A DNA stretch of 47,839 bases from Sulfurovum sp. (GTDB lineage Bacteria; Campylobacterota; Campylobacteria; Campylobacterales; Sulfurovaceae): NCBI GenBank assembly GCA_027063305.1, contig JAMORY010000014.1, forward strand, positions 1-47,839, read 5' to 3'. Under the pieces are notes generated by a model. It saw only the letters and a list, made by a program, of their open reading frames with translations. It did not search any database and was not told the origin of the DNA. Every line of letters starts with the position of its first letter. Position 1 is the first letter of the stretch. Shown here piece by piece: positions 1 through 47,839 of this stretch. The position numbers were made by a program, and so were the translations under genes.

Positions 1-15
1 GCTACTATCGTGAGA

Positions 16-127
16 GCGTTTAGCGTTTAGCGTTTAGCGTTTAGCGTTTAGCGTTTAGCGTTTAGCGTTTAGCGTTTAGCGTTTAGCGTTTAGCGTTTAG
101 CGTTTAGCGTTTAGCGTTTAGCGTTTA
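16..127. repeat. Perfect 16-copy heptanucleotide tandem array (GCGTTTA)n
   Basis: Sixteen uninterrupted, identical copies of GCGTTTA occupy exactly 112 bp, followed directly by 'TAACGC', which makes a small inverted repeat with the last unit. The array lies downstream of the trpC stop codon (trpC is transcribed leftward). No ORF needs it. It is much too short in period for a CRISPR and has no spacers. Such perfect repeats imply recent slippage expansion, so copy number probably varies between strains; that part is inference. Confidence 0.97.
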
Positions 128-179
128 TAACGCTGACATATATAAACTTTCACAAATCTTAATTCTAAGATCTAAAACC

Positions 180-980
180 TTAACTCTCCTTCCCGTACTT
201 CACTTCTCTAATAGCTGCTGTAATATCATCTTGACGCATAAAGTGTTCACCGACCAAGAATGCATCTGCACCCATCTTAGCGATCTCTACGACCGTTTCA
301 TGGTCATTAATACCTGATTCAGCCACGATGATCTTGTTATTTGGGATCAAAGGAATGAGTTTCTCGGTCAATCGCATATCCATCTCGAAGGTCTCAAGAT
401 TTCGATGGTTGATACCGATAATATTCGCCCCTGCGAACATCGCTTTAATAAGGTCTGTCTTATCGTGTATCTCGACCAATACTTCCAGACCAAGGTGCAG
501 TGCATACTCATAGAGCTCTTTAAGCTCTTTTCGCGAGAGTGCCTTGGCAATAAGCAGTACATAATCCGCTCCAAATACCAACGCTTCTACCAACTGATAC
601 TTATCGATAATGAAATCTTTACGAAGCAGTGGAATGCTCACATAGCGGCGTATCATTCCCAGATACTCTTTATCTCCCTGAAAGAAGTGTGGCTCTGTCA
701 GTACGGAAAGAGAATCCGCACCTCCCTTCTCATACGCTTGCGCGATCACGACCGGATCGAAATCCTCTCTGATGACCCCTTTACTAGGACTAGCTTTCTT
801 TACTTCTGCAATAATACGATAAGGGTTCTCAGGGGTTGAGCGTAATGCCGCTTGTACATCTTTGGGAACAAAAGGATTATATGCCAAAGAGCGCCCGAGC
901 CACTCTACCGGATAGTCAACTTTGCGTTTTTCAAGATCCGCTTTGGTCTTTTTAATGATCTCATCTAAAATCTGTGCCAT
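180..980 (-). CDS. trpC: Indole-3-glycerol-phosphate synthase TrpC
   Basis: Cytoplasmic enzyme of tryptophan synthesis that closes carboxyphenylamino-deoxyribulose phosphate into indole-glycerol phosphate. The 266-residue product is full length for the monofunctional (beta/alpha)8 barrel. Visible family motifs are '[15 protein letters not shown]' near residues 56-70, '[12 protein letters not shown]' near 118-129, '[15 protein letters not shown]' near 187-201, 'IVAESGI' near 218-224 and the phosphate-binding '[12 protein letters not shown]' near 237-248. The start ATG is preceded by AAGAGAAGAG on the coding strand. No other trp gene is adjacent, so this trpC sits apart from a classical trp operon. 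Its 3' end faces the heptamer array. Confidence 0.96.
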
Positions 981-1009
981 ATACTCTTCTCTTTATTACT
1001 TTTTATCGA

Positions 1010-1015
1010 ATTATA
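1010..1015 (-). promoter_or_regulatory. Putative -10 box of the trpC promoter
   Basis: TATAAT on the minus strand, about 30 bases upstream of the trpC start codon and after the end of the upstream TPR gene. Campylobacterota promoters often lack a strong -35 box, and none is obvious here. The call rests on the perfect hexamer and its position. Confidence 0.5.
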
Positions 1016-1044
1016 CCCGAAGGGAAAAGGATGGATGCTGAAGC

Positions 1045-2304
1045 CTACTTACATTTTCGTATCAGTTCCCAGTGCTCTGCGATCTCAGGCTCTTTGGTTC
1101 CCTCTTGATCGACCACACGTTTCATCAGCTTATAGGCTTTCTTGCACTGGTGTTCCTTATAGTATCCCCATGCAAGAGAATCAAGATAGTAGGTATTGTC
1201 AGGTTGCTGATAGAGGGCATCTTGCAAGATCTTCACCCCTTTTTTAACATCAATATCCTTATCGATCAGCGTATAGCCGTAATAGTTCAAATAAATACTG
1301 TCATCAACCCCCAAAGAGAGTGCTTTATCGAATGTTTTGACGACTTTTTCGATCATCGCTTTATCATTCTTATCTTTTGCCTCTTCATAATACAAGATCG
1401 CCATCTCTGCCAACCACTTTGGATCACGTTCTTCCTGATAGAAGCGTTTGGCAAGCTTCAATGCCTTTGTAAAACGGTGCTTACTCTTGTAGAGCTGATA
1501 GAGTGTCTTTAAACCTGCCTGATTTTTTTCCAAAAAGGCGATAGCACCTTCAAGGTCACCTTTATAGGCATACGCCTTAATGATCTTTTGAAGATACTCA
1601 TCACGACGATCGTTCTCATAGAGTGCCTGATAGATCGAAAGTACACCATCGACATCATTCTCTTTGACATAGAGACTCAAAAGTTTAAAATAGACATCGT
1701 TACTGGTAACGACATTGACCCGTCGATGAGTCTCAAGTAGCTGTATCGCCTCTTTTCTTTGACCTGTATACTCATCCATGATCGCTGCCATACGAAGAAG
1801 TACCGTCTCATTAGGACGTTTTTCATAAGAGCGTTTCAGCAGAGATAATGCTTTGGTAAAATCACCGGAGTAGAGATAAGGGTTTGCCGCGAGGTCAAGA
1901 TCTATTGCATCTTCCGAACGTGCCAAAAGCCTCTTCGCTTCCTCTTTGGCATCTTTTAACTGTTGGGAAGTCAAATAAAGCGGGATCAATAATCTGATCG
2001 CTTCAAGATCATTAGGATTTCGTGCAGCATAAGCTTTAAGACGATCGATACTGCTATAGATATGAGTCTTTCCTAAAAGTGCAGAAGCGACCCCCCTAAA
2101 GAGATACCCTTTCTCTCCTGTCTTATCGTAAAGACGTTCGAACATACGACAACTCTCATCATAGGCATGAAATTCCGCATAGAACAATCCCTTGATGATC
2201 ATTGTATCTTCATTAAAAGATGCCCGCTCTCCTGCACCCCATACCAAAGAGGCACTAAGCAGAATACTGGCAACGGTTTGAACGGCTATACGATTCCAGG
2301 ACAC
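1045..2304 (-). CDS. Exported tetratricopeptide-repeat protein
   Basis: A 419-residue protein with an N-terminal signal peptide (hydrophobic 'IAVQTVASILLSASLVWG') and then almost entirely helical TPR-like repeats up to a Cys/Lys-rich C-terminus ending 'IRKCK'. Several repeats are visible, for example 'DFTKALSLLKRSYEKRPNE' and 'YLNYYGYTLIDKDIDVKKG' followed by 'LDSLAWGYYKEHQCKKAYK'. It is probably a periplasmic or envelope scaffold. No enzymatic motif is present, so I give no specific function. The first 19 bases overlap the 3' end of the upstream YkgJ-type gene, indicating translational coupling in one operon. Confidence 0.85.
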   Translation of the reverse strand: MSWNRIAVQTVASILLSASLVWGAGERASFNEDTMIIKGLFYAEFHAYDESCRMFERLYDKTGEKGYLFRGVASALLGKTHIYSSIDRLKAYAARNPNDLEAIRLLIPLYLTSQQLKDAKEEAKRLLARSEDAIDLDLAANPYLYSGDFTKALSLLKRSYEKRPNETVLLRMAAIMDEYTGQRKEAIQLLETHRRVNVVTSNDVYFKLLSLYVKENDVDGVLSIYQALYENDRRDEYLQKIIKAYAYKGDLEGAIAFLEKNQAGLKTLYQLYKSKHRFTKALKLAKRFYQEERDPKWLAEMAILYYEEAKDKNDKAMIEKVVKTFDKALSLGVDDSIYLNYYGYTLIDKDIDVKKGVKILQDALYQQPDNTYYLDSLAWGYYKEHQCKKAYKLMKRVVDQEGTKEPEIAEHWELIRKCK

Positions 2305-2666
2305 TCTTTTCTTACCTCTTCTTCATCTTGTTTGAACTGTTCCCAAAACGGGAATGTGCGACACTGAAGCGGCCGCACCGGATAGATCGTACACCGCTCT
2401 TTCTTTTCATCAAAAAAGATACAGGCGTAGTTATCAGGGGCTAGCTGCTTCTCTACCAGTGAGTAGCGATGCTTCACTTTCTTAAGATACATTGTAGCGA
2501 ATTCTTCCACCGAAAGGTTAACAAATGCCGCCATATTAACGATCTCATCATACTTTGCCCAGATATAACCGCTCTCTCCCGTACAGCAATGTCCGCCACA
2601 TGCTTCACAGGCAGATGGATCGAACTTGAAGCTGTAACCCTCTTTTTCCATTAGTGTTTCATTCAT
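2286..2666 (-). CDS. YkgJ-family cysteine-cluster protein
   Basis: A 126-residue cytoplasmic protein with the Cys pattern of the YkgJ/CxxCxxCC zinc- or iron-chelating family: 'CEACGGHCC' near residues 19-27, then 'CIFF', 'RCTIYPVRPLQCRTFPFW' and a late Cys in 'RKECPGIV'. The family's function is not settled. I start it at the ATG giving MNETLMEKEG because AGGAAATAG precedes it. The open frame continues 23 codons upstream, but that stretch coincides with a REP-like hairpin and is probably not translated. Its end overlaps the TPR gene by 19 bases. Confidence 0.85.
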   Translation of the reverse strand: MNETLMEKEGYSFKFDPSACEACGGHCCTGESGYIWAKYDEIVNMAAFVNLSVEEFATMYLKKVKHRYSLVEKQLAPDNYACIFFDEKKERCTIYPVRPLQCRTFPFWEQFKQDEEEVRKECPGIV

Positions 2667-2679
2667 TCTATTTCCTATC

Positions 2680-2704
2680 GGGCAGATACAGGATCCGCCC
2701 CTAC
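2680..2704 (-). repeat. REP-like palindrome with GTAG foot
   Basis: On the minus strand the element reads GTAG followed by an 8-bp stem GGGCGGAT / ATCTGCCC (one G-T wobble) with loop CCTGT. A GTAG tetranucleotide at the foot of an imperfect palindrome is the signature of REP sequences mobilised by RAYT (TnpA-REP) proteins. It lies just upstream of the YkgJ-type gene. Two related loci occur at 9337-9438 and 10308-10332. Confidence 0.6.
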
Positions 2705-2719
2705 ATTTATTGAAAACAA

Positions 2720-2743
2720 AAGCATTGCAATGCAATGCATACC
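2720..2743 (-). repeat. 24-bp repeat, copy 1 (inverted relative to copy at 4336)
   Basis: The reverse complement of this stretch matches 4336-4359 at 23 of 24 positions; both are internally palindromic (GCATTGCaaTGC type). The two copies point in opposite directions and bracket the trmN6-like gene and bpt. It lies between the REP-like element and the trmN6-like stop codon. Confidence 0.85.
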
Positions 2744-2748
2744 ATAAT

Positions 2749-2762
2749 CATTCATCATTCAC
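2749..2762. repeat. Two-copy heptamer (CATTCAY) at the trmN6-like 3' end
   Basis: CATTCAT then CATTCAC in direct 7-bp phase, overlapping the stop codon and last codons of the methyltransferase gene. On its own two copies mean little. It is listed because heptamer-phased repeats recur at other gene 3' ends in this window (4309, 4400, 10378, 34146). Confidence 0.4.
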
Positions 2763-3462
2763 TATCAAAGTCCCCTTTGATACTGTGTGTATTCGCCTTT
2801 TCGAATGCACGCATTGCCGAAGGAAGATAGTTACTCTTCTCATCAAATACCACAAACGGCGGTAATATCTGTATCATCGACCTTGAGTTGTTGCGTGCGG
2901 CTATCATTACCAGCTTGGACTCTCTGTCTATCTTGGAGTGAACAAACTGTATCTTTTCGGGGTTAATGCCGTTTGATTTAAGATAGTACATCAACAAGTC
3001 TATCTGCTTGGCATCATAGCAGAAGATAAACCACCCTTTGGGCTTCAAAAAGGTCTTTACCCGTCTAATGAATGCATCGATAGGCAGATGATGTGCATAT
3101 CGGGCGATATTGAGATGAGTATCTTCACTCTGAGTGACTCTCGGATCATAAAAGGGCGGGTTCGATACGATGAAATCGAACCTCTCTTCTGTTTGCAGAT
3201 CGGTCGTAAAGTCACCCAGATAAGGGGTTACATCCAAACCGTTCAAAGCAAAATTGTGTGTGGCATAAGAGAGCATCTTCTCCTGTTTGTCAATGATACT
3301 GGTCTCTACATTGAAATCACGTGTCAACAAAAGTGAAATGATCCCCACACCACACCCGACATCAAGCAGTTTCCCTTTGGGTTTGAAACGTGAGATAAAG
3401 TCATAAAGAAAGATCGAGTCACTGTTATAGCAGTAACCCGATGTCGGTTGATATAAAAACAC
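2755..3462 (-). CDS. TrmN6/YfiC-like tRNA1(Val) (adenine-37-N6)-methyltransferase
   Basis: A 235-residue SAM-dependent methyltransferase. It opens with 'FLYQPTSGYCYNSDSIFLYDF', a pattern typical of YfiC/TrmN6. The SAM-binding 'LLDVGCGVGIISLLL' is near residues 33-47 and the N6-adenine catalytic motif 'VSNPPFYD' is near 109-116. In the family this enzyme methylates A37 of tRNA-Val, but related proteins methylate rRNA, so the exact substrate is inferred. Its C-terminus runs into a two-copy heptamer. It is divergent from bpt, with which it shares the 86-base intergenic region at 3463-3548. Confidence 0.8.
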   Translation of the reverse strand: MFLYQPTSGYCYNSDSIFLYDFISRFKPKGKLLDVGCGVGIISLLLTRDFNVETSIIDKQEKMLSYATHNFALNGLDVTPYLGDFTTDLQTEERFDFIVSNPPFYDPRVTQSEDTHLNIARYAHHLPIDAFIRRVKTFLKPKGWFIFCYDAKQIDLLMYYLKSNGINPEKIQFVHSKIDRESKLVMIAARNNSRSMIQILPPFVVFDEKSNYLPSAMRAFEKANTHSIKGDFDSE

Positions 3463-3485
3463 AGAGACTCCCGAAAAAAAAGTAG

Positions 3486-3513
3486 TTGAATTTTACAGTA
3501 TTTTGAGTATAAT
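3486..3513 (+). promoter_or_regulatory. Promoter upstream of bpt
   Basis: TTGAAT at 3486-3491 and TATAAT at 3508-3513 with 16 bases between them give a good sigma-70-type promoter directed at bpt. An AAAGGAGG ribosome binding site follows at 3531-3538, 10 bases before the ATG. Confidence 0.65.
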
Positions 3514-3548
3514 CGTGATTATTAATACCAAAAGGAGGAGCATCTGCT

Positions 3549-4328
3549 ATGAACAATGAAGAAAAGATCGACCTGCTCAATCCTCCTTCGACCGACTTTT
3601 CCATGCTCGATTATGACTGTGCCTATCTTCCCGGTCGCAGTGTACGTATGCACTACAAATATGTCGAGAATGCCTCCAAGACATTTGCTACGGCAGTCAT
3701 TGCCAGAGGGTGGCGACGCTTTGGAAAGTACTTTTTCCACCCTATCTGCAACGGATGTAACGCGTGTAAGAGCATCCGTATCGATGTGAAAAACTATAAG
3801 TTCAGCAAGTCTCAGCGTAAGGTCATTCGGAAAAACGAACATACCCAGATCATCGTGCAAAAACCAACCCTCACACAGGCACACCTTGATCTCTATAACA
3901 AATACCACGCTTTCAAACATGAAAAAGACGGCTGGAGCCACCGTAATATCTCCCAAAGAGAATACCATGAGAATTTTGTGGACGGCGCTCACGATTTTGG
4001 CAAAGAGGTACTCTATATTGTCGATGGAAAACTTGTCGGTGTAGACCTCATCGATATTCTCGATGACGGCATCAGTGCCATCTACTTCTACTACGACCCG
4101 GACTACGCCCACCTCTCACTGGGTACCTACTCACTGCTCTATCAGATCAAACTTGCAGGTATTTTAGAGCTGCCATGGATCTACCTAGGCTATTGGGTAG
4201 ATGGATGTAAAGCGTTCGCCTACAAATCAAAGTTCAAACCCGAAGAGATACTGGATGGATTCCCGCATATCTCGGAGATACCGGAGTGGGAACCGTGGGA
4301 GAGCGAAAAATTAGGAATTAGGAATTAA
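3549..4328 (+). CDS. bpt: Aspartate/glutamate leucyltransferase (bacterial arginyl-transferase family)
   Basis: Transfers an amino acid (Leu in Bpt enzymes) from aminoacyl-tRNA to N-terminal acidic residues, marking proteins for ClpAP through the N-degron pathway. The 259-residue length is normal. Family motifs are 'LPGRSVRMHYKYVENAS' near residues 28-44, 'FFHPICNGCNACKSIRIDV' near 61-79, 'KHEKDGW' near 124-130, 'IYFYYDPDY' near 179-187 and 'YLGYWVDGCKAFAYKSKFKP' near 217-236. The last codons and stop (Leu-Gly-Ile-Arg-Asn) are encoded by a heptamer tandem repeat, so the C-terminus could vary between strains. It carries its own promoter and a strong AAAGGAGG site. Confidence 0.92.
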   Translation: MNNEEKIDLLNPPSTDFSMLDYDCAYLPGRSVRMHYKYVENASKTFATAVIARGWRRFGKYFFHPICNGCNACKSIRIDVKNYKFSKSQRKVIRKNEHTQIIVQKPTLTQAHLDLYNKYHAFKHEKDGWSHRNISQREYHENFVDGAHDFGKEVLYIVDGKLVGVDLIDILDDGISAIYFYYDPDYAHLSLGTYSLLYQIKLAGILELPWIYLGYWVDGCKAFAYKSKFKPEEILDGFPHISEIPEWEPWESEKLGIRN

Positions 4329-4333
4329 GAATT
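4309..4333. repeat. Heptamer array (AATTAGG) at the bpt 3' end
   Basis: AATTAGG, AATTAGG, AATTAAG and a partial AATT in perfect 7-bp phase, about 3.6 units. It encodes the final residues and the stop codon of bpt (the TAA lies in the third unit). A copy-number change would move the stop codon. Confidence 0.8.
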
Positions 4334-4335
4334 TT

Positions 4336-4359
4336 GGTATGCATTGCTTTGCAATGCTT
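4336..4359 (+). repeat. 24-bp repeat, copy 2
   Basis: Matches the reverse complement of 2720-2743 at 23 of 24 positions. It sits a few bases after the bpt stop and the AATTAGG heptamers. The core GCATTGCTTTGCAATGC is palindromic, so it could also fold as a small hairpin after bpt. Confidence 0.85.
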
Positions 4360-4399
4360 CTATACTTGATAAAAGTTTTTTGAAGAAAAACATACAAAC

Positions 4400-4426
4400 A
4401 CTCCTCACTCCTCACTCCTCACTCCT
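4400..4426. repeat. Heptamer array (ACTCCTC) spanning the mnmC-like stop codon
   Basis: Three full ACTCCTC units and six bases of a fourth on the plus strand. The gene's TGA stop (complement of 4405-4407) and the last residues lie in this tract. The same heptamer occurs in opposite orientation inside the same gene at 4996-5028. Confidence 0.85.
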
Positions 4427-5541
4427 ACTTTCCTCGCCCACTTCAAGAACAACCTATCAGGATCAACACGCTTATCCATCTCTTTACCGTCGACTATGAG
4501 TTCAGCAAGCCACTGCGCCATTAACGGTGCAAAGACAAAACCGCGTCCACCAAGACCATTGAGTACGAACATATTCTTCAAATGCTTCAGTGCAGGCTTT
4601 GCCCCCCTGAATACATTGGGGTGGTGTTCTGCCATATAGGGTACATCCACTACCCTGCCCACGAGCGGAAAATAGTCTTTACTCCCCGAACGCATCCCGC
4701 AGAAGGTCTCTTTGAGTCTAAAATCAGAAGTATCGACCATCTGCGCTGCTTTCTCCTCAAGGCTCTTCAGAGGTCTGCCGTCACACACCATGCAAGGCTC
4801 TTTGGCTTTGACATGGGTCGCTCCCAGTTTGATGATGCCGTCAACATTGGCAGAGACAGAGATGCTTTTGTGCATACTGACATCAAGTTTGAGATTCGAG
4901 TAGTAATCTCCCCTGCTTCCCCATGTACCGCGTACGCCCATGTAGCGCATGTCAAAGAGGGTGTTCTCGTAGCCGAGGGAAAGCACAACTTTTTTAGTGA
5001 GGAGTGAGGAGTGAGGAGTGAGGAGTGACCAATATGTACCATCATATTGAAGTTCTTGTACATCGAACTGTTTAAATGGGATTTGCTTGAGTATGGCGTT
5101 ACAGAGTTCAGGCGCATCACAGACACCTGCCTCTTCAAAGAGAAAACTGCTGTGTTCTTCTTTAATGCCCAAGGCTTGAAGTTCGGCAGGAGTAAGCCAT
5201 TGGTAGTTTGTGTCGTTATATTGCTCATAAACAGAGAATTTCTCTGCATCCTCAGCATCCTTGGGAATGCGTATGACACCAGTTTGGTGAAAGTAGTCGG
5301 GAAAATATTCTTTATAAAAATCTTTGGCATAAACAAACGCCTCATTGGTCAAAGCCTGAAGCGGTCCACCCTTGCCGATCTTCGGAGAGACGAACGCCCC
5401 CGCTGCACCACTTCCACCCGTTGCCGCCATCCCACTGCGATCAACCAAAAGCACCTTCTGCCCCTTCTGCTGCAATGCAAAAGCCGCACAACAACCGGCA
5501 ATACCCGCTCCGATGACAATGGTATCATATTGCACAGACAT
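4405..5541 (-). CDS. mnmC: FAD-dependent oxidoreductase, MnmC C-terminal-domain type
   Basis: A 378-residue DAO-fold flavoprotein. The dinucleotide-binding 'GAGIAGCCAAFALQQKG' is at residues 11-27 and 'VLLVDRSG' follows. Its best fit is the oxidase half of MnmC, which converts cmnm5s2U34 to nm5s2U34 in tRNA. The methyltransferase half found in the E. coli fusion is absent, so this is a stand-alone form. Residues about 172-182 ('SLLTPHSSLLT') are encoded by a GAGTGAG-type heptamer array, an insertion that looks unrelated to the fold, and the stop codon lies in another copy of the same heptamer. Other DAO oxidases (for example glycine oxidase) remain possible. There is no strong ribosome binding site before the ATG. 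Confidence 0.75.
   Translation of the reverse strand: MSVQYDTIVIGAGIAGCCAAFALQQKGQKVLLVDRSGMAATGGSGAAGAFVSPKIGKGGPLQALTNEAFVYAKDFYKEYFPDYFHQTGVIRIPKDAEDAEKFSVYEQYNDTNYQWLTPAELQALGIKEEHSSFLFEEAGVCDAPELCNAILKQIPFKQFDVQELQYDGTYWSLLTPHSSLLTKKVVLSLGYENTLFDMRYMGVRGTWGSRGDYYSNLKLDVSMHKSISVSANVDGIIKLGATHVKAKEPCMVCDGRPLKSLEEKAAQMVDTSDFRLKETFCGMRSGSKDYFPLVGRVVDVPYMAEHHPNVFRGAKPALKHLKNMFVLNGLGGRGFVFAPLMAQWLAELIVDGKEMDKRVDPDRLFLKWARKVGVRSEE
4996..5028. repeat. In-frame heptamer array (AGTGAGG) inside mnmC-like gene
   Basis: Four full AGTGAGG units plus five bases of a fifth, 33 bp. It encodes residues about 172-182 of the oxidoreductase. Because 7 is not a multiple of 3, gain or loss of one or two units shifts the reading frame, while three units restore it. 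The unit is the reverse-complement class of the ACTCCTC array at 4400-4426. Confidence 0.9.
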
Positions 5542-5562
5542 TATTATCCATTATTTTTTTGT

Positions 5563-5684
5563 GTTACTTTTGCACTTTTGGTGCAGATGCGAAAGCGCCC
5601 ATATTTGCGAAGCAAGGCGCTGAGAGCATCGTCCGCACCATTGCAAAAGTAACGATTTTTGCCTACTTTTTTTAAAAAAGTAGG
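5563..5684. repeat. Structured intergenic element with nested inverted repeats
   Basis: A perfect 12-bp inverted repeat, GTTACTTTTGCA at 5563-5574 and TGCAAAAGTAAC at 5642-5653, encloses about 67 bases with a second nested pair (GGTGC 5580-5584 / GCACC 5635-5639). A separate hairpin CCTACTTTTTT / AAAAAAGTAGG follows at 5662-5684. The element fills most of the gap between glyS and the mnmC-like gene. It contains no ORF. It could be a small non-autonomous repeat or a transcript structure. Confidence 0.7.
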
Positions 5685-5729
5685 AAGAAGGCTTCAATTC
5701 ACCAATAGATCATATATTACAAAAGAGCT

Positions 5730-7778
5730 TTAAACCGTAATCTCTTTTATATCCGCAATATCCCTAAACGTCTTATAGATCGAAGCGATCATATGCAATC
5801 TGTTACGCTTAAGATCCTCATCTTCCGCATTGACCAAGACATCATCAAAATACTGGTCAAGCTCACGCTTCAATCCAAAGAGTGCCTCAAGCTTTGTTTT
5901 GTAATCAGGATAGTCACTGTTAATGACCTTCTCATAAGCATTATAGAGTGCCACTTCCGCATCCTCTTTAAAGAGGCTCACATCAATGCTCAAGTCACCC
6001 TCAAGATCGACATCCTTTGAGATGTTCGCAACACGTTTAAAGGTCGTAAACTGTTCTTTGAACTCATCACTGCCTACGATCTCATTGAGTGCGGCCACCT
6101 TCTTGGCGATCTCGTTGATATCCAACTCTCCCGAAGCAAGAACCGCGGCAATAACAGACGGGTTGGCATCGAGTGATTTGTTGATACGCTCGATAATGAA
6201 GGCTTTAAGCACTTCGGTATCGAACTGGGCATACTCCCCTTTAAGCAGTTCAAGCATATCATCTATGTGAAACGGTACATCATTGTCTGTAACGATACGC
6301 ACGATCCCATTCACCGCACGGCGCAATGCGAACGGGTCTTTGGAACCGGTAGGGATCTTACCTACCGAGAAGAGTCCAAGCAGTGTGTCAAGCTTGATAC
6401 TCATCGCCACAATAGCAGAAAAGAGAGAACTTGGAAGTTCCGCTCCCTCACCTACAGGCATGTACTGCTCTTTAATAGCGTTGTAGACCAGCGGGTCTTC
6501 TCCAAGCGCCTTGGCATAGTAGTACCCCATCAGCCCCTGAAGCTCGGTGAACTCATAGACCATTTCACTCATCAGGTCAGCTTTGGCAAGTTCGACCGCT
6601 CTGTCCATCAGTTTTTCAAGCTCAGCCGCACTCTTGCCTGTCTGGACTTCCAATCTGTCCATGTAAAGTGCCAGCAGTCTAAGGGCGATATGCTTCTCAC
6701 GTTTGATCTTGTCAGCCAGTGTTCCCAGCCCATCGATGAACTGTACTTTCTCCAAACCATCGGTAGAGAGTCCATTTTTAAGGTCGTTACGATAGAAGAA
6801 AAGTCCATCAGCCAGACGCGGTTTCAGTACACGTTCATTCCCTGCGATCACCTTTGAATAATCATCCGTATAGGCATTGGAGACAACCACGAACTTGTTG
6901 GTGATCTTCCCTTTCTCAAAAACAGGGAAGTAACGCTGATGCTCTTTCATAGAGGTGATGATCACTTCCGGCGGCAGTTCAAGGAACATCTCATCGAAGT
7001 TACCTACCAACGCTTTAGGGTTTTCCGTAATAGCGACCACTTCGGCAAGAAGCGCACTATCTCGCTCGATCACAATACCATGCGTATCTTCAAGCGCATC
7101 GAACTGCTCCAAGATCAACGCTTCACGCGCTTTAGGCTCAATCATGACCGCACCCTCTTGGAGTACCTTTTCATAGTTCTCGATCGCAGGTACATCTACC
7201 GCATCATACGTCACCATACGGTGTACATAGGTTTTGGTATCCGACTCCACACCAAAAAGCTCTACCGGTACGGAAGTTTCACCCAAACGTACCTGAAGCC
7301 ATCTGACCGGACGAATGAACTCATCGCTTCTATCTCCCCAGCGCATCATCTTTCCAAATGCCATCGAAGCGATCCATTTTTCGATCATCTCCTGCAACAG
7401 TGTGGCAGTCTGAGCGCCCTTCTCCTCTTTTTTAAAGTAAAGTACCTCTGTCTTCCCCTTCTGAGCACGTCCAAGTTCGGAAAGATCCACTCCGCACTTT
7501 CTAGCAAACCCCAGTGCCGCAGGTGTCGGTTCTCCATCTTTAAAAGCCGCAGTTTCGGGAGGTCCCATCAGTTCGATAGTGCTGTCCTCTTGCTTTGTCG
7601 GCATCGCATCATGACGAAGCACCAGACGTCTTGGTGTATAGACAAAAGTAAAATCTGATCTCAGCTTGTAGCTCTCAAGCAGTTTCTGCCATGAGGCTTC
7701 TATATTTTTTACGATCTTAAGCAACGGGATCGCCGGAAGTTCTTCAACACCGATCTCAATTAGTAATGGTTGTGTCAT
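5730..7778 (-). CDS. glyS: Glycyl-tRNA synthetase beta subunit
   Basis: Beta subunit of the heterotetrameric bacterial GlyRS; it binds tRNA-Gly while the alpha subunit (GlyQ, not in this window) activates glycine. At 682 residues it has the family's usual length. Visible features are the N-terminal 'LLIEIGVEELPA' near residues 5-16, 'FGKMMRWGD' near 142-150, 'FIRPVRWL' near 155-162, an HD-like region near residues 360-420, and a C-terminal helical anticodon-binding domain ending in 'RNRLHMIASIYKTF'. It precedes the mnmC-like gene by 188 bases containing the structured element. The divergent neighbour is the M48 protease. Confidence 0.96.
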   Translation of the reverse strand: MTQPLLIEIGVEELPAIPLLKIVKNIEASWQKLLESYKLRSDFTFVYTPRRLVLRHDAMPTKQEDSTIELMGPPETAAFKDGEPTPAALGFARKCGVDLSELGRAQKGKTEVLYFKKEEKGAQTATLLQEMIEKWIASMAFGKMMRWGDRSDEFIRPVRWLQVRLGETSVPVELFGVESDTKTYVHRMVTYDAVDVPAIENYEKVLQEGAVMIEPKAREALILEQFDALEDTHGIVIERDSALLAEVVAITENPKALVGNFDEMFLELPPEVIITSMKEHQRYFPVFEKGKITNKFVVVSNAYTDDYSKVIAGNERVLKPRLADGLFFYRNDLKNGLSTDGLEKVQFIDGLGTLADKIKREKHIALRLLALYMDRLEVQTGKSAAELEKLMDRAVELAKADLMSEMVYEFTELQGLMGYYYAKALGEDPLVYNAIKEQYMPVGEGAELPSSLFSAIVAMSIKLDTLLGLFSVGKIPTGSKDPFALRRAVNGIVRIVTDNDVPFHIDDMLELLKGEYAQFDTEVLKAFIIERINKSLDANPSVIAAVLASGELDINEIAKKVAALNEIVGSDEFKEQFTTFKRVANISKDVDLEGDLSIDVSLFKEDAEVALYNAYEKVINSDYPDYKTKLEALFGLKRELDQYFDDVLVNAEDEDLKRNRLHMIASIYKTFRDIADIKEITV

Positions 7779-7864
7779 ATTGGATAATCCTGTAAGGAGA
7801 TAATAGGAGATATTTTACCCAAAAGTTGGTAAATAGGGGGTTAGAGATTTAAATCGAGCTTGGC

Positions 7865-7870
7865 TATAAT
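7865..7870 (+). promoter_or_regulatory. Putative -10 box for the M48 protease gene
   Basis: TATAAT in the glyS/M48 divergent intergenic region, 32 bases before the preferred ATG at 7903. No convincing -35 box is visible. Confidence 0.5.
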
Positions 7871-7902
7871 TCAACATCATCAAAAGTATGGGAGAAGAGA
7901 AG

Positions 7903-8667
7903 ATGAAACGGACGATAGCCTTACTCTGTAGCGCTGTGATCCTAACCGCCTGCGATACGCGCGTATCACCGCAGCAGGAGCGTGCTTTGGGGGAGCAGCA
8001 GGCACAACAGGTACTTCAAAAATCGAAAGTCAGCAAAAATCCGACATACAATCGCCGTGTCACACGTGTAGGTAAACGCATCGCCCGTGTAGCGAACAGA
8101 CCCAACTTCCATTGGCGATACTATGTGCTCGATAACCCTACCGCCAATGCCTTTGTACTTCCCGGCGGGAAGATATTCGTCAATACGGGGCTATTCAAGT
8201 ACATCCACTCCGATGCAGAACTGGCAACGGTCATTGCACATGAGGTAGCGCATGCTCTTAAATCTCACGGTATTGACGGTGCGCAACGCCAACAGAACGC
8301 ATCGCTTGTGGGTGCACTAATCCAAGTGGGTATGGGAGTAGCAGGGGTGGATCCATCACTGGCTCGAACGGTCAATCAAGCCTACGGATACGGTGCTACA
8401 TACGGGTACTTACGCCCTTACTCCAGAGAAAAAGAAGCCGAAGCCGATGCTATTGGGCTGATGCTCATGGCAAAAGCAGGCTATGACCCAAGAGCCGCTT
8501 TGGCTTTTTGGGAGAAGTTCGCTAAAGCGGGTTCCGGTATGCCTGAATTTCTCTCTACCCATCCAAGCTCCTCTCACAGGATCGCAAACCTGCGTAGACT
8601 TATGCCTCAGGCGATCGCACTCTATGAGCGAAGCCCCTACAGAAGACGCTACGCATCCGGGCGTTAG
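7903..8667 (+). CDS. M48-family metalloprotease lipoprotein (LoiP/BepA-like)
   Basis: A zinc metalloprotease predicted to be anchored in the envelope. I choose the second ATG, which gives a 254-residue product with a canonical lipoprotein signal, MKRTIALLCSAVILTAC (lipobox LTAC, Cys17); the upstream in-frame ATG only adds MGEEK. The zinc motif HEVAH is at residues about 113-117 ('TVIAHEVAHALKSHG'), with the third ligand expected in 'REKEAEADAIGL' near 183-194. The C-terminal 'FLSTHPSSSHRIANL' is typical of the family. There is no TPR domain, so it resembles LoiP/YcaL more than BepA. Likely role: turnover or quality control of outer-membrane proteins. Confidence 0.9.
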   Translation: MKRTIALLCSAVILTACDTRVSPQQERALGEQQAQQVLQKSKVSKNPTYNRRVTRVGKRIARVANRPNFHWRYYVLDNPTANAFVLPGGKIFVNTGLFKYIHSDAELATVIAHEVAHALKSHGIDGAQRQQNASLVGALIQVGMGVAGVDPSLARTVNQAYGYGATYGYLRPYSREKEAEADAIGLMLMAKAGYDPRAALAFWEKFAKAGSGMPEFLSTHPSSSHRIANLRRLMPQAIALYERSPYRRRYASGR

Positions 8668-8819
8668 CGATCCTCTTTTTCCTGCGCCTCTTTTTCGGCA
8701 AGATCTTTACGACGCCACTCTTCATCGAACTTGGAGCGGAAGTTGTTTCTTACGATCGCAAAGGTCATATAGGCAAAAAGCCCTGCTACGACAATATAAA
8801 GATAGTCACCAAATGACAT
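8664..8819 (-). CDS. Small membrane protein of 51 residues
   Basis: An unnamed small gene read from the sequence. The product has one hydrophobic segment at residues about 7-23 ('LYIVVAGLFAYMTFAIV') and then a highly charged tail rich in Lys/Glu/Arg that looks helical. The ATG overlaps the trmL stop codon (TAATG), which indicates translational coupling, and its stop overlaps the 3' end of the convergent M48 gene by a few bases. Coding character is supported by the tight junctions and by a clear membrane-plus-charged-tail architecture. I do not recognise a family. Confidence 0.75.
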   Translation of the reverse strand: MSFGDYLYIVVAGLFAYMTFAIVRNNFRSKFDEEWRRKDLAEKEAQEKEDR

Positions 8820-9319
8820 TAGGATTCCTTTGTAGCTAAAGTATTGGGGATCGTGATCTTCTCGAACCCCTCATAGTTCTGTCGAACCGCATCGTAAAGC
8901 ACCACACCTACGCTCACACCAAGATTGAGGCTTCTGCCTTTAGGTCCCATAGGAATGGTAATGCACTGCTTGGGGTGTTCTAAGAGTACCCGTTCATCAA
9001 TTCCCTTGGTCTCCGAACCGAACAGAATAAAATCACCCTTTTTAAAAGGAGCATTGAAGTAGAGATTGTCCGTTTTAGTCGTGGACATATAACTGTTCTT
9101 TCCGATAGGATGGGCTTTGAGAAATTCATCAAAGCTCTCCCAGACCACAAGATCGAGCTCTTTCCAATAGTCCAGTCCTGCACGCTTGACCGCTTTGTCG
9201 TCAATATCAAACCCTAGCGGCTTGACCAAATGCAGTGTTGCACCAAGATTGACACAAATACGCCCGATAGTTCCGGTATTTTGAGGAATTTGTGGCTCGA
9301 CTAGAACAACATTGAACAT
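8819..9319 (-). CDS. trmL: tRNA (cytidine/uridine-34-2'-O)-methyltransferase TrmL
   Basis: SPOUT-class enzyme that 2'-O-methylates the wobble base of tRNA-Leu isoacceptors. The 166-residue length is standard. Motifs are 'VLVEPQIPQNTGTIGR' near residues 5-20, 'LVKPLGFDIDDKAVKRAGLD' near 32-51, 'ILFGSETKGI' near 98-107 and the knot region 'IPMGPKGRSLNLGVSVGVVL' near 122-141. It is coupled to the downstream 51-residue membrane protein gene by a TAATG overlap. An inverted REP-like pair lies immediately upstream. Confidence 0.94.
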   Translation of the reverse strand: MFNVVLVEPQIPQNTGTIGRICVNLGATLHLVKPLGFDIDDKAVKRAGLDYWKELDLVVWESFDEFLKAHPIGKNSYMSTTKTDNLYFNAPFKKGDFILFGSETKGIDERVLLEHPKQCITIPMGPKGRSLNLGVSVGVVLYDAVRQNYEGFEKITIPNTLATKES

Positions 9320-9336
9320 TTTTTTCCTTTTTTTAT

Positions 9337-9438
9337 GTAGGTCGGGGTATCTTTACCCCGATATTGATATCTGGATGAGATAAAATGTTTATTTGTGTAT
9401 CATAAATCAATCGTCGGGGTGGGGACACCCCGACCTAC
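9337..9438. repeat. Inverted pair of REP-like hairpins (REPIN-like)
   Basis: Left half: GTAG at 9337-9340, then stem TCGGGGTA (9342-9349) and TACCCCGA (9354-9361) with a 4-base loop. Right half: stem GTCGGGGTG (9413-9421) and CACCCCGAC (9426-9434) with loop GGGA, then CTAC at 9435-9438. The outer 12 bases form a perfect terminal inverted repeat (GTAGGTCGGGGT). About 50 bases of AT-rich spacer lie between. It fills the trmL-purU gap and encodes nothing. The architecture matches REPINs described for RAYT-mobilised REPs. Confidence 0.75.
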
Positions 9439-9448
9439 TCATTCCTCA

Positions 9449-10285
9449 CTAAAATACGATCGTTTTATTACCGTTGACAAAAACACGGTCATGCAGTACC
9501 AAGTTCAATGCACGGGAGAGTACGACCTTCTCCACATCACGTCCGGCACGTTGCATATCTCTCCAATCGAAACGGTGATTGACAGGAATGACATCTTGTG
9601 CGATGATCGGTCCTTCATCAAGATCGTCCGTGACAAAGTGTGCCGTTGCACCGATGATCTTTACTCCTCTTTCAAATGCCTGTTTATAAGGATTCGCTCC
9701 GATAAAGGCAGGAAGGAAGGAGTGGTGAATATTGATAATACGCTGAGGATATGCCGAAACAAAGGCAGGGGTAAGGATACGCATATATTTGGCAAGTACG
9801 ATGTAGTCGAACGCATTCCCATCGATCTTTGCCATCACTTTTGCTTCATGCTCCTCTCTACTAAGCCCTTCAGCAGGTACATGGAAGAAAGGTATGTCAA
9901 AACGTTCAACAAGATCTCTTAGCGTATCATGATTGGCAATGACACACTCGATCTGGGCACCCAATTCACCCGCGGCATACCGGATGAGGATATCACCCAG
10001 TGCATGCGACTCTTTGGTAGCGAGAATGACTATTTTCTTATCTTGTGGTGCGATTACACGAATATGCGCATCTTCAGGCGCGACTTCTCTTAGGGCTGCA
10101 TCAAGCTCTTCTATCTCGAACGTACCGCTGACGACCGTACGCATAAAGAACTTCTCATTCTCTTTATCAACGAACTCACGGTTGGAATCGATATTGAGAT
10201 CACGGTCGTAGAATACCTTGGATATCTTATAGACCAATCCCTTGGCATCATGACAGTCGATAAGTACACGCACTCTGGTTTCCAC
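9449..10285 (-). CDS. purU: Formyltetrahydrofolate deformylase PurU
   Basis: Hydrolyses 10-formyl-THF to formate and THF, balancing one-carbon pools and supplying formate to PurT. It has 278 residues: an N-terminal ACT domain (residues about 1-80, starting 'RVRVLIDCHDAKGLVYKI') and a formyltransferase domain with 'IVLAKYMRILTPAFV' near 182-196, 'RIINIHHSFLPAFIGANPY' near 201-219 and 'GATAHFVTDDLDEGPIIAQD' near 231-250 containing the catalytic His and Asp. The loop with 'HHSFLPAF' separates PurU from PurN. It is bracketed by REP-like elements on both sides. Confidence 0.95.
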   Translation of the reverse strand: METRVRVLIDCHDAKGLVYKISKVFYDRDLNIDSNREFVDKENEKFFMRTVVSGTFEIEELDAALREVAPEDAHIRVIAPQDKKIVILATKESHALGDILIRYAAGELGAQIECVIANHDTLRDLVERFDIPFFHVPAEGLSREEHEAKVMAKIDGNAFDYIVLAKYMRILTPAFVSAYPQRIINIHHSFLPAFIGANPYKQAFERGVKIIGATAHFVTDDLDEGPIIAQDVIPVNHRFDWRDMQRAGRDVEKVVLSRALNLVLHDRVFVNGNKTIVF

Positions 10286-10307
10286 TACTACAACCCTTTA
10301 TAATAAA

Positions 10308-10332
10308 GGGCACCCACAAGGGGTACTCCTAC
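10308..10332 (-). repeat. REP-like palindrome with GTAG foot
   Basis: On the minus strand GTAG leads into the stem GTACCC / GGGTGC (one G-T wobble) with a short TTGT-containing loop. It lies between the leuB 3' end and the purU start. The GTAG foot and size match the elements at 2680-2704 and 9337-9438, although the stem sequence differs. Confidence 0.5.
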
Positions 10333-10377
10333 AATTAATATAAAATAAAGCGGAGCCACCGCACCGCTTACAACAAC

Positions 10378-10405
10378 TATTCACTATTTGTTATTCACCA
10401 TTCAC
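10378..10405. repeat. Degenerate heptamer array near the leuB 3' end
   Basis: TATTCAC, TATTTGT, TATTCAC, CATTCAC in 7-bp phase, ending 16 bases before the leuB stop codon on the transcribed side. Units are diverged, suggesting an old array. Confidence 0.5.
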
Positions 10406-10421
10406 TTCATACGTAGTGTGA

Positions 10422-11489
10422 CTATCGTGAGGCATAGTCTGCGATAATATCACCCATCTCCGAACAAGAGACGATCTCTTTGGCATCGTAATCACCGATA
10501 TCTCCGGTTCTATACCCTTCAGCCAACGCTTTTTTGATCGCTTCATCGATACGGTCTGCCGCTTCCTGCTCATTAAGCGCATAACGAAGCATCATACTTG
10601 CAGATGAGATGGTTGCCAACGGATTGGCGATCCCCTGCCCTGCGATGTCAGGCGCAGAACCGTGGATCGGCTCGAAAAGCCCTACACCTTTTCCCGTACT
10701 TGCACTTGGAAGCAAACCGATTGAACCGCTTAACATAGAAGCCGCATCGGAAAGGATATCTCCAAAAATGTTCCCTGTCAAGATCACATCGAACTGTTTA
10801 GGATCACGGATCAGTTGCATAGCGGCATTATCGACATACATATGAGAGAGTTCCACTTCAGGATAGTCTTTTGCCACATCCTCTACGATCTCTCTCCAGA
10901 ATTGGCTTACCTCAAGCACGTTCGCTTTATCGACAGAACACAAACGCTTGTTTCTCTTCATCGCGATATCGAACGCCACGACCGCGATACGTCTTACTTC
11001 CTCTTTAGTATAGACCATGGTGTTGTAGGCTCTATCTTCCAAAAGTTCTCTTGGCTGACCGAAGTAGATACCGCCTGTGAGCTCACGTACGACCATGATA
11101 TCCACACCCTGGATCACTTCAGGCTTGAGGCTGGAAGCGTTGACCAGTTCATCATAGACCATTGCCGGTCTGAGGTTGGCGAACGTCCCCATCTCTTTAC
11201 GAAGACCCAGCAGTCCTGTCTCAGGTCTTAGATGACGCTCAAGGTTATCCCATTTCGGGCCACCGATCGCACCAAAGAGTACGGCATCGACCTTCTTGAC
11301 ACCTTGAATGGTCTCTTCAGGAAGCGGTACACCCGTCTCATCGATCGCAGCTCCACCAAGAAGCATCTCTTCATATTTAAGATTGAATCCCTGTGCGACA
11401 GAGACCGCATCCAATACTTTGATCGCTTCATCTACGATCTCAGGTCCGATCCCATCACCTTTGATAACACCAATTCTATAACTATTCAT
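10422..11489 (-). CDS. leuB: 3-isopropylmalate dehydrogenase LeuB
   Basis: NAD-dependent oxidative decarboxylation of 3-isopropylmalate in leucine synthesis. The 355-residue length is standard. Motifs are '[17 protein letters not shown]' near residues 6-22, '[17 protein letters not shown]' near 93-109, '[15 protein letters not shown]' near 132-146, '[20 protein letters not shown]' near 234-253 and the adenine-binding '[16 protein letters not shown]' near 269-284. It lies one base after the leuD stop codon on the coding strand, so leuD and leuB are co-transcribed. Confidence 0.97.
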
Positions 11490-11490
11490 C

Positions 11491-11982
11491 TTATGCTCCT
11501 GCCTCGATCTCTTTTTTAGCGAAATTGATCAACCCGCCCGCATCTACCAACTCCTGCATAAATGCCGGGATCGGTGTGAACTTGTAGGTCTTTGCCTGTG
11601 TGACATTGATGATCTCACCCGCATCCATATCGATACGTACCGTATCACCTTCATTGATCTCGTCCGCCTCTTTCAATTCAAAGATAGGCAATCCCATATT
11701 GAATGCATTTCTGTAGAAAATACGTGCGAATGTCGGTGCGATCACTGCATTGATCCCCGCAGCTTTCAGTGCGATAGGCGCATGCTCACGGCTTGAACCG
11801 CAACCGAAGTTCTCTCCGGCAACGATGATATCGCCTTCACTCATCTTGGAGACGAACTCAGGATCAGCATCCTCCATAACGTGTTTTGCCAGTTCACTCG
11901 GCTCACTGGTATTGAGATATCGTGCGGCAATAATCAGGTCCGTATCGATATTATCGCCGAATTTCCAAACTTTTCCTTGCAA
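11491..11982 (-). CDS. leuD: 3-isopropylmalate dehydratase small subunit LeuD
   Basis: Small subunit of isopropylmalate isomerase; it pairs with LeuC, which is not in this window. I start it at a TTG (complement of 11980-11982), giving [17 protein letters not shown], the normal LeuD N-terminus, and 163 residues. AGGA lies six bases upstream of this TTG. The open frame extends 25 codons further to 12057, but that stretch (MAKSFFLAII...) does not resemble the family and overlaps the rpoD promoter area. Signature '[18 protein letters not shown]' covers residues about 54-71. Co-transcribed with leuB. Confidence 0.93.
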
Positions 11983-12088
11983 AGTGCATCCTTTAAAACG
12001 CGAGGTCGCCCTCGATAAAATTTTCGCGATTATAGCCAAAAAAAAGGATTTTGCCAAATCGCATACGCAAAAACGAAGAAATTTTCGG

Positions 12089-12094
12089 TATAAT
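12089..12094 (+). promoter_or_regulatory. Putative -10 box of the rpoD promoter
   Basis: TATAAT 74 bases upstream of the rpoD ATG, in the leuD-rpoD divergent region. The untranslated leader would be about 65 bases and ends in AAAGGGGCCCC before the ATG. Confidence 0.5.
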
Positions 12095-12167
12095 CCACCT
12101 TAAATAATCCTGAGTTCTATACATCCATTATTGAATCACACGATACACTATCTAGTAAAGGGGCCCC

Positions 12168-14018
12168 ATGGCAACAAAAGACAGTATGAAACAGATCGAA
12201 GCACTTTTTAAGTCTAAAAAGAAGGGTGATGTTGTTACATTTGAGAACATCGCAAAAGAGTTCACCAAAGCACCTACGGCTGCACAGGCAAAAAAGATCG
12301 CGAAAATGGCGGAAGAGGCGAAAGTAGAGATCATCTCCGCTTCCGAATATGCCAAACACCTCACAGACAAAGAGAGCAAACGTCGTAAAGATGCACGTAA
12401 GCGTGCCGCTGACGGGGAGATAGAGGATGAGTTCGACCTCCATAAGGAGAAAGAGCTTCTTGAGTGGAGCCGCTCAGACTCCCCTGTTCGTATGTACCTG
12501 CGTGAAATGGGTAAGATCCCGCTTTTGACCAAAGAAGAAGAGGTGGAGCTGAGTAAACAGATCGAAGAGGGTGAAGAGATCATTATCGATGCGATCTGTT
12601 CGGTTCCTTACCTCATCGACTATATCCTTAACTACAAAGAGCCGCTGCTTAACCGTGAAAGACGTGTAAAAGAGCTCTTTAAAAGCTTTGAGGATGAAAA
12701 AGGCGACAGTGACAAAGAGGATGCCGATGAGAGTGATGAGAGCGAAGGAAGTGAAAAACCAAAGAACGACAAGCGTGTCAAGCAGGTCGTAGAGAGCTTC
12801 AAACGTCTGGAAAAAGCAAAAAAAGAGTGGATGAAAGCACGTGAGGGCTTGGACGAACTGCTTGCCAATGAGACCGACCCTGTCAAGATCATCCATGAAC
12901 GTTTGAAGATCGCCTTTAAAAAAGAGCAGCTCAAAGCTGCCCTACTTGACCTCGGACCGACATCCAAACTCATCAACGAGCTGGTCAAGGCGATGGAAAC
13001 GGCCCTCAAGAGTGACGACAGTTTCGATAAAGAGCTGAAACGTTTGGAGTACAAACTACCACTCTTTAACGATACGCTCAGAGCCAACCACCAGAAGATC
13101 CTTGATAACATTATCCATATGGATAAAGAAGATATTATCGATGCCGTACCCGAAACAACGATGGTCAGCACCTATGTCGAGATCAAGAAGCTCTTTGAGA
13201 CAAGAGAGGCAAGTAAAGGCGGTTTTGACCTGAGCGAAGAGAAGCTCCAAGAGATTCTTAACCAGATCCGTCAAGGTAAGGCAAAGAGTGAGAAAGCCAA
13301 AACACGTATGGCAAAATCGAACCTCCGTCTGGTCGTCTCTATTGCTAAACGTTACACCAACCGTGGTCTGCCTTTCCTTGACCTCATCCAAGAAGGGAAT
13401 ATCGGTCTAATGAAAGCCGTTGACAAATTCGAGTACGAAAAAGGGTACAAGTTCTCCACCTATGCAACATGGTGGATCCGTCAGGCGATCTCAAGAGCTA
13501 TTGCCGATCAGGCAAGAACCATCCGTATCCCGATCCATATGATCGAGACGATCAACCGCATCAACAAGATCATCCGTAAATACCTCCAAGAGACGGGGAA
13601 AGAGCCCGATCTCGATACGATCGCAAAAGAGGTGGGACTCTCTGTAGATAAAGTCAAGAACGTTATCAAGATCACCAAAGAACCTGTTTCACTTGAGACA
13701 CCGGTGGGTGATGAGGATGACGGAAGATTCGGTGACTTCATTGAGGACAAAACAACACTAAGCCCGACCGATGCAGTACTCAAAGACGACCTCAACAACC
13801 AGATCGATGAAGTGCTCGATCAACTCAATGAAAGAGAGAAAGCGGTCATTCGTATGCGTTTTGGACTGCTTGAAGATGAGAGTGACAGAACACTAGAAGA
13901 GATCGGAAAAGAGCTCAATGTGACCCGTGAACGTGTCAGACAAATAGAGAGTTCCGCGATCAAGAAACTTAAGCATCCTAAGGTAGGACGTAAGCTGAAG
14001 AACTATATAGAAGAGTGA
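12168..14018 (+). CDS. rpoD: RNA polymerase primary sigma factor RpoD (sigma-70)
   Basis: Housekeeping sigma factor. The 616-residue product has an N-terminal region 1.1 (residues 1-80), region 1.2 with '[20 protein letters not shown]' near 104-123, a long acidic non-conserved region containing '[18 protein letters not shown]', region 2 with '[20 protein letters not shown]' and '[20 protein letters not shown]' for -10 recognition and melting, region 3, and region 4 with '[20 protein letters not shown]' near the C-terminus for -35 contact. The Lys/Glu-rich stretch is usual in Campylobacterota RpoD. The short inverted repeat GAGAAGACTCTTCTC just after the stop may act in termination. Confidence 0.97.
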
Positions 14019-14028
14019 TACAGCAGGA

Positions 14029-14043
14029 GAAGACTCTTCTCTC
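14029..14043 (+). terminator. Possible hairpin after rpoD
   Basis: GAGAAGA and TCTTCTC separated by one base form a palindrome 11 bases after the rpoD stop. There is no long T-run, so intrinsic termination is uncertain. Confidence 0.3.
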
Positions 14044-14124
14044 ACTCGGAGTTCACATTCCGTTCACAATTTTATGTTAGTTTACAAAGAATGGTAGCTT
14101 ATGCTACTTTTTGAAGGGAAGAGA

Positions 14125-14511
14125 ATGGAAAAATTATCTATAGAAGAGACAAAATATACACCCCGCATTATAATGGATGCCGAAAAAGGACTTCTTCAGA
14201 TCAAGGGAAAGTCCTATCCTGAAAATACATTTGAGTTCTACAAGCCTATGATTGAGTGGATCGAAACATACTTTCGATCCCCACAAGTCAAGACGACACT
14301 GCAAATGGAGATCATCTACTTCAACTCCAGTAGTTCCAAATTCTTTTTTGACCTTTTCGATCGTCTAGAAGAATACAGGGAGAGATCGGACATCACAATA
14401 GAGTGGATCTATGACCCTGAGAACGAAAGTGCTTTGGAAGCTGGAGAAGACTTCATTGATGATTTTGAGATGCTTAATATCCAACTTATAGAGAAGTGGA
14501 CCACCTCATGA
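14125..14511 (+). CDS. SiaC-family regulatory phosphoprotein (DUF1987)
   Basis: A 128-residue protein of the family that includes Pseudomonas SiaC, the phosphorylatable switch protein controlled by a SiaB kinase and a SiaA phosphatase. Family features are 'YTPRIIMDAEKGLLQIKGKS' near residues 11-30, 'YPENTFEFYKP' and 'MEIIYFNSSSSKFFFDLFD'. The position matching the SiaC phosphosite I recall (Thr68) is Ser68 here when counted from the second ATG. I prefer that ATG (MEKLSIEE) over the one at 14101 because AAGGGAAGAG precedes it. The stop overlaps the kinase ATG (ATGA), and four genes are tightly linked to 18333, so it belongs to one signalling operon. Confidence 0.85.
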   Translation: MEKLSIEETKYTPRIIMDAEKGLLQIKGKSYPENTFEFYKPMIEWIETYFRSPQVKTTLQMEIIYFNSSSSKFFFDLFDRLEEYRERSDITIEWIYDPENESALEAGEDFIDDFEMLNIQLIEKWTTS

Positions 14512-15479
14512 AATACAATCGCCAATTTGAAGATATCATCAACCGACTCCTTCTTGAAGCCAAGGAGCAAGATGAAATCTCTTTCAAAGAGGATATCCTG
14601 ACCCTATCCGACATATACGCCAAAAAGAACAAACGGCTTGAACGGATCATCAAGCTCTCGGACAAACAGCAAATGGCGATCCTTGAGCTGAACGAAGAAC
14701 TTGATGACTATAAACAGAATCTGGAAAAGCGTGTAGCCGAAGAGATACAGAAACGGCAAGAGCAAGAGGAGCTTCTTATGGAACAGTCTCGTCTGGCAAC
14801 ACTTGCCGAGATGATCGATGCCGTTGCACACCAGTGGACACAACCACTGAACGTACTTGCCACACAGATCGAACTTTTACATATTAACTCGATTAAACAG
14901 CATGCGCTCTCTTCTGATGAGATATGTACGTTCAAAGAGAACGCGACTATGCAGATCATGCATATGAGCAAAACGCTCAGCAGTTTCCGAAACTTCTTCA
15001 AGCCGATGCATGATGCTGTTCCATTCTCAGTAAAAGCCATGATAGAAGATGCTCTTGAACTCATGAAAAACGATCTTCTAAGAGCGAAGATAACCCTTTT
15101 GCTTGAAGTCGAAGAGGACTTTGAACTGATAGGGAACGAAAGTGAGTTCAAACATATCATCATCAACCTCTTAAGTAATGCAAAATATGCATTTGAAGAA
15201 CAAAACATCTCATCACGTAATATCCACATTCGGATATTGGGAGCATCACAACGTTTTGAGGTCATTGACAATGCCGGAGGGATCGCGCCTGATATCATGG
15301 ATACGATCTTTGACCTCCGCAGTTCGACAAAAGGAGAGAAAGGAAGCGGTATTGGGCTCTACATGAGCGCACAGATCGCACAAAAGCACCATGGTGAACT
15401 CTTAGCAGAGAATACCAAAGATGGTGCAAAGTTTACATTCATACTAAAGGATACCCATGATCACCATCAACTCACTTGA
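14508..15479 (+). CDS. Soluble sensor histidine kinase embedded in the Sia-like operon
   Basis: A 323-residue cytoplasmic kinase with no transmembrane segment. An N-terminal part of about 95 residues is largely coiled coil (heptad-rich 'NLEKRVAEEIQKRQEQEELL'). The H-box 'DAVAHQWTQPLNVLATQ' gives the phospho-acceptor His108. The HATPase domain has the N-box 'IIINLLSNAKYAFEE', G1 'DNAGGI' and G2 'KGEKGSGIGLYMSA'. The HQW-QPL type of H-box is common in Campylobacterota kinases. The ATG overlaps the SiaC-like TGA, and its end overlaps the SiaB-like gene by 23 bases. No response regulator is adjacent, so its partner is unknown. It may feed phosphate or a signal into the partner switch, which is inference. 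Confidence 0.88.
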   Translation: MKYNRQFEDIINRLLLEAKEQDEISFKEDILTLSDIYAKKNKRLERIIKLSDKQQMAILELNEELDDYKQNLEKRVAEEIQKRQEQEELLMEQSRLATLAEMIDAVAHQWTQPLNVLATQIELLHINSIKQHALSSDEICTFKENATMQIMHMSKTLSSFRNFFKPMHDAVPFSVKAMIEDALELMKNDLLRAKITLLLEVEEDFELIGNESEFKHIIINLLSNAKYAFEEQNISSRNIHIRILGASQRFEVIDNAGGIAPDIMDTIFDLRSSTKGEKGSGIGLYMSAQIAQKHHGELLAENTKDGAKFTFILKDTHDHHQLT

Positions 15480-15990
15480 ATCGATATTTAACGAAGAGCA
15501 GATCATTTTCTTAACCTATGGGGGGACCTTTACCCAATCGCTTATCGCAGGGATGACAGGTGTTCTGGAAAAAGAGATCGAAGAGGATGAGCTTTCCATG
15601 GCTACATCGAACAATATATTCGTTGTATTCATCGAGCTTGCCCAAAATATCATGAACTATGCAAAAAAGAGAAAGAACAGTCTTCACTTTGATCCTAAAG
15701 GGCTGGTATTTGTCGGGAAAAAAGAGAACCACTACTTCGTATGCGGCCAGAACATCATTACCGAATCCGATAAGACACTGATCGAAGCACGTCTGGAAGA
15801 AGTGACCTCACTTGATAAAGAAGGGCTTAAGAAACGTTATCGAGAGATACGCAGAAGTGGACGCGGGTCACATGACAAAGGAGGAGGACTTGGATTTTAC
15901 GAGATTGCACGTAAAGTTGAGAACCTCGATTTTCGATTTGACAAGATCAGCGATGATCGATACTACTTTAAACTCTGCGCGACTATATAG
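15457..15990 (+). CDS. SiaB-like serine/threonine kinase of a partner-switch module
   Basis: A 177-residue protein resembling SiaB, the kinase that phosphorylates SiaC. It has a GHKL-like ATPase pattern: N-box 'VVFIELAQNIMNYAKKR' near residues 52-68 and a Gly-rich lid 'GRGSHDKGGGLGFYEIARK' near 130-148. It is followed without a gap by the phosphatase gene (TAG then ATG). By analogy it would phosphorylate the SiaC-like protein, and the SpoIIE-type enzyme would reverse this. The family assignment is from pattern recognition and is not confirmed by alignment. Confidence 0.8.
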   Translation: MITINSLESIFNEEQIIFLTYGGTFTQSLIAGMTGVLEKEIEEDELSMATSNNIFVVFIELAQNIMNYAKKRKNSLHFDPKGLVFVGKKENHYFVCGQNIITESDKTLIEARLEEVTSLDKEGLKKRYREIRRSGRGSHDKGGGLGFYEIARKVENLDFRFDKISDDRYYFKLCATI

Positions 15991-18333
15991 ATGAGCAGAC
16001 TCTTTCGTATCTTTCTTCTTCTTTTCTTACTCCTAAGCATAGGATCTGCCAATATCAAGGTCTCTTATGACCCTAACTATGCCCCATACTCTTATAATGT
16101 CAAAGGGGAGCCCTATGGTCTCTTTATCGACATCTGGCGATATTATGCAAAAGAGAACAATGAGACAGTCACCTTCATAGCGGGAAAGAACTGGGATGAT
16201 GCGATCACTTTAGTCAAAGAGCAAAAGGTCGACTACTTCTTAGGAACCACCCCTTATGAACCATGGATGAAAGCAAGCTACCCCTTCTACCAGACAAAAA
16301 CCTCTTTTTTCATACGTAAAGGGTACCAAGAGAAGATCACACACGTCGGGATCGTCGGAGATGACTATAAAGAAGAACTACGCCATTATGATCCTGATCT
16401 CAATATCACAAGCTACATCGATTATGACTCTTTGGTAGATGCCCTTCTTTCTCAAAAGGTTGATGCGATCTATGATGATATGGCACCACTCTCATACTAT
16501 GCCATCTCTCACCATCAACAGCATCTCATGCAACGCTCTTCCCTACTCTCAAAAGCATCGGATGTTGATGCGATTACAACTTCCAAGCAAAAGAAAGAGA
16601 GGTTCAACAGAGGTTTCCAAAGGCTTTCACCCAAACATCTCCTAGAGATCGAAAAACGCTGGATATATGAAAAGAGTGAGCGCTATTATGAGAGTGGTCA
16701 ACCTATTACATCCATCTCTTACGTCTATGACTCGGACTGGAGACCTTTTGAGTGGAAAGATGAGATGCGAAAAGCACATCTGGGGATCATTTCTGATATT
16801 CTTGCGATCATTTCCCAAAAAACAGAGATCGACTTCATCCCTGTCCCTACTGAGAATTGGGAAGAGTCTGTCCAGCTTGTCAAAAAAGGGAAGGCCGATA
16901 TGTTCAGTGCCGTTCCCGTAACACAAGCACGTCAAAAATATCTCAATTTCACTCAACACAGTATCTATAGCTATCCTGCCGTTCTTGTCTCTCATATCGA
17001 CAGTGAATTTAGCTTGGATACGGATTTCCAAAGAAAACGGATCGGTATTGTCAAAGGGAACTCTTTAGGTGACTGGATCAAAGCACACTACCCTCATGCG
17101 GAATTTGTCTTTTATGAAACAGTGCAAGAGGGCTTTCAAGCCATTGAAGAGGGGGAGATCGACTTCTTTGGTATCAATGGGGTCACAGCACTCTACTATA
17201 TTAATATTCTAGGATTTGACCAAGCTAAGGTTCTGACCAAAATGGACTATATGTTCCACTTGAAGATCGCTCTGCGAAAAGAGGTGCCCAAAGCAATACT
17301 CAACCGTATCGACGAAGCACTCGCAACCATTTCTAACAGAGAGCGTAACGATATCTATCGGAAATGGACCTCTATCAAGATCCAAAAAGAGATGGATTGG
17401 CGACTACTTGCAGGGATCCTTCTTACCGCTCTTTTGATCTTCGTGATATTCTGGCTTGTCAACCGCCATCTTAAAAAACTCGTTGATGAAAAGACAAAAG
17501 CGCTTAGACTGCTGAATGAGAGCCTTGAGGAGAAGGTAGAAGAGCGTACCGAAGCACTTGCACGCATCAACCGTCATATGCAAGACTCCATCACCTATGC
17601 CGCACTCATACAAAATACCATACTCCCTCCACAAGAGGAGCTAGGTGATTTTTTCAGTGACCATTTTGTGATATGGGAACCCAAAGATATTGTCGGAGGG
17701 GATATCTATTTCTTCCATACGATCAACGATACACAAGCGCTTCTCTATGTGATCGACTGTACAGGTCACGGTGTATCGGGAGCCTTTGTAACCATGTTGG
17801 CCAAAGCAATCGAAGCACAAGTGGCATCTCAACCCGATATCCTCCACTCACCATCAAAAATACTAAGCTACTTCAACCGTACGCTCAAAACCCTGCTCAA
17901 ACAGGAATCTGCCGATGCGAATGTCGGAATGGATGCAGGTGTCGTACATATTCACAAAACCAAACAGGTACTCACCTTTAGCGGTGCAAACATCGACCTC
18001 TTCTATACGGATGTAACTGAGATCAAAAAACTCAAAAAGGATCGCTACTCTATCGGGTACAAACAGTGCCATGATGACTATCAGTATAGCGAGCATACGC
18101 TACAGTATGCAGAGGGAACGACCTTCTACCTCTCTACTGATGGTTATATCGACCAAAATGGTGGAGAGAAAGGTTTTCCAATGGGAAGAAAACGATTCAT
18201 AAGGCTACTGCAACACGCCCTCTCACTCCCGCTCCATGAGCAAAAGAACGCACTTCTTCAAGCACTGAAGCGCTATCAGGGAGATGAGGAACGAAATGAC
18301 GATATAACCGTAATAGGGTTCAAGCTCCCATAA
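15991..18333 (+). CDS. Sensor phosphatase: two periplasmic binding domains, one TM helix, SpoIIE-type PP2C
   Basis: A 780-residue membrane receptor. A signal peptide (residues 1-20) leads into two type-3 solute-binding (PBPb/SBP_bac_3) domains at about 21-235 and 241-462 in the periplasm. 'LLAGILLTALLIFVIFWLV' (about 472-490) is the single inner transmembrane helix, followed by a short coiled coil (about 492-530). The cytoplasmic SpoIIE/PP2C phosphatase covers about 545-780; metal-binding aspartates are visible in 'DIVGGD' (Asp571), 'VIDCTGHG' (Asp589), 'LSTDGYID' (Asp717) and 'RNDDITVI' (Asp771). All are intact, so it should be active. This is the SiaA-equivalent of the operon, but the sensor differs from the HAMP-linked SiaA of Pseudomonas. 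Ligand unknown; type-3 domains usually bind amino acids or other small polar molecules. Confidence 0.9.
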   Translation: MSRLFRIFLLLFLLLSIGSANIKVSYDPNYAPYSYNVKGEPYGLFIDIWRYYAKENNETVTFIAGKNWDDAITLVKEQKVDYFLGTTPYEPWMKASYPFYQTKTSFFIRKGYQEKITHVGIVGDDYKEELRHYDPDLNITSYIDYDSLVDALLSQKVDAIYDDMAPLSYYAISHHQQHLMQRSSLLSKASDVDAITTSKQKKERFNRGFQRLSPKHLLEIEKRWIYEKSERYYESGQPITSISYVYDSDWRPFEWKDEMRKAHLGIISDILAIISQKTEIDFIPVPTENWEESVQLVKKGKADMFSAVPVTQARQKYLNFTQHSIYSYPAVLVSHIDSEFSLDTDFQRKRIGIVKGNSLGDWIKAHYPHAEFVFYETVQEGFQAIEEGEIDFFGINGVTALYYINILGFDQAKVLTKMDYMFHLKIALRKEVPKAILNRIDEALATISNRERNDIYRKWTSIKIQKEMDWRLLAGILLTALLIFVIFWLVNRHLKKLVDEKTKALRLLNESLEEKVEERTEALARINRHMQDSITYAALIQNTILPPQEELGDFFSDHFVIWEPKDIVGGDIYFFHTINDTQALLYVIDCTGHGVSGAFVTMLAKAIEAQVASQPDILHSPSKILSYFNRTLKTLLKQESADANVGMDAGVVHIHKTKQVLTFSGANIDLFYTDVTEIKKLKKDRYSIGYKQCHDDYQYSEHTLQYAEGTTFYLSTDGYIDQNGGEKGFPMGRKRFIRLLQHALSLPLHEQKNALLQALKRYQGDEERNDDITVIGFKLP

Positions 18334-18358
18334 GAGCCATCTCCATCCACTTCTATGC

Positions 18359-18364
18359 TATAAT
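18359..18364 (+). promoter_or_regulatory. Putative -10 box upstream of the CinA-like gene
   Basis: TATAAT 26 bases after the end of the phosphatase gene. It is followed by a small hairpin GCAGG-GTTCT-CCTGC at 18379-18393 in the leader of the CinA-like gene. This suggests that the gene starts a new transcript. Confidence 0.5.
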
Positions 18365-18420
18365 GGTACTATTATTGTGCAGGGTTCTCCTGCATACAAT
18401 TCCAACAAGGCTATCTATAT

Positions 18421-19179
18421 ATGCATACCAAACCTTCGATCTTCGCACTCATCATCGGCACAGAGATATTGAACCAAAGAAGAAAAGATGCCCATTTTGA
18501 CTTTCTTGCACATGCACTCATTGAGCATGGATATAGATTGAAGGGGAGTTTCATCATCGAAGATGACCCTGCACTAATCATTAATATGCTTAAGTTCATT
18601 GCCTCCCAACCCAACCCTATACTCTTTTGTTTTGGCGGTATCGGCTCAACCCCCGATGACCATACCCGAAAGTGTGCTGCCATTGCCCTTCGAAACGGGC
18701 AGACAGAGGTACACGAAGAGGCAAAGCGTATCATAGAAGAGACATTGGGGAAACACGCATATCCACACCCGATCAAAATGGCAGAGCTTCCTAAAGGGTC
18801 AAAACTCTTACATAATCCTGTGAACAATATGCCTGCATTCTATCTTGACGACCGTTTCTTCTTTATGCCCGGATTTCCTGAAATGAGCCATCCTATGGTT
18901 AAAGAGATACTACAAACCAAGATACCTAAAGGAAGTCCTCTTTACCGCTATACGCTTACGGCCCAATGCAAAGAGAACGAGTTTATCGAACGTATGGAGC
19001 AAACCCCCAAAGGGGTTGAGATCTCCTCTTTGCCCAAACTCCATGATGATACACGATGGCATGTTACCATCTCCGTCGCTTCACACGACAAAGTATTGGC
19101 AAAAGAGACATTTGAAACCTATATCAAAGATCTGAAGAATAAAAAGATCCCTTATACACTGGATGATGATAAAGCCTAA
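18421..19179 (+). CDS. CinA-like / molybdopterin-binding-fold protein
   Basis: A 252-residue protein with the MoCF-biosynthesis (MogA/CinA N-terminal) fold: 'FALIIGTEILNQRRKDAHF' near residues 8-26, 'LFCFGGIGSTPDDHTRKCAA' near 63-82 and 'FFMPGFPEMSHPMVKEIL' near 142-159. The GGIGST-type loop and 'MPGFPEM' are typical of the COG1058 branch. The C-terminal deamidase domain of full CinA (PncC) is absent. COG1058 proteins act on ADP-ribose or NAD-type nucleotides in characterised cases; the exact reaction here is not determined. The MFS gene starts immediately after its stop codon. Confidence 0.82.
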   Translation: MHTKPSIFALIIGTEILNQRRKDAHFDFLAHALIEHGYRLKGSFIIEDDPALIINMLKFIASQPNPILFCFGGIGSTPDDHTRKCAAIALRNGQTEVHEEAKRIIEETLGKHAYPHPIKMAELPKGSKLLHNPVNNMPAFYLDDRFFFMPGFPEMSHPMVKEILQTKIPKGSPLYRYTLTAQCKENEFIERMEQTPKGVEISSLPKLHDDTRWHVTISVASHDKVLAKETFETYIKDLKNKKIPYTLDDDKA

Positions 19180-20367
19180 ATGAAGCGTTATGCTCAAGCC
19201 CTAAAACACCCCGTAGTCGCCAGACTCTCACTGGTTCAACTGATCAGTTATTTCGGTACATGGTTCTCTCAAGTCGCTATCTACTCTATGCTAGTGGCAT
19301 TCAATGCCGATGCCTTAACCATCGCAATGACAGCGGCAATGACCATGCTACCCTCTATCCTGCTTGCACCGCTTATCGGTATTGTTGTTGACAGAGTACC
19401 CTTTAAAAGATTGATCGTTATCCTGCTTGTTACCGAACTTCTCATGACGATCGGATTTACTTACATCGATACAGCTTCCATGATCCCTCTATTAATGTTC
19501 CTGATCTTCATTCGCTCCACTGCCGCATCAATGCTCTTTTCTGCAGAGATGACACTCTTCCCCAAAATTATTGAAGGTGAAATACTCAAAAGTACCAATG
19601 AGATCCACTCGATCATCTGGTCTTTTACCTATGCAGCCGGTATGGCGGTAGGTGGTATTGTCACTTACCGTTTCAGATATGATACCGCTTTCTATATGGA
19701 TGCTCTGCTCTATTCTATAGCCTTAATGGTAATAATAGGATTACCTTTACAACTTACCCCACCCAAACGTACCCAGTCACACTGGCAGATGTTCATAGAT
19801 GGCTTTCTTTACCTTAAACACCATCCTAAAATATTACACCTGATCCTACTTCACGCCTCATTGGGACTTACCAGCTTCGATACGCTTGTTACCTTGCTTG
19901 CCGATCATCAATATAAAACTCTTATTGCTGTCCCTCTCGCTATTGGCTGGATAAATGCTATACGTGCAGTTGCACTCATGATAGGCCCACTCATGATCGG
20001 GAAACTTGTCAGCCGTCATAACCTACACTATTTTTTCATTGCCCAAGGGATAGCCGTTGTATTCTGGAGCATGACCCAATCTAACTTCTACCTTGCACTA
20101 CTTGCACTCTTTGGTGTGGGTTTCTTTACGACAACACTTTGGTCATATACCTATTTACTGCTACAAGAGGAGACAGAGCAAGCCTACTTAGGTCGTATCA
20201 TCTCCTATAACGATATGTTCTTCATGCTCTCAAATATCGCAACAGCACTCTTTATAGGGTACGCCTTTAAAGGAGGGCTTTCGCTTCAAGCTATTACCTT
20301 TACCCTTGGGATGGGATTCTTCGCTACGGCACTCTATTATCTATGGTTCAAACAAAGAACCCTATAA
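19180..20367 (+). CDS. Major facilitator superfamily transporter (MFS_3 / exporter type)
   Basis: A 395-residue inner-membrane protein with about 12 hydrophobic segments and typical MFS loop motifs, for example 'APLIGIVVDRVPFKRLIVIL' between helices 2 and 3. It resembles the enterobactin-exporter/multidrug-efflux group (MFS_3). The substrate cannot be told from sequence. It directly abuts the CinA-like gene (TAAATG), so the two are co-transcribed, and its end overlaps the convergent YtfJ-like gene by six bases. Confidence 0.88.
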   Translation: MKRYAQALKHPVVARLSLVQLISYFGTWFSQVAIYSMLVAFNADALTIAMTAAMTMLPSILLAPLIGIVVDRVPFKRLIVILLVTELLMTIGFTYIDTASMIPLLMFLIFIRSTAASMLFSAEMTLFPKIIEGEILKSTNEIHSIIWSFTYAAGMAVGGIVTYRFRYDTAFYMDALLYSIALMVIIGLPLQLTPPKRTQSHWQMFIDGFLYLKHHPKILHLILLHASLGLTSFDTLVTLLADHQYKTLIAVPLAIGWINAIRAVALMIGPLMIGKLVSRHNLHYFFIAQGIAVVFWSMTQSNFYLALLALFGVGFFTTTLWSYTYLLLQEETEQAYLGRIISYNDMFFMLSNIATALFIGYAFKGGLSLQAITFTLGMGFFATALYYLWFKQRTL

Positions 20368-20874
20368 GCATTGTTCTATAAGAGAGAGTACTCTCTCTAT
20401 CTCTTTAGGCGAGAGCTTCCCGAATTTCTGATAGATCAATCGACCTGTTTTATCAAAAAGCAAGATATCGGAATTATCATCGGAAAGTTGCCACTTCTTG
20501 ACCAATACCTTCTTCTTGTCTTTCACATAGACCGTATCAGGAAACTCTTTTTGCTTCTTTTTCAATAATGCTTCAATGATCATATCCGGTTTCCATGTAG
20601 CTGCAAGATTCACCACGGCAACCGATGCATACTTCTCTCTGTCAAAATGGCGTTGCTTCAATGCTCGTGTCAAAGGTGCATTGAGATCCTTTTTATCAGG
20701 ATCGACATAAAAGAGAACATGAACCTTTCCCTTCAACATTTCAGAGTGCCAAGCTTTTCCATCGGTCATACCACCATTATCTCCTTGTAAGACCACAGAT
20801 GGCGGGATTTTTCCCACTTCTATGGAAAAACTGCTTACTGCTGCAACCAACAATCCTACGATGATCTTCTTCAT
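20362..20874 (-). CDS. YtfJ-family periplasmic thioredoxin-fold protein
   Basis: A 170-residue exported protein. A signal peptide (residues 1-18, MKKIIVGLLVAAVSSFSIEV) precedes a thioredoxin-like fold with 'GKVHVLFYVDPDKKDLNAPL' near 48-67 and 'VNLAATWKPDMIIEALLKKK' near 88-107. It fits the YtfJ family, whose members lack a CXXC redox pair, as here. Function in the family is not well established. It is convergent with the MFS gene and divergent from ppa. Confidence 0.78.
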   Translation of the reverse strand: MKKIIVGLLVAAVSSFSIEVGKIPPSVVLQGDNGGMTDGKAWHSEMLKGKVHVLFYVDPDKKDLNAPLTRALKQRHFDREKYASVAVVNLAATWKPDMIIEALLKKKQKEFPDTVYVKDKKKVLVKKWQLSDDNSDILLFDKTGRLIYQKFGKLSPKEIERVLSLIEQCL

Positions 20875-20996
20875 TGACTTTCCTCACTTTTGTTTTCATG
20901 CATACTAACTAAATTTGATGAACTATTTATGAATTTTATGCTACTATCTGCTCACGAAAATTCTGGAGAGTAGCCTCTTCACTAAGGAGATATCTT

Positions 20997-21515
20997 ATGG
21001 ATATTACTAAAATCGGACCGGGCGAATGCCCAGATGCGGTCAAAGCGATCATCGAAGTACCGCTTAACTCGAACATCAAATATGAGATCGACAAAGAATC
21101 AGGTGCTGTTGAAGTGGACAGAGTTCTCTATTCGGCTATGCACTACCCTGCAAACTACGGATTTGTAGCCAACACACTCTCAGACGACGGTGACCCGGCA
21201 GACGTTCTTGTGCTTTGCGACTATCCGCTTCAGGCAGGTTCTTACATCAAATGTAGACTGGTTGGTGTATTGATGACAGAAGACGAATCAGGCGGAGATG
21301 AGAAGCTTCTTGCCGTACCGACCGAGAAGATCGACCCGACGTATGCGAAGATCCAAGACCTCGCAGATGTACCTGAGCATACACTCAACCGTATCAAGAA
21401 CTTCTTCGAGACATACAAAATGCTTGAACCGAACAAATGGGTCAAAGTAAGCGGCTTTAAAGACAAAGCGGCAGCTGTCGAGATCCTTGAGAAAGCGATC
21501 AAGAATTATAAATAA
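20997..21515 (+). CDS. ppa: Inorganic pyrophosphatase (family I)
   Basis: Cytoplasmic enzyme that hydrolyses pyrophosphate and pulls biosynthetic reactions forward. The 172-residue length is typical of the prokaryotic family I enzyme. Motifs are 'IEVPLNSNIKYEIDKESG' near residues 19-36, 'YPANYGFVANTL' near 51-62, and the metal-binding 'DDGDPADVLVL' near 64-74 containing the catalytic aspartates. 'KNFFETYKMLEPNKWVKV' near 134-151 is conserved at the C-terminus. The ATG follows AAGGAGATATCTT, a strong ribosome binding site. Confidence 0.97.
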   Translation: MDITKIGPGECPDAVKAIIEVPLNSNIKYEIDKESGAVEVDRVLYSAMHYPANYGFVANTLSDDGDPADVLVLCDYPLQAGSYIKCRLVGVLMTEDESGGDEKLLAVPTEKIDPTYAKIQDLADVPEHTLNRIKNFFETYKMLEPNKWVKVSGFKDKAAAVEILEKAIKNYK

Positions 21516-21526
21516 GACCCAAAACA

Positions 21527-21550
21527 TAAACGTGAACCAGTTCACGTTTA
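21527..21550. terminator. Strong hairpin after ppa
   Basis: TAAACGTGAAC and GTTCACGTTTA form an 11-bp perfect stem with a 2-base gap, 12 bases after the ppa stop. It is symmetric, so it could serve ppa and the convergent amidase gene. The following T-run is weak on the plus strand, so efficiency is uncertain. Confidence 0.5.
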
Positions 21551-21566
21551 TAGGGCCGAAACAAAA

Positions 21567-21610
21567 ATGGTGAAGCAAAATGACCTACGAAGGCGACAAA
21601 GCTTCACCAT
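21567..21610. repeat. 10-bp inverted repeat between ppa and the amidase gene
   Basis: ATGGTGAAGC at 21567-21576 is repeated in reverse complement at 21601-21610 with a 24-base loop. It lies in the convergent intergenic region just after the leftward amidase stop. It may be a transcript-end structure. Confidence 0.45.
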
Positions 21611-21622
21611 CGAACCTTCTGT

Positions 21623-22393
21623 TTAAATCTCCAATTCCCTCTGGCGATTATCCAAATATCGGTTTACACCCTCAACGATCCCTTCTGCAATACGTTCTTG
21701 GTAGTCTTCGTCAAAGAGACGTTTACGCTCTTTGGGATTGGTGATATAGCCGACTTCGACTAGAATGGAAGGGCGGCTCGCACCTACAAGCACATAAAAA
21801 GGTGCAGGCCGCACACCGCCGTCTTTGGCATCGGGGTACTTACCTTTAACACGCTTCATAATGTTACGTTGCACATCGATCGCAAGCTTATTACTCTCTA
21901 TGATCTTAGGACCGTTCAATACCGAATCGATAATGACATCTTGACTTAAGGCATCCGTTCCTTGCAGTACCGAAGCATTCTCACGTGCGGCGATCTTCTG
22001 TGATTTGGCATCACGTGTCTTTTGCAGGAAATAGGTTTCTATCCCCTCTACAATATCAAAGCGTTCTTTATTGGCAATAGCATTGGCATGAATGGAGATG
22101 AATACGTCGGCATCTTTTTTATCTGCGATACGCGTACGCTGTCCCAGTGTCAAGAAGCGGTCATTTCTTCGTGTAAGATAGACACGGTACCCTTCGCTTC
22201 TAAATTCTTTGGCTACCTTTTTTGCGATCTGCAACACGGCATCTTTCTCCAGCTGCCCTTTGCATTTAGCGCCACAATCAAGCCCACCATGCCCCGCATC
22301 GATCACGACAAGACGTGATGAACGATCCGGTCCCATACATGCACTCAAGAGGAAAAGTGCCACAAGCACCACCCCTTTAAAAATCATACTCAT
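21623..22393 (-). CDS. N-acetylmuramoyl-L-alanine amidase (Amidase_3), lipoprotein
   Basis: A zinc amidase that cuts the amide bond between MurNAc and the stem peptide. The 256-residue product is mature right after the lipobox, FLLSAC near residues 14-19, so it is membrane-anchored and has no AMIN domain. Zinc and catalytic motifs are 'VVIDAGHGGLDCGAKC', 'FISIHANA' and 'ILVEVGYITNPKERKRLF'. The Amidase_3 domain is very similar to that of the adjacent upstream gene, indicating tandem duplication. The insert 'ENASVLQGTDALSQDVIID' lies where family members carry the autoinhibitory helix. The start may be the first or third residue; a GGGGGGAGT tract precedes it. Confidence 0.92.
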   Translation of the reverse strand: MSMIFKGVVLVALFLLSACMGPDRSSRLVVIDAGHGGLDCGAKCKGQLEKDAVLQIAKKVAKEFRSEGYRVYLTRRNDRFLTLGQRTRIADKKDADVFISIHANAIANKERFDIVEGIETYFLQKTRDAKSQKIAARENASVLQGTDALSQDVIIDSVLNGPKIIESNKLAIDVQRNIMKRVKGKYPDAKDGGVRPAPFYVLVGASRPSILVEVGYITNPKERKRLFDEDYQERIAEGIVEGVNRYLDNRQRELEI

Positions 22394-22412
22394 ACTCCCC
22401 CCTCAAAATTAT

Positions 22413-23645
22413 TTAAAGTTCTATCTCTTTTTTACGGTTGTTCAAATAGCACTGTATCCCCTCGGCGATCCCTTTGGCGATCTGTTCTTGGTAACGTCTA
22501 CTAAAGAGTCTTTTCCTCTCTTTAGGATGCGAGATATACCCTACCTCTACCAGAATAGAAGGACGGCTCGCACCAACCAATACCCAAAAAGGGGCATGAC
22601 GAACACCACCATCTTTAACACCTTTATAATGAGCACGTAAATTCGCCATGATCCGCCGTTGCACATCGATCGCCAATTTATTACTCTCGATGATCTTAGG
22701 GCCGTTCAAGACCGAATCGACAATGACCTTTTTACTCAAGGAGGTTCCCGCCCCCTTCAGTACCGCTGCATTCTCTCTGGCAGCAATACGTTGTGACTTC
22801 GCATCACGTGTCTTTTGTAAAAAGAAGGTCTCAACACCGTGCACTTTATAGCGCTTACGTTTAGGTACGGAGTTTGCATGGATCGAAATAAAGACTTTTG
22901 CATCTTTCCTATCGGCAATATGTGTACGCTGAGGGAGCTTTAAGAACTTATCACTTCGTCTTGTCAGATAAACACGATATCCTCGCTTCTTCAGCTCTTT
23001 TTCCACCTTTTTGGCAATTTGCAGAACCAGATCTTTCTCTTTCTTTCCTCCGGCAACAGCACCGCTGTCATGACCGCCGTGCCCCGCATCGATCACGATC
23101 ACCTCACCCGTTCCTCTTGCATAGATATTTTTAGATGCAGGCATGACCCTAGCGCGTTTAACCCCTGCGGGTTTCTTTTGGGTATGCTGATGTCTTTTAT
23201 GAGAGACTGCTACGGGTGTCTTCTTCTTTTTTGGCTTTGAAGAGGTAACGGGAATCGGTTTCACCTTGAAAGGCGGAAGCGGGATATGGTAGGCATTATA
23301 GGCAAAAAGCGGACGGTAAGGGTTACAGCCATACCCTTTCCCTGTCTCCAAAACGACACGAACCGTATTTTTCTTATATTGTGATATACGTATAGAGCGG
23401 CAATGGGAGCTCTTTAGCCCTTTTGCGATGTTACTGCGTTTCACTCTTGCATCAGGAATATCGAATACTTCACGGTAGGGATGCGTCAGTGCAAAGTGCT
23501 TGATCTTACTTTTGTTGTAAGCTTTATCGAAGTGTAGGCGCAGTTCACCCCTTTTGATCTCCGCTTTTTCCAAAACGGCAATGGATGCCAAGAGCATCGT
23601 GCTGCCAAGAAGCAGCCACAAAATCAAAAGTTTCATGAACCTCAC
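22413..23645 (-). CDS. N-acetylmuramoyl-L-alanine amidase with AMIN domain (AmiC-like)
   Basis: A 410-residue periplasmic amidase. A signal peptide is followed by an AMIN-type domain (residues about 25-125), a Lys/Pro-rich linker (about 128-175), then an Amidase_3 domain. The latter has 'VIVIDAGHGGHDSGAVAGG' near 182-200, 'FISIHANSV' and 'ILVEVGYISHPKERKRLF'. AMIN domains target AmiB/AmiC to the division site. The start is GTG at 23645 or the ATG three codons later. It begins right after the nitronate monooxygenase stop codon, and the lipoprotein amidase follows after 19 bases, so the three are an operon. Confidence 0.93.
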   Translation of the reverse strand: MRFMKLLILWLLLGSTMLLASIAVLEKAEIKRGELRLHFDKAYNKSKIKHFALTHPYREVFDIPDARVKRSNIAKGLKSSHCRSIRISQYKKNTVRVVLETGKGYGCNPYRPLFAYNAYHIPLPPFKVKPIPVTSSKPKKKKTPVAVSHKRHQHTQKKPAGVKRARVMPASKNIYARGTGEVIVIDAGHGGHDSGAVAGGKKEKDLVLQIAKKVEKELKKRGYRVYLTRRSDKFLKLPQRTHIADRKDAKVFISIHANSVPKRKRYKVHGVETFFLQKTRDAKSQRIAARENAAVLKGAGTSLSKKVIVDSVLNGPKIIESNKLAIDVQRRIMANLRAHYKGVKDGGVRHAPFWVLVGASRPSILVEVGYISHPKERKRLFSRRYQEQIAKGIAEGIQCYLNNRKKEIEL

Positions 23646-23646
23646 G

Positions 23647-24756
23647 CTACTTCTCTTCTCCGTTCATCAGTTTATCCATCAACTCTTTGACGGTGATGAT
23701 CTCATTGAGTTTGTATCCGTTCGCTCCGGTAAAGAAAAGTCCTGTTTCGGCAATGCCGTCATAAGCATCGGTCAGTCTGTCGGCGATACAGTACCCGACC
23801 ACTTTCGCCTCTTCACCGCGGTTACACGGTGTGACACAATTGGAGATACATGCGATCTTCGGCGCAGTTCCCTCTTCGATGCGTTTATGAAGCTCGGACT
23901 TCACACCACGCGCAGGGTATCCGACCGGTGATTTGAAGAGTTTAATGTCTTCTTCTTTGGCATCGATGATCTTCTGCTTCATCACTTCGCTTGCGTCACA
24001 CTCGACCGTACCGATGAAACGGGTTCCCATCTGTACGCCGCTGGCACCCAGTTCGATCATTTTGACGATATCATCATGATCCCAGACCCCCCCTGCTGCG
24101 ATCACGGGGATGTCACCCCAGTTCTTCGCCTCTTCTACTACCGGTGGCAAGATCGCTTCGAGTTGGTTCTCAGGCAAGAAACACTCTTCATACTTGAACC
24201 CTTGGTGTCCGCCGCTGAGCGGTCCTTCCACAATGACCGCGTCCGGCAATCTGTCATGTGTCTTCTTCCAGCGACGGCAGAGAATACGCAACGCTTTTGC
24301 CGTAGAGACGATAGGGATAAGTGCTACTTCAGGGTAGTCCTTTGCCGCTTCGGGCATCGTTAGCGGAAGTCCCGCACCGGTGATGATCATATCGGCACCC
24401 GCTTCACATGCATCGGTAACTACTCTGTCGTAATCACTCTGTGCATAGAGGATATTTACTGCCAAAGGCTTGTCACCGCAGATCTCTCTGGCATTCGCCA
24501 TGATATGCTTGAGTGCTCTGGCAGAGTAGAAGTTCTCCGCCTCTAAAGGACGATGCTCTTTGCCTATCATCTCATCCGGCTCAAGATACATACGATTTTT
24601 ATATGCACCTGTTCCTACGGCAGAGACAACACCCAGTCCACCCTCTTTACTCACCGTTCCTGCAAGCTGATCCCAAGAGATCCCGACACCCATACCACCT
24701 TGAACGATCGGCTTTTCGATCGTATGCTTTCCAATCTTCATCGGTTTTAAAGTCAT
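23647..24756 (-). CDS. Nitronate monooxygenase (NMO / FabK-like flavoprotein)
   Basis: A 369-residue FMN-dependent TIM-barrel protein of the nitronate monooxygenase family. Visible motifs are 'KPIVQGGMGVGISWDQLAG' near residues 14-32, 'ITGAGLPLTMPE' near 129-140, 'VEGPLSGGHQG' near 180-190, 'IPVIAAGGVWDHDDIVKM' near 220-237 and 'GASGVQMGTRFIGTVEC' near 241-257. The GGHxG segment carries a conserved His. A trans-2-enoyl-ACP reductase role (FabK) is an alternative. A Cys-containing C-terminal region 'IACISNCVTPCNRGEEAKVV' is typical of the Campylobacterota branch. It is two bases from tyrS and upstream of the amidases. Confidence 0.87.
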   Translation of the reverse strand: MTLKPMKIGKHTIEKPIVQGGMGVGISWDQLAGTVSKEGGLGVVSAVGTGAYKNRMYLEPDEMIGKEHRPLEAENFYSARALKHIMANAREICGDKPLAVNILYAQSDYDRVVTDACEAGADMIITGAGLPLTMPEAAKDYPEVALIPIVSTAKALRILCRRWKKTHDRLPDAVIVEGPLSGGHQGFKYEECFLPENQLEAILPPVVEEAKNWGDIPVIAAGGVWDHDDIVKMIELGASGVQMGTRFIGTVECDASEVMKQKIIDAKEEDIKLFKSPVGYPARGVKSELHKRIEEGTAPKIACISNCVTPCNRGEEAKVVGYCIADRLTDAYDGIAETGLFFTGANGYKLNEIITVKELMDKLMNGEEK

Positions 24757-24758
24757 GA

Positions 24759-25958
24759 CTACCCCACTTTCACTTTTGCAAATTTACGTTTTCCAACTTG
24801 TAAGATGTACTCTCCGCTTGAGAGGTTCTTCTTCTCATCGGTCACCTTTTCCTGATCGACACGCACCGCACCCTGCTTGATGTCACGTCTTGCCTGAGAG
24901 GTTGAAGGCTCGATACCCGCTTCCACCAACGCTTTACATATCCAGATATCGGCTTCCACCTCTACTTCAGGCATATCGTCAGGCAGCTTGTTGGCTTTGA
25001 ATACCTGATCGAACGCCACTTTTGCCGCTTTTGCCGCCTCTTCATCATAAAAACGTGCCACAAGCTCCATCGCAAGGTTCTCTTTGGCAACTTTGGGGTG
25101 CAGCTTACCTTCAGCCACGTCGGCTTTCATCTGTGCGATCTCTTCAAGACTCTTTTCACTTAAAAGCTCATAGTATCGCCACATCAACTCATCAGAGATG
25201 GAGAGTGTCTTGGCATAGATGTCATTGGGCGCTTCAGTAATACCGATGTAGTTGTTCAGCGATTTACTCATCTTCTGCACACCGTCAAGCCCTTCTAGAA
25301 TAGGCATCATCAAGACCGCCTGCTCTTTACCTACGTTGTAGGTTCGTTGAAGGTGTCTTCCCATCAAAAGGTTGAACTTCTGATCGGTCCCGCCTATTTC
25401 GATGTCAGACTTTAATTCAACCGAATCATACCCTTGCAGCAGAGGATAGATGAATTCGGAGATGGAGATGCTCTGCCCTGCCTTGTAACGCTTTTCAAAG
25501 TCATCACGCTCCAGCATACGGGCAACGTTGAACGTAGTGGTCAGGGTGACCATACCGGCAGCACCCAACTTCTCAAGCCACTGAGAGTTGAATACCACAT
25601 CCGTCTTCTCTTTATCCAAAAGATTAAAGACTTGATCGGTATAGGTCTTTGCATTGGCAAGGATCGTCTCCCTGTCAAGCACTTTACGCGTTTCACTCTT
25701 TCCGGTCGGGTCACCGATCATCGCGGTAAAGTCACCGATAAGAAGTTGGATACGCCCACCATGCTTCTGAAAAAGGCTCAGCTTCTGCAACAGTACGGTA
25801 TGTCCAAGATGCAGATCCGTACCCGTCGGGTCAAACCCCGCTTTGACCGTATAGGTCTCACCTGTTTCATAAAACTTCTTTACAAGTGCCTCGATACGCT
25901 CCATATCGATGATCTCGGCAGTTCCTCTTCGGATCTCATCTAACGCTTTTTCTACCAT
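24759..25958 (-). CDS. tyrS: Tyrosyl-tRNA synthetase
   Basis: Class I synthetase that charges tRNA-Tyr. The 399-residue length is normal for the TyrRS branch with HIGH- and KMSKS-type signatures: 'GFDPTGTDLHLGHTVLLQKL' near 41-60 (HLGH) and 'VQKMSKSLNNYIG' near 227-239. The C-terminal S4-like tRNA-binding domain begins near residue 335 with 'SQARRDIKQGAVRVDQ'. The ATG is preceded by GAAGAAGGAACAC. It lies in a leftward block with spoT upstream and the nitronate monooxygenase downstream. Confidence 0.96.
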   Translation of the reverse strand: MVEKALDEIRRGTAEIIDMERIEALVKKFYETGETYTVKAGFDPTGTDLHLGHTVLLQKLSLFQKHGGRIQLLIGDFTAMIGDPTGKSETRKVLDRETILANAKTYTDQVFNLLDKEKTDVVFNSQWLEKLGAAGMVTLTTTFNVARMLERDDFEKRYKAGQSISISEFIYPLLQGYDSVELKSDIEIGGTDQKFNLLMGRHLQRTYNVGKEQAVLMMPILEGLDGVQKMSKSLNNYIGITEAPNDIYAKTLSISDELMWRYYELLSEKSLEEIAQMKADVAEGKLHPKVAKENLAMELVARFYDEEAAKAAKVAFDQVFKANKLPDDMPEVEVEADIWICKALVEAGIEPSTSQARRDIKQGAVRVDQEKVTDEKKNLSSGEYILQVGKRKFAKVKVG

Positions 25959-25985
25959 TGTGTTCCTTCTTCATCATAATAGTGG

Positions 25986-28142
25986 TTATTTATTGTTATA
26001 TGCATCGTCCAAGCTTGTGATCTCAATAAGCTTGAAGTGTTGAGAGATCTTCTCTTCGATCAAACGCTTTTTAGACTCCGTACTCTCAACCTCGATCTGA
26101 CAATACTCAGCACTTTCGGAGTTCTTGATCCCCAGTTCGATACTCACGACGTTCAGATCCAATGCACTCAACTTGGCAAGCAGGTCCGCCAATACTCCTT
26201 TTTGGTTCTGTAGACTGATGATCAGTCGATAGCGGGAGAGTTTAGTGTTCCGCCAGTCCACAAAGAGCATAGGCTCGGCATGCAGGATCTTCGCATATGC
26301 CTTCTTGCACAATTTATGGTGTATAATAGCCTTACTGTCCTTATAAAAAGCAACGATCAGGTCCCCAACTTTAGGATGACAGCAATAATCGAACTCCACT
26401 CCCTCTATAGGCTTGTTGGTATAGAACTGAAAATGCTCTATCTCTTTGATCTGCGGGCGTTTATAACCTTTTTTGAGCAACTCCCAGAAACGTACCTCCT
26501 TCGCACCGATATATGCTGCAAGCTTATGGATCACCTCTTTGAAATATGCCAACTGCGTAGGGAGTTTGTGGATCGTCTCCGCCAATCCCATATCTTCGAT
26601 ACGTTTCTTGATCGCATCGCTGCTTTGATCAAAAAGGGTCGCCAAAATATTGTAAGCGGCAAACGTATCTGTCTCTTTGAGTCTCGCACGGCACATACTG
26701 CGTATGCCCTCTTTGGCTTTAGAGGTCTTCACCGCATCTTGCCAAGAGCAATGCAGATGCGGCATCTCATCTTTGATGATACGGACGATATCACCGTTTT
26801 TCAAGACTGTCAGCAAAGAGGCCTTTTGCTTGTTGACCAGTGCACCTGAAGCGTGTGCGCCCACCTCAGAGTGGATCGCATAGGCAAAATCGAGTGCGAC
26901 CGATCCTTTAGGAAGCGTATAGTAGTCCCCTTTAGGTGAAAAGACCGTGATATCTTCGGAGAAGAGGTCGCTCTTTGCCAATTCGTAGAACTCTTCGACC
27001 GACTCGTTCTGATAGCAAAGTCCCTCCAACCACTGTAGATTGACACTGTTACTTCCTTCTTTATATTTCCAATGTGCCGCAACCCCGTACTCCGCCAAAC
27101 GGTGCATCTGCTTGGTACGTATCTGTGCTTCAACGATACCTTCTTCATTGAAAAGTGTCGTGTGGATAGTCTTGTAACCATTCTCTTTAGGCACGGCGAT
27201 ATAATCTTTGAATCGAGAGATAAGCGGTGTAAAGTTCAAATGCATCAGACCAAGAACCTTGTAACACTCCAAAGGCTCTGCTACAATAATACGAATGGCA
27301 AGAAGATCCAGTACTTCATCGATACTTACCCCTTTTCGGTGCATTTTCAAATAGATGGAGTAGTAGTGCTTGACCCGTCCGATGATCTCGAACTGCCCCT
27401 GTGCGAACCCTTGTTTCTCCATCATCGTCGTTACTTTTTGAATGAAGGCATTGAGCTTGAACTGTAGATTTTGTGCATTTGCTTGGATATACTCATCTAT
27501 CTTTGCATAATCTTCCGGATAGATATAGTAGAAACTCAAGTCTTCAAGATGGTTCTTTAGACGGGAGATACCCAAACGGTGAGCGATGGGCGCATAGACC
27601 ACCAGCGTCTCTTCGGCTATACGTTTTTGTTTTTCAGGACGAAGCGCATCGAGTGTCAACATATTGTGCATACGGTCACATAGTTTGATCACCAATACCC
27701 TGATATCCTTGATCGATGCGACCAGCATCTTTCTGAAGGTCAATGCCGAAGAGATAAGCCGTTCATCCGACCCTGAGGGGATCAACTTCTCATCGCGTAT
27801 CTCTACGATCTTGGTCAATCCCTCAACCATATGCGCTACATCCTCTCCGAAACGACTGACGATATCTTCAAGTTCATACGGGGTATCTTCTACAACATCA
27901 TGCAGCAGTGCCGCCTGCACCATCAGTTCGTCATTGGAGATAGATGCGGTGATCGCTGCGACAAGAATAGGATGGACAATATAGGGTTCACCGCTTTTTC
28001 GTGTCTGCCCTTCATGGGCATGGATCGCAAATGTCAGTGCCTGTTCTGTTGTTTGGGAGTGCATGGGAAGTTGTTCCCATAGAAGTACAGTAGCCTCTTC
28101 TATCGTATGGATATCTTTGACTGTAGAGAGGAATGCATCCAA
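25986..28142 (-). CDS. spoT: Bifunctional (p)ppGpp synthetase/hydrolase (RelA/SpoT homologue)
   Basis: Makes and degrades the alarmone (p)ppGpp. At 718 residues it is a long RSH: HD hydrolase domain (residues about 30-190, with 'AALLHDVVEDTPYE' carrying the HDxxED motif), synthetase domain (about 230-350, with 'LLAIRIIV' and the 'SRFKDYIAVPKENGYKTIHT' segment), TGS domain (about 390-450) and a C-terminal ACT domain (about 640-715). The RFKD sequence is the charge motif of bifunctional enzymes rather than the EXDD of RelA. It is six bases from rpoZ, a linkage also seen in Proteobacteria. Confidence 0.96.
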   Translation of the reverse strand: MDAFLSTVKDIHTIEEATVLLWEQLPMHSQTTEQALTFAIHAHEGQTRKSGEPYIVHPILVAAITASISNDELMVQAALLHDVVEDTPYELEDIVSRFGEDVAHMVEGLTKIVEIRDEKLIPSGSDERLISSALTFRKMLVASIKDIRVLVIKLCDRMHNMLTLDALRPEKQKRIAEETLVVYAPIAHRLGISRLKNHLEDLSFYYIYPEDYAKIDEYIQANAQNLQFKLNAFIQKVTTMMEKQGFAQGQFEIIGRVKHYYSIYLKMHRKGVSIDEVLDLLAIRIIVAEPLECYKVLGLMHLNFTPLISRFKDYIAVPKENGYKTIHTTLFNEEGIVEAQIRTKQMHRLAEYGVAAHWKYKEGSNSVNLQWLEGLCYQNESVEEFYELAKSDLFSEDITVFSPKGDYYTLPKGSVALDFAYAIHSEVGAHASGALVNKQKASLLTVLKNGDIVRIIKDEMPHLHCSWQDAVKTSKAKEGIRSMCRARLKETDTFAAYNILATLFDQSSDAIKKRIEDMGLAETIHKLPTQLAYFKEVIHKLAAYIGAKEVRFWELLKKGYKRPQIKEIEHFQFYTNKPIEGVEFDYCCHPKVGDLIVAFYKDSKAIIHHKLCKKAYAKILHAEPMLFVDWRNTKLSRYRLIISLQNQKGVLADLLAKLSALDLNVVSIELGIKNSESAEYCQIEVESTESKKRLIEEKISQHFKLIEITSLDDAYNNK

Positions 28143-28148
28143 GGGGAA

Positions 28149-28355
28149 CTACCCCTCAAGAGAGACGATGAGCTTACCTTCTGCGATCTCACGCAATGCG
28201 ATATCCGTATGTTTTACAAGTTTTGGGTCAGCATCGACCAAAGGCTCTGCACCCTTAGCGATCTCTTCCGCTCTTTTTCCTACGGCATTGGCCAAAAGGT
28301 ACTTATCGAAATCGACTCTTTCCAATGCTTTTGCTGTTAACTGTTCTGTTCTCAT
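28149..28355 (-). CDS. rpoZ: RNA polymerase omega subunit
   Basis: A 68-residue protein matching bacterial omega: 'RTEQLTAKALERVDFDKYLL' at the N-terminus and 'ANAVGKRAEEIAKGAEPLVD' near residues 22-41, then 'DIALREIAEGKLIV'. Omega assists polymerase assembly and in Proteobacteria forms part of the ppGpp site 1, which suits its position directly upstream of spoT with a gap of six bases. Confidence 0.93.
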   Translation of the reverse strand: MRTEQLTAKALERVDFDKYLLANAVGKRAEEIAKGAEPLVDADPKLVKHTDIALREIAEGKLIVSLEG

Positions 28356-28383
28356 TATTCTCTTATCCTTGCAAATATATTAT

Positions 28384-29123
<740 letters not shown>

Positions 29124-29155
29124 CTCTATTCTTGGTTAGGAGGCGTTTAAACCGT

Positions 29156-30526
29156 TTAGAGACGGATCAGTTTCAAAGGGTCAATATGTTTAGAATTCTT
29201 CGTCGCTTGAAAGATCAGTTTTTTCTTCACTTTGCCGACAACATACCCCTTTTTGATCTTACTGCCTACATGTATGGTCGGTGCGATCTTGGAGAGTCCG
29301 GCGTAGACCGTATGCATTTTACCTCTATGGGCAACGACCACGACTCTTCCAAGCATACTCGACTTCCCGGCAAAAACTACTTTTCCGTTTAGAATATTCT
29401 TCACTTTTGCAGGGGAGGTCGGTGCCAGTAACGTGACCGACTCGTTAAATATCTTGATTTTGTATATCGGATCGACATACGTACCAAACTTCTTGACCAC
29501 CTTTGCGCCTGCGATAGGAGAGATGGTCTTCGCTCCACGATACCGATAGACAGCCTCTTTCTTATAGGAGGAGTTGATATTGCGAACACGACTACTCTCT
29601 TTTGCCAATTTCTTCTTCTCTGCCTCAGCCTCTTTGGCAGCAAGGCGGGCTTTCTTTCTTGCCTCCTCTGTTTTGGCACGGCGTAGCGCCTCTTTTGCCT
29701 TACGCGCCTTCTCTTTGGCTCTTGCTTTGGCAAGACGCAATTTCCGTTTACGCTCCTTCTCTTTTCTCAATGCCTCTTTTCGTGCCGCTGCACGACGCTT
29801 CGCCTCTTCGACCTCTTGCTTTCGAAGGATATTCAGCTTTGCCAATGTTGCACGCAGGGCATTCTGCTTGTCAACGATCTTTTGAAGTTTTGCCGTATAC
29901 TTCTCTTCATCTTCAGAGAGACGTTTTAGCAGTGCCTCTTTCTGTTTTTTCTTTTGTGCATAGGATTCTCGTTTCTGAATGATACGCTCTATCTGCTTCT
30001 TTGTACGCTCACGTAAACTTATGGTATCGCTTTTACGCCGTTTCAGACGACTGATATCCCCTTTGAGCGACTCGAGCATTTTTGCATTCTCCGCTTTATA
30101 AGCCTGATAGACTTCTTGGTCGATAATGGACTTACGGGTAGGTTCATGTGCCTTTTCCATTGCAAACACTACAGAGAATCTCTCGGAGAGTAGGGAGATA
30201 AACTGTTTCTCTTTCTTTTTCAGCACCTCTTCTGTTTGTTGCAACTCTGCTTCAGATGCCTTAAGACGCTTCTTCAGCTTGCGATAGGTCGCTTCACTTT
30301 CACTCTGATCCTTACCAAGTGCATCGATCTTCTTCTCGAGATAGGTTATCTCTTTTTCTGCAGCCTTGATATCCTTTGCGATCTTGTCTAAACGTCGGGC
30401 TGCACGTTTTCTCTCTTTTTGTGTTTTACTCAAGCTCTTTTGGGAGGATGATATCTTCTTTGTCGTTGAACTCGCTCCCCATAACAATAAAGAAGGGAAA
30501 AGGATCAGAAAGAGTAAGCGCTTCAC
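29156..30526 (-). CDS. EnvC-like coiled-coil protein with degenerate LytM (M23) domain
   Basis: Envelope protein of 456 residues predicted to link FtsEX to septal amidases. I start it at GTG (complement of 30524-30526): AGGAGAAGAGGA precedes it, the product begins VKRLLFLILFPSLLLWG (a signal peptide), and the GTG overlaps the ftsX TGA. The open frame upstream to 30676 lies in ftsX and is not family-like. A long Lys/Arg/Glu/Ala-rich coiled coil covers about 20-300. The C-terminal M23-like domain is about 320-456. Zinc ligands appear lost: no HxGxD, 'VVAHRGKMHTVYAGL' lacks the second His, and the usual final HxH is replaced by 'LIFQAT'. Like EnvC it is probably an activator, not an enzyme. Confidence 0.85.
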   Translation of the reverse strand: MKRLLFLILFPSLLLWGASSTTKKISSSQKSLSKTQKERKRAARRLDKIAKDIKAAEKEITYLEKKIDALGKDQSESEATYRKLKKRLKASEAELQQTEEVLKKKEKQFISLLSERFSVVFAMEKAHEPTRKSIIDQEVYQAYKAENAKMLESLKGDISRLKRRKSDTISLRERTKKQIERIIQKRESYAQKKKQKEALLKRLSEDEEKYTAKLQKIVDKQNALRATLAKLNILRKQEVEEAKRRAAARKEALRKEKERKRKLRLAKARAKEKARKAKEALRRAKTEEARKKARLAAKEAEAEKKKLAKESSRVRNINSSYKKEAVYRYRGAKTISPIAGAKVVKKFGTYVDPIYKIKIFNESVTLLAPTSPAKVKNILNGKVVFAGKSSMLGRVVVVAHRGKMHTVYAGLSKIAPTIHVGSKIKKGYVVGKVKKKLIFQATKNSKHIDPLKLIRL

Positions 30527-31338
30527 TCCTCTTCTCCTTTCGCACTGAATACGACCATATAGACCGCAATGATCACCAACAGTAGTGCAACACCCAATAA
30601 GATCGCCATATCGGTCATCTTGAAAAGTTCGTTCTGTTTCTCCACCATCAGATCGATCCCACTTTGTGCCGCCCAAACGAACTTCACATATAAAAAGACC
30701 CCGCTTGTCAACATCGTTGCGATAAAAGCATCAAAGATCGCTACTTTAAAGAGCACCCCCGAACGCAGCATCAGCGGTGCCCCGAATATCTCCATCACAC
30801 GCATACGCTCTTGATGGGCATACTTCCATATCTCCATCTGTTTGATGATCAAAAAGAGACTGACGATCCCCATAAACCCGATAAAGACCTTTAAGAGAAA
30901 TTTGATAAAGGAGAAGAGCCTGTATGCAGAACTGTAGCTGCTTCCAAATGTCTCTACACGCTTGACCACAGGGTCTTTCTCCAGATCCTCTTTAATATGC
31001 TCAAGCTCTCTTGTACCAAGATAACTGTCCAGTCCTACATTATAGAAGTATGGCAAAGACTTCAATATCTCCGCCTTGCTCTCTTTGCTGATCCCCTGTG
31101 CTGCTTCCGAAACGATACTCTCTCGCTTGATCGCTTTCATCGATGCAATATGGTCATTATGGGCTCGGAGCTGTTCAAGAGTAATGGGTTTACGGGTGAC
31201 GACCAGCATGGTATAGCCCTCTTTCAATCCCTTCTCATATGAGTCTGTCGTGCGGTCGAACACCAAATAGAACTCGATCCCCAACAAGATCGCCATCAAT
31301 GGCAAAATAAACATTAAGTGATTTTTAATGAACTTCAT
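30523..31338 (-). CDS. ftsX: FtsX-like cell-division permease
   Basis: Membrane partner of FtsE; transmits ATP hydrolysis to the periplasmic activator EnvC. The 271-residue product has an N-terminal transmembrane helix (about residues 8-25), a periplasmic loop (about 30-145) and three more membrane segments near 150-170, 200-225 and 245-265, the FtsX topology. I start it at MKFIKNHL, where AAGGGTGTTT precedes the ATG; an in-frame start six codons upstream is less well placed. The start overlaps the ftsE stop and the end overlaps the EnvC-like start (GTGA), giving a tightly coupled ftsE-ftsX-envC unit. Confidence 0.87.
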   Translation of the reverse strand: MKFIKNHLMFILPLMAILLGIEFYLVFDRTTDSYEKGLKEGYTMLVVTRKPITLEQLRAHNDHIASMKAIKRESIVSEAAQGISKESKAEILKSLPYFYNVGLDSYLGTRELEHIKEDLEKDPVVKRVETFGSSYSSAYRLFSFIKFLLKVFIGFMGIVSLFLIIKQMEIWKYAHQERMRVMEIFGAPLMLRSGVLFKVAIFDAFIATMLTSGVFLYVKFVWAAQSGIDLMVEKQNELFKMTDMAILLGVALLLVIIAVYMVVFSAKGEEE

Positions 31339-31999
31339 AAACACCCTTGCTTTCAATAATAAAATGACGGTAAGGTAGAGAGAAGATTGTTGGTATTTTA
31401 TGGGTTACAACCAGTACGGTGGTCTCCAACTGCTGACAAGCGTTCTCCATTAGATCCCAGATGACATTAGAGGAGTAATCATCGAGGTTCCCCGTCGGTT
31501 CATCTGCCAGAATCAGAACAGGGTTCTTCGCCAATGCACGTGCCACACCCACGCGTTGCTGCTCTCCACCACTTAGCTCCAAAGGATACTTATCGGCATA
31601 TTCGGCAAGCTTTACATGCTTTAAAAGCCTGTGTGCTTGTGTGTTTTGCACATCAATGGAGTATCCTGCGATCATTAACGGCAATACGACATTCTTAGCG
31701 ACCGTCCACTCATTGATCAGCTTATAGTCTTGAAAGATAATACCCATATGGGTACGCAGTTCTTGTAGCTTTTTAGGCTTGACATTGGCAAGGTCGACCC
31801 CTCCGATGATCAAATTTCCTGACTTTGGCTTAAGCTGTCCGTAGAGCGCTTTTAGAAGTGTCGATTTCCCCGATCCGCTAGGGCCGGTAATAAAAACGAA
31901 ATCTCCTTTTCTAATATTGAAACTGGCATTCTTGATGATCTCTTTACGACCGTTATCATACGCTAAGGTCAGGTTTTTTGCACTAATGACGTTCGACAT
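31325..31999 (-). CDS. ftsE: FtsE cell-division ATP-binding protein
   Basis: ABC-type ATPase of the FtsEX complex. The 224-residue product has Walker A '[20 protein letters not shown]' near residues 35-54, Q-loop '[19 protein letters not shown]' near 84-102, the signature '[15 protein letters not shown]' near 137-151, Walker B '[14 protein letters not shown]' near 156-169 and the switch His in '[11 protein letters not shown]'. I start it at the ATG giving [12 protein letters not shown]. The ATG lies inside the trmB 3' end, so trmB and ftsE are translationally coupled. Confidence 0.93.
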
Positions 32000-33164
32000 G
32001 ACTGAGTAACTCCACGATTTTTTGATGGGCCTTTGCATTGACACTGGTCTTTACAGGAGGAGAAACAAAATAGCGGCATCCATCCTCTTGAAGCAAAATA
32101 TACTTATGCTCAGGACGATCGAAACTACCGAATGAACACTTGATCAACCAACGTGTTTTATTGATCTTGTAGCATCGTTCGATATGCACGAAGTAATCCT
32201 CTTCCACCACTGCCTTCTTCGGCAGAGCATCTTCTATCCCTTTCTGATATTTTACAATATTAAAATTAAAGTTACTTATCGGTTCTTTCGGTTCAGAAAC
32301 CTCTTTGGCTGTAACATAGACATCATAGATATCCTTCTCCATCTTAAGCCAACGTGCCTCATATTTACTCGTTACTTCCAAGGCTTCGTTCTTACGCACC
32401 TCTACTTCAATCTTCGGTACGGCAAAAAAGGTCTCCAGCGCATACCAGAAATAATTATTACTATCGGTACGAAGCTCCAATCGCCCACCCTGTCGCAATA
32501 CACGTAAAGACTCCGCCAAGAATGTCGGACTGATCACACGACGATGCGGCTTTTTGTCCCAAGGTACAGGAAAGTGAACGAAGATCTTTTCCAAAAGGTT
32601 GGATGGAAGCATCTCCAAAAAGAGCCTTGCATCATAATTGACCACCCAGATATTCTCCAAGCCCTGAAGTGCGATCTGTTTTAATACCTGCTGTGCCGAT
32701 GGGGTATGGATCTCCAAGCCGATAAAGAGCGTATCTGGATGTTTTTTCGCCTGATAGAGCAGATGTCTTCCCGAACCGAACCCTACTTCTACAGAGACCT
32801 TCTCAAAAGGAAATACAATAGACTCGAAATCTTCGATCTGTTTCTCATACTCTGAAGCGAAACGGCTCTCTTTATGCTGTGTGATATTTGAGGAGATGAT
32901 CTCAAGATTGAGTTCTTGGGCTACACGAGCCAACGCTTCTTTAAGCAGGTTGACTTTTAGCGGACGCGTCACCTTGTCATATTTAATAAGTACTTCATCA
33001 TCGAACTTCTTTACTTGCAGTAAGAATTCTCTTTGGTCGATGACCACACCCCAAAGTTCATCTCCACGGTTATATGAGGTTGCACGGAACGTCAAGAGTT
33101 CACTATGAGGGATCTTCTCCTCTACGATCGCGGTATCGAACGGTTTTACTTTGATATGTGGCAT
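31983..33164 (-). CDS. trmB: tRNA (guanine-46-N7)-methyltransferase TrmB, long form
   Basis: Forms m7G46 in the variable loop of tRNA. At 393 residues it is much longer than the roughly 230-residue E. coli enzyme, as in other Campylobacterota: an N-terminal extension of about 130 residues precedes the SAM domain. The SAM domain has 'VSVEVGFGSGRHLLYQAKKH' near residues 125-144, 'LFIGLEIHTPSAQQVLKQI' near 147-165 and 'IFVHFPVPWDKKPHRRVISP' near 198-217, the DKKPHxxRR-type motif of TrmB. A further C-terminal domain follows. I use the ATG giving MPHIKVKPF, with AAGGACTGGACC upstream. The alternative 18 bases earlier is a TTG. Confidence 0.92.
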   Translation of the reverse strand: MPHIKVKPFDTAIVEEKIPHSELLTFRATSYNRGDELWGVVIDQREFLLQVKKFDDEVLIKYDKVTRPLKVNLLKEALARVAQELNLEIISSNITQHKESRFASEYEKQIEDFESIVFPFEKVSVEVGFGSGRHLLYQAKKHPDTLFIGLEIHTPSAQQVLKQIALQGLENIWVVNYDARLFLEMLPSNLLEKIFVHFPVPWDKKPHRRVISPTFLAESLRVLRQGGRLELRTDSNNYFWYALETFFAVPKIEVEVRKNEALEVTSKYEARWLKMEKDIYDVYVTAKEVSEPKEPISNFNFNIVKYQKGIEDALPKKAVVEEDYFVHIERCYKINKTRWLIKCSFGSFDRPEHKYILLQEDGCRYFVSPPVKTSVNAKAHQKIVELLSHVERH

Positions 33165-33200
33165 GGTCCAGTCCTTTGTCAAATAGAATCACATGCACGT

Positions 33201-34157
33201 CTATCTTGTAAACTCCTCTTTAATACGGTCGGGGGTCAATACGGTATGTATCTCATCCTCATCAAAATATTTTTCCAGATAGTTGGTCATATCATCAAAG
33301 AGCGGAGCGACGAACTCCATCGCTTTTCCTGTTACAGGATGGGTCAAATAGAGCAGATAGGCGTGCAGATATACACGGGGAATTTTATCTCTTTTGCTCT
33401 TAAAGCCATATAAAGTATCTCCAAGAATATGACGTCCCAAACTCTTAAGATGCACCCTTATCTGATGTGTTCTTCCTGTATAGAGTTTTGCTGCGACCAA
33501 CTCCGTATCATGCGGTGAGGTCAAAAGCTTTCTAAATGCGGTTCTAGCCTCTTTCCCATGAGGTATAACATCCATCTTCAAGCGATTCTTGGAATTACGC
33601 CCGATAGGCTTATCGACAATGATACTCTCTTTTAACGGATGATCTATCAGTGCAAGGTAGTATCGCCCCATACTCTTATCTTGCAGTTGTAGACTCAGCT
33701 TCTCATGGGTCTTATTATCTTTTGCGATCACCAACGCCCCTGTTGTCTCTTTATCGATACGATGTACGATCCCATGCCGCTCCTCTCCACTGATAGTAGA
33801 GAGTGAAACTCCTTTGTGTACCAACCAGTCAACAAGTGTCGGCTCCTTAACGGAGGGCGCAGGATGAACGACAAGTCCACTAGGTTTGTTCACAACCAAA
33901 AGATACTCATCCTCATAGAGGACCTCTACATCAAAATCGATCTCAACAGCTTCTCTCTTTTGGGCTTCTTTGAAGGTATATGTAAGCTCATCCCCTTCTG
34001 CTACTTTAAAACTGGGTTTTGTTACTGTTTTACCATTGACCGAGACTAGCCCCTCTTTTATCAGTTTTTCAACTTGATTACGACTGACATCGAGCGTTTG
34101 TGCAAGAATTTTGTCAATCCTTCCTGAGTCAGAGACTCTCAGTTCCTCATTACTCAT
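33201..34157 (-). CDS. RluD-family 23S rRNA pseudouridine synthase
   Basis: A 318-residue RluA-superfamily enzyme: an S4 domain (residues about 10-70, 'GRIDKILAQTLDVSRNQVEK' near 12-31) and the catalytic domain with 'GIVHRIDKETTGALVIAKD' near 126-144, which holds the catalytic Asp of the HRLD-type motif (here HRID). It probably makes pseudouridines in the 23S rRNA helix 69 region, but RluC or other specificities cannot be excluded. The ATG lies in a CTCATTA heptamer array and overlaps the stop of the ttcA-like gene (TAATG), so expansion of the array would alter this junction. Confidence 0.88.
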   Translation of the reverse strand: MSNEELRVSDSGRIDKILAQTLDVSRNQVEKLIKEGLVSVNGKTVTKPSFKVAEGDELTYTFKEAQKREAVEIDFDVEVLYEDEYLLVVNKPSGLVVHPAPSVKEPTLVDWLVHKGVSLSTISGEERHGIVHRIDKETTGALVIAKDNKTHEKLSLQLQDKSMGRYYLALIDHPLKESIIVDKPIGRNSKNRLKMDVIPHGKEARTAFRKLLTSPHDTELVAAKLYTGRTHQIRVHLKSLGRHILGDTLYGFKSKRDKIPRVYLHAYLLYLTHPVTGKAMEFVAPLFDDMTNYLEKYFDEDEIHTVLTPDRIKEEFTR

Positions 34158-34172
34158 TACTCATTACTCATT
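34146..34172. repeat. Heptamer array at the ttcA-like / pseudouridine-synthase junction
   Basis: CTCATTA in 3.9 copies. On the coding (minus) strand each unit reads ATGAGTA, so it supplies ATG and TAA signals in staggered frames. The upstream gene ends and the downstream gene starts inside it (overlap TAATG). Copy number therefore affects the coupling of the two genes. Confidence 0.85.
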
Positions 34173-34987
34173 GAAATATCATCCCTATCCCAACGTGCAG
34201 GATCGAGGAAAGTATCGTCATGGATATGTTTAAATGATGCTTTGATCATCTTGAACATCTCCTTGTTCTCCTTCTCCATCTCATAGAGCCACGCTTTGGT
34301 CGATGCTCTTGCATGCGGCATCTTGACATCTTTCAACATAGCCGGACACGCTTCATCACCAATGACCTGCAAGTTATTCTCTGTTGCAAAATCCCTCAGT
34401 TGACGTTCTCGTACCTGTATTAACGGACGGATCAGATGAAACCCTTTTCCTGTCTTGTAGATAGGTGCCATGCTTCTTAACGTACCGTTGTAGAACATAT
34501 TCATAAAAAAGCTCTCGACCGCATCGTCGAAATGGTGCCCCAGTGCCACTTTGGTAAACCCCCCTTCTTGTGCAAAAGAGTAGAGTGCCCCTCTACGCAT
34601 ACGTGAGAAGTAGGAGCAGAACGATGAATTCTCTCTTATCGTTTCATGTGATATCTCATAGATATTCGTATCGTATACCGTATGCTTTATGCCATAACGT
34701 TTACAATGCTCGACAAGATAATCGTAGTGTTCATCGGGCATACCGTACTTTACCGTACACGCCTCAAATTCAAAATTGAAAGGGGCATGCTTTTGAATAT
34801 ATTTCAATGCATGTACCAGTGCAAGAGAGTCTTTCCCCCCGCTCAGACCGACGAGAACCTTGTCCCCTTCTCCGATAAGACGGAACTCTACATTGGTCTT
34901 CCCTATTATCTTCAATAATTTCTTACTCATAGGGATCGTCTCACCCTCTGCTTTACGTACTCTTTTATTTGTTTCGTTCTCTGCCAT
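34157..34987 (-). CDS. TtcA-like tRNA 2-thiocytidine PP-loop ATPase
   Basis: Adenylating PP-loop enzyme of the TtcA/TilS superfamily; TtcA thiolates C32 of tRNAs. The 276-residue product has the ATP loop 'VLVGLSGGKDSLALVHALKY' near residues 44-63, 'VALGHHFDDAVESFFMNMFY' near 146-165 and a later Cys in 'IGDEACPAM'. Where TtcA has a CxxC cluster-binding motif before 'SRLRRG', this protein reads 'FCSYFSRMRRG', so the second Cys is Phe. I start it at the ATG giving MAENETNK, with AGAAGAGAATC upstream; the longer frame begins with TTG. Its last residues (MSNE) are encoded by the heptamer array. Confidence 0.8.
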   Translation of the reverse strand: MAENETNKRVRKAEGETIPMSKKLLKIIGKTNVEFRLIGEGDKVLVGLSGGKDSLALVHALKYIQKHAPFNFEFEACTVKYGMPDEHYDYLVEHCKRYGIKHTVYDTNIYEISHETIRENSSFCSYFSRMRRGALYSFAQEGGFTKVALGHHFDDAVESFFMNMFYNGTLRSMAPIYKTGKGFHLIRPLIQVRERQLRDFATENNLQVIGDEACPAMLKDVKMPHARASTKAWLYEMEKENKEMFKMIKASFKHIHDDTFLDPARWDRDDISMSNE

Positions 34988-35059
34988 GATTCTCTTCTGT
35001 TTTTCCAATACTGTGATTTCTCTTAGCAAACTGCTCTATCTACATAAAAGGAGTTTGGT

Positions 35060-35082
35060 AAAAGACGGGTACTCTGACCCGC
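35060..35082 (-). terminator. Intrinsic terminator after mtnN
   Basis: On the minus strand CGGGT and ACCCG (with flanking G/C pairs) form a stem around CAGAGT, followed by TCTTTT. It lies 17 bases after the mtnN stop codon and before the ttcA-like gene. The shape also recalls a decayed REP, but it lacks the GTAG foot. Confidence 0.55.
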
Positions 35083-35098
35083 CATTGGCATCATACTG

Positions 35099-35809
35099 TC
35101 ACGACGCTTCAGCGATCGCTTCGACCATAGAGAGAATGAAATCCGCACTGATCTGGGCAGAGCTTTCCAAAAACACATCGAAGTTGAAACTTGCATCCAT
35201 ATCGGCACTATCGGAGATAGCACGCAAGATAAAGAACGGTATGTTCAAGGCATGACATACTACGGCAACACTCGCCCCCTCCATCTCAAGTGCATCCGCT
35301 TGGAAAGTCTCACCGATCCACGTCTTACGATCAGGATCCGCAACGAACTGGTCTCCCGTTGCAATAATACCTTCTTTCAAAGAGAGCTCTTTTGCCTTAG
35401 CGACTTCCTTTGCGATATTGCGTAAGTTCACATCTGTCGGGATACATACTTCACCTTCAGGTACATACCCAAAAGGGTGACCGAATGCTGTAATATCAAG
35501 ATCATGCTGACATAGACCGTCAGCAATGACAAGATCCCCGATCTTCAGGTCATCCGAGATCGCACCTGCCACACCGCTAAAAAGCAGCATATCACACCCG
35601 AACTTCTCAATGAGGATCGTAGCAGTGAGCGTAGCAAAGACCTTCCCGATCTTAGAGTAGGCAACAACGACATCCTGTCCTTGATATGTCCCCTCATAGT
35701 AGGTGTTGTTCGCATAAAGGTTCGCCGTTACATTATCGAGTTTTGCTATAAGCGGCTCTATCTCTTCAGGCATTGCCCCCATGATCGCAATTCTATTAGG
35801 CTTATCCAA
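35099..35809 (-). CDS. mtnN: 5'-methylthioadenosine/S-adenosylhomocysteine nucleosidase
   Basis: Cleaves the glycosidic bond of MTA and SAH. The 236-residue protein has the family signatures 'RIAIMGAMPEEIEPL' near residues 6-20, 'LFSGVAGAISDDLKIGDLVI' near 76-95 and 'ALEMEGASVAVVCHAL' near 173-188, with 'ILRAISDSADMDA' near 194-206 carrying the catalytic Asp. In Campylobacterota the same enzyme also hydrolyses 6-amino-6-deoxyfutalosine in the alternative menaquinone pathway (established for Helicobacter and Campylobacter), which probably applies here. It overlaps fabD by eight bases. Confidence 0.95.
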   Translation of the reverse strand: MDKPNRIAIMGAMPEEIEPLIAKLDNVTANLYANNTYYEGTYQGQDVVVAYSKIGKVFATLTATILIEKFGCDMLLFSGVAGAISDDLKIGDLVIADGLCQHDLDITAFGHPFGYVPEGEVCIPTDVNLRNIAKEVAKAKELSLKEGIIATGDQFVADPDRKTWIGETFQADALEMEGASVAVVCHALNIPFFILRAISDSADMDASFNFDVFLESSAQISADFILSMVEAIAEAS

Positions 35810-36743
35810 GTTTCGCTACCTCTTCCAGTGCATTGGCAAGCGACTGCATATCTGAAACGACAAAGTGTGGCTTCTTCGTTGCTTTTCTATTCAAGCCTTT
35901 GAGAACACCTCCATGACCGAACTCGATATAACAGTCAATCTCATCGTCGAACTTGGCAATGGATTGCTTGTAGAGTACCGGAGAGACCAACTGTTTAGGA
36001 AGAAGTTCCAACGCTTCCTCTTTGCTCATGTACTTTTCTGCCGTTACGTTAGAGACAACCGGTGCTTTGAACTCATCTTTCAGCACTTCATTCAACTTCT
36101 CTGCCAAAGGTGCCGTCGCACTCTCAAGAAGCGGGCAGTGACTTGCAACCGACATATTCAACAGCATTGCACGTCTTGCTTTTGCCTCTTTTAGGATCGG
36201 CTCTAGTTTTTGAAGGTCCGGTTTCAATCCTGCGATCACGATCTGCCCCTGCGCATTATAGTTCACAGGCCACACCTTCATCCCTGCATCACGTTGCTCT
36301 TGGCATATCTTCTCAACAGTCTCGTCATCCAATCCCAAAGAGACAAGCATTCCAACATCTTGCCCTTCACACGCCTCTGCCATCAGTTTTCCTCTCAAGT
36401 TCACCAATGCGACCGCATCGATAGGATCCAACGCTCCAACCGCTGTCAATGCAGAGAACTCACCAAGAGAGTGTCCCAAGGCATACACCGGTTTAATAGG
36501 CATCTCGTTCTCAAACAATCTATGTGCAATAGCAGAGACAAGTAAAATGGCCGGCTGTGTAAACTCTGTCTTTTCGAGATTGTCGTTCTCCGTAAAGAGT
36601 AATGACTCAAAGTCGATCCCCGTTTTCTCACTCGCATCCGCGATCATCTTTCTGGCGATCTCGGAGTTCTTGAAGAAATCCTCACCCATTCCTTTGGCTT
36701 GGGACCCTTGCCCCGGAAATAAAAATGCACATTTTACTGACAT
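35802..36743 (-). CDS. fabD: Malonyl-CoA:ACP transacylase FabD
   Basis: Transfers malonate from CoA to ACP at the start of fatty acid elongation. The 313-residue length is standard. Signatures are 'AFLFPGQGSQAKGMGEDFF' near residues 6-24, the active-site 'ALGHSLGEFSALTAVGAL' near 89-106 with the nucleophilic Ser, 'ANLRGKLM'-type 'VNLRGKLMAEAC' near 112-123, and 'HCPLLESA' near 203-210. The ATG follows AAGGAGCATAG. It is followed by mtnN with an eight-base overlap. Confidence 0.96.
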   Translation of the reverse strand: MSVKCAFLFPGQGSQAKGMGEDFFKNSEIARKMIADASEKTGIDFESLLFTENDNLEKTEFTQPAILLVSAIAHRLFENEMPIKPVYALGHSLGEFSALTAVGALDPIDAVALVNLRGKLMAEACEGQDVGMLVSLGLDDETVEKICQEQRDAGMKVWPVNYNAQGQIVIAGLKPDLQKLEPILKEAKARRAMLLNMSVASHCPLLESATAPLAEKLNEVLKDEFKAPVVSNVTAEKYMSKEEALELLPKQLVSPVLYKQSIAKFDDEIDCYIEFGHGGVLKGLNRKATKKPHFVVSDMQSLANALEEVAKLG

Positions 36744-36796
36744 CTATGCTCCTTGCTTTTATCATGATAATTTGTTTTATTTTACCATGTTTCTCT

Positions 36797-37288
36797 TTAA
36801 CAGCGTTTGCGAATACGCGCGACAAGCGCGTCTCCGTTGAGTAACACCATCGGTTTATCCTCTACGAAACGGTAGCATTCTTTAGTAAATTCACTGGTCG
36901 TGACGATATAGACTTCATCCACCTCATATTCATGCATCAACCCATACATTTCACGCACGACCTTGACCGTGACCTTCCCATCCTCATACTTCTTACACTG
37001 CACAATCGCTCGTTTCATCCGCTTCTTCATATGAATATCGACACCCCCGTCCGCCCCTTGCGTCGTAGTCTCGAACACATGCCAACCCTCTTTCTCAAAG
37101 AGTACGGCACATAGATGTTCGAACTCACTCCAACTGAGTCTTTTCAAACGTTTGAGCCGACGATGTTTACAAAGATAGCGTTGCTTCACATCTCTGCCTA
37201 TCCAGCGAAAGAGCTTCCAAAAGGACAGAAGGGAAAAAAAGAGTAACAGTGCGATAGAGTAGATCTGTATATCGGTAAAGTGCTGCAT
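36797..37288 (-). CDS. Membrane-anchored Mrr-like (PD-(D/E)XK) endonuclease-domain protein
   Basis: A 163-residue protein with a hydrophobic N-terminal segment ('IYSIALLLFFSLLSFW', about residues 9-24), a basic stretch, and a C-terminal nuclease-fold domain of the Mrr_cat type. Catalytic motifs are 'GGVDIHMKKR' (Asp) and 'IVQCKKYEDGKV' (the QxK motif), followed by 'VREMYGLMHEY'. This places it in the family of restriction-endonuclease-like proteins that are often tethered to the membrane. Whether it is a restriction enzyme, a DNA-uptake or repair nuclease is unknown; no methyltransferase gene is adjacent. The start is uncertain: the ATG at 37288 has no good ribosome binding site, and the longer frame begins with TTG. 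Confidence 0.75.
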   Translation of the reverse strand: MQHFTDIQIYSIALLLFFSLLSFWKLFRWIGRDVKQRYLCKHRRLKRLKRLSWSEFEHLCAVLFEKEGWHVFETTTQGADGGVDIHMKKRMKRAIVQCKKYEDGKVTVKVVREMYGLMHEYEVDEVYIVTTSEFTKECYRFVEDKPMVLLNGDALVARIRKRC

Positions 37289-37321
37289 AAAGGGAAGTAT
37301 AGTCAAATAAGGTATAGGAGG

Positions 37322-37353
37322 GCTAAAATCTGTCAAATTGACAGGCTTTTAGC
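37322..37353 (-). terminator. Hairpin at the end of the degenerate phosphorelay gene
   Basis: GCTAAAA ... TTTTAGC encloses the palindrome CTGTCAAATTGACAG at 37330-37344. The structure begins at the stop codon of the leftward gene and precedes the nuclease gene. It probably ends that transcript. Confidence 0.6.
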
Positions 37354-38687
37354 TACTTTTTCAAATAAGTTTCAATCTCTTTGAGAAGTTTTTTAAGCTC
37401 AAGGTGGAATTTCCCCGTATAGACCGGTAGCATATCAAGATTATCATAGACAAAAAGCAATCCAATACGCTCCGCGATCTTCGCCATACGTTCCGCTCCT
37501 ATCTGTTTGGATCGTTTCTCAAGGTCAATTGCGAACTCTTTGATCTGCCAACTTGCTTTGTTCTTAACGATCTCTCTAAAGTAGTAATCCGATTTTCCGA
37601 ATGCCTCTACATACGACTCAAGCTCTTTAACATAATCAACTCCCATCTGTTTACATCGATCCTGTCCATACTCACGATTGAGCACTTTGAGGCTTGATTC
37701 TTCCTCTTTTGTCAGCGGTACCGGTATCTCTGCTGAGATACTGTTCTTTACAGGAATATACGGGGCGATCTCCTCTGCCTCCATATATGCCTCTTCACTT
37801 CTTCTAAAGGCATCGATGATGTATTTTTCCATATTGATCACCGGTTTTTGCATCTCTTTTTTGATCTTTCTCTCTTTAACATCCTTCTCAAAGAGTGAGA
37901 TGATCAACTCAAAGATACTCTCCTGCATCACAGGTTTGACCAATGAAGCACTAACGAAATCTTTATTTACCACCTCTGTGTTATAGACATCCTGGAGTAC
38001 GACGAATTTGAAATCCTGCTCTTTTTGAACCGTTCTGACCAACTGCTCGATACCCTCGGTCACCAGTGCTTCATCCAGTACGAAAATATCGTAGTGTGCG
38101 AGGTTGCTACCACGTTTCTTATACTCTTCCGCACCCACATCAACCTCATATAGGAAATATTTGAACATCTTCTTCAAACTGTTTGCAACGATCTTACTCT
38201 TTGAGATGATCAATACTTTTTTTCCAAGCATACCGATATCCGGTAATCTATAGTAGCGTCTGTTTCCGATATCTTGCAGTTTGAAAGGTACTGAGACCGT
38301 GATTTTGCTCGTCTCCTCCTCATACTTCACTTCTCCATCAAGCTTCTCTAACGGAAGCTTCAAACGTGCTTCAAAGAAACTCTCTGCCTTCTCTTTGGAG
38401 ATATGGGTATCTTCCACTTCAAACGAGATGAACTCTTGATAGAGAAAATCCTCCGGTGCGCGAAGATGAAGTATCACTTCATGGTTAGGTGTGTTTTGGA
38501 ATACGAACTTCAAAAGTTGAGAGAGTAGATGTGTGACCGTTTCGACATCTCCTTTCAACTCTTTAGGGATCGTGGTATCGATATCATAGACCAATTCTAT
38601 CTGCTCATGTGTACGAACCCCCTCCAAAGCGGCGAAGATCGTCATAAGCACCATATTAATATCGAAGAATTTCTCTATTTTTTTCAT
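37353..38687 (-). CDS. Degenerate phosphorelay protein (ATPase-like, receiver-like, HPt-like)
   Basis: A 444-residue cytoplasmic protein. The N-terminal half (about 1-150) resembles a histidine-kinase ATPase region but lacks clear N- and G-boxes and has no H-box. A receiver-like domain (about 155-270) keeps the candidate phospho-acceptor Asp205 in 'DIFVLDEALV' and Lys251 in 'SLVKPV', but the acidic pair is missing ('KVLIISKSK'). A C-terminal HPt-like helical bundle (about 330-444) has 'KEFAIDLEKRSKQIGAERMA', where the phosphorylatable His is replaced by Ile387. It is therefore likely a non-catalytic scaffold or sensor. Start chosen at MKKIEKFF (GGGAGTAGTAGT upstream). The domain calls are from pattern reading and are moderately secure. 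Confidence 0.65.
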   Translation of the reverse strand: MKKIEKFFDINMVLMTIFAALEGVRTHEQIELVYDIDTTIPKELKGDVETVTHLLSQLLKFVFQNTPNHEVILHLRAPEDFLYQEFISFEVEDTHISKEKAESFFEARLKLPLEKLDGEVKYEEETSKITVSVPFKLQDIGNRRYYRLPDIGMLGKKVLIISKSKIVANSLKKMFKYFLYEVDVGAEEYKKRGSNLAHYDIFVLDEALVTEGIEQLVRTVQKEQDFKFVVLQDVYNTEVVNKDFVSASLVKPVMQESIFELIISLFEKDVKERKIKKEMQKPVINMEKYIIDAFRRSEEAYMEAEEIAPYIPVKNSISAEIPVPLTKEEESSLKVLNREYGQDRCKQMGVDYVKELESYVEAFGKSDYYFREIVKNKASWQIKEFAIDLEKRSKQIGAERMAKIAERIGLLFVYDNLDMLPVYTGKFHLELKKLLKEIETYLKK

Positions 38688-38786
38688 ACTACTACTCCCG
38701 TGTGTAATCACTCATTATAATGATTATAACCTATATAGTTGAAAAATGAGAAAAAATAAGAAAGGAAAAGAGATAGAGGAAAGAAG

Positions 38787-38808
38787 AAAAGAGTCAAACG
38801 ACTCTTTT
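38787..38808. terminator. Bidirectional intrinsic terminator after slyD
   Basis: AAAAGAGTC and GACTCTTTT form a 9-bp stem around AAAC, 24 bases after the slyD stop codon on the minus strand. The T-rich side follows the stem on both strands, so it can work in both directions. Confidence 0.75.
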
Positions 38809-38831
38809 TGAAACAGCAAAATGCCATTATT

Positions 38832-39344
38832 TTAGTGTCCGCAACCGCAAGAACCGCTTTCGCAATGCTCTTCACCACCACCGACTTGTCCGCTTGCCGC
38901 TTCCTCTTCCGTTGCTTCTCTGTTAGAAAGCACGGTAACGGAGAACATCAAGTCTTTACCAGCCAATGGGTGATTGAAGTCGATCGTTACTTCTTTATCG
39001 TTAAACGATTTTACCGTTACTTGTACAGTCTCACCGTTCTCACCCTGTCCGTAGAGTGTCATTCCTTCTTTAAGATCAACACCTTCGAACTGCTCGATTG
39101 GAAGTGTCTGTACCGCTTCAGGGTTCACTTCACCGTAAGCATCTGCTGCTTTGACAAGAATGTCCGCGCTCTCACCCTCTTTCATTCCTACAAGCGCATT
39201 TTCAAGACCTGGGATAATATGCCCTTTTCCTGTAATGAACTCTAAAGGCTGTGCCCCTTTATTCGTATCGACAACCTCGTTGCTTCCTGCTTCTTTTACT
39301 TCGTACTCAATGCCTACAACACTGTTTTGTGCTTCAATTGCCAT
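38832..39344 (-). CDS. slyD: FKBP-type peptidyl-prolyl isomerase SlyD
   Basis: Cytoplasmic prolyl isomerase and metallochaperone. The 170-residue product has the FKBP domain split by the chaperone insert-in-flap (IF) domain: 'FITGKGHIIPGLENALVGM' near residues 36-54, 'IDFNHPLAGKDLMFSVTVL' near 120-138. The C-terminal tail is Cys/His rich and ends 'HCESGSCGCGH', the metal-binding tail typical of SlyD and suited to nickel delivery to hydrogenase. The terminator at 38787-38808 follows it. Confidence 0.95.
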   Translation of the reverse strand: MAIEAQNSVVGIEYEVKEAGSNEVVDTNKGAQPLEFITGKGHIIPGLENALVGMKEGESADILVKAADAYGEVNPEAVQTLPIEQFEGVDLKEGMTLYGQGENGETVQVTVKSFNDKEVTIDFNHPLAGKDLMFSVTVLSNREATEEEAASGQVGGGEEHCESGSCGCGH

Positions 39345-39410
39345 AAAATAGTTCCTATTGTTAGATTTTGTGCCATTTTATCTAAGCAAACTTTACTCCG
39401 CCTTATACCC

Positions 39411-39758
39411 TTAACGGTAGAGGTGAAAATTCTCCGGCGTGATCTGGGGATAGCCTTGCGCTTTGAACTCCGATACTGCTTCAGGGAGTGTTTTACGCTC
39501 ATCACCACAATAAAAAAGTGCGATACCCAATCCCATTGCTGCTTTTACCGCACCCGGTCCGGCATGTGGTGTCAAGACTGCATCCACACCCAAAGCGTGA
39601 AGTACCGAAAAGATCGCCGGTCCGGTAGGATCTTCGTTCACGATCACCTTCATCTCATTGCTCTCATCATCAAAGATCCCGAAATACTTTGCTTTACCAA
39701 GTACTTTCGTGATCGCACTCTCCTCTTTTTGCATCTTCAACGGTGCTGCGAATTTCAT
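39411..39758 (-). CDS. NifX/NifB-C-terminal-type cofactor-binding protein
   Basis: A 115-residue protein of the dinitrogenase iron-molybdenum cofactor (NifX/NafY/NifB-C) fold: 'KFAAPLKMQKEESAITKVLG' at the N-terminus, 'ALGVDAVLTPHAGPGAVKAA' near residues 55-74 and 'GIALFYCGDERKTLPEAV' near 78-95. Such domains bind Fe-Mo-S clusters, but many family members occur in organisms or operons without nitrogenase and have no known role. No nif gene is visible here. It lies between slyD and proA, with gaps of 66 and 51 bases. Confidence 0.85.
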   Translation of the reverse strand: MKFAAPLKMQKEESAITKVLGKAKYFGIFDDESNEMKVIVNEDPTGPAIFSVLHALGVDAVLTPHAGPGAVKAAMGLGIALFYCGDERKTLPEAVSEFKAQGYPQITPENFHLYR

Positions 39759-39809
39759 ACTTTCTCCTTTAAAATAATAATGTAGAATAATAACACTATT
39801 TATTTAATC

Positions 39810-41045
39810 TTATGGACGTGTCTCCCCATGTCCGTAGATCTTATACTTATATGTGGTCAATTCACTCACACCCATTGGCCCTCTGGCATGCAGTTTATTG
39901 GTACTGATCCCCACTTCCGCACCAAAACCGAACTCTCCGCCATCGGTAAACTGTGTCGAAGCGTTCAGGTAGACACATGCCGCATCCACACCATTCAAAA
40001 AACGTTCAGCGGTCGTATAGTTCTCCGTAACGATCGCTTCGGAGTGTTGTGAACCGTAACGGGCAATATGTGATACTGCCGCATCAACACCATCGACGAC
40101 CTTAATGCTTAGAGTATTATCCAGATACTCCGTATCGAAATCTTCTGCCGTAGCCTCTTCGACGTTAATGATCTCGCACGTACGTTCACACCCTTTAAGC
40201 TGTGTTCCCTGTGCATCAAACACCTCTTTGATACGAGGAAGTACCTCTTCGGCAATAGTCACATCGACAAGCAAAGTCTCCATCGCTCCACATATCCCCG
40301 TACGGCGACACTTGGCATTAAGCACGATATCCAATGCCTTTTGCATATCAGCATCTTCATCGATATAGGTATGACAAAGCCCCTTGTCATGCTTGACAAC
40401 CGGTACGGTCGCATTGCTTGCGACATATCGGATCAACGCTTCACCACCACGCGGTACGATAAGGTCGACATAACGGTCTTGTTTAATAAGCTTCGCTACC
40501 CCTTCTCGCGAACTATCAGGTAAGAGTGCGATCGCCGCTTCTGGAAGCCCGTTCGTGTGCAAGACCTGCTGAAGTACTTTGGCAATAGCACGATTGGAGT
40601 GCTCTGCCTCCTTACCCCCTTTCAAGATCGCGACATTCCCACTCTTAAAACAGAGTGCCCCCACATCAGCCGTTACATTCGGTCGAGACTCATAGATCAC
40701 ACCGATCACACCGATAGGTACAGAGACCTTCTCTATCTTAAAGCCTGCATCGGCATACCAACCGTCCAGTACTCGTCCTACCGGTTCTTTAAGCACTGCG
40801 ATCTGTTCAATAGCAACCGCCATTGCTTCGATACGCCCCTCATCTAAAAAAAGTCTGTCTTTAAGCGCAGAGCTAAGGTTATTAACCTCTGCTTGTGCCA
40901 TATCAAGCTTATTTGCCTCAATGATCGAAGCTCGATCAGTACGCAGTGCTTCTGCCATAGCTTTTAATATCTCATTCTTCTTCGCACCGCTTAGTGTTGA
41001 AAGTACACGACTCGAAGCTTTAGCCTGCTGTAAAAATCTTTCCAT
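39810..41045 (-). CDS. proA: Gamma-glutamyl phosphate reductase ProA
   Basis: Reduces gamma-glutamyl phosphate to glutamate semialdehyde in proline synthesis. The 411-residue length is standard. Signatures are 'PIGVIGVIYESRPNVTADVG' near residues 111-130, 'IVPRGGEALIRYVA' near 201-214 and 'KCRRTGICGAMETLLV' with the catalytic Cys near 266-268. I start it at MERFLQQAKAS, which is preceded by AAGGATCGGATATT; a further ATG six codons earlier lacks a ribosome binding site. proC, the next step in the pathway, lies 1.2 kb upstream in the opposite direction, with a glycosyltransferase between. Confidence 0.95.
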   Translation of the reverse strand: MERFLQQAKASSRVLSTLSGAKKNEILKAMAEALRTDRASIIEANKLDMAQAEVNNLSSALKDRLFLDEGRIEAMAVAIEQIAVLKEPVGRVLDGWYADAGFKIEKVSVPIGVIGVIYESRPNVTADVGALCFKSGNVAILKGGKEAEHSNRAIAKVLQQVLHTNGLPEAAIALLPDSSREGVAKLIKQDRYVDLIVPRGGEALIRYVASNATVPVVKHDKGLCHTYIDEDADMQKALDIVLNAKCRRTGICGAMETLLVDVTIAEEVLPRIKEVFDAQGTQLKGCERTCEIINVEEATAEDFDTEYLDNTLSIKVVDGVDAAVSHIARYGSQHSEAIVTENYTTAERFLNGVDAACVYLNASTQFTDGGEFGFGAEVGISTNKLHARGPMGVSELTTYKYKIYGHGETRP

Positions 41046-41076
41046 AATATCCGATCCTTGCATTTAAAATTGAGTA

Positions 41077-41082
41077 ATTATA
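41077..41082 (-). promoter_or_regulatory. Putative -10 box of the proA promoter
   Basis: TATAAT on the minus strand in the gap between the glycosyltransferase stop and proA, 32 bases before the preferred proA ATG. Confidence 0.5.
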
Positions 41083-41094
41083 GCAAATTCGCCA

Positions 41095-42135
41095 TTAGCC
41101 CCTATAATACTGCATTAAACGTAAAAAGCTTTGATAACCGAACTCCTCTGAAAACTTTTGGTAGTACACTTCCGTAATTTTAGGATAGCACTCTAACGCC
41201 TTGAGTATCATTTGTGCAAAAAGATTACTATCGTATGATTTCACAATAAACTTAGAAAGTTCATCTATCATCACTTCATCAATTCCCTTTGAAGCATAAG
41301 TGGTTACAACCGGTGTATGGAGAATAAGTGCTTCGACAATTACACGCGGTAATCCTTCCGAAAGAGAAGTCGAGACTAATAATGATGCCTGAGAGATATA
41401 AGGATATGGATTTTTTTCATACCCTACAAATACAATACGCTCTGTTAACCCATACTGTTTTACCAATTTTTCCAAACGCGTTCTATCTTCTCCGTCACCA
41501 ACAATAAAAAGTTTATGAGGAATCTTATTTTCAATATGACGGTATGCCTCGATTAACATCTGATAGTTTTTTCTTCTGGTCAAACTTCCCACAGCAACAA
41601 TCAAAGGTTCATCTAATACAATCTTTGTTGAAAGATAACGGACACTTTCAAAATCATGAGGGGCATAAATAACGGTTTTACTCTGAACTGGTATACTTAG
41701 AACATCCGTAATATTATCCAACACCGATTTGGAAATTCCTATTAATTTTTCATGAAGATACTTTTTCTCAAGACGTTTACGTTGTTTATAGCGCTTCCAT
41801 AACCACCCCTTGATCTCCCAAGTATTATGTACCGTTATATAATAAGGTTGACAATACATTTTCAGCACAGGCTTCATATATTCGGCATTCAATAAAAAAA
41901 GATCATATACATTTCCCTTCAGATATGTTGCAAGTGATCTCTTTTTCCGATCTAAAGAATCTCCCTCTAAGTAAATAATTCCATCCTCTTGCACAGAGGT
42001 ACGGTCTAAGACATAAAGCGTAACCGCAATTCCTCGTTTGCGAAACATCCGGAACCATAAAAGATAGTTTTTTTGAATCCCGCCACGTCCCTCAATACTT
42101 TTAACACACATACCAATATGTTTTGTTTTTGACAT
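41095..42135 (-). CDS. Group 1 (GT4-type) glycosyltransferase
   Basis: A 346-residue GT-B glycosyltransferase. The C-terminal domain has 'AVGSLTRRKNYQMLIEAYRH' near residues 192-211, 'KLFIVGDGEDRTRLEKLVKQ' near 219-238 and the nucleotide-sugar motif 'SLSEGLPRVIVEALILHTPV' near 267-286 (EX7E). The N-terminal domain starts 'HIGMCVKSIEGRGGIQKNYL'. Donor and acceptor sugars are unknown; a role in surface polysaccharide is likely. The gene is AT-richer than its neighbours and stands alone between proA and proC with no polysaccharide genes near, which suggests lateral acquisition. Confidence 0.88.
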   Translation of the reverse strand: MSKTKHIGMCVKSIEGRGGIQKNYLLWFRMFRKRGIAVTLYVLDRTSVQEDGIIYLEGDSLDRKKRSLATYLKGNVYDLFLLNAEYMKPVLKMYCQPYYITVHNTWEIKGWLWKRYKQRKRLEKKYLHEKLIGISKSVLDNITDVLSIPVQSKTVIYAPHDFESVRYLSTKIVLDEPLIVAVGSLTRRKNYQMLIEAYRHIENKIPHKLFIVGDGEDRTRLEKLVKQYGLTERIVFVGYEKNPYPYISQASLLVSTSLSEGLPRVIVEALILHTPVVTTYASKGIDEVMIDELSKFIVKSYDSNLFAQMILKALECYPKITEVYYQKFSEEFGYQSFLRLMQYYRG

Positions 42136-42242
42136 TTAGAGTTTCCCCATTTCTCAGTTCTTGCTAAGATACTCTATCGTGCTTGTACTAAAAAAAGGCT
42201 TCATCTTTGTATAAACATAAAGCTTTACTACATTTAGTATGA

Positions 42243-42248
42243 TATAAT
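42243..42248 (+). promoter_or_regulatory. Putative -10 box of the proC promoter
   Basis: TATAAT 39 bases upstream of the proC ATG in the divergent glycosyltransferase/proC region. AAAAAGGTGACCCC gives the ribosome binding site. Confidence 0.5.
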
Positions 42249-42286
42249 CAGCTCTACTATTACATTTTACGTAAAAAGGTGACCCC

Positions 42287-43063
42287 ATGCAAACCATTAC
42301 ATTCATCGGAAACGGTACTATGGCACTTAGTATAGCAAAAGGACTAAAGCAAAAATATAATATAGAAGTGGTCGGACGTGATATGAATAAGCTCAATGCC
42401 TTTGAAAATGCATTGGGGAAAGAGGTGGAAAAATTTCTACTCAATGACTTTAACATAAATGATAGAACCATTATTCTATGTGTTAAACCGGGCAACCTTG
42501 AGAATGTTGCAAAACAGTTAAAGGGAAAAGCCAAACTTCTTATCTCTGTCTTAGCGGGAGTTCAGCTCGAAAAATTGAAAAAACACCTTAAAAGTAAAGC
42601 AACTGTTCGTGCCATGCCTAACCTTGCAGCCAGTGTAGGGGCGTCCATGACGACCCTCACAGGAGATATCGAACATAAAGAGGAAGCGGAAGTACTGATG
42701 CGAGGTGCTGGAGATGTTCTCTGGCTGGAAAGTGAAAAGGAACTCGATATCGCTACTGCACTTGCAGGATCAGGACCGGCATATCTTGCACTTATCGCAG
42801 AGGCACTTACTGACGGTGCGGTTAATCAAGGTTTAAAACGAGATGATGCAATGAGAGTGATGAGAGGACTCTTCGAAGGCTTTGGAAAACTCATTCAAGA
42901 GACACACCCCGCTCTTCTGAAAGATAGTGTTATGAGTCCCGGAGGCACAACTGCCGCAGGGTATGCTGCACTGGAACGATACCGTGTACGTGCAGGGTGT
43001 ATTGAAGCGATCTCTGATGCATACCAAAAAGCACTGATCCTTTCTGGTCAATCATCCAAATAG
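42287..43063 (+). CDS. proC: Pyrroline-5-carboxylate reductase ProC
   Basis: Last step of proline synthesis, NAD(P)H-dependent. The 258-residue protein has the dinucleotide fold 'ITFIGNGTMALSIAKGLKQK' near residues 3-22, 'LCVKPGNLENVAKQLKG' near 64-80, 'VRAMPNLAASVGASMTTLTG' near 106-125, 'ATALAGSGPAYLALIAEALT' near 160-179 and the signature 'MSPGGTTAAGYAALE' near 216-230. Its end overlaps the convergent L,D-transpeptidase gene by 16 bases. Confidence 0.95.
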   Translation: MQTITFIGNGTMALSIAKGLKQKYNIEVVGRDMNKLNAFENALGKEVEKFLLNDFNINDRTIILCVKPGNLENVAKQLKGKAKLLISVLAGVQLEKLKKHLKSKATVRAMPNLAASVGASMTTLTGDIEHKEEAEVLMRGAGDVLWLESEKELDIATALAGSGPAYLALIAEALTDGAVNQGLKRDDAMRVMRGLFEGFGKLIQETHPALLKDSVMSPGGTTAAGYAALERYRVRAGCIEAISDAYQKALILSGQSSK

Positions 43064-43647
43064 ATACGCTTCAAATCACTCTGTGCAAATGGCATATAAC
43101 TATGCCGTGTAATAACCACCGGCATGCCGACTTTCGACCATCGGAAAATCACCGGCACATCTTTAGGGTCTATATGGATACAGCCGTGGGACATCCAATC
43201 GACACTTCCTTTATGCAATGCATGTCCCCACTTGGTAAATTTCATCATAAAATCCATATTGTTCACCCCACTCTCATCAGGGTAGTCCCTCGACATATGA
43301 TAACGCCGTTTCTGAATGATCGGAAATACCCCGGAAGGACTACGAAACTGAGCTGCACCCGACGTGACCGCACCGCTCCACCACACCGTACCATCCCTGT
43401 CAACTGCATAAAAGCGTCCGTCACTTCCAGGTTCTCTCACCGAAACTACAATAAAGTCCTTACCTGTCAGGTCAACCCTTCGGCTTTTGCCTGTACGCAG
43501 ATCATAGACTTCAAAAACGGATTTTGATAGAGGAATAAGCTCATGGCTCAAGGGCTTTGGTGGAGCAGAAGGGTCGTACGTCTCCTCTTGTGCCAAAACG
43601 AACACTCCCATCAGTACCGTCACCAGTATCGATCTTAACACACTCAC
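43048..43647 (-). CDS. L,D-transpeptidase (YkuD/ErfK family)
   Basis: A 199-residue exported protein with a signal peptide (residues 1-19, 'ILVTVLMGVFVLAQ') and a YkuD domain. The catalytic region reads 'HALHKGSVDWMSHGCIHIDP': the Ser-His-Gly-Cys nucleophile motif is present, but the residue two after the Cys, usually Arg, is His here. The family forms 3-3 peptidoglycan cross-links or attaches proteins to the wall; in Campylobacterota related enzymes shape the cell. It overlaps the upstream cpoB gene by four bases (ATGA), tying it to the tol-pal transcript. Confidence 0.85.
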   Translation of the reverse strand: MSVLRSILVTVLMGVFVLAQEETYDPSAPPKPLSHELIPLSKSVFEVYDLRTGKSRRVDLTGKDFIVVSVREPGSDGRFYAVDRDGTVWWSGAVTSGAAQFRSPSGVFPIIQKRRYHMSRDYPDESGVNNMDFMMKFTKWGHALHKGSVDWMSHGCIHIDPKDVPVIFRWSKVGMPVVITRHSYMPFAQSDLKRIYLDD

Positions 43648-44387
43648 AACCGCTCCACTCTCTTTTGTGCGATCTCTGCGGCTTTTGTGCCAGGGTAGTC
43701 GTTTATCACACTCTCATAAAAAAGTTTTGCCTGCTTCTTTCGTCCTTTTTTATCCAGTGATATCGCCGTATGCAATAGAAGCACGTCCATGTAACTTGCC
43801 CTATCATATAGACCTGCACTCTTCTTATAGTAGAAGATCGCATCATCATAGTGTTTGGTATAGTATGCGATCTCACCAAGATAATAATTGGATGCTGCCG
43901 ATTTATAACCTTTTTCTGCAGTAATAAGAAAATCATTTTTTGCTTCGTCATAGCGCCTTTTAACAAAGGAACGAACCCCTTCACTATAGTATTTTGACAA
44001 AGGCTTGGGGGATGTTTTTGAAATGTGCGTCTCTTCTTGTAATGGGACACTCCGTTTAGCAGTGGTATGCCCTTGCCCCAAACGTCTCTCCAGTGCCTCT
44101 TTTGTCACATAGTCTCGCTTGATCTGCTCTATCGTCTGCTCCAATGATACAATAAGCTCCTTGCTTCGGCTATCATCCTTTGTTTTGGTTGATTCCTCAA
44201 GACGTGCTACAGAAGCACTCAAGCCTTCTAAAAGCGAAGTTAGCCCGTCAATACGTTCATTTTGCTCCATCACCATACGCTGTAACGCCATGATACGGTT
44301 CCGGTTCTCTTTTGCCAGATCATCACCAAAAGCAAAACAGCCTGTGGCTATAGCCATACTCACACTCCAGACTTGAAGCATCTTCAT
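43644..44387 (-). CDS. cpoB: Tol-Pal system protein CpoB (YbgF)
   Basis: Periplasmic coordinator of Tol-Pal with peptidoglycan synthesis. The 247-residue protein has a signal peptide (residues 1-20), an N-terminal coiled coil (about 25-100, 'ENRNRIMALQRMVMEQNERI' near 27-46) for trimerisation and C-terminal TPRs (about 125-247: 'KYYSEGVRSFVKRRYDEAKN' near 131-150 and 'SNYYLGEIAYYTKHYDDAIF' near 165-184). It lies 21 bases downstream of pal, as in the usual tolB-pal-ybgF order. Confidence 0.9.
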   Translation of the reverse strand: MKMLQVWSVSMAIATGCFAFGDDLAKENRNRIMALQRMVMEQNERIDGLTSLLEGLSASVARLEESTKTKDDSRSKELIVSLEQTIEQIKRDYVTKEALERRLGQGHTTAKRSVPLQEETHISKTSPKPLSKYYSEGVRSFVKRRYDEAKNDFLITAEKGYKSAASNYYLGEIAYYTKHYDDAIFYYKKSAGLYDRASYMDVLLLHTAISLDKKGRKKQAKLFYESVINDYPGTKAAEIAQKRVERL

Positions 44388-44408
44388 TGGACATACACCT
44401 CTTCTATA

Positions 44409-44942
44409 CTATCGTGCCAAACGGAGGTCGACCCGTCTGTTCTGTGCATAACAGGCATCACTCTGTACCGTACAGGCAGGATTGCTCTCACCATAGCTCA
44501 CCATTACCATTCTTGAAGACGGTACTCCCTGCATCGCAAGCATATCCTTGACCGCTTTGGCACGTTTAAGTCCCAATGCATAGTTGTACTCATCCGTACC
44601 GAACTCATCACAGTTTCCCTCTATCTTGATCTTCCTATCCCCGCTTTTTTGTGCAACAGCCGCATCTTTTGCAATTACACGTTCCATATCGGGAGTGATA
44701 CTGTACGAATCGAAATCAAAATAGAGACTTTGGAAGCCATCTGCACTGCTGTTATACATACCGCTGTTCCCATCCAAACCGTTAGACCCGTTAGACCCGT
44801 TATATCTCTCTTCGTCGATACTGATCGTATCGGCATTATTGATATTGCTACTATCGTTACCCATATTAGGAACAGGTTGACCACAACCGCTCAGTAGCAC
44901 TAAAGAGAGTGCCAATAGTACTTCTTTATATCGTTGCTTCAT
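44409..44942 (-). CDS. pal: Peptidoglycan-associated lipoprotein Pal
   Basis: Outer-membrane lipoprotein that binds peptidoglycan and TolB. The 177-residue product has a lipoprotein signal with lipobox LLSGC (Cys20) and an OmpA-like C-terminal domain (about 70-177): 'LYFDFDSYSITPDMERVI' near 73-90, 'IEGNCDEFGTDEYNYALGLK' near 106-125 with the DAP-binding Asp/Arg positions, and 'YAQNRRVDLRL' at the end. A short Asn/Gly/Ser linker near residues 47-62 is encoded by a 9-bp in-frame tandem repeat (consensus CCCGTTAGA on the plus strand near 44780-44800). Confidence 0.95.
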   Translation of the reverse strand: MKQRYKEVLLALSLVLLSGCGQPVPNMGNDSSNINNADTISIDEERYNGSNGSNGLDGNSGMYNSSADGFQSLYFDFDSYSITPDMERVIAKDAAVAQKSGDRKIKIEGNCDEFGTDEYNYALGLKRAKAVKDMLAMQGVPSSRMVMVSYGESNPACTVQSDACYAQNRRVDLRLAR

Positions 44943-44973
44943 AATCTATCCTTTTATAAAATACTCTTTTGTT

Positions 44974-46212
44974 CTACCAATCAATAGACTGTATCTTCTC
45001 TCCGTCAATAGGGAAAAGAAGGCTCTGTTTGCTCTGAAGGTTAATATATCCTACGGATGAACCCTCAGCATGCTGCTTAATAAAGAGCACCACAGCACCG
45101 TTTGCCGAAAAACGTGGGAACTGATTACTCCCTGTGGTCGTTAAGGGACGGGTCTGGGTACTTTGTGTCGATGTTAGATAGAGATTGAAGGTATTATGTC
45201 CGAAAACACTACTGCTCTCTCTGCTTGCATAGATGATCTTATCGTTAAAGGCATCACATGCATTGTTATTCCTACCATGATAGACCACCTGCGAAACAGC
45301 AGATCTTCCTATACCTTTCTTAAAGATGTTCGGATACCCTAAACGGTTCGAAACAAAGACAATACGGTTCTCATCATCAATATATCTACCTCCGACATCA
45401 ATACCGTTAAAGTGGGTAATACGTCTTTTGTCGCCACTGCCAAGATCTATTTCATAGATATCGGGCTGTCCGGAAGGTGCCATCGTGACCAATATCTTCT
45501 TCCCATTACGGCTCACATCGGAACAGACCATCATCCCCTCCGAAGAGGCGATCTTCTGCTTCTGACCGGTATAGATATTCAGACGATAAAGGGTCGGTAC
45601 CAAACCACGGTATGAGGTGTAGTAAAAACTTCGTTGCTTGCTATCCGCCCAGACAGGGAAAAGGTTCAAACCACCACGAATAATCGTTTTTTTGTAACTG
45701 AACGTATAATCAGCCAATACGATCTCGCTATGCTTAGGTGTCGTATATTTTGCATAGATCACATAACGATTGATCCATGCAATAGAAGGGTACTTCAATA
45801 GGTCATTGAGATCAGATACGGCTTTATGTACCAAAAACGGCATTTTACTGCTGCGTGGGATTGCATAGCTCTTTCGAAAAACCTCTTTACCATCCCCTGC
45901 TTTTAACAGTCTAACGGAGAGCTTCGCACCACGGCTCTCATCAAAACGGTACTTCAGTACATACTCCTGTGCCTTTTGTGCAGGGTCGACTACACCCCCT
46001 TCATAACTACCGGTATAAGCATTAGCATCTGTCAAAAAATGTCCGGAGACCTTCAGGTCAGAACGAAAAAGTTCGAAAAGTGACGGGTGATAGACCTCAG
46101 AGCCCTCTTCCAAGGCGATACGCGTACGCTGTTCCACATCTTTTTCTATGGTCAGGGTCGCATCGACAGCAAATAGATTGATAGTGATCATCACTAAGAG
46201 AAGATACCGCAA
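44974..46212 (-). CDS. tolB: Tol-Pal system protein TolB
   Basis: Periplasmic beta-propeller protein linking Tol and Pal. The 412-residue product has a signal peptide, an N-terminal TolB domain (about 20-130) and a C-terminal six-bladed propeller with PD40-type repeats, e.g. 'MVCSDVSRNGKKILVTMAPS' and 'NQFPRFSANGAVVLFIKQHA'. I start it at TTG (complement of 46210-46212) because AAAGGATCAATA precedes it and the product then begins MRYLLLVMITINLFAVDA, a compact signal peptide. An in-frame ATG at 46260 has no ribosome binding site and adds 16 charged residues; it remains possible. pal follows after 31 bases. Confidence 0.9.
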   Translation of the reverse strand: MRYLLLVMITINLFAVDATLTIEKDVEQRTRIALEEGSEVYHPSLFELFRSDLKVSGHFLTDANAYTGSYEGGVVDPAQKAQEYVLKYRFDESRGAKLSVRLLKAGDGKEVFRKSYAIPRSSKMPFLVHKAVSDLNDLLKYPSIAWINRYVIYAKYTTPKHSEIVLADYTFSYKKTIIRGGLNLFPVWADSKQRSFYYTSYRGLVPTLYRLNIYTGQKQKIASSEGMMVCSDVSRNGKKILVTMAPSGQPDIYEIDLGSGDKRRITHFNGIDVGGRYIDDENRIVFVSNRLGYPNIFKKGIGRSAVSQVVYHGRNNNACDAFNDKIIYASRESSSVFGHNTFNLYLTSTQSTQTRPLTTTGSNQFPRFSANGAVVLFIKQHAEGSSVGYINLQSKQSLLFPIDGEKIQSIDW

Positions 46213-46471
46213 TATTGATCCTTTCAGTCTCAGAATTTCAATATGATTTTTACTATTCATTGTATCAAGTCGGAGTTAAAATCCACATTAATATGAACGA
46301 AGCTGCCAAAGATAAGAATTGATACCTTACATCATTAAAGTTGAAGTAGTAATATTAAGATCATATGATTTTATCTATTTTCTCTCTTTTTGATACATAT
46401 ATAGAAATACTAATAAAATGGTTAAACTTATTCACCTACAATAACACTACAAACACAACTAAAGGATTCCA

Positions 46472-47251
46472 ATGAAAAAATATTTAAAGTACTCCGTTGT
46501 CGCTGTAGCGGCACTTCTTGCAACACCACAGCTTCATGCAACACAAGTAGAGGCACATGCACAGACAACACATACAAAACACTGGGGATACCTCGGTGAC
46601 ACAGGCCCAATGCACTGGGGAGAGCTCAACCTACAATATAACATGTGTTCACAAGGAAAGATGCAAACACCGATCAATGTCGTTCCGACCAAAGATACAG
46701 ACTTGAAACCACTGAATCTTGCGTACAAAACAGGCTCTAAGAGCATCATTAACAATGGTCACACTGTACAAGTGAATATCAAAGACGGTAGTGCAATGAT
46801 GATCGACGGAGAGGCGTATAAACTAAAGCAGTTCCACTTCCACGTACCAAGTGAGAACAATATCAAAGGCGACAAGTTCCCAATGGAAGCACACTTCGTG
46901 CACGCAACCGATGATGGAAAACTTGCAGTTGTTGCCGTTATGTTCAAAGAGGGAAAAGCCAACACTGTCCTTGCAAAGATCTGGAAAAGATTGCCGTCAC
47001 TCAAAGTTGGTGAAGCTATCAAGTGCGGACTAAGTGCAGATGAGGTCAAAGCCCTAATGCCAAAGAACAAAGATTACTACAAGTTCACCGGTTCTCTTAC
47101 TACACCACCATGTAGCGAAAATGTCAAATGGCATGTACTTAAAACACCGGTCACTGTCTCGAAAGAACAGATCAACACCTTCTTCAATCTATTCGGGTTC
47201 CCTAACAACAGACCGCTACAACACACAAACAACAGAGTGATCGAGGAGTAA
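46472..47251 (+). CDS. Periplasmic alpha-carbonic anhydrase
   Basis: Interconverts CO2 and bicarbonate. A 259-residue alpha-class enzyme with a signal peptide (residues 1-23, 'YSVVAVAALLATPQLHA'). Zinc ligands are His122 and His124 in 'QFHFHVPSEN' and His141 in 'MEAHFVHA'. The proton-shuttle His97 is in 'NNGHTVQV', the Thr gate in 'SLTTPPC', and Cys59 and Cys214 can form the usual disulphide. All catalytic residues are intact. It is transcribed against its neighbours and separates tolB from the tolA/tonB-like gene. The ribosome binding site is AAAGGATTCC. The 211 bases upstream of 46472 and after tolB are AT-rich and presumably contain its promoter. Confidence 0.94.
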   Translation: MKKYLKYSVVAVAALLATPQLHATQVEAHAQTTHTKHWGYLGDTGPMHWGELNLQYNMCSQGKMQTPINVVPTKDTDLKPLNLAYKTGSKSIINNGHTVQVNIKDGSAMMIDGEAYKLKQFHFHVPSENNIKGDKFPMEAHFVHATDDGKLAVVAVMFKEGKANTVLAKIWKRLPSLKVGEAIKCGLSADEVKALMPKNKDYYKFTGSLTTPPCSENVKWHVLKTPVTVSKEQINTFFNLFGFPNNRPLQHTNNRVIEE

Positions 47252-47270
47252 TCTCCTCAACTACAAAATA

Positions 47271-47291
47271 AGCCGTATATCTTATACGGCT
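47271..47291. terminator. Bidirectional hairpin between carbonic anhydrase and tolA/tonB-like gene
   Basis: AGCCGTATA and TATACGGCT form a perfect 9-bp stem with loop TCT. On the minus strand it follows the tolA/tonB-like stop and is succeeded by TTATTTTG. On the plus strand it follows the carbonic anhydrase stop by 19 bases. Confidence 0.7.
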
Positions 47292-47294
47292 CTC

Positions 47295-47839
47295 TTACTC
47301 TTTAGCCACGAATTCCGCTTCGAACAGATACGTGCGATTTCCTTTATGTGGACCAAAACCAAACTCCTGAAGTTGCTCAAGATATTCGGTAAGTGCTTGA
47401 TTGAACGCACGATTTCTTGACCTACGTTTGATTTCGAACTCAAATCGTCCTGTAGGATCGATCTTTAGATGTACCTTTACCTTTTCACCGGCAAAGTCGC
47501 TTTGAGCCGGCCACCCTTCAAGCATATTCTGCACTTTTGCCAAATAGCTGTTCTCCACACCACTATCTATCTCTCTTTGTTTCTTCAATGCACTTCTTGA
47601 TGAGGGTGAAGGTTGGGCATCTACCATTTCAAAAAGTTTTCGTTCTGGGAGATACTTAACAGGTTTGTCCGTTACAACAATAAGCGGCTTCTTTTTAGGC
47701 TGTGTTTTTACATTCGCAAAAAGATCACGCGCTCTTTTGGATGAAGGTTTCGTTTTATTATGTTCTAGCTTTTTTACAAGGTGTTTAGCACTCTTAGTTG
47801 GATGTTTGGGAAGCTTCTTGGGTCTGTGTTTTTCATGCT
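47295..47839 (-). CDS. TonB/TolA C-terminal-domain protein, 5' end beyond the window
   Basis: The open frame runs without a stop to the window edge, giving at least 181 residues and lacking its start. The visible part begins with a very basic, Lys/Pro/His-rich stretch (linker-like, for example 'HRPKKLPKHPTKSAKHLVKK'), continues through 'LIVVTDKPVKYLPERK', and ends with a TonB/TolA-type C-terminal domain: 'GEKVKVHLKIDPTGRFEFEI' and 'SRNRAFNQALTEYLEQLQEF'. Position upstream of tolB-pal argues for TolA; TonB of an ExbBD system is the alternative. Most of the transmembrane and spanning part would be further upstream on this strand, outside the window. Confidence 0.8.
   Translation of the reverse strand, partial: HEKHRPKKLPKHPTKSAKHLVKKLEHNKTKPSSKRARDLFANVKTQPKKKPLIVVTDKPVKYLPERKLFEMVDAQPSPSSRSALKKQREIDSGVENSYLAKVQNMLEGWPAQSDFAGEKVKVHLKIDPTGRFEFEIKRRSRNRAFNQALTEYLEQLQEFGFGPHKGNRTYLFEAEFVAKE

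Follow-up and report, generated by a model that had tools for sequence, protein, structure and literature searches.

Ser/Thr partner switching and His-Asp phosphorelay are customarily regarded as separate kinds of bacterial signalling, and to our knowledge the Sia-type serine-phosphorylation switch has so far been known only as controlling an enzyme that makes c-di-GMP. An operon of Sulfurovum sp. that encodes a histidine kinase (HK) together with relatives of SiaC, SiaB and SiaA raises the question of what the switch controls here. We addressed this in a stretch of 47,839 nucleotides (the window; GenBank assembly GCA_027063305.1, contig JAMORY010000014.1) and are largely confident that the operon encodes a SiaABC-type partner switch in which the histidine kinase is the controlled enzyme.

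A four-gene operon of the SiaABC type

The siaC-like, HK, siaB-like and siaA-like genes lie tightly packed in a single operon on the forward strand (14125-18333; Table 1). A sequence-only reading of the window had described the four genes, and their coordinates and junctions were confirmed: the SiaC-like ORF and the HK gene share an ATGA overlap (14508-14511), the start of the siaB-like gene overlaps the end of the HK gene by 23 bases, and the siaA-like gene follows with zero gap (15990/15991). The exact four-gene order is found again in loci L052, L054 and L057/L059 of other Campylobacterota, and SiaC-HK-SiaB in L053, within unrelated neighbourhoods. This recurrence excludes chance for the arrangement and bears out the earlier proposal that the kinase is conserved with the other three families. 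We considered whether the direct repeat ahead of siaC could be a regulon box; its near matches are no commoner than those of a control pattern, and we set it aside because the exact copy is unique in the genome and absent upstream of related operons.

Table 1. Coordinates of the operon's genes and of features within and upstream of them.
Feature	Position	Strand	Evidence
Direct repeat GTTCACA-N4-GTTCACA (exact), upstream of siaC, possible regulator site	14051..14068	+	single exact genome copy
SiaC-family switch protein, 128 aa, predicted phosphoacceptor Ser68 (14326-14328)	14125..14511	+	PF09345; PDB SiaC 6kko/6k4f; 102 homologues
Soluble histidine kinase, 323 aa, catalytic His108 (14829-14831), predicted SiaC target and output	14508..15479	+	HATPase_c; H/N/G boxes; AF2
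Predicted SiaC-docking stalk in HK, residues 40-66, core R43-x3-I47-x3-S51-D52-x-Q54-Q55	14625..14705	+	7e6g match; 11 HKs; AF2
SiaB-family Ser/Thr switch kinase, 177 aa	15457..15990	+	NF038262; PDB SiaB 6kko_A
SiaA-like sensor phosphatase, 780 aa	15991..18333	+	Pfam, NCBIfam, AF2, Foldseek
Tandem periplasmic flytraps (SBP_bac_3) of SiaA-like protein, residues ~19-460	16045..17370	+	Pfam; Foldseek
Transmembrane helix of SiaA-like protein, residues ~472-490, then predicted helical linker	17404..17460	+	hydropathy; AF2
PP2C/SpoIIE phosphatase domain, SiaA type, of SiaA-like protein	17728..18324	+	SpoIIE; Foldseek 6k4e; motifs

Profile searches agree with the earlier placement of the 128- and 177-residue proteins in the SiaC and SiaB families. 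The SiaC-like protein, whose gene is present as a single copy in the genome, scores 140.6 bits against PF09345 (cut-off 24.5) and matches PDB SiaC (6kko/6k4f) at E=1e-19. The SiaB-like protein scores 146 bits against SiaB_fam_kinase NF038262 (cut-off 85), also matches DUF6272, and finds PDB SiaB 6kko_A at E=1.3e-16. The stricter Pseudomonas equivalog cut-offs of NCBIfam were missed by all three Sia-like proteins (SiaC 115/150, SiaB 87/225, SiaA 270/700 bits). Position 68 of the SiaC-like protein is a serine in YFNSSSS, a Y-x-N-[ST]-S context, and is a putative phosphosite; Ser68, Tyr65 and Asn67 are conserved in 102/102 homologues. Among the contact residues of SiaC, Y65, N67, S68, S69, D79, D109 and D113 are retained; several others differ (Q10K, D29K, I71S, R103S, L107A), which counts against a SiaD-like contact, although these changes are usual in its SiaC group. 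Most forks of the SiaC tree are unresolved, the tree being too short, and the HK-type SiaC proteins do not fall into one clear clade.

The SiaA-like protein carries two SBP_bac_3 stretches (Pfam) and a SpoIIE domain (76.9 bits), and scores 270 bits against the C-terminal part of NF038263 SiaA; this supports a SiaA equivalent that has its solute-binding domains in tandem and lacks HAMP. Its phosphatase domain aligns with the SiaA-PP2C structure 6k4e in Foldseek (TMt 0.81, 38% identity), and the GGD, DCTGHG, TDG and DDIT motifs are invariant in 5 orthologues. Foldseek matches of the flytrap region include GlnPQ SBD1-SBD2, BvgS (4q0c, E=4e-25) and EvgS (9ilw, E=8e-22). As in BvgS/EvgS-like sensors, the two flytraps lie in tandem before the membrane helix (hydropathy peak 2.93), which the AF2 model places in a helix spanning residues 470-539, a region of low confidence. 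They are fused to the PP2C phosphatase, and a BvgS/EvgS-style fusion to a histidine kinase is not present. The SiaA-like protein is a BvgS-like tandem flytrap sensor joined to a SiaA-type phosphatase. The suggestion that it senses an amino acid or nutrient was not established, the likeness being to the BvgS/EvgS tandem flytraps.

A SiaD-type stalk on the histidine kinase

The kinase matches HATPase_c at 57.6 bits, with the H-box HQWTQPLN. Its H, N and G boxes are kept, with H108, N220/N224, D254, G258 and G279/G281/G283 conserved in alignment A4. Neither a sensor domain of its own nor an RsbU N-domain was recognised. In the AF2 model (mean pLDDT 82), residues 24-131 form a single helix, on which residues 40-66 (RLERIIKLSDKQQ...) align, without any shift of register, with the stalk motif by which Pseudomonas SiaD binds SiaC (PDB 7e6g). 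SiaD residues R74/K77/V78/R80/I81/S82/D83/R84/Q86 correspond to R43/R46/I47/K49/L50/S51/D52/K53/Q55 of the kinase; the counterpart of SiaD Y85 is Gln, and the kinase shows one recognisable docking motif where SiaD has two. Residues 43-55 fit the stalk motif [RK]xx[RK][ILVM]xxx[SGAN]DxxQ and, as the motif requires, lie near the N-terminus on a helix that runs into the catalytic domain. In 11 histidine kinases, down to 23% identity, the stalk core is as invariant as the catalytic residues. A stalk profile built without Pseudomonas gave 7e6g as its only significant PDB match (E=2.4e-4 among 177,635 sequences), and that match touches both SiaC-binding motifs.

Although the genome has 28 HATPase domains and 20 GGDEF hits, the operon's kinase is its only protein with the stalk, which is absent from all GGDEF proteins encoded there. 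Consistent with the earlier observation that a diguanylate cyclase is not adjacent, no GGDEF gene was found on the window's contig. Bearing the SiaC-docking stalk of SiaD, the kinase therefore very probably takes the place of SiaD as the SiaC-controlled enzyme and is very likely itself the output. The sequence-only reading had left the output open and regarded the kinase as inserted between the switch protein and its kinase. Its position holds, and so does the proposed link to two-component signalling; the stalk, however, marks the kinase as a probable SiaC target rather than a mere insertion, and as very likely the missing output.

The kinase could instead act upstream: it would supply another input, tuning the SiaB/SiaA pair or phosphorylating either protein, and the true SiaC target would lie elsewhere in the genome. 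Its gene does sit, tightly coupled, between siaC and siaB, and a search of the genome's 36 receiver hits for a cognate response regulator yielded none linked to the operon and no conspicuous orphan. This alternative is nevertheless very unlikely: the docking stalk occurs on this kinase and nowhere else among the genome's proteins, a sensor domain was not recognised on it, and in other loci its gene position is taken by HD-GYP or GGDEF enzymes bearing the same stalk.

Association of stalk and SiaC across genomes

Among 397 Campylobacterota genomes, the stalk was found in 17/21 with SiaC (4 gave no match) and in 2/376 without it, both marginal, although p-values for this association are overstated, since the stalk profiles were partly derived from SiaC-adjacent genes of the same genomes and related loci do not count as independent. 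The two matches in SiaC-lacking genomes were looked at in turn: one (G241) is a 38-residue frame with an internal stop, the other (G343) a 25-residue stretch within a hybrid sensor kinase. Around some 80 named SiaC loci, the strict motif occurs in 50/87 (57%) immediate neighbours and in 0/309 genes 5-8 away. This clustering, together with shuffled sequences that yielded the motif in 4/4000 trials, rules out chance as its source.

The stalk-bearing neighbours are histidine kinases, HD-GYP and other HD proteins, GGDEF and class III cyclases, and CheA-like kinases. In HQW-type kinases the motif lies 57 or 50 residues from the catalytic His, and in another kinase type 46 or 53; in HD-GYP proteins it lies 75, 82 or 89 residues from the HD motif. 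The shifts are mostly by whole heptads. Locus L061 is an exception: its spacing of 75 amounts to an 18-residue insertion, which is no multiple of 7. A generic coiled-coil linker, its likeness to the stalk having nothing to do with SiaC binding, might also be short and helical, and the stretch in the G343 hybrid kinase shows that something similar can occur once without SiaC. Such a linker would be highly improbable in the face of the co-occurrence, the tight clustering beside SiaC and the rarity in shuffled sequences; moreover, the motif is common to unrelated output domains and its conserved residues are those contacting SiaC in 7e6g.

Some loci pair one SiaC with at least two stalk proteins: a histidine kinase and an HD-GYP protein in L034, L036, L042 and L111, and a GGDEF protein and a histidine kinase in L113. 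These loci lend some weight to the idea that SiaC also docks on a target lacking the stalk, for example an anti-sigma factor or a diguanylate cyclase, the kinase being one of several outputs. For the operon studied here we consider this very unlikely, as its genome has one stalk protein and no second SiaC.

These observations make it reasonably probable that SiaC is a general plug-in regulator, for which one and the same docking-stalk motif, known first from SiaD, has been joined to histidine kinases, HD-GYP phosphodiesterases, other HD hydrolases, GGDEF and class III nucleotide cyclases and CheA-like kinases across Campylobacterota, Pseudomonadota and some Nitrospirota, with one SiaC sometimes gating several outputs at once. 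With the stalk fused to such varied outputs, a Ser partner switch could therefore gate phosphorelay, c-di-GMP synthesis, c-di-GMP breakdown and other outputs. If true, SiaC-family proteins whose annotation gives no function would gain predictable targets, namely a neighbouring or distant stalk protein, and moving a short helix could rewire one switch protein to opposite outputs (c-di-GMP made or broken, phosphorelay). The authors of an eLife paper of 2021 suggested that the SiaC protein family acts on adjacent proteins; the present reading adds a rule for the docking and names the classes of protein addressed. A literature search covering mainly freely readable papers, and no preprints, found no description of SiaC control of a histidine kinase.

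Proposed mechanism and known systems

Our best reading is that a solute-sensing Ser partner switch gates the histidine kinase through stalk docking, with binding as an inferred step. The SiaA-like membrane phosphatase would sense a periplasmic solute via its two BvgS-like flytraps and, once active, dephosphorylate SiaC Ser68, which the SiaB-like kinase would phosphorylate. Unphosphorylated SiaC would dock on the N-terminal stalk (residues 40-66) using its SiaD contacts, with Ser68 predicted to lie against Ser51/Gln55 of the kinase, and phospho-SiaC would release. Docking would fix the dimeric coiled coil and may shift the kinase/phosphatase balance, because the stalk and the His108-bearing DHp helix are one unbroken helix; by analogy with SiaD, the effect is presumably activation. 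The phosphate would then go from the kinase to a response regulator whose gene lies outside the operon. In this way the operon appears to connect partner switching and phosphorelay directly, via the docking helix that SiaC uses on SiaD.

The closest known system is SiaABCD of Pseudomonas aeruginosa (PDB 6kko, 6k4e, 7e6g; PMC8457831, PMC7647112), with which the operon shares the SiaC and SiaB families, a SiaA-type PP2C domain, a single operon, phosphoacceptor position 68 and a target enzyme with a helical stalk and SiaC-binding motif. It differs in its target, a histidine kinase rather than the diguanylate cyclase SiaD, in having Ser68 for Thr68 and one docking motif for two, in a tandem-flytrap sensor without HAMP, and in scores below the Pseudomonas equivalog cut-offs. 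Tandem periplasmic flytraps, a membrane helix and a helical linker are also found in BvgS/EvgS sensor kinases; here, in contrast, the flytraps drive a PP2C phosphatase, and the histidine kinase is separate, soluble and reached through SiaC. In the HsbA-HsbD and BgrV-BgrR partner switches (PMC8457831), a STAS or STAS-like protein likewise controls a signalling enzyme by phosphorylation-dependent binding, although the protein families differ and the targets are diguanylate cyclases. The RsbT-RsbU N-terminal module of Bacillus subtilis, together with the histidine kinases bearing RsbU N-domains in rsbT operons such as Moorella MtG (PMC12143880), offers a parallel: there too the helical linker bound by the partner-switch protein is joined to outputs that can be swapped, histidine kinases and cyclases among them. 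The docking domain, however, is unrelated, and the binder is the kinase RsbT, whereas in the operon it is the STAS-like SiaC.

Operon and protein families

The sequence-only reading described four genes with ATGA, 23-base and zero-base junctions, and both coordinates and junctions were confirmed throughout. Its placement of the first and third products in the SiaC and SiaB families is firmly supported by profile searches, and searches against PDB sequences returned their Pseudomonas counterparts, SiaC at E=1e-19 and SiaB at E=1.3e-16. The SiaA-, SiaB- and SiaC-like proteins miss the Pseudomonas equivalog cut-offs, so we treat them as family members rather than strict SiaA/B/C orthologues. SiaC is single in this genome. 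The upstream neighbour lies 106 bases from the operon start. A direct repeat ~57 bases 5' of siaC, the sole exact copy in the genome, resembles an OmpR-type tandem site and is not kept in related operons.

Features of the operon and other loci noted in the window
Feature	Coordinates	Strand	Assignment
RNA polymerase sigma-factor-like gene	12168-14018		
Direct repeat	14051-14068		GTTCACA-N4-GTTCACA
siaC-like	14125-14511	+	PF09345
HK (histidine kinase)	14508-15479	+	HATPase_c; H-box HQWTQPLN
siaB-like	15457-15990	+	SiaB-family kinase NF038262; DUF6272
siaA-like	15991-18333	+	Two SBP_bac_3 stretches, SpoIIE domain; C-terminal part also matches SiaA model
Amidase-like gene	21623-22393	-	N-acetylmuramoyl-L-alanine-amidase-like (sequence reading only)
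Amidase-like gene	22413-23645	-	N-acetylmuramoyl-L-alanine-amidase-like (sequence reading only)

The two amidase-like genes adjoin and are clearly related, one being a short lipoprotein-like copy.

The proposed SiaA equivalent, with paired solute-binding domains and a SpoIIE domain, was likewise recovered. From the N terminus it runs through a signal or membrane segment, a pair of flytrap domains, one membrane helix (~472-490) and a linker predicted to be helical, and then the PP2C domain. With a structure model of moderate confidence (mean pLDDT 69), Foldseek matched the catalytic domain to P. aeruginosa SiaA-PP2C at 38% identity; for the sensor part its matches were the tandem domains of GlnPQ along with BvgS and EvgS. 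Amino acids are possible flytrap ligands.

A predicted SiaC-docking stalk on the kinase

The diguanylate cyclase SiaD of P. aeruginosa has a long helical stalk with two similar motifs, which SiaC binds in its unphosphorylated form; SiaC T68 goes between the stalk helices, beside SiaD S82 and Q86, and its phosphorylation blocks binding (PMC8457831). Searching the N-terminal third of the HK against all PDB sequences gave six weak matches, including SiaD of the SiaC complex (7e6g, E=0.09), with NKRLERIIKLSDKQQMAILELNEEL of the HK aligned ungapped against LRRLEKVARISDRYQQMMRDLNLAL of 7e6g. The charged or polar SiaD stalk contacts named in PMC8457831, from R74 to Q86, are all kept or conservatively replaced in the HK, except Y85. 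When 16 stalks from proteins encoded near SiaC, none of them from Pseudomonas, were made into a profile, its sole significant PDB match was 7e6g (E=2.4e-4), touching both SiaC-binding motifs. The SiaC-like protein retains the contact-making residues Y65, N67, S68 (for T68), S69, D79, D109 and D113, and position 68 is Ser in 102/102 homologues examined.

Across HKs down to 23% identity, R43, I47, S51, D52, Q54 and Q55 are invariant, like the catalytic residues, and the region N-terminal of the motif is unconserved. The AF2 model shows a short helix (2-20), then a single helix (24-131) spanning the motif and His108. Most spacings from the motif to the active site differ in steps of exactly seven residues, as a continuous coiled coil would demand. 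The motif Ser lies 57 residues from the catalytic His in most HQW-type HKs, 50 in one (L113), and 46 or 53 in another HK type; in HD-GYP proteins the HD motif lies at 82, 75 or 89, whereas the stalk motif itself sits anywhere from residue 37 to 107. Exceptions are the L061 HK, at 75 through 18 inserted residues, and the long HD family (94 and 91).

Stalk and SiaC across genomes

SiaC is patchy, scoring above cut-off in 21 of 397 Campylobacterota genomes. HK-like stalks occur in 11 of these 21 versus 2 of the 376 others, and HD-GYP-type stalks in 13 versus none; either type is found in 17/21 versus 2/376 (Fisher p=3e-24), the last two being marginal cases, with profiles derived partly from the same loci flattering sensitivity and leaving the near-absence in SiaC-lacking genomes unaffected. 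Separately, a regex from the SiaD contacts was run on 80 named loci for which SiaC was the sole retrieval criterion; they span Campylobacterota, Gammaproteobacteria, Mariprofundaceae, SAR324, Nitrospirota and other groups. The regex matched 50/87 genes next to SiaC, 12/130 at a distance of two genes, 3/231 at three or four and 0/309 at five to eight; three matches scored as far come from Marinobacterium loci where the ORF caller missed SiaC and the stalk gene is really adjacent. Within four genes of SiaC, 59/76 loci hold a strict-motif gene, or 65/76 with a relaxed motif, and variants are visible by eye in "negative" loci (an HK in L129, HD-GYP proteins in L103 and L122). In the window's genome the operon HK is the one protein bearing the stalk, among 28 HATPase domains and with 20 GGDEF matches elsewhere. 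A 25-residue stalk-like stretch within a flytrap hybrid sensor kinase (L142), in a genome without SiaC (G343), is a remnant or coincidence.

The HK is conserved with the other three families: L052, L054 and L057/L059 repeat the full order, flytrap domains included, and L053 has SiaC-HK-SiaB. The closest named relative is L052, a Sulfurovum MAG (SiaC identity 70%), whose gene map is identical to that of the same-genus entry G316, the two apparently being one genome. Given this recurring order, flanking genes that differ wherever flanks are present in the data, and a genus in which most sampled members lack SiaC, the evidence suggests that the SiaC-HK-SiaB(-SiaA) module is gained and lost as one unit.

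Outputs and proposed pathway

By phmmer against seeds and sequence reading rather than curated profiles, stalk-fused partners comprise HKs, HD-GYP proteins, a longer HD family, a PAS-GGDEF cyclase, a class III nucleotide cyclase and CheA-like HATPase proteins. In four Campylobacterota loci (L034, L036, L042, L111), one SiaC is flanked by a stalk-bearing HK and a stalk-bearing HD-GYP protein, and a stand-alone receiver there may be the HK's partner. Clusters in SAR324 and others (L110, L117, L120, L123) hold a pair of SiaB-like kinases, and their stalk proteins, of HD and HK type, are divergent. A 1590-residue protein (L065, 3600-8372) has matches to SiaB, to a SpoIIE phosphatase and to flytrap domains, apparently uniting kinase and phosphatase on one chain.

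A solute-to-HK pathway through the SiaA-like phosphatase and SiaC is most likely. Solute would act on the phosphatase, leading to dephosphorylation of SiaC Ser68, with the SiaB-like kinase opposing it; dephosphorylated SiaC would dock on the predicted stalk and change HK activity, and the HK would signal to a response regulator encoded at a distance.

Our literature search found no paper taking SiaC past SiaD. RsbT binds RsbU-type N-domains, present also on HKs and cyclases (PMC12143880), a precedent in principle for the proposed SiaC-HK docking, and the eLife authors proposed that the SiaC-type domain modulates adjacent proteins.
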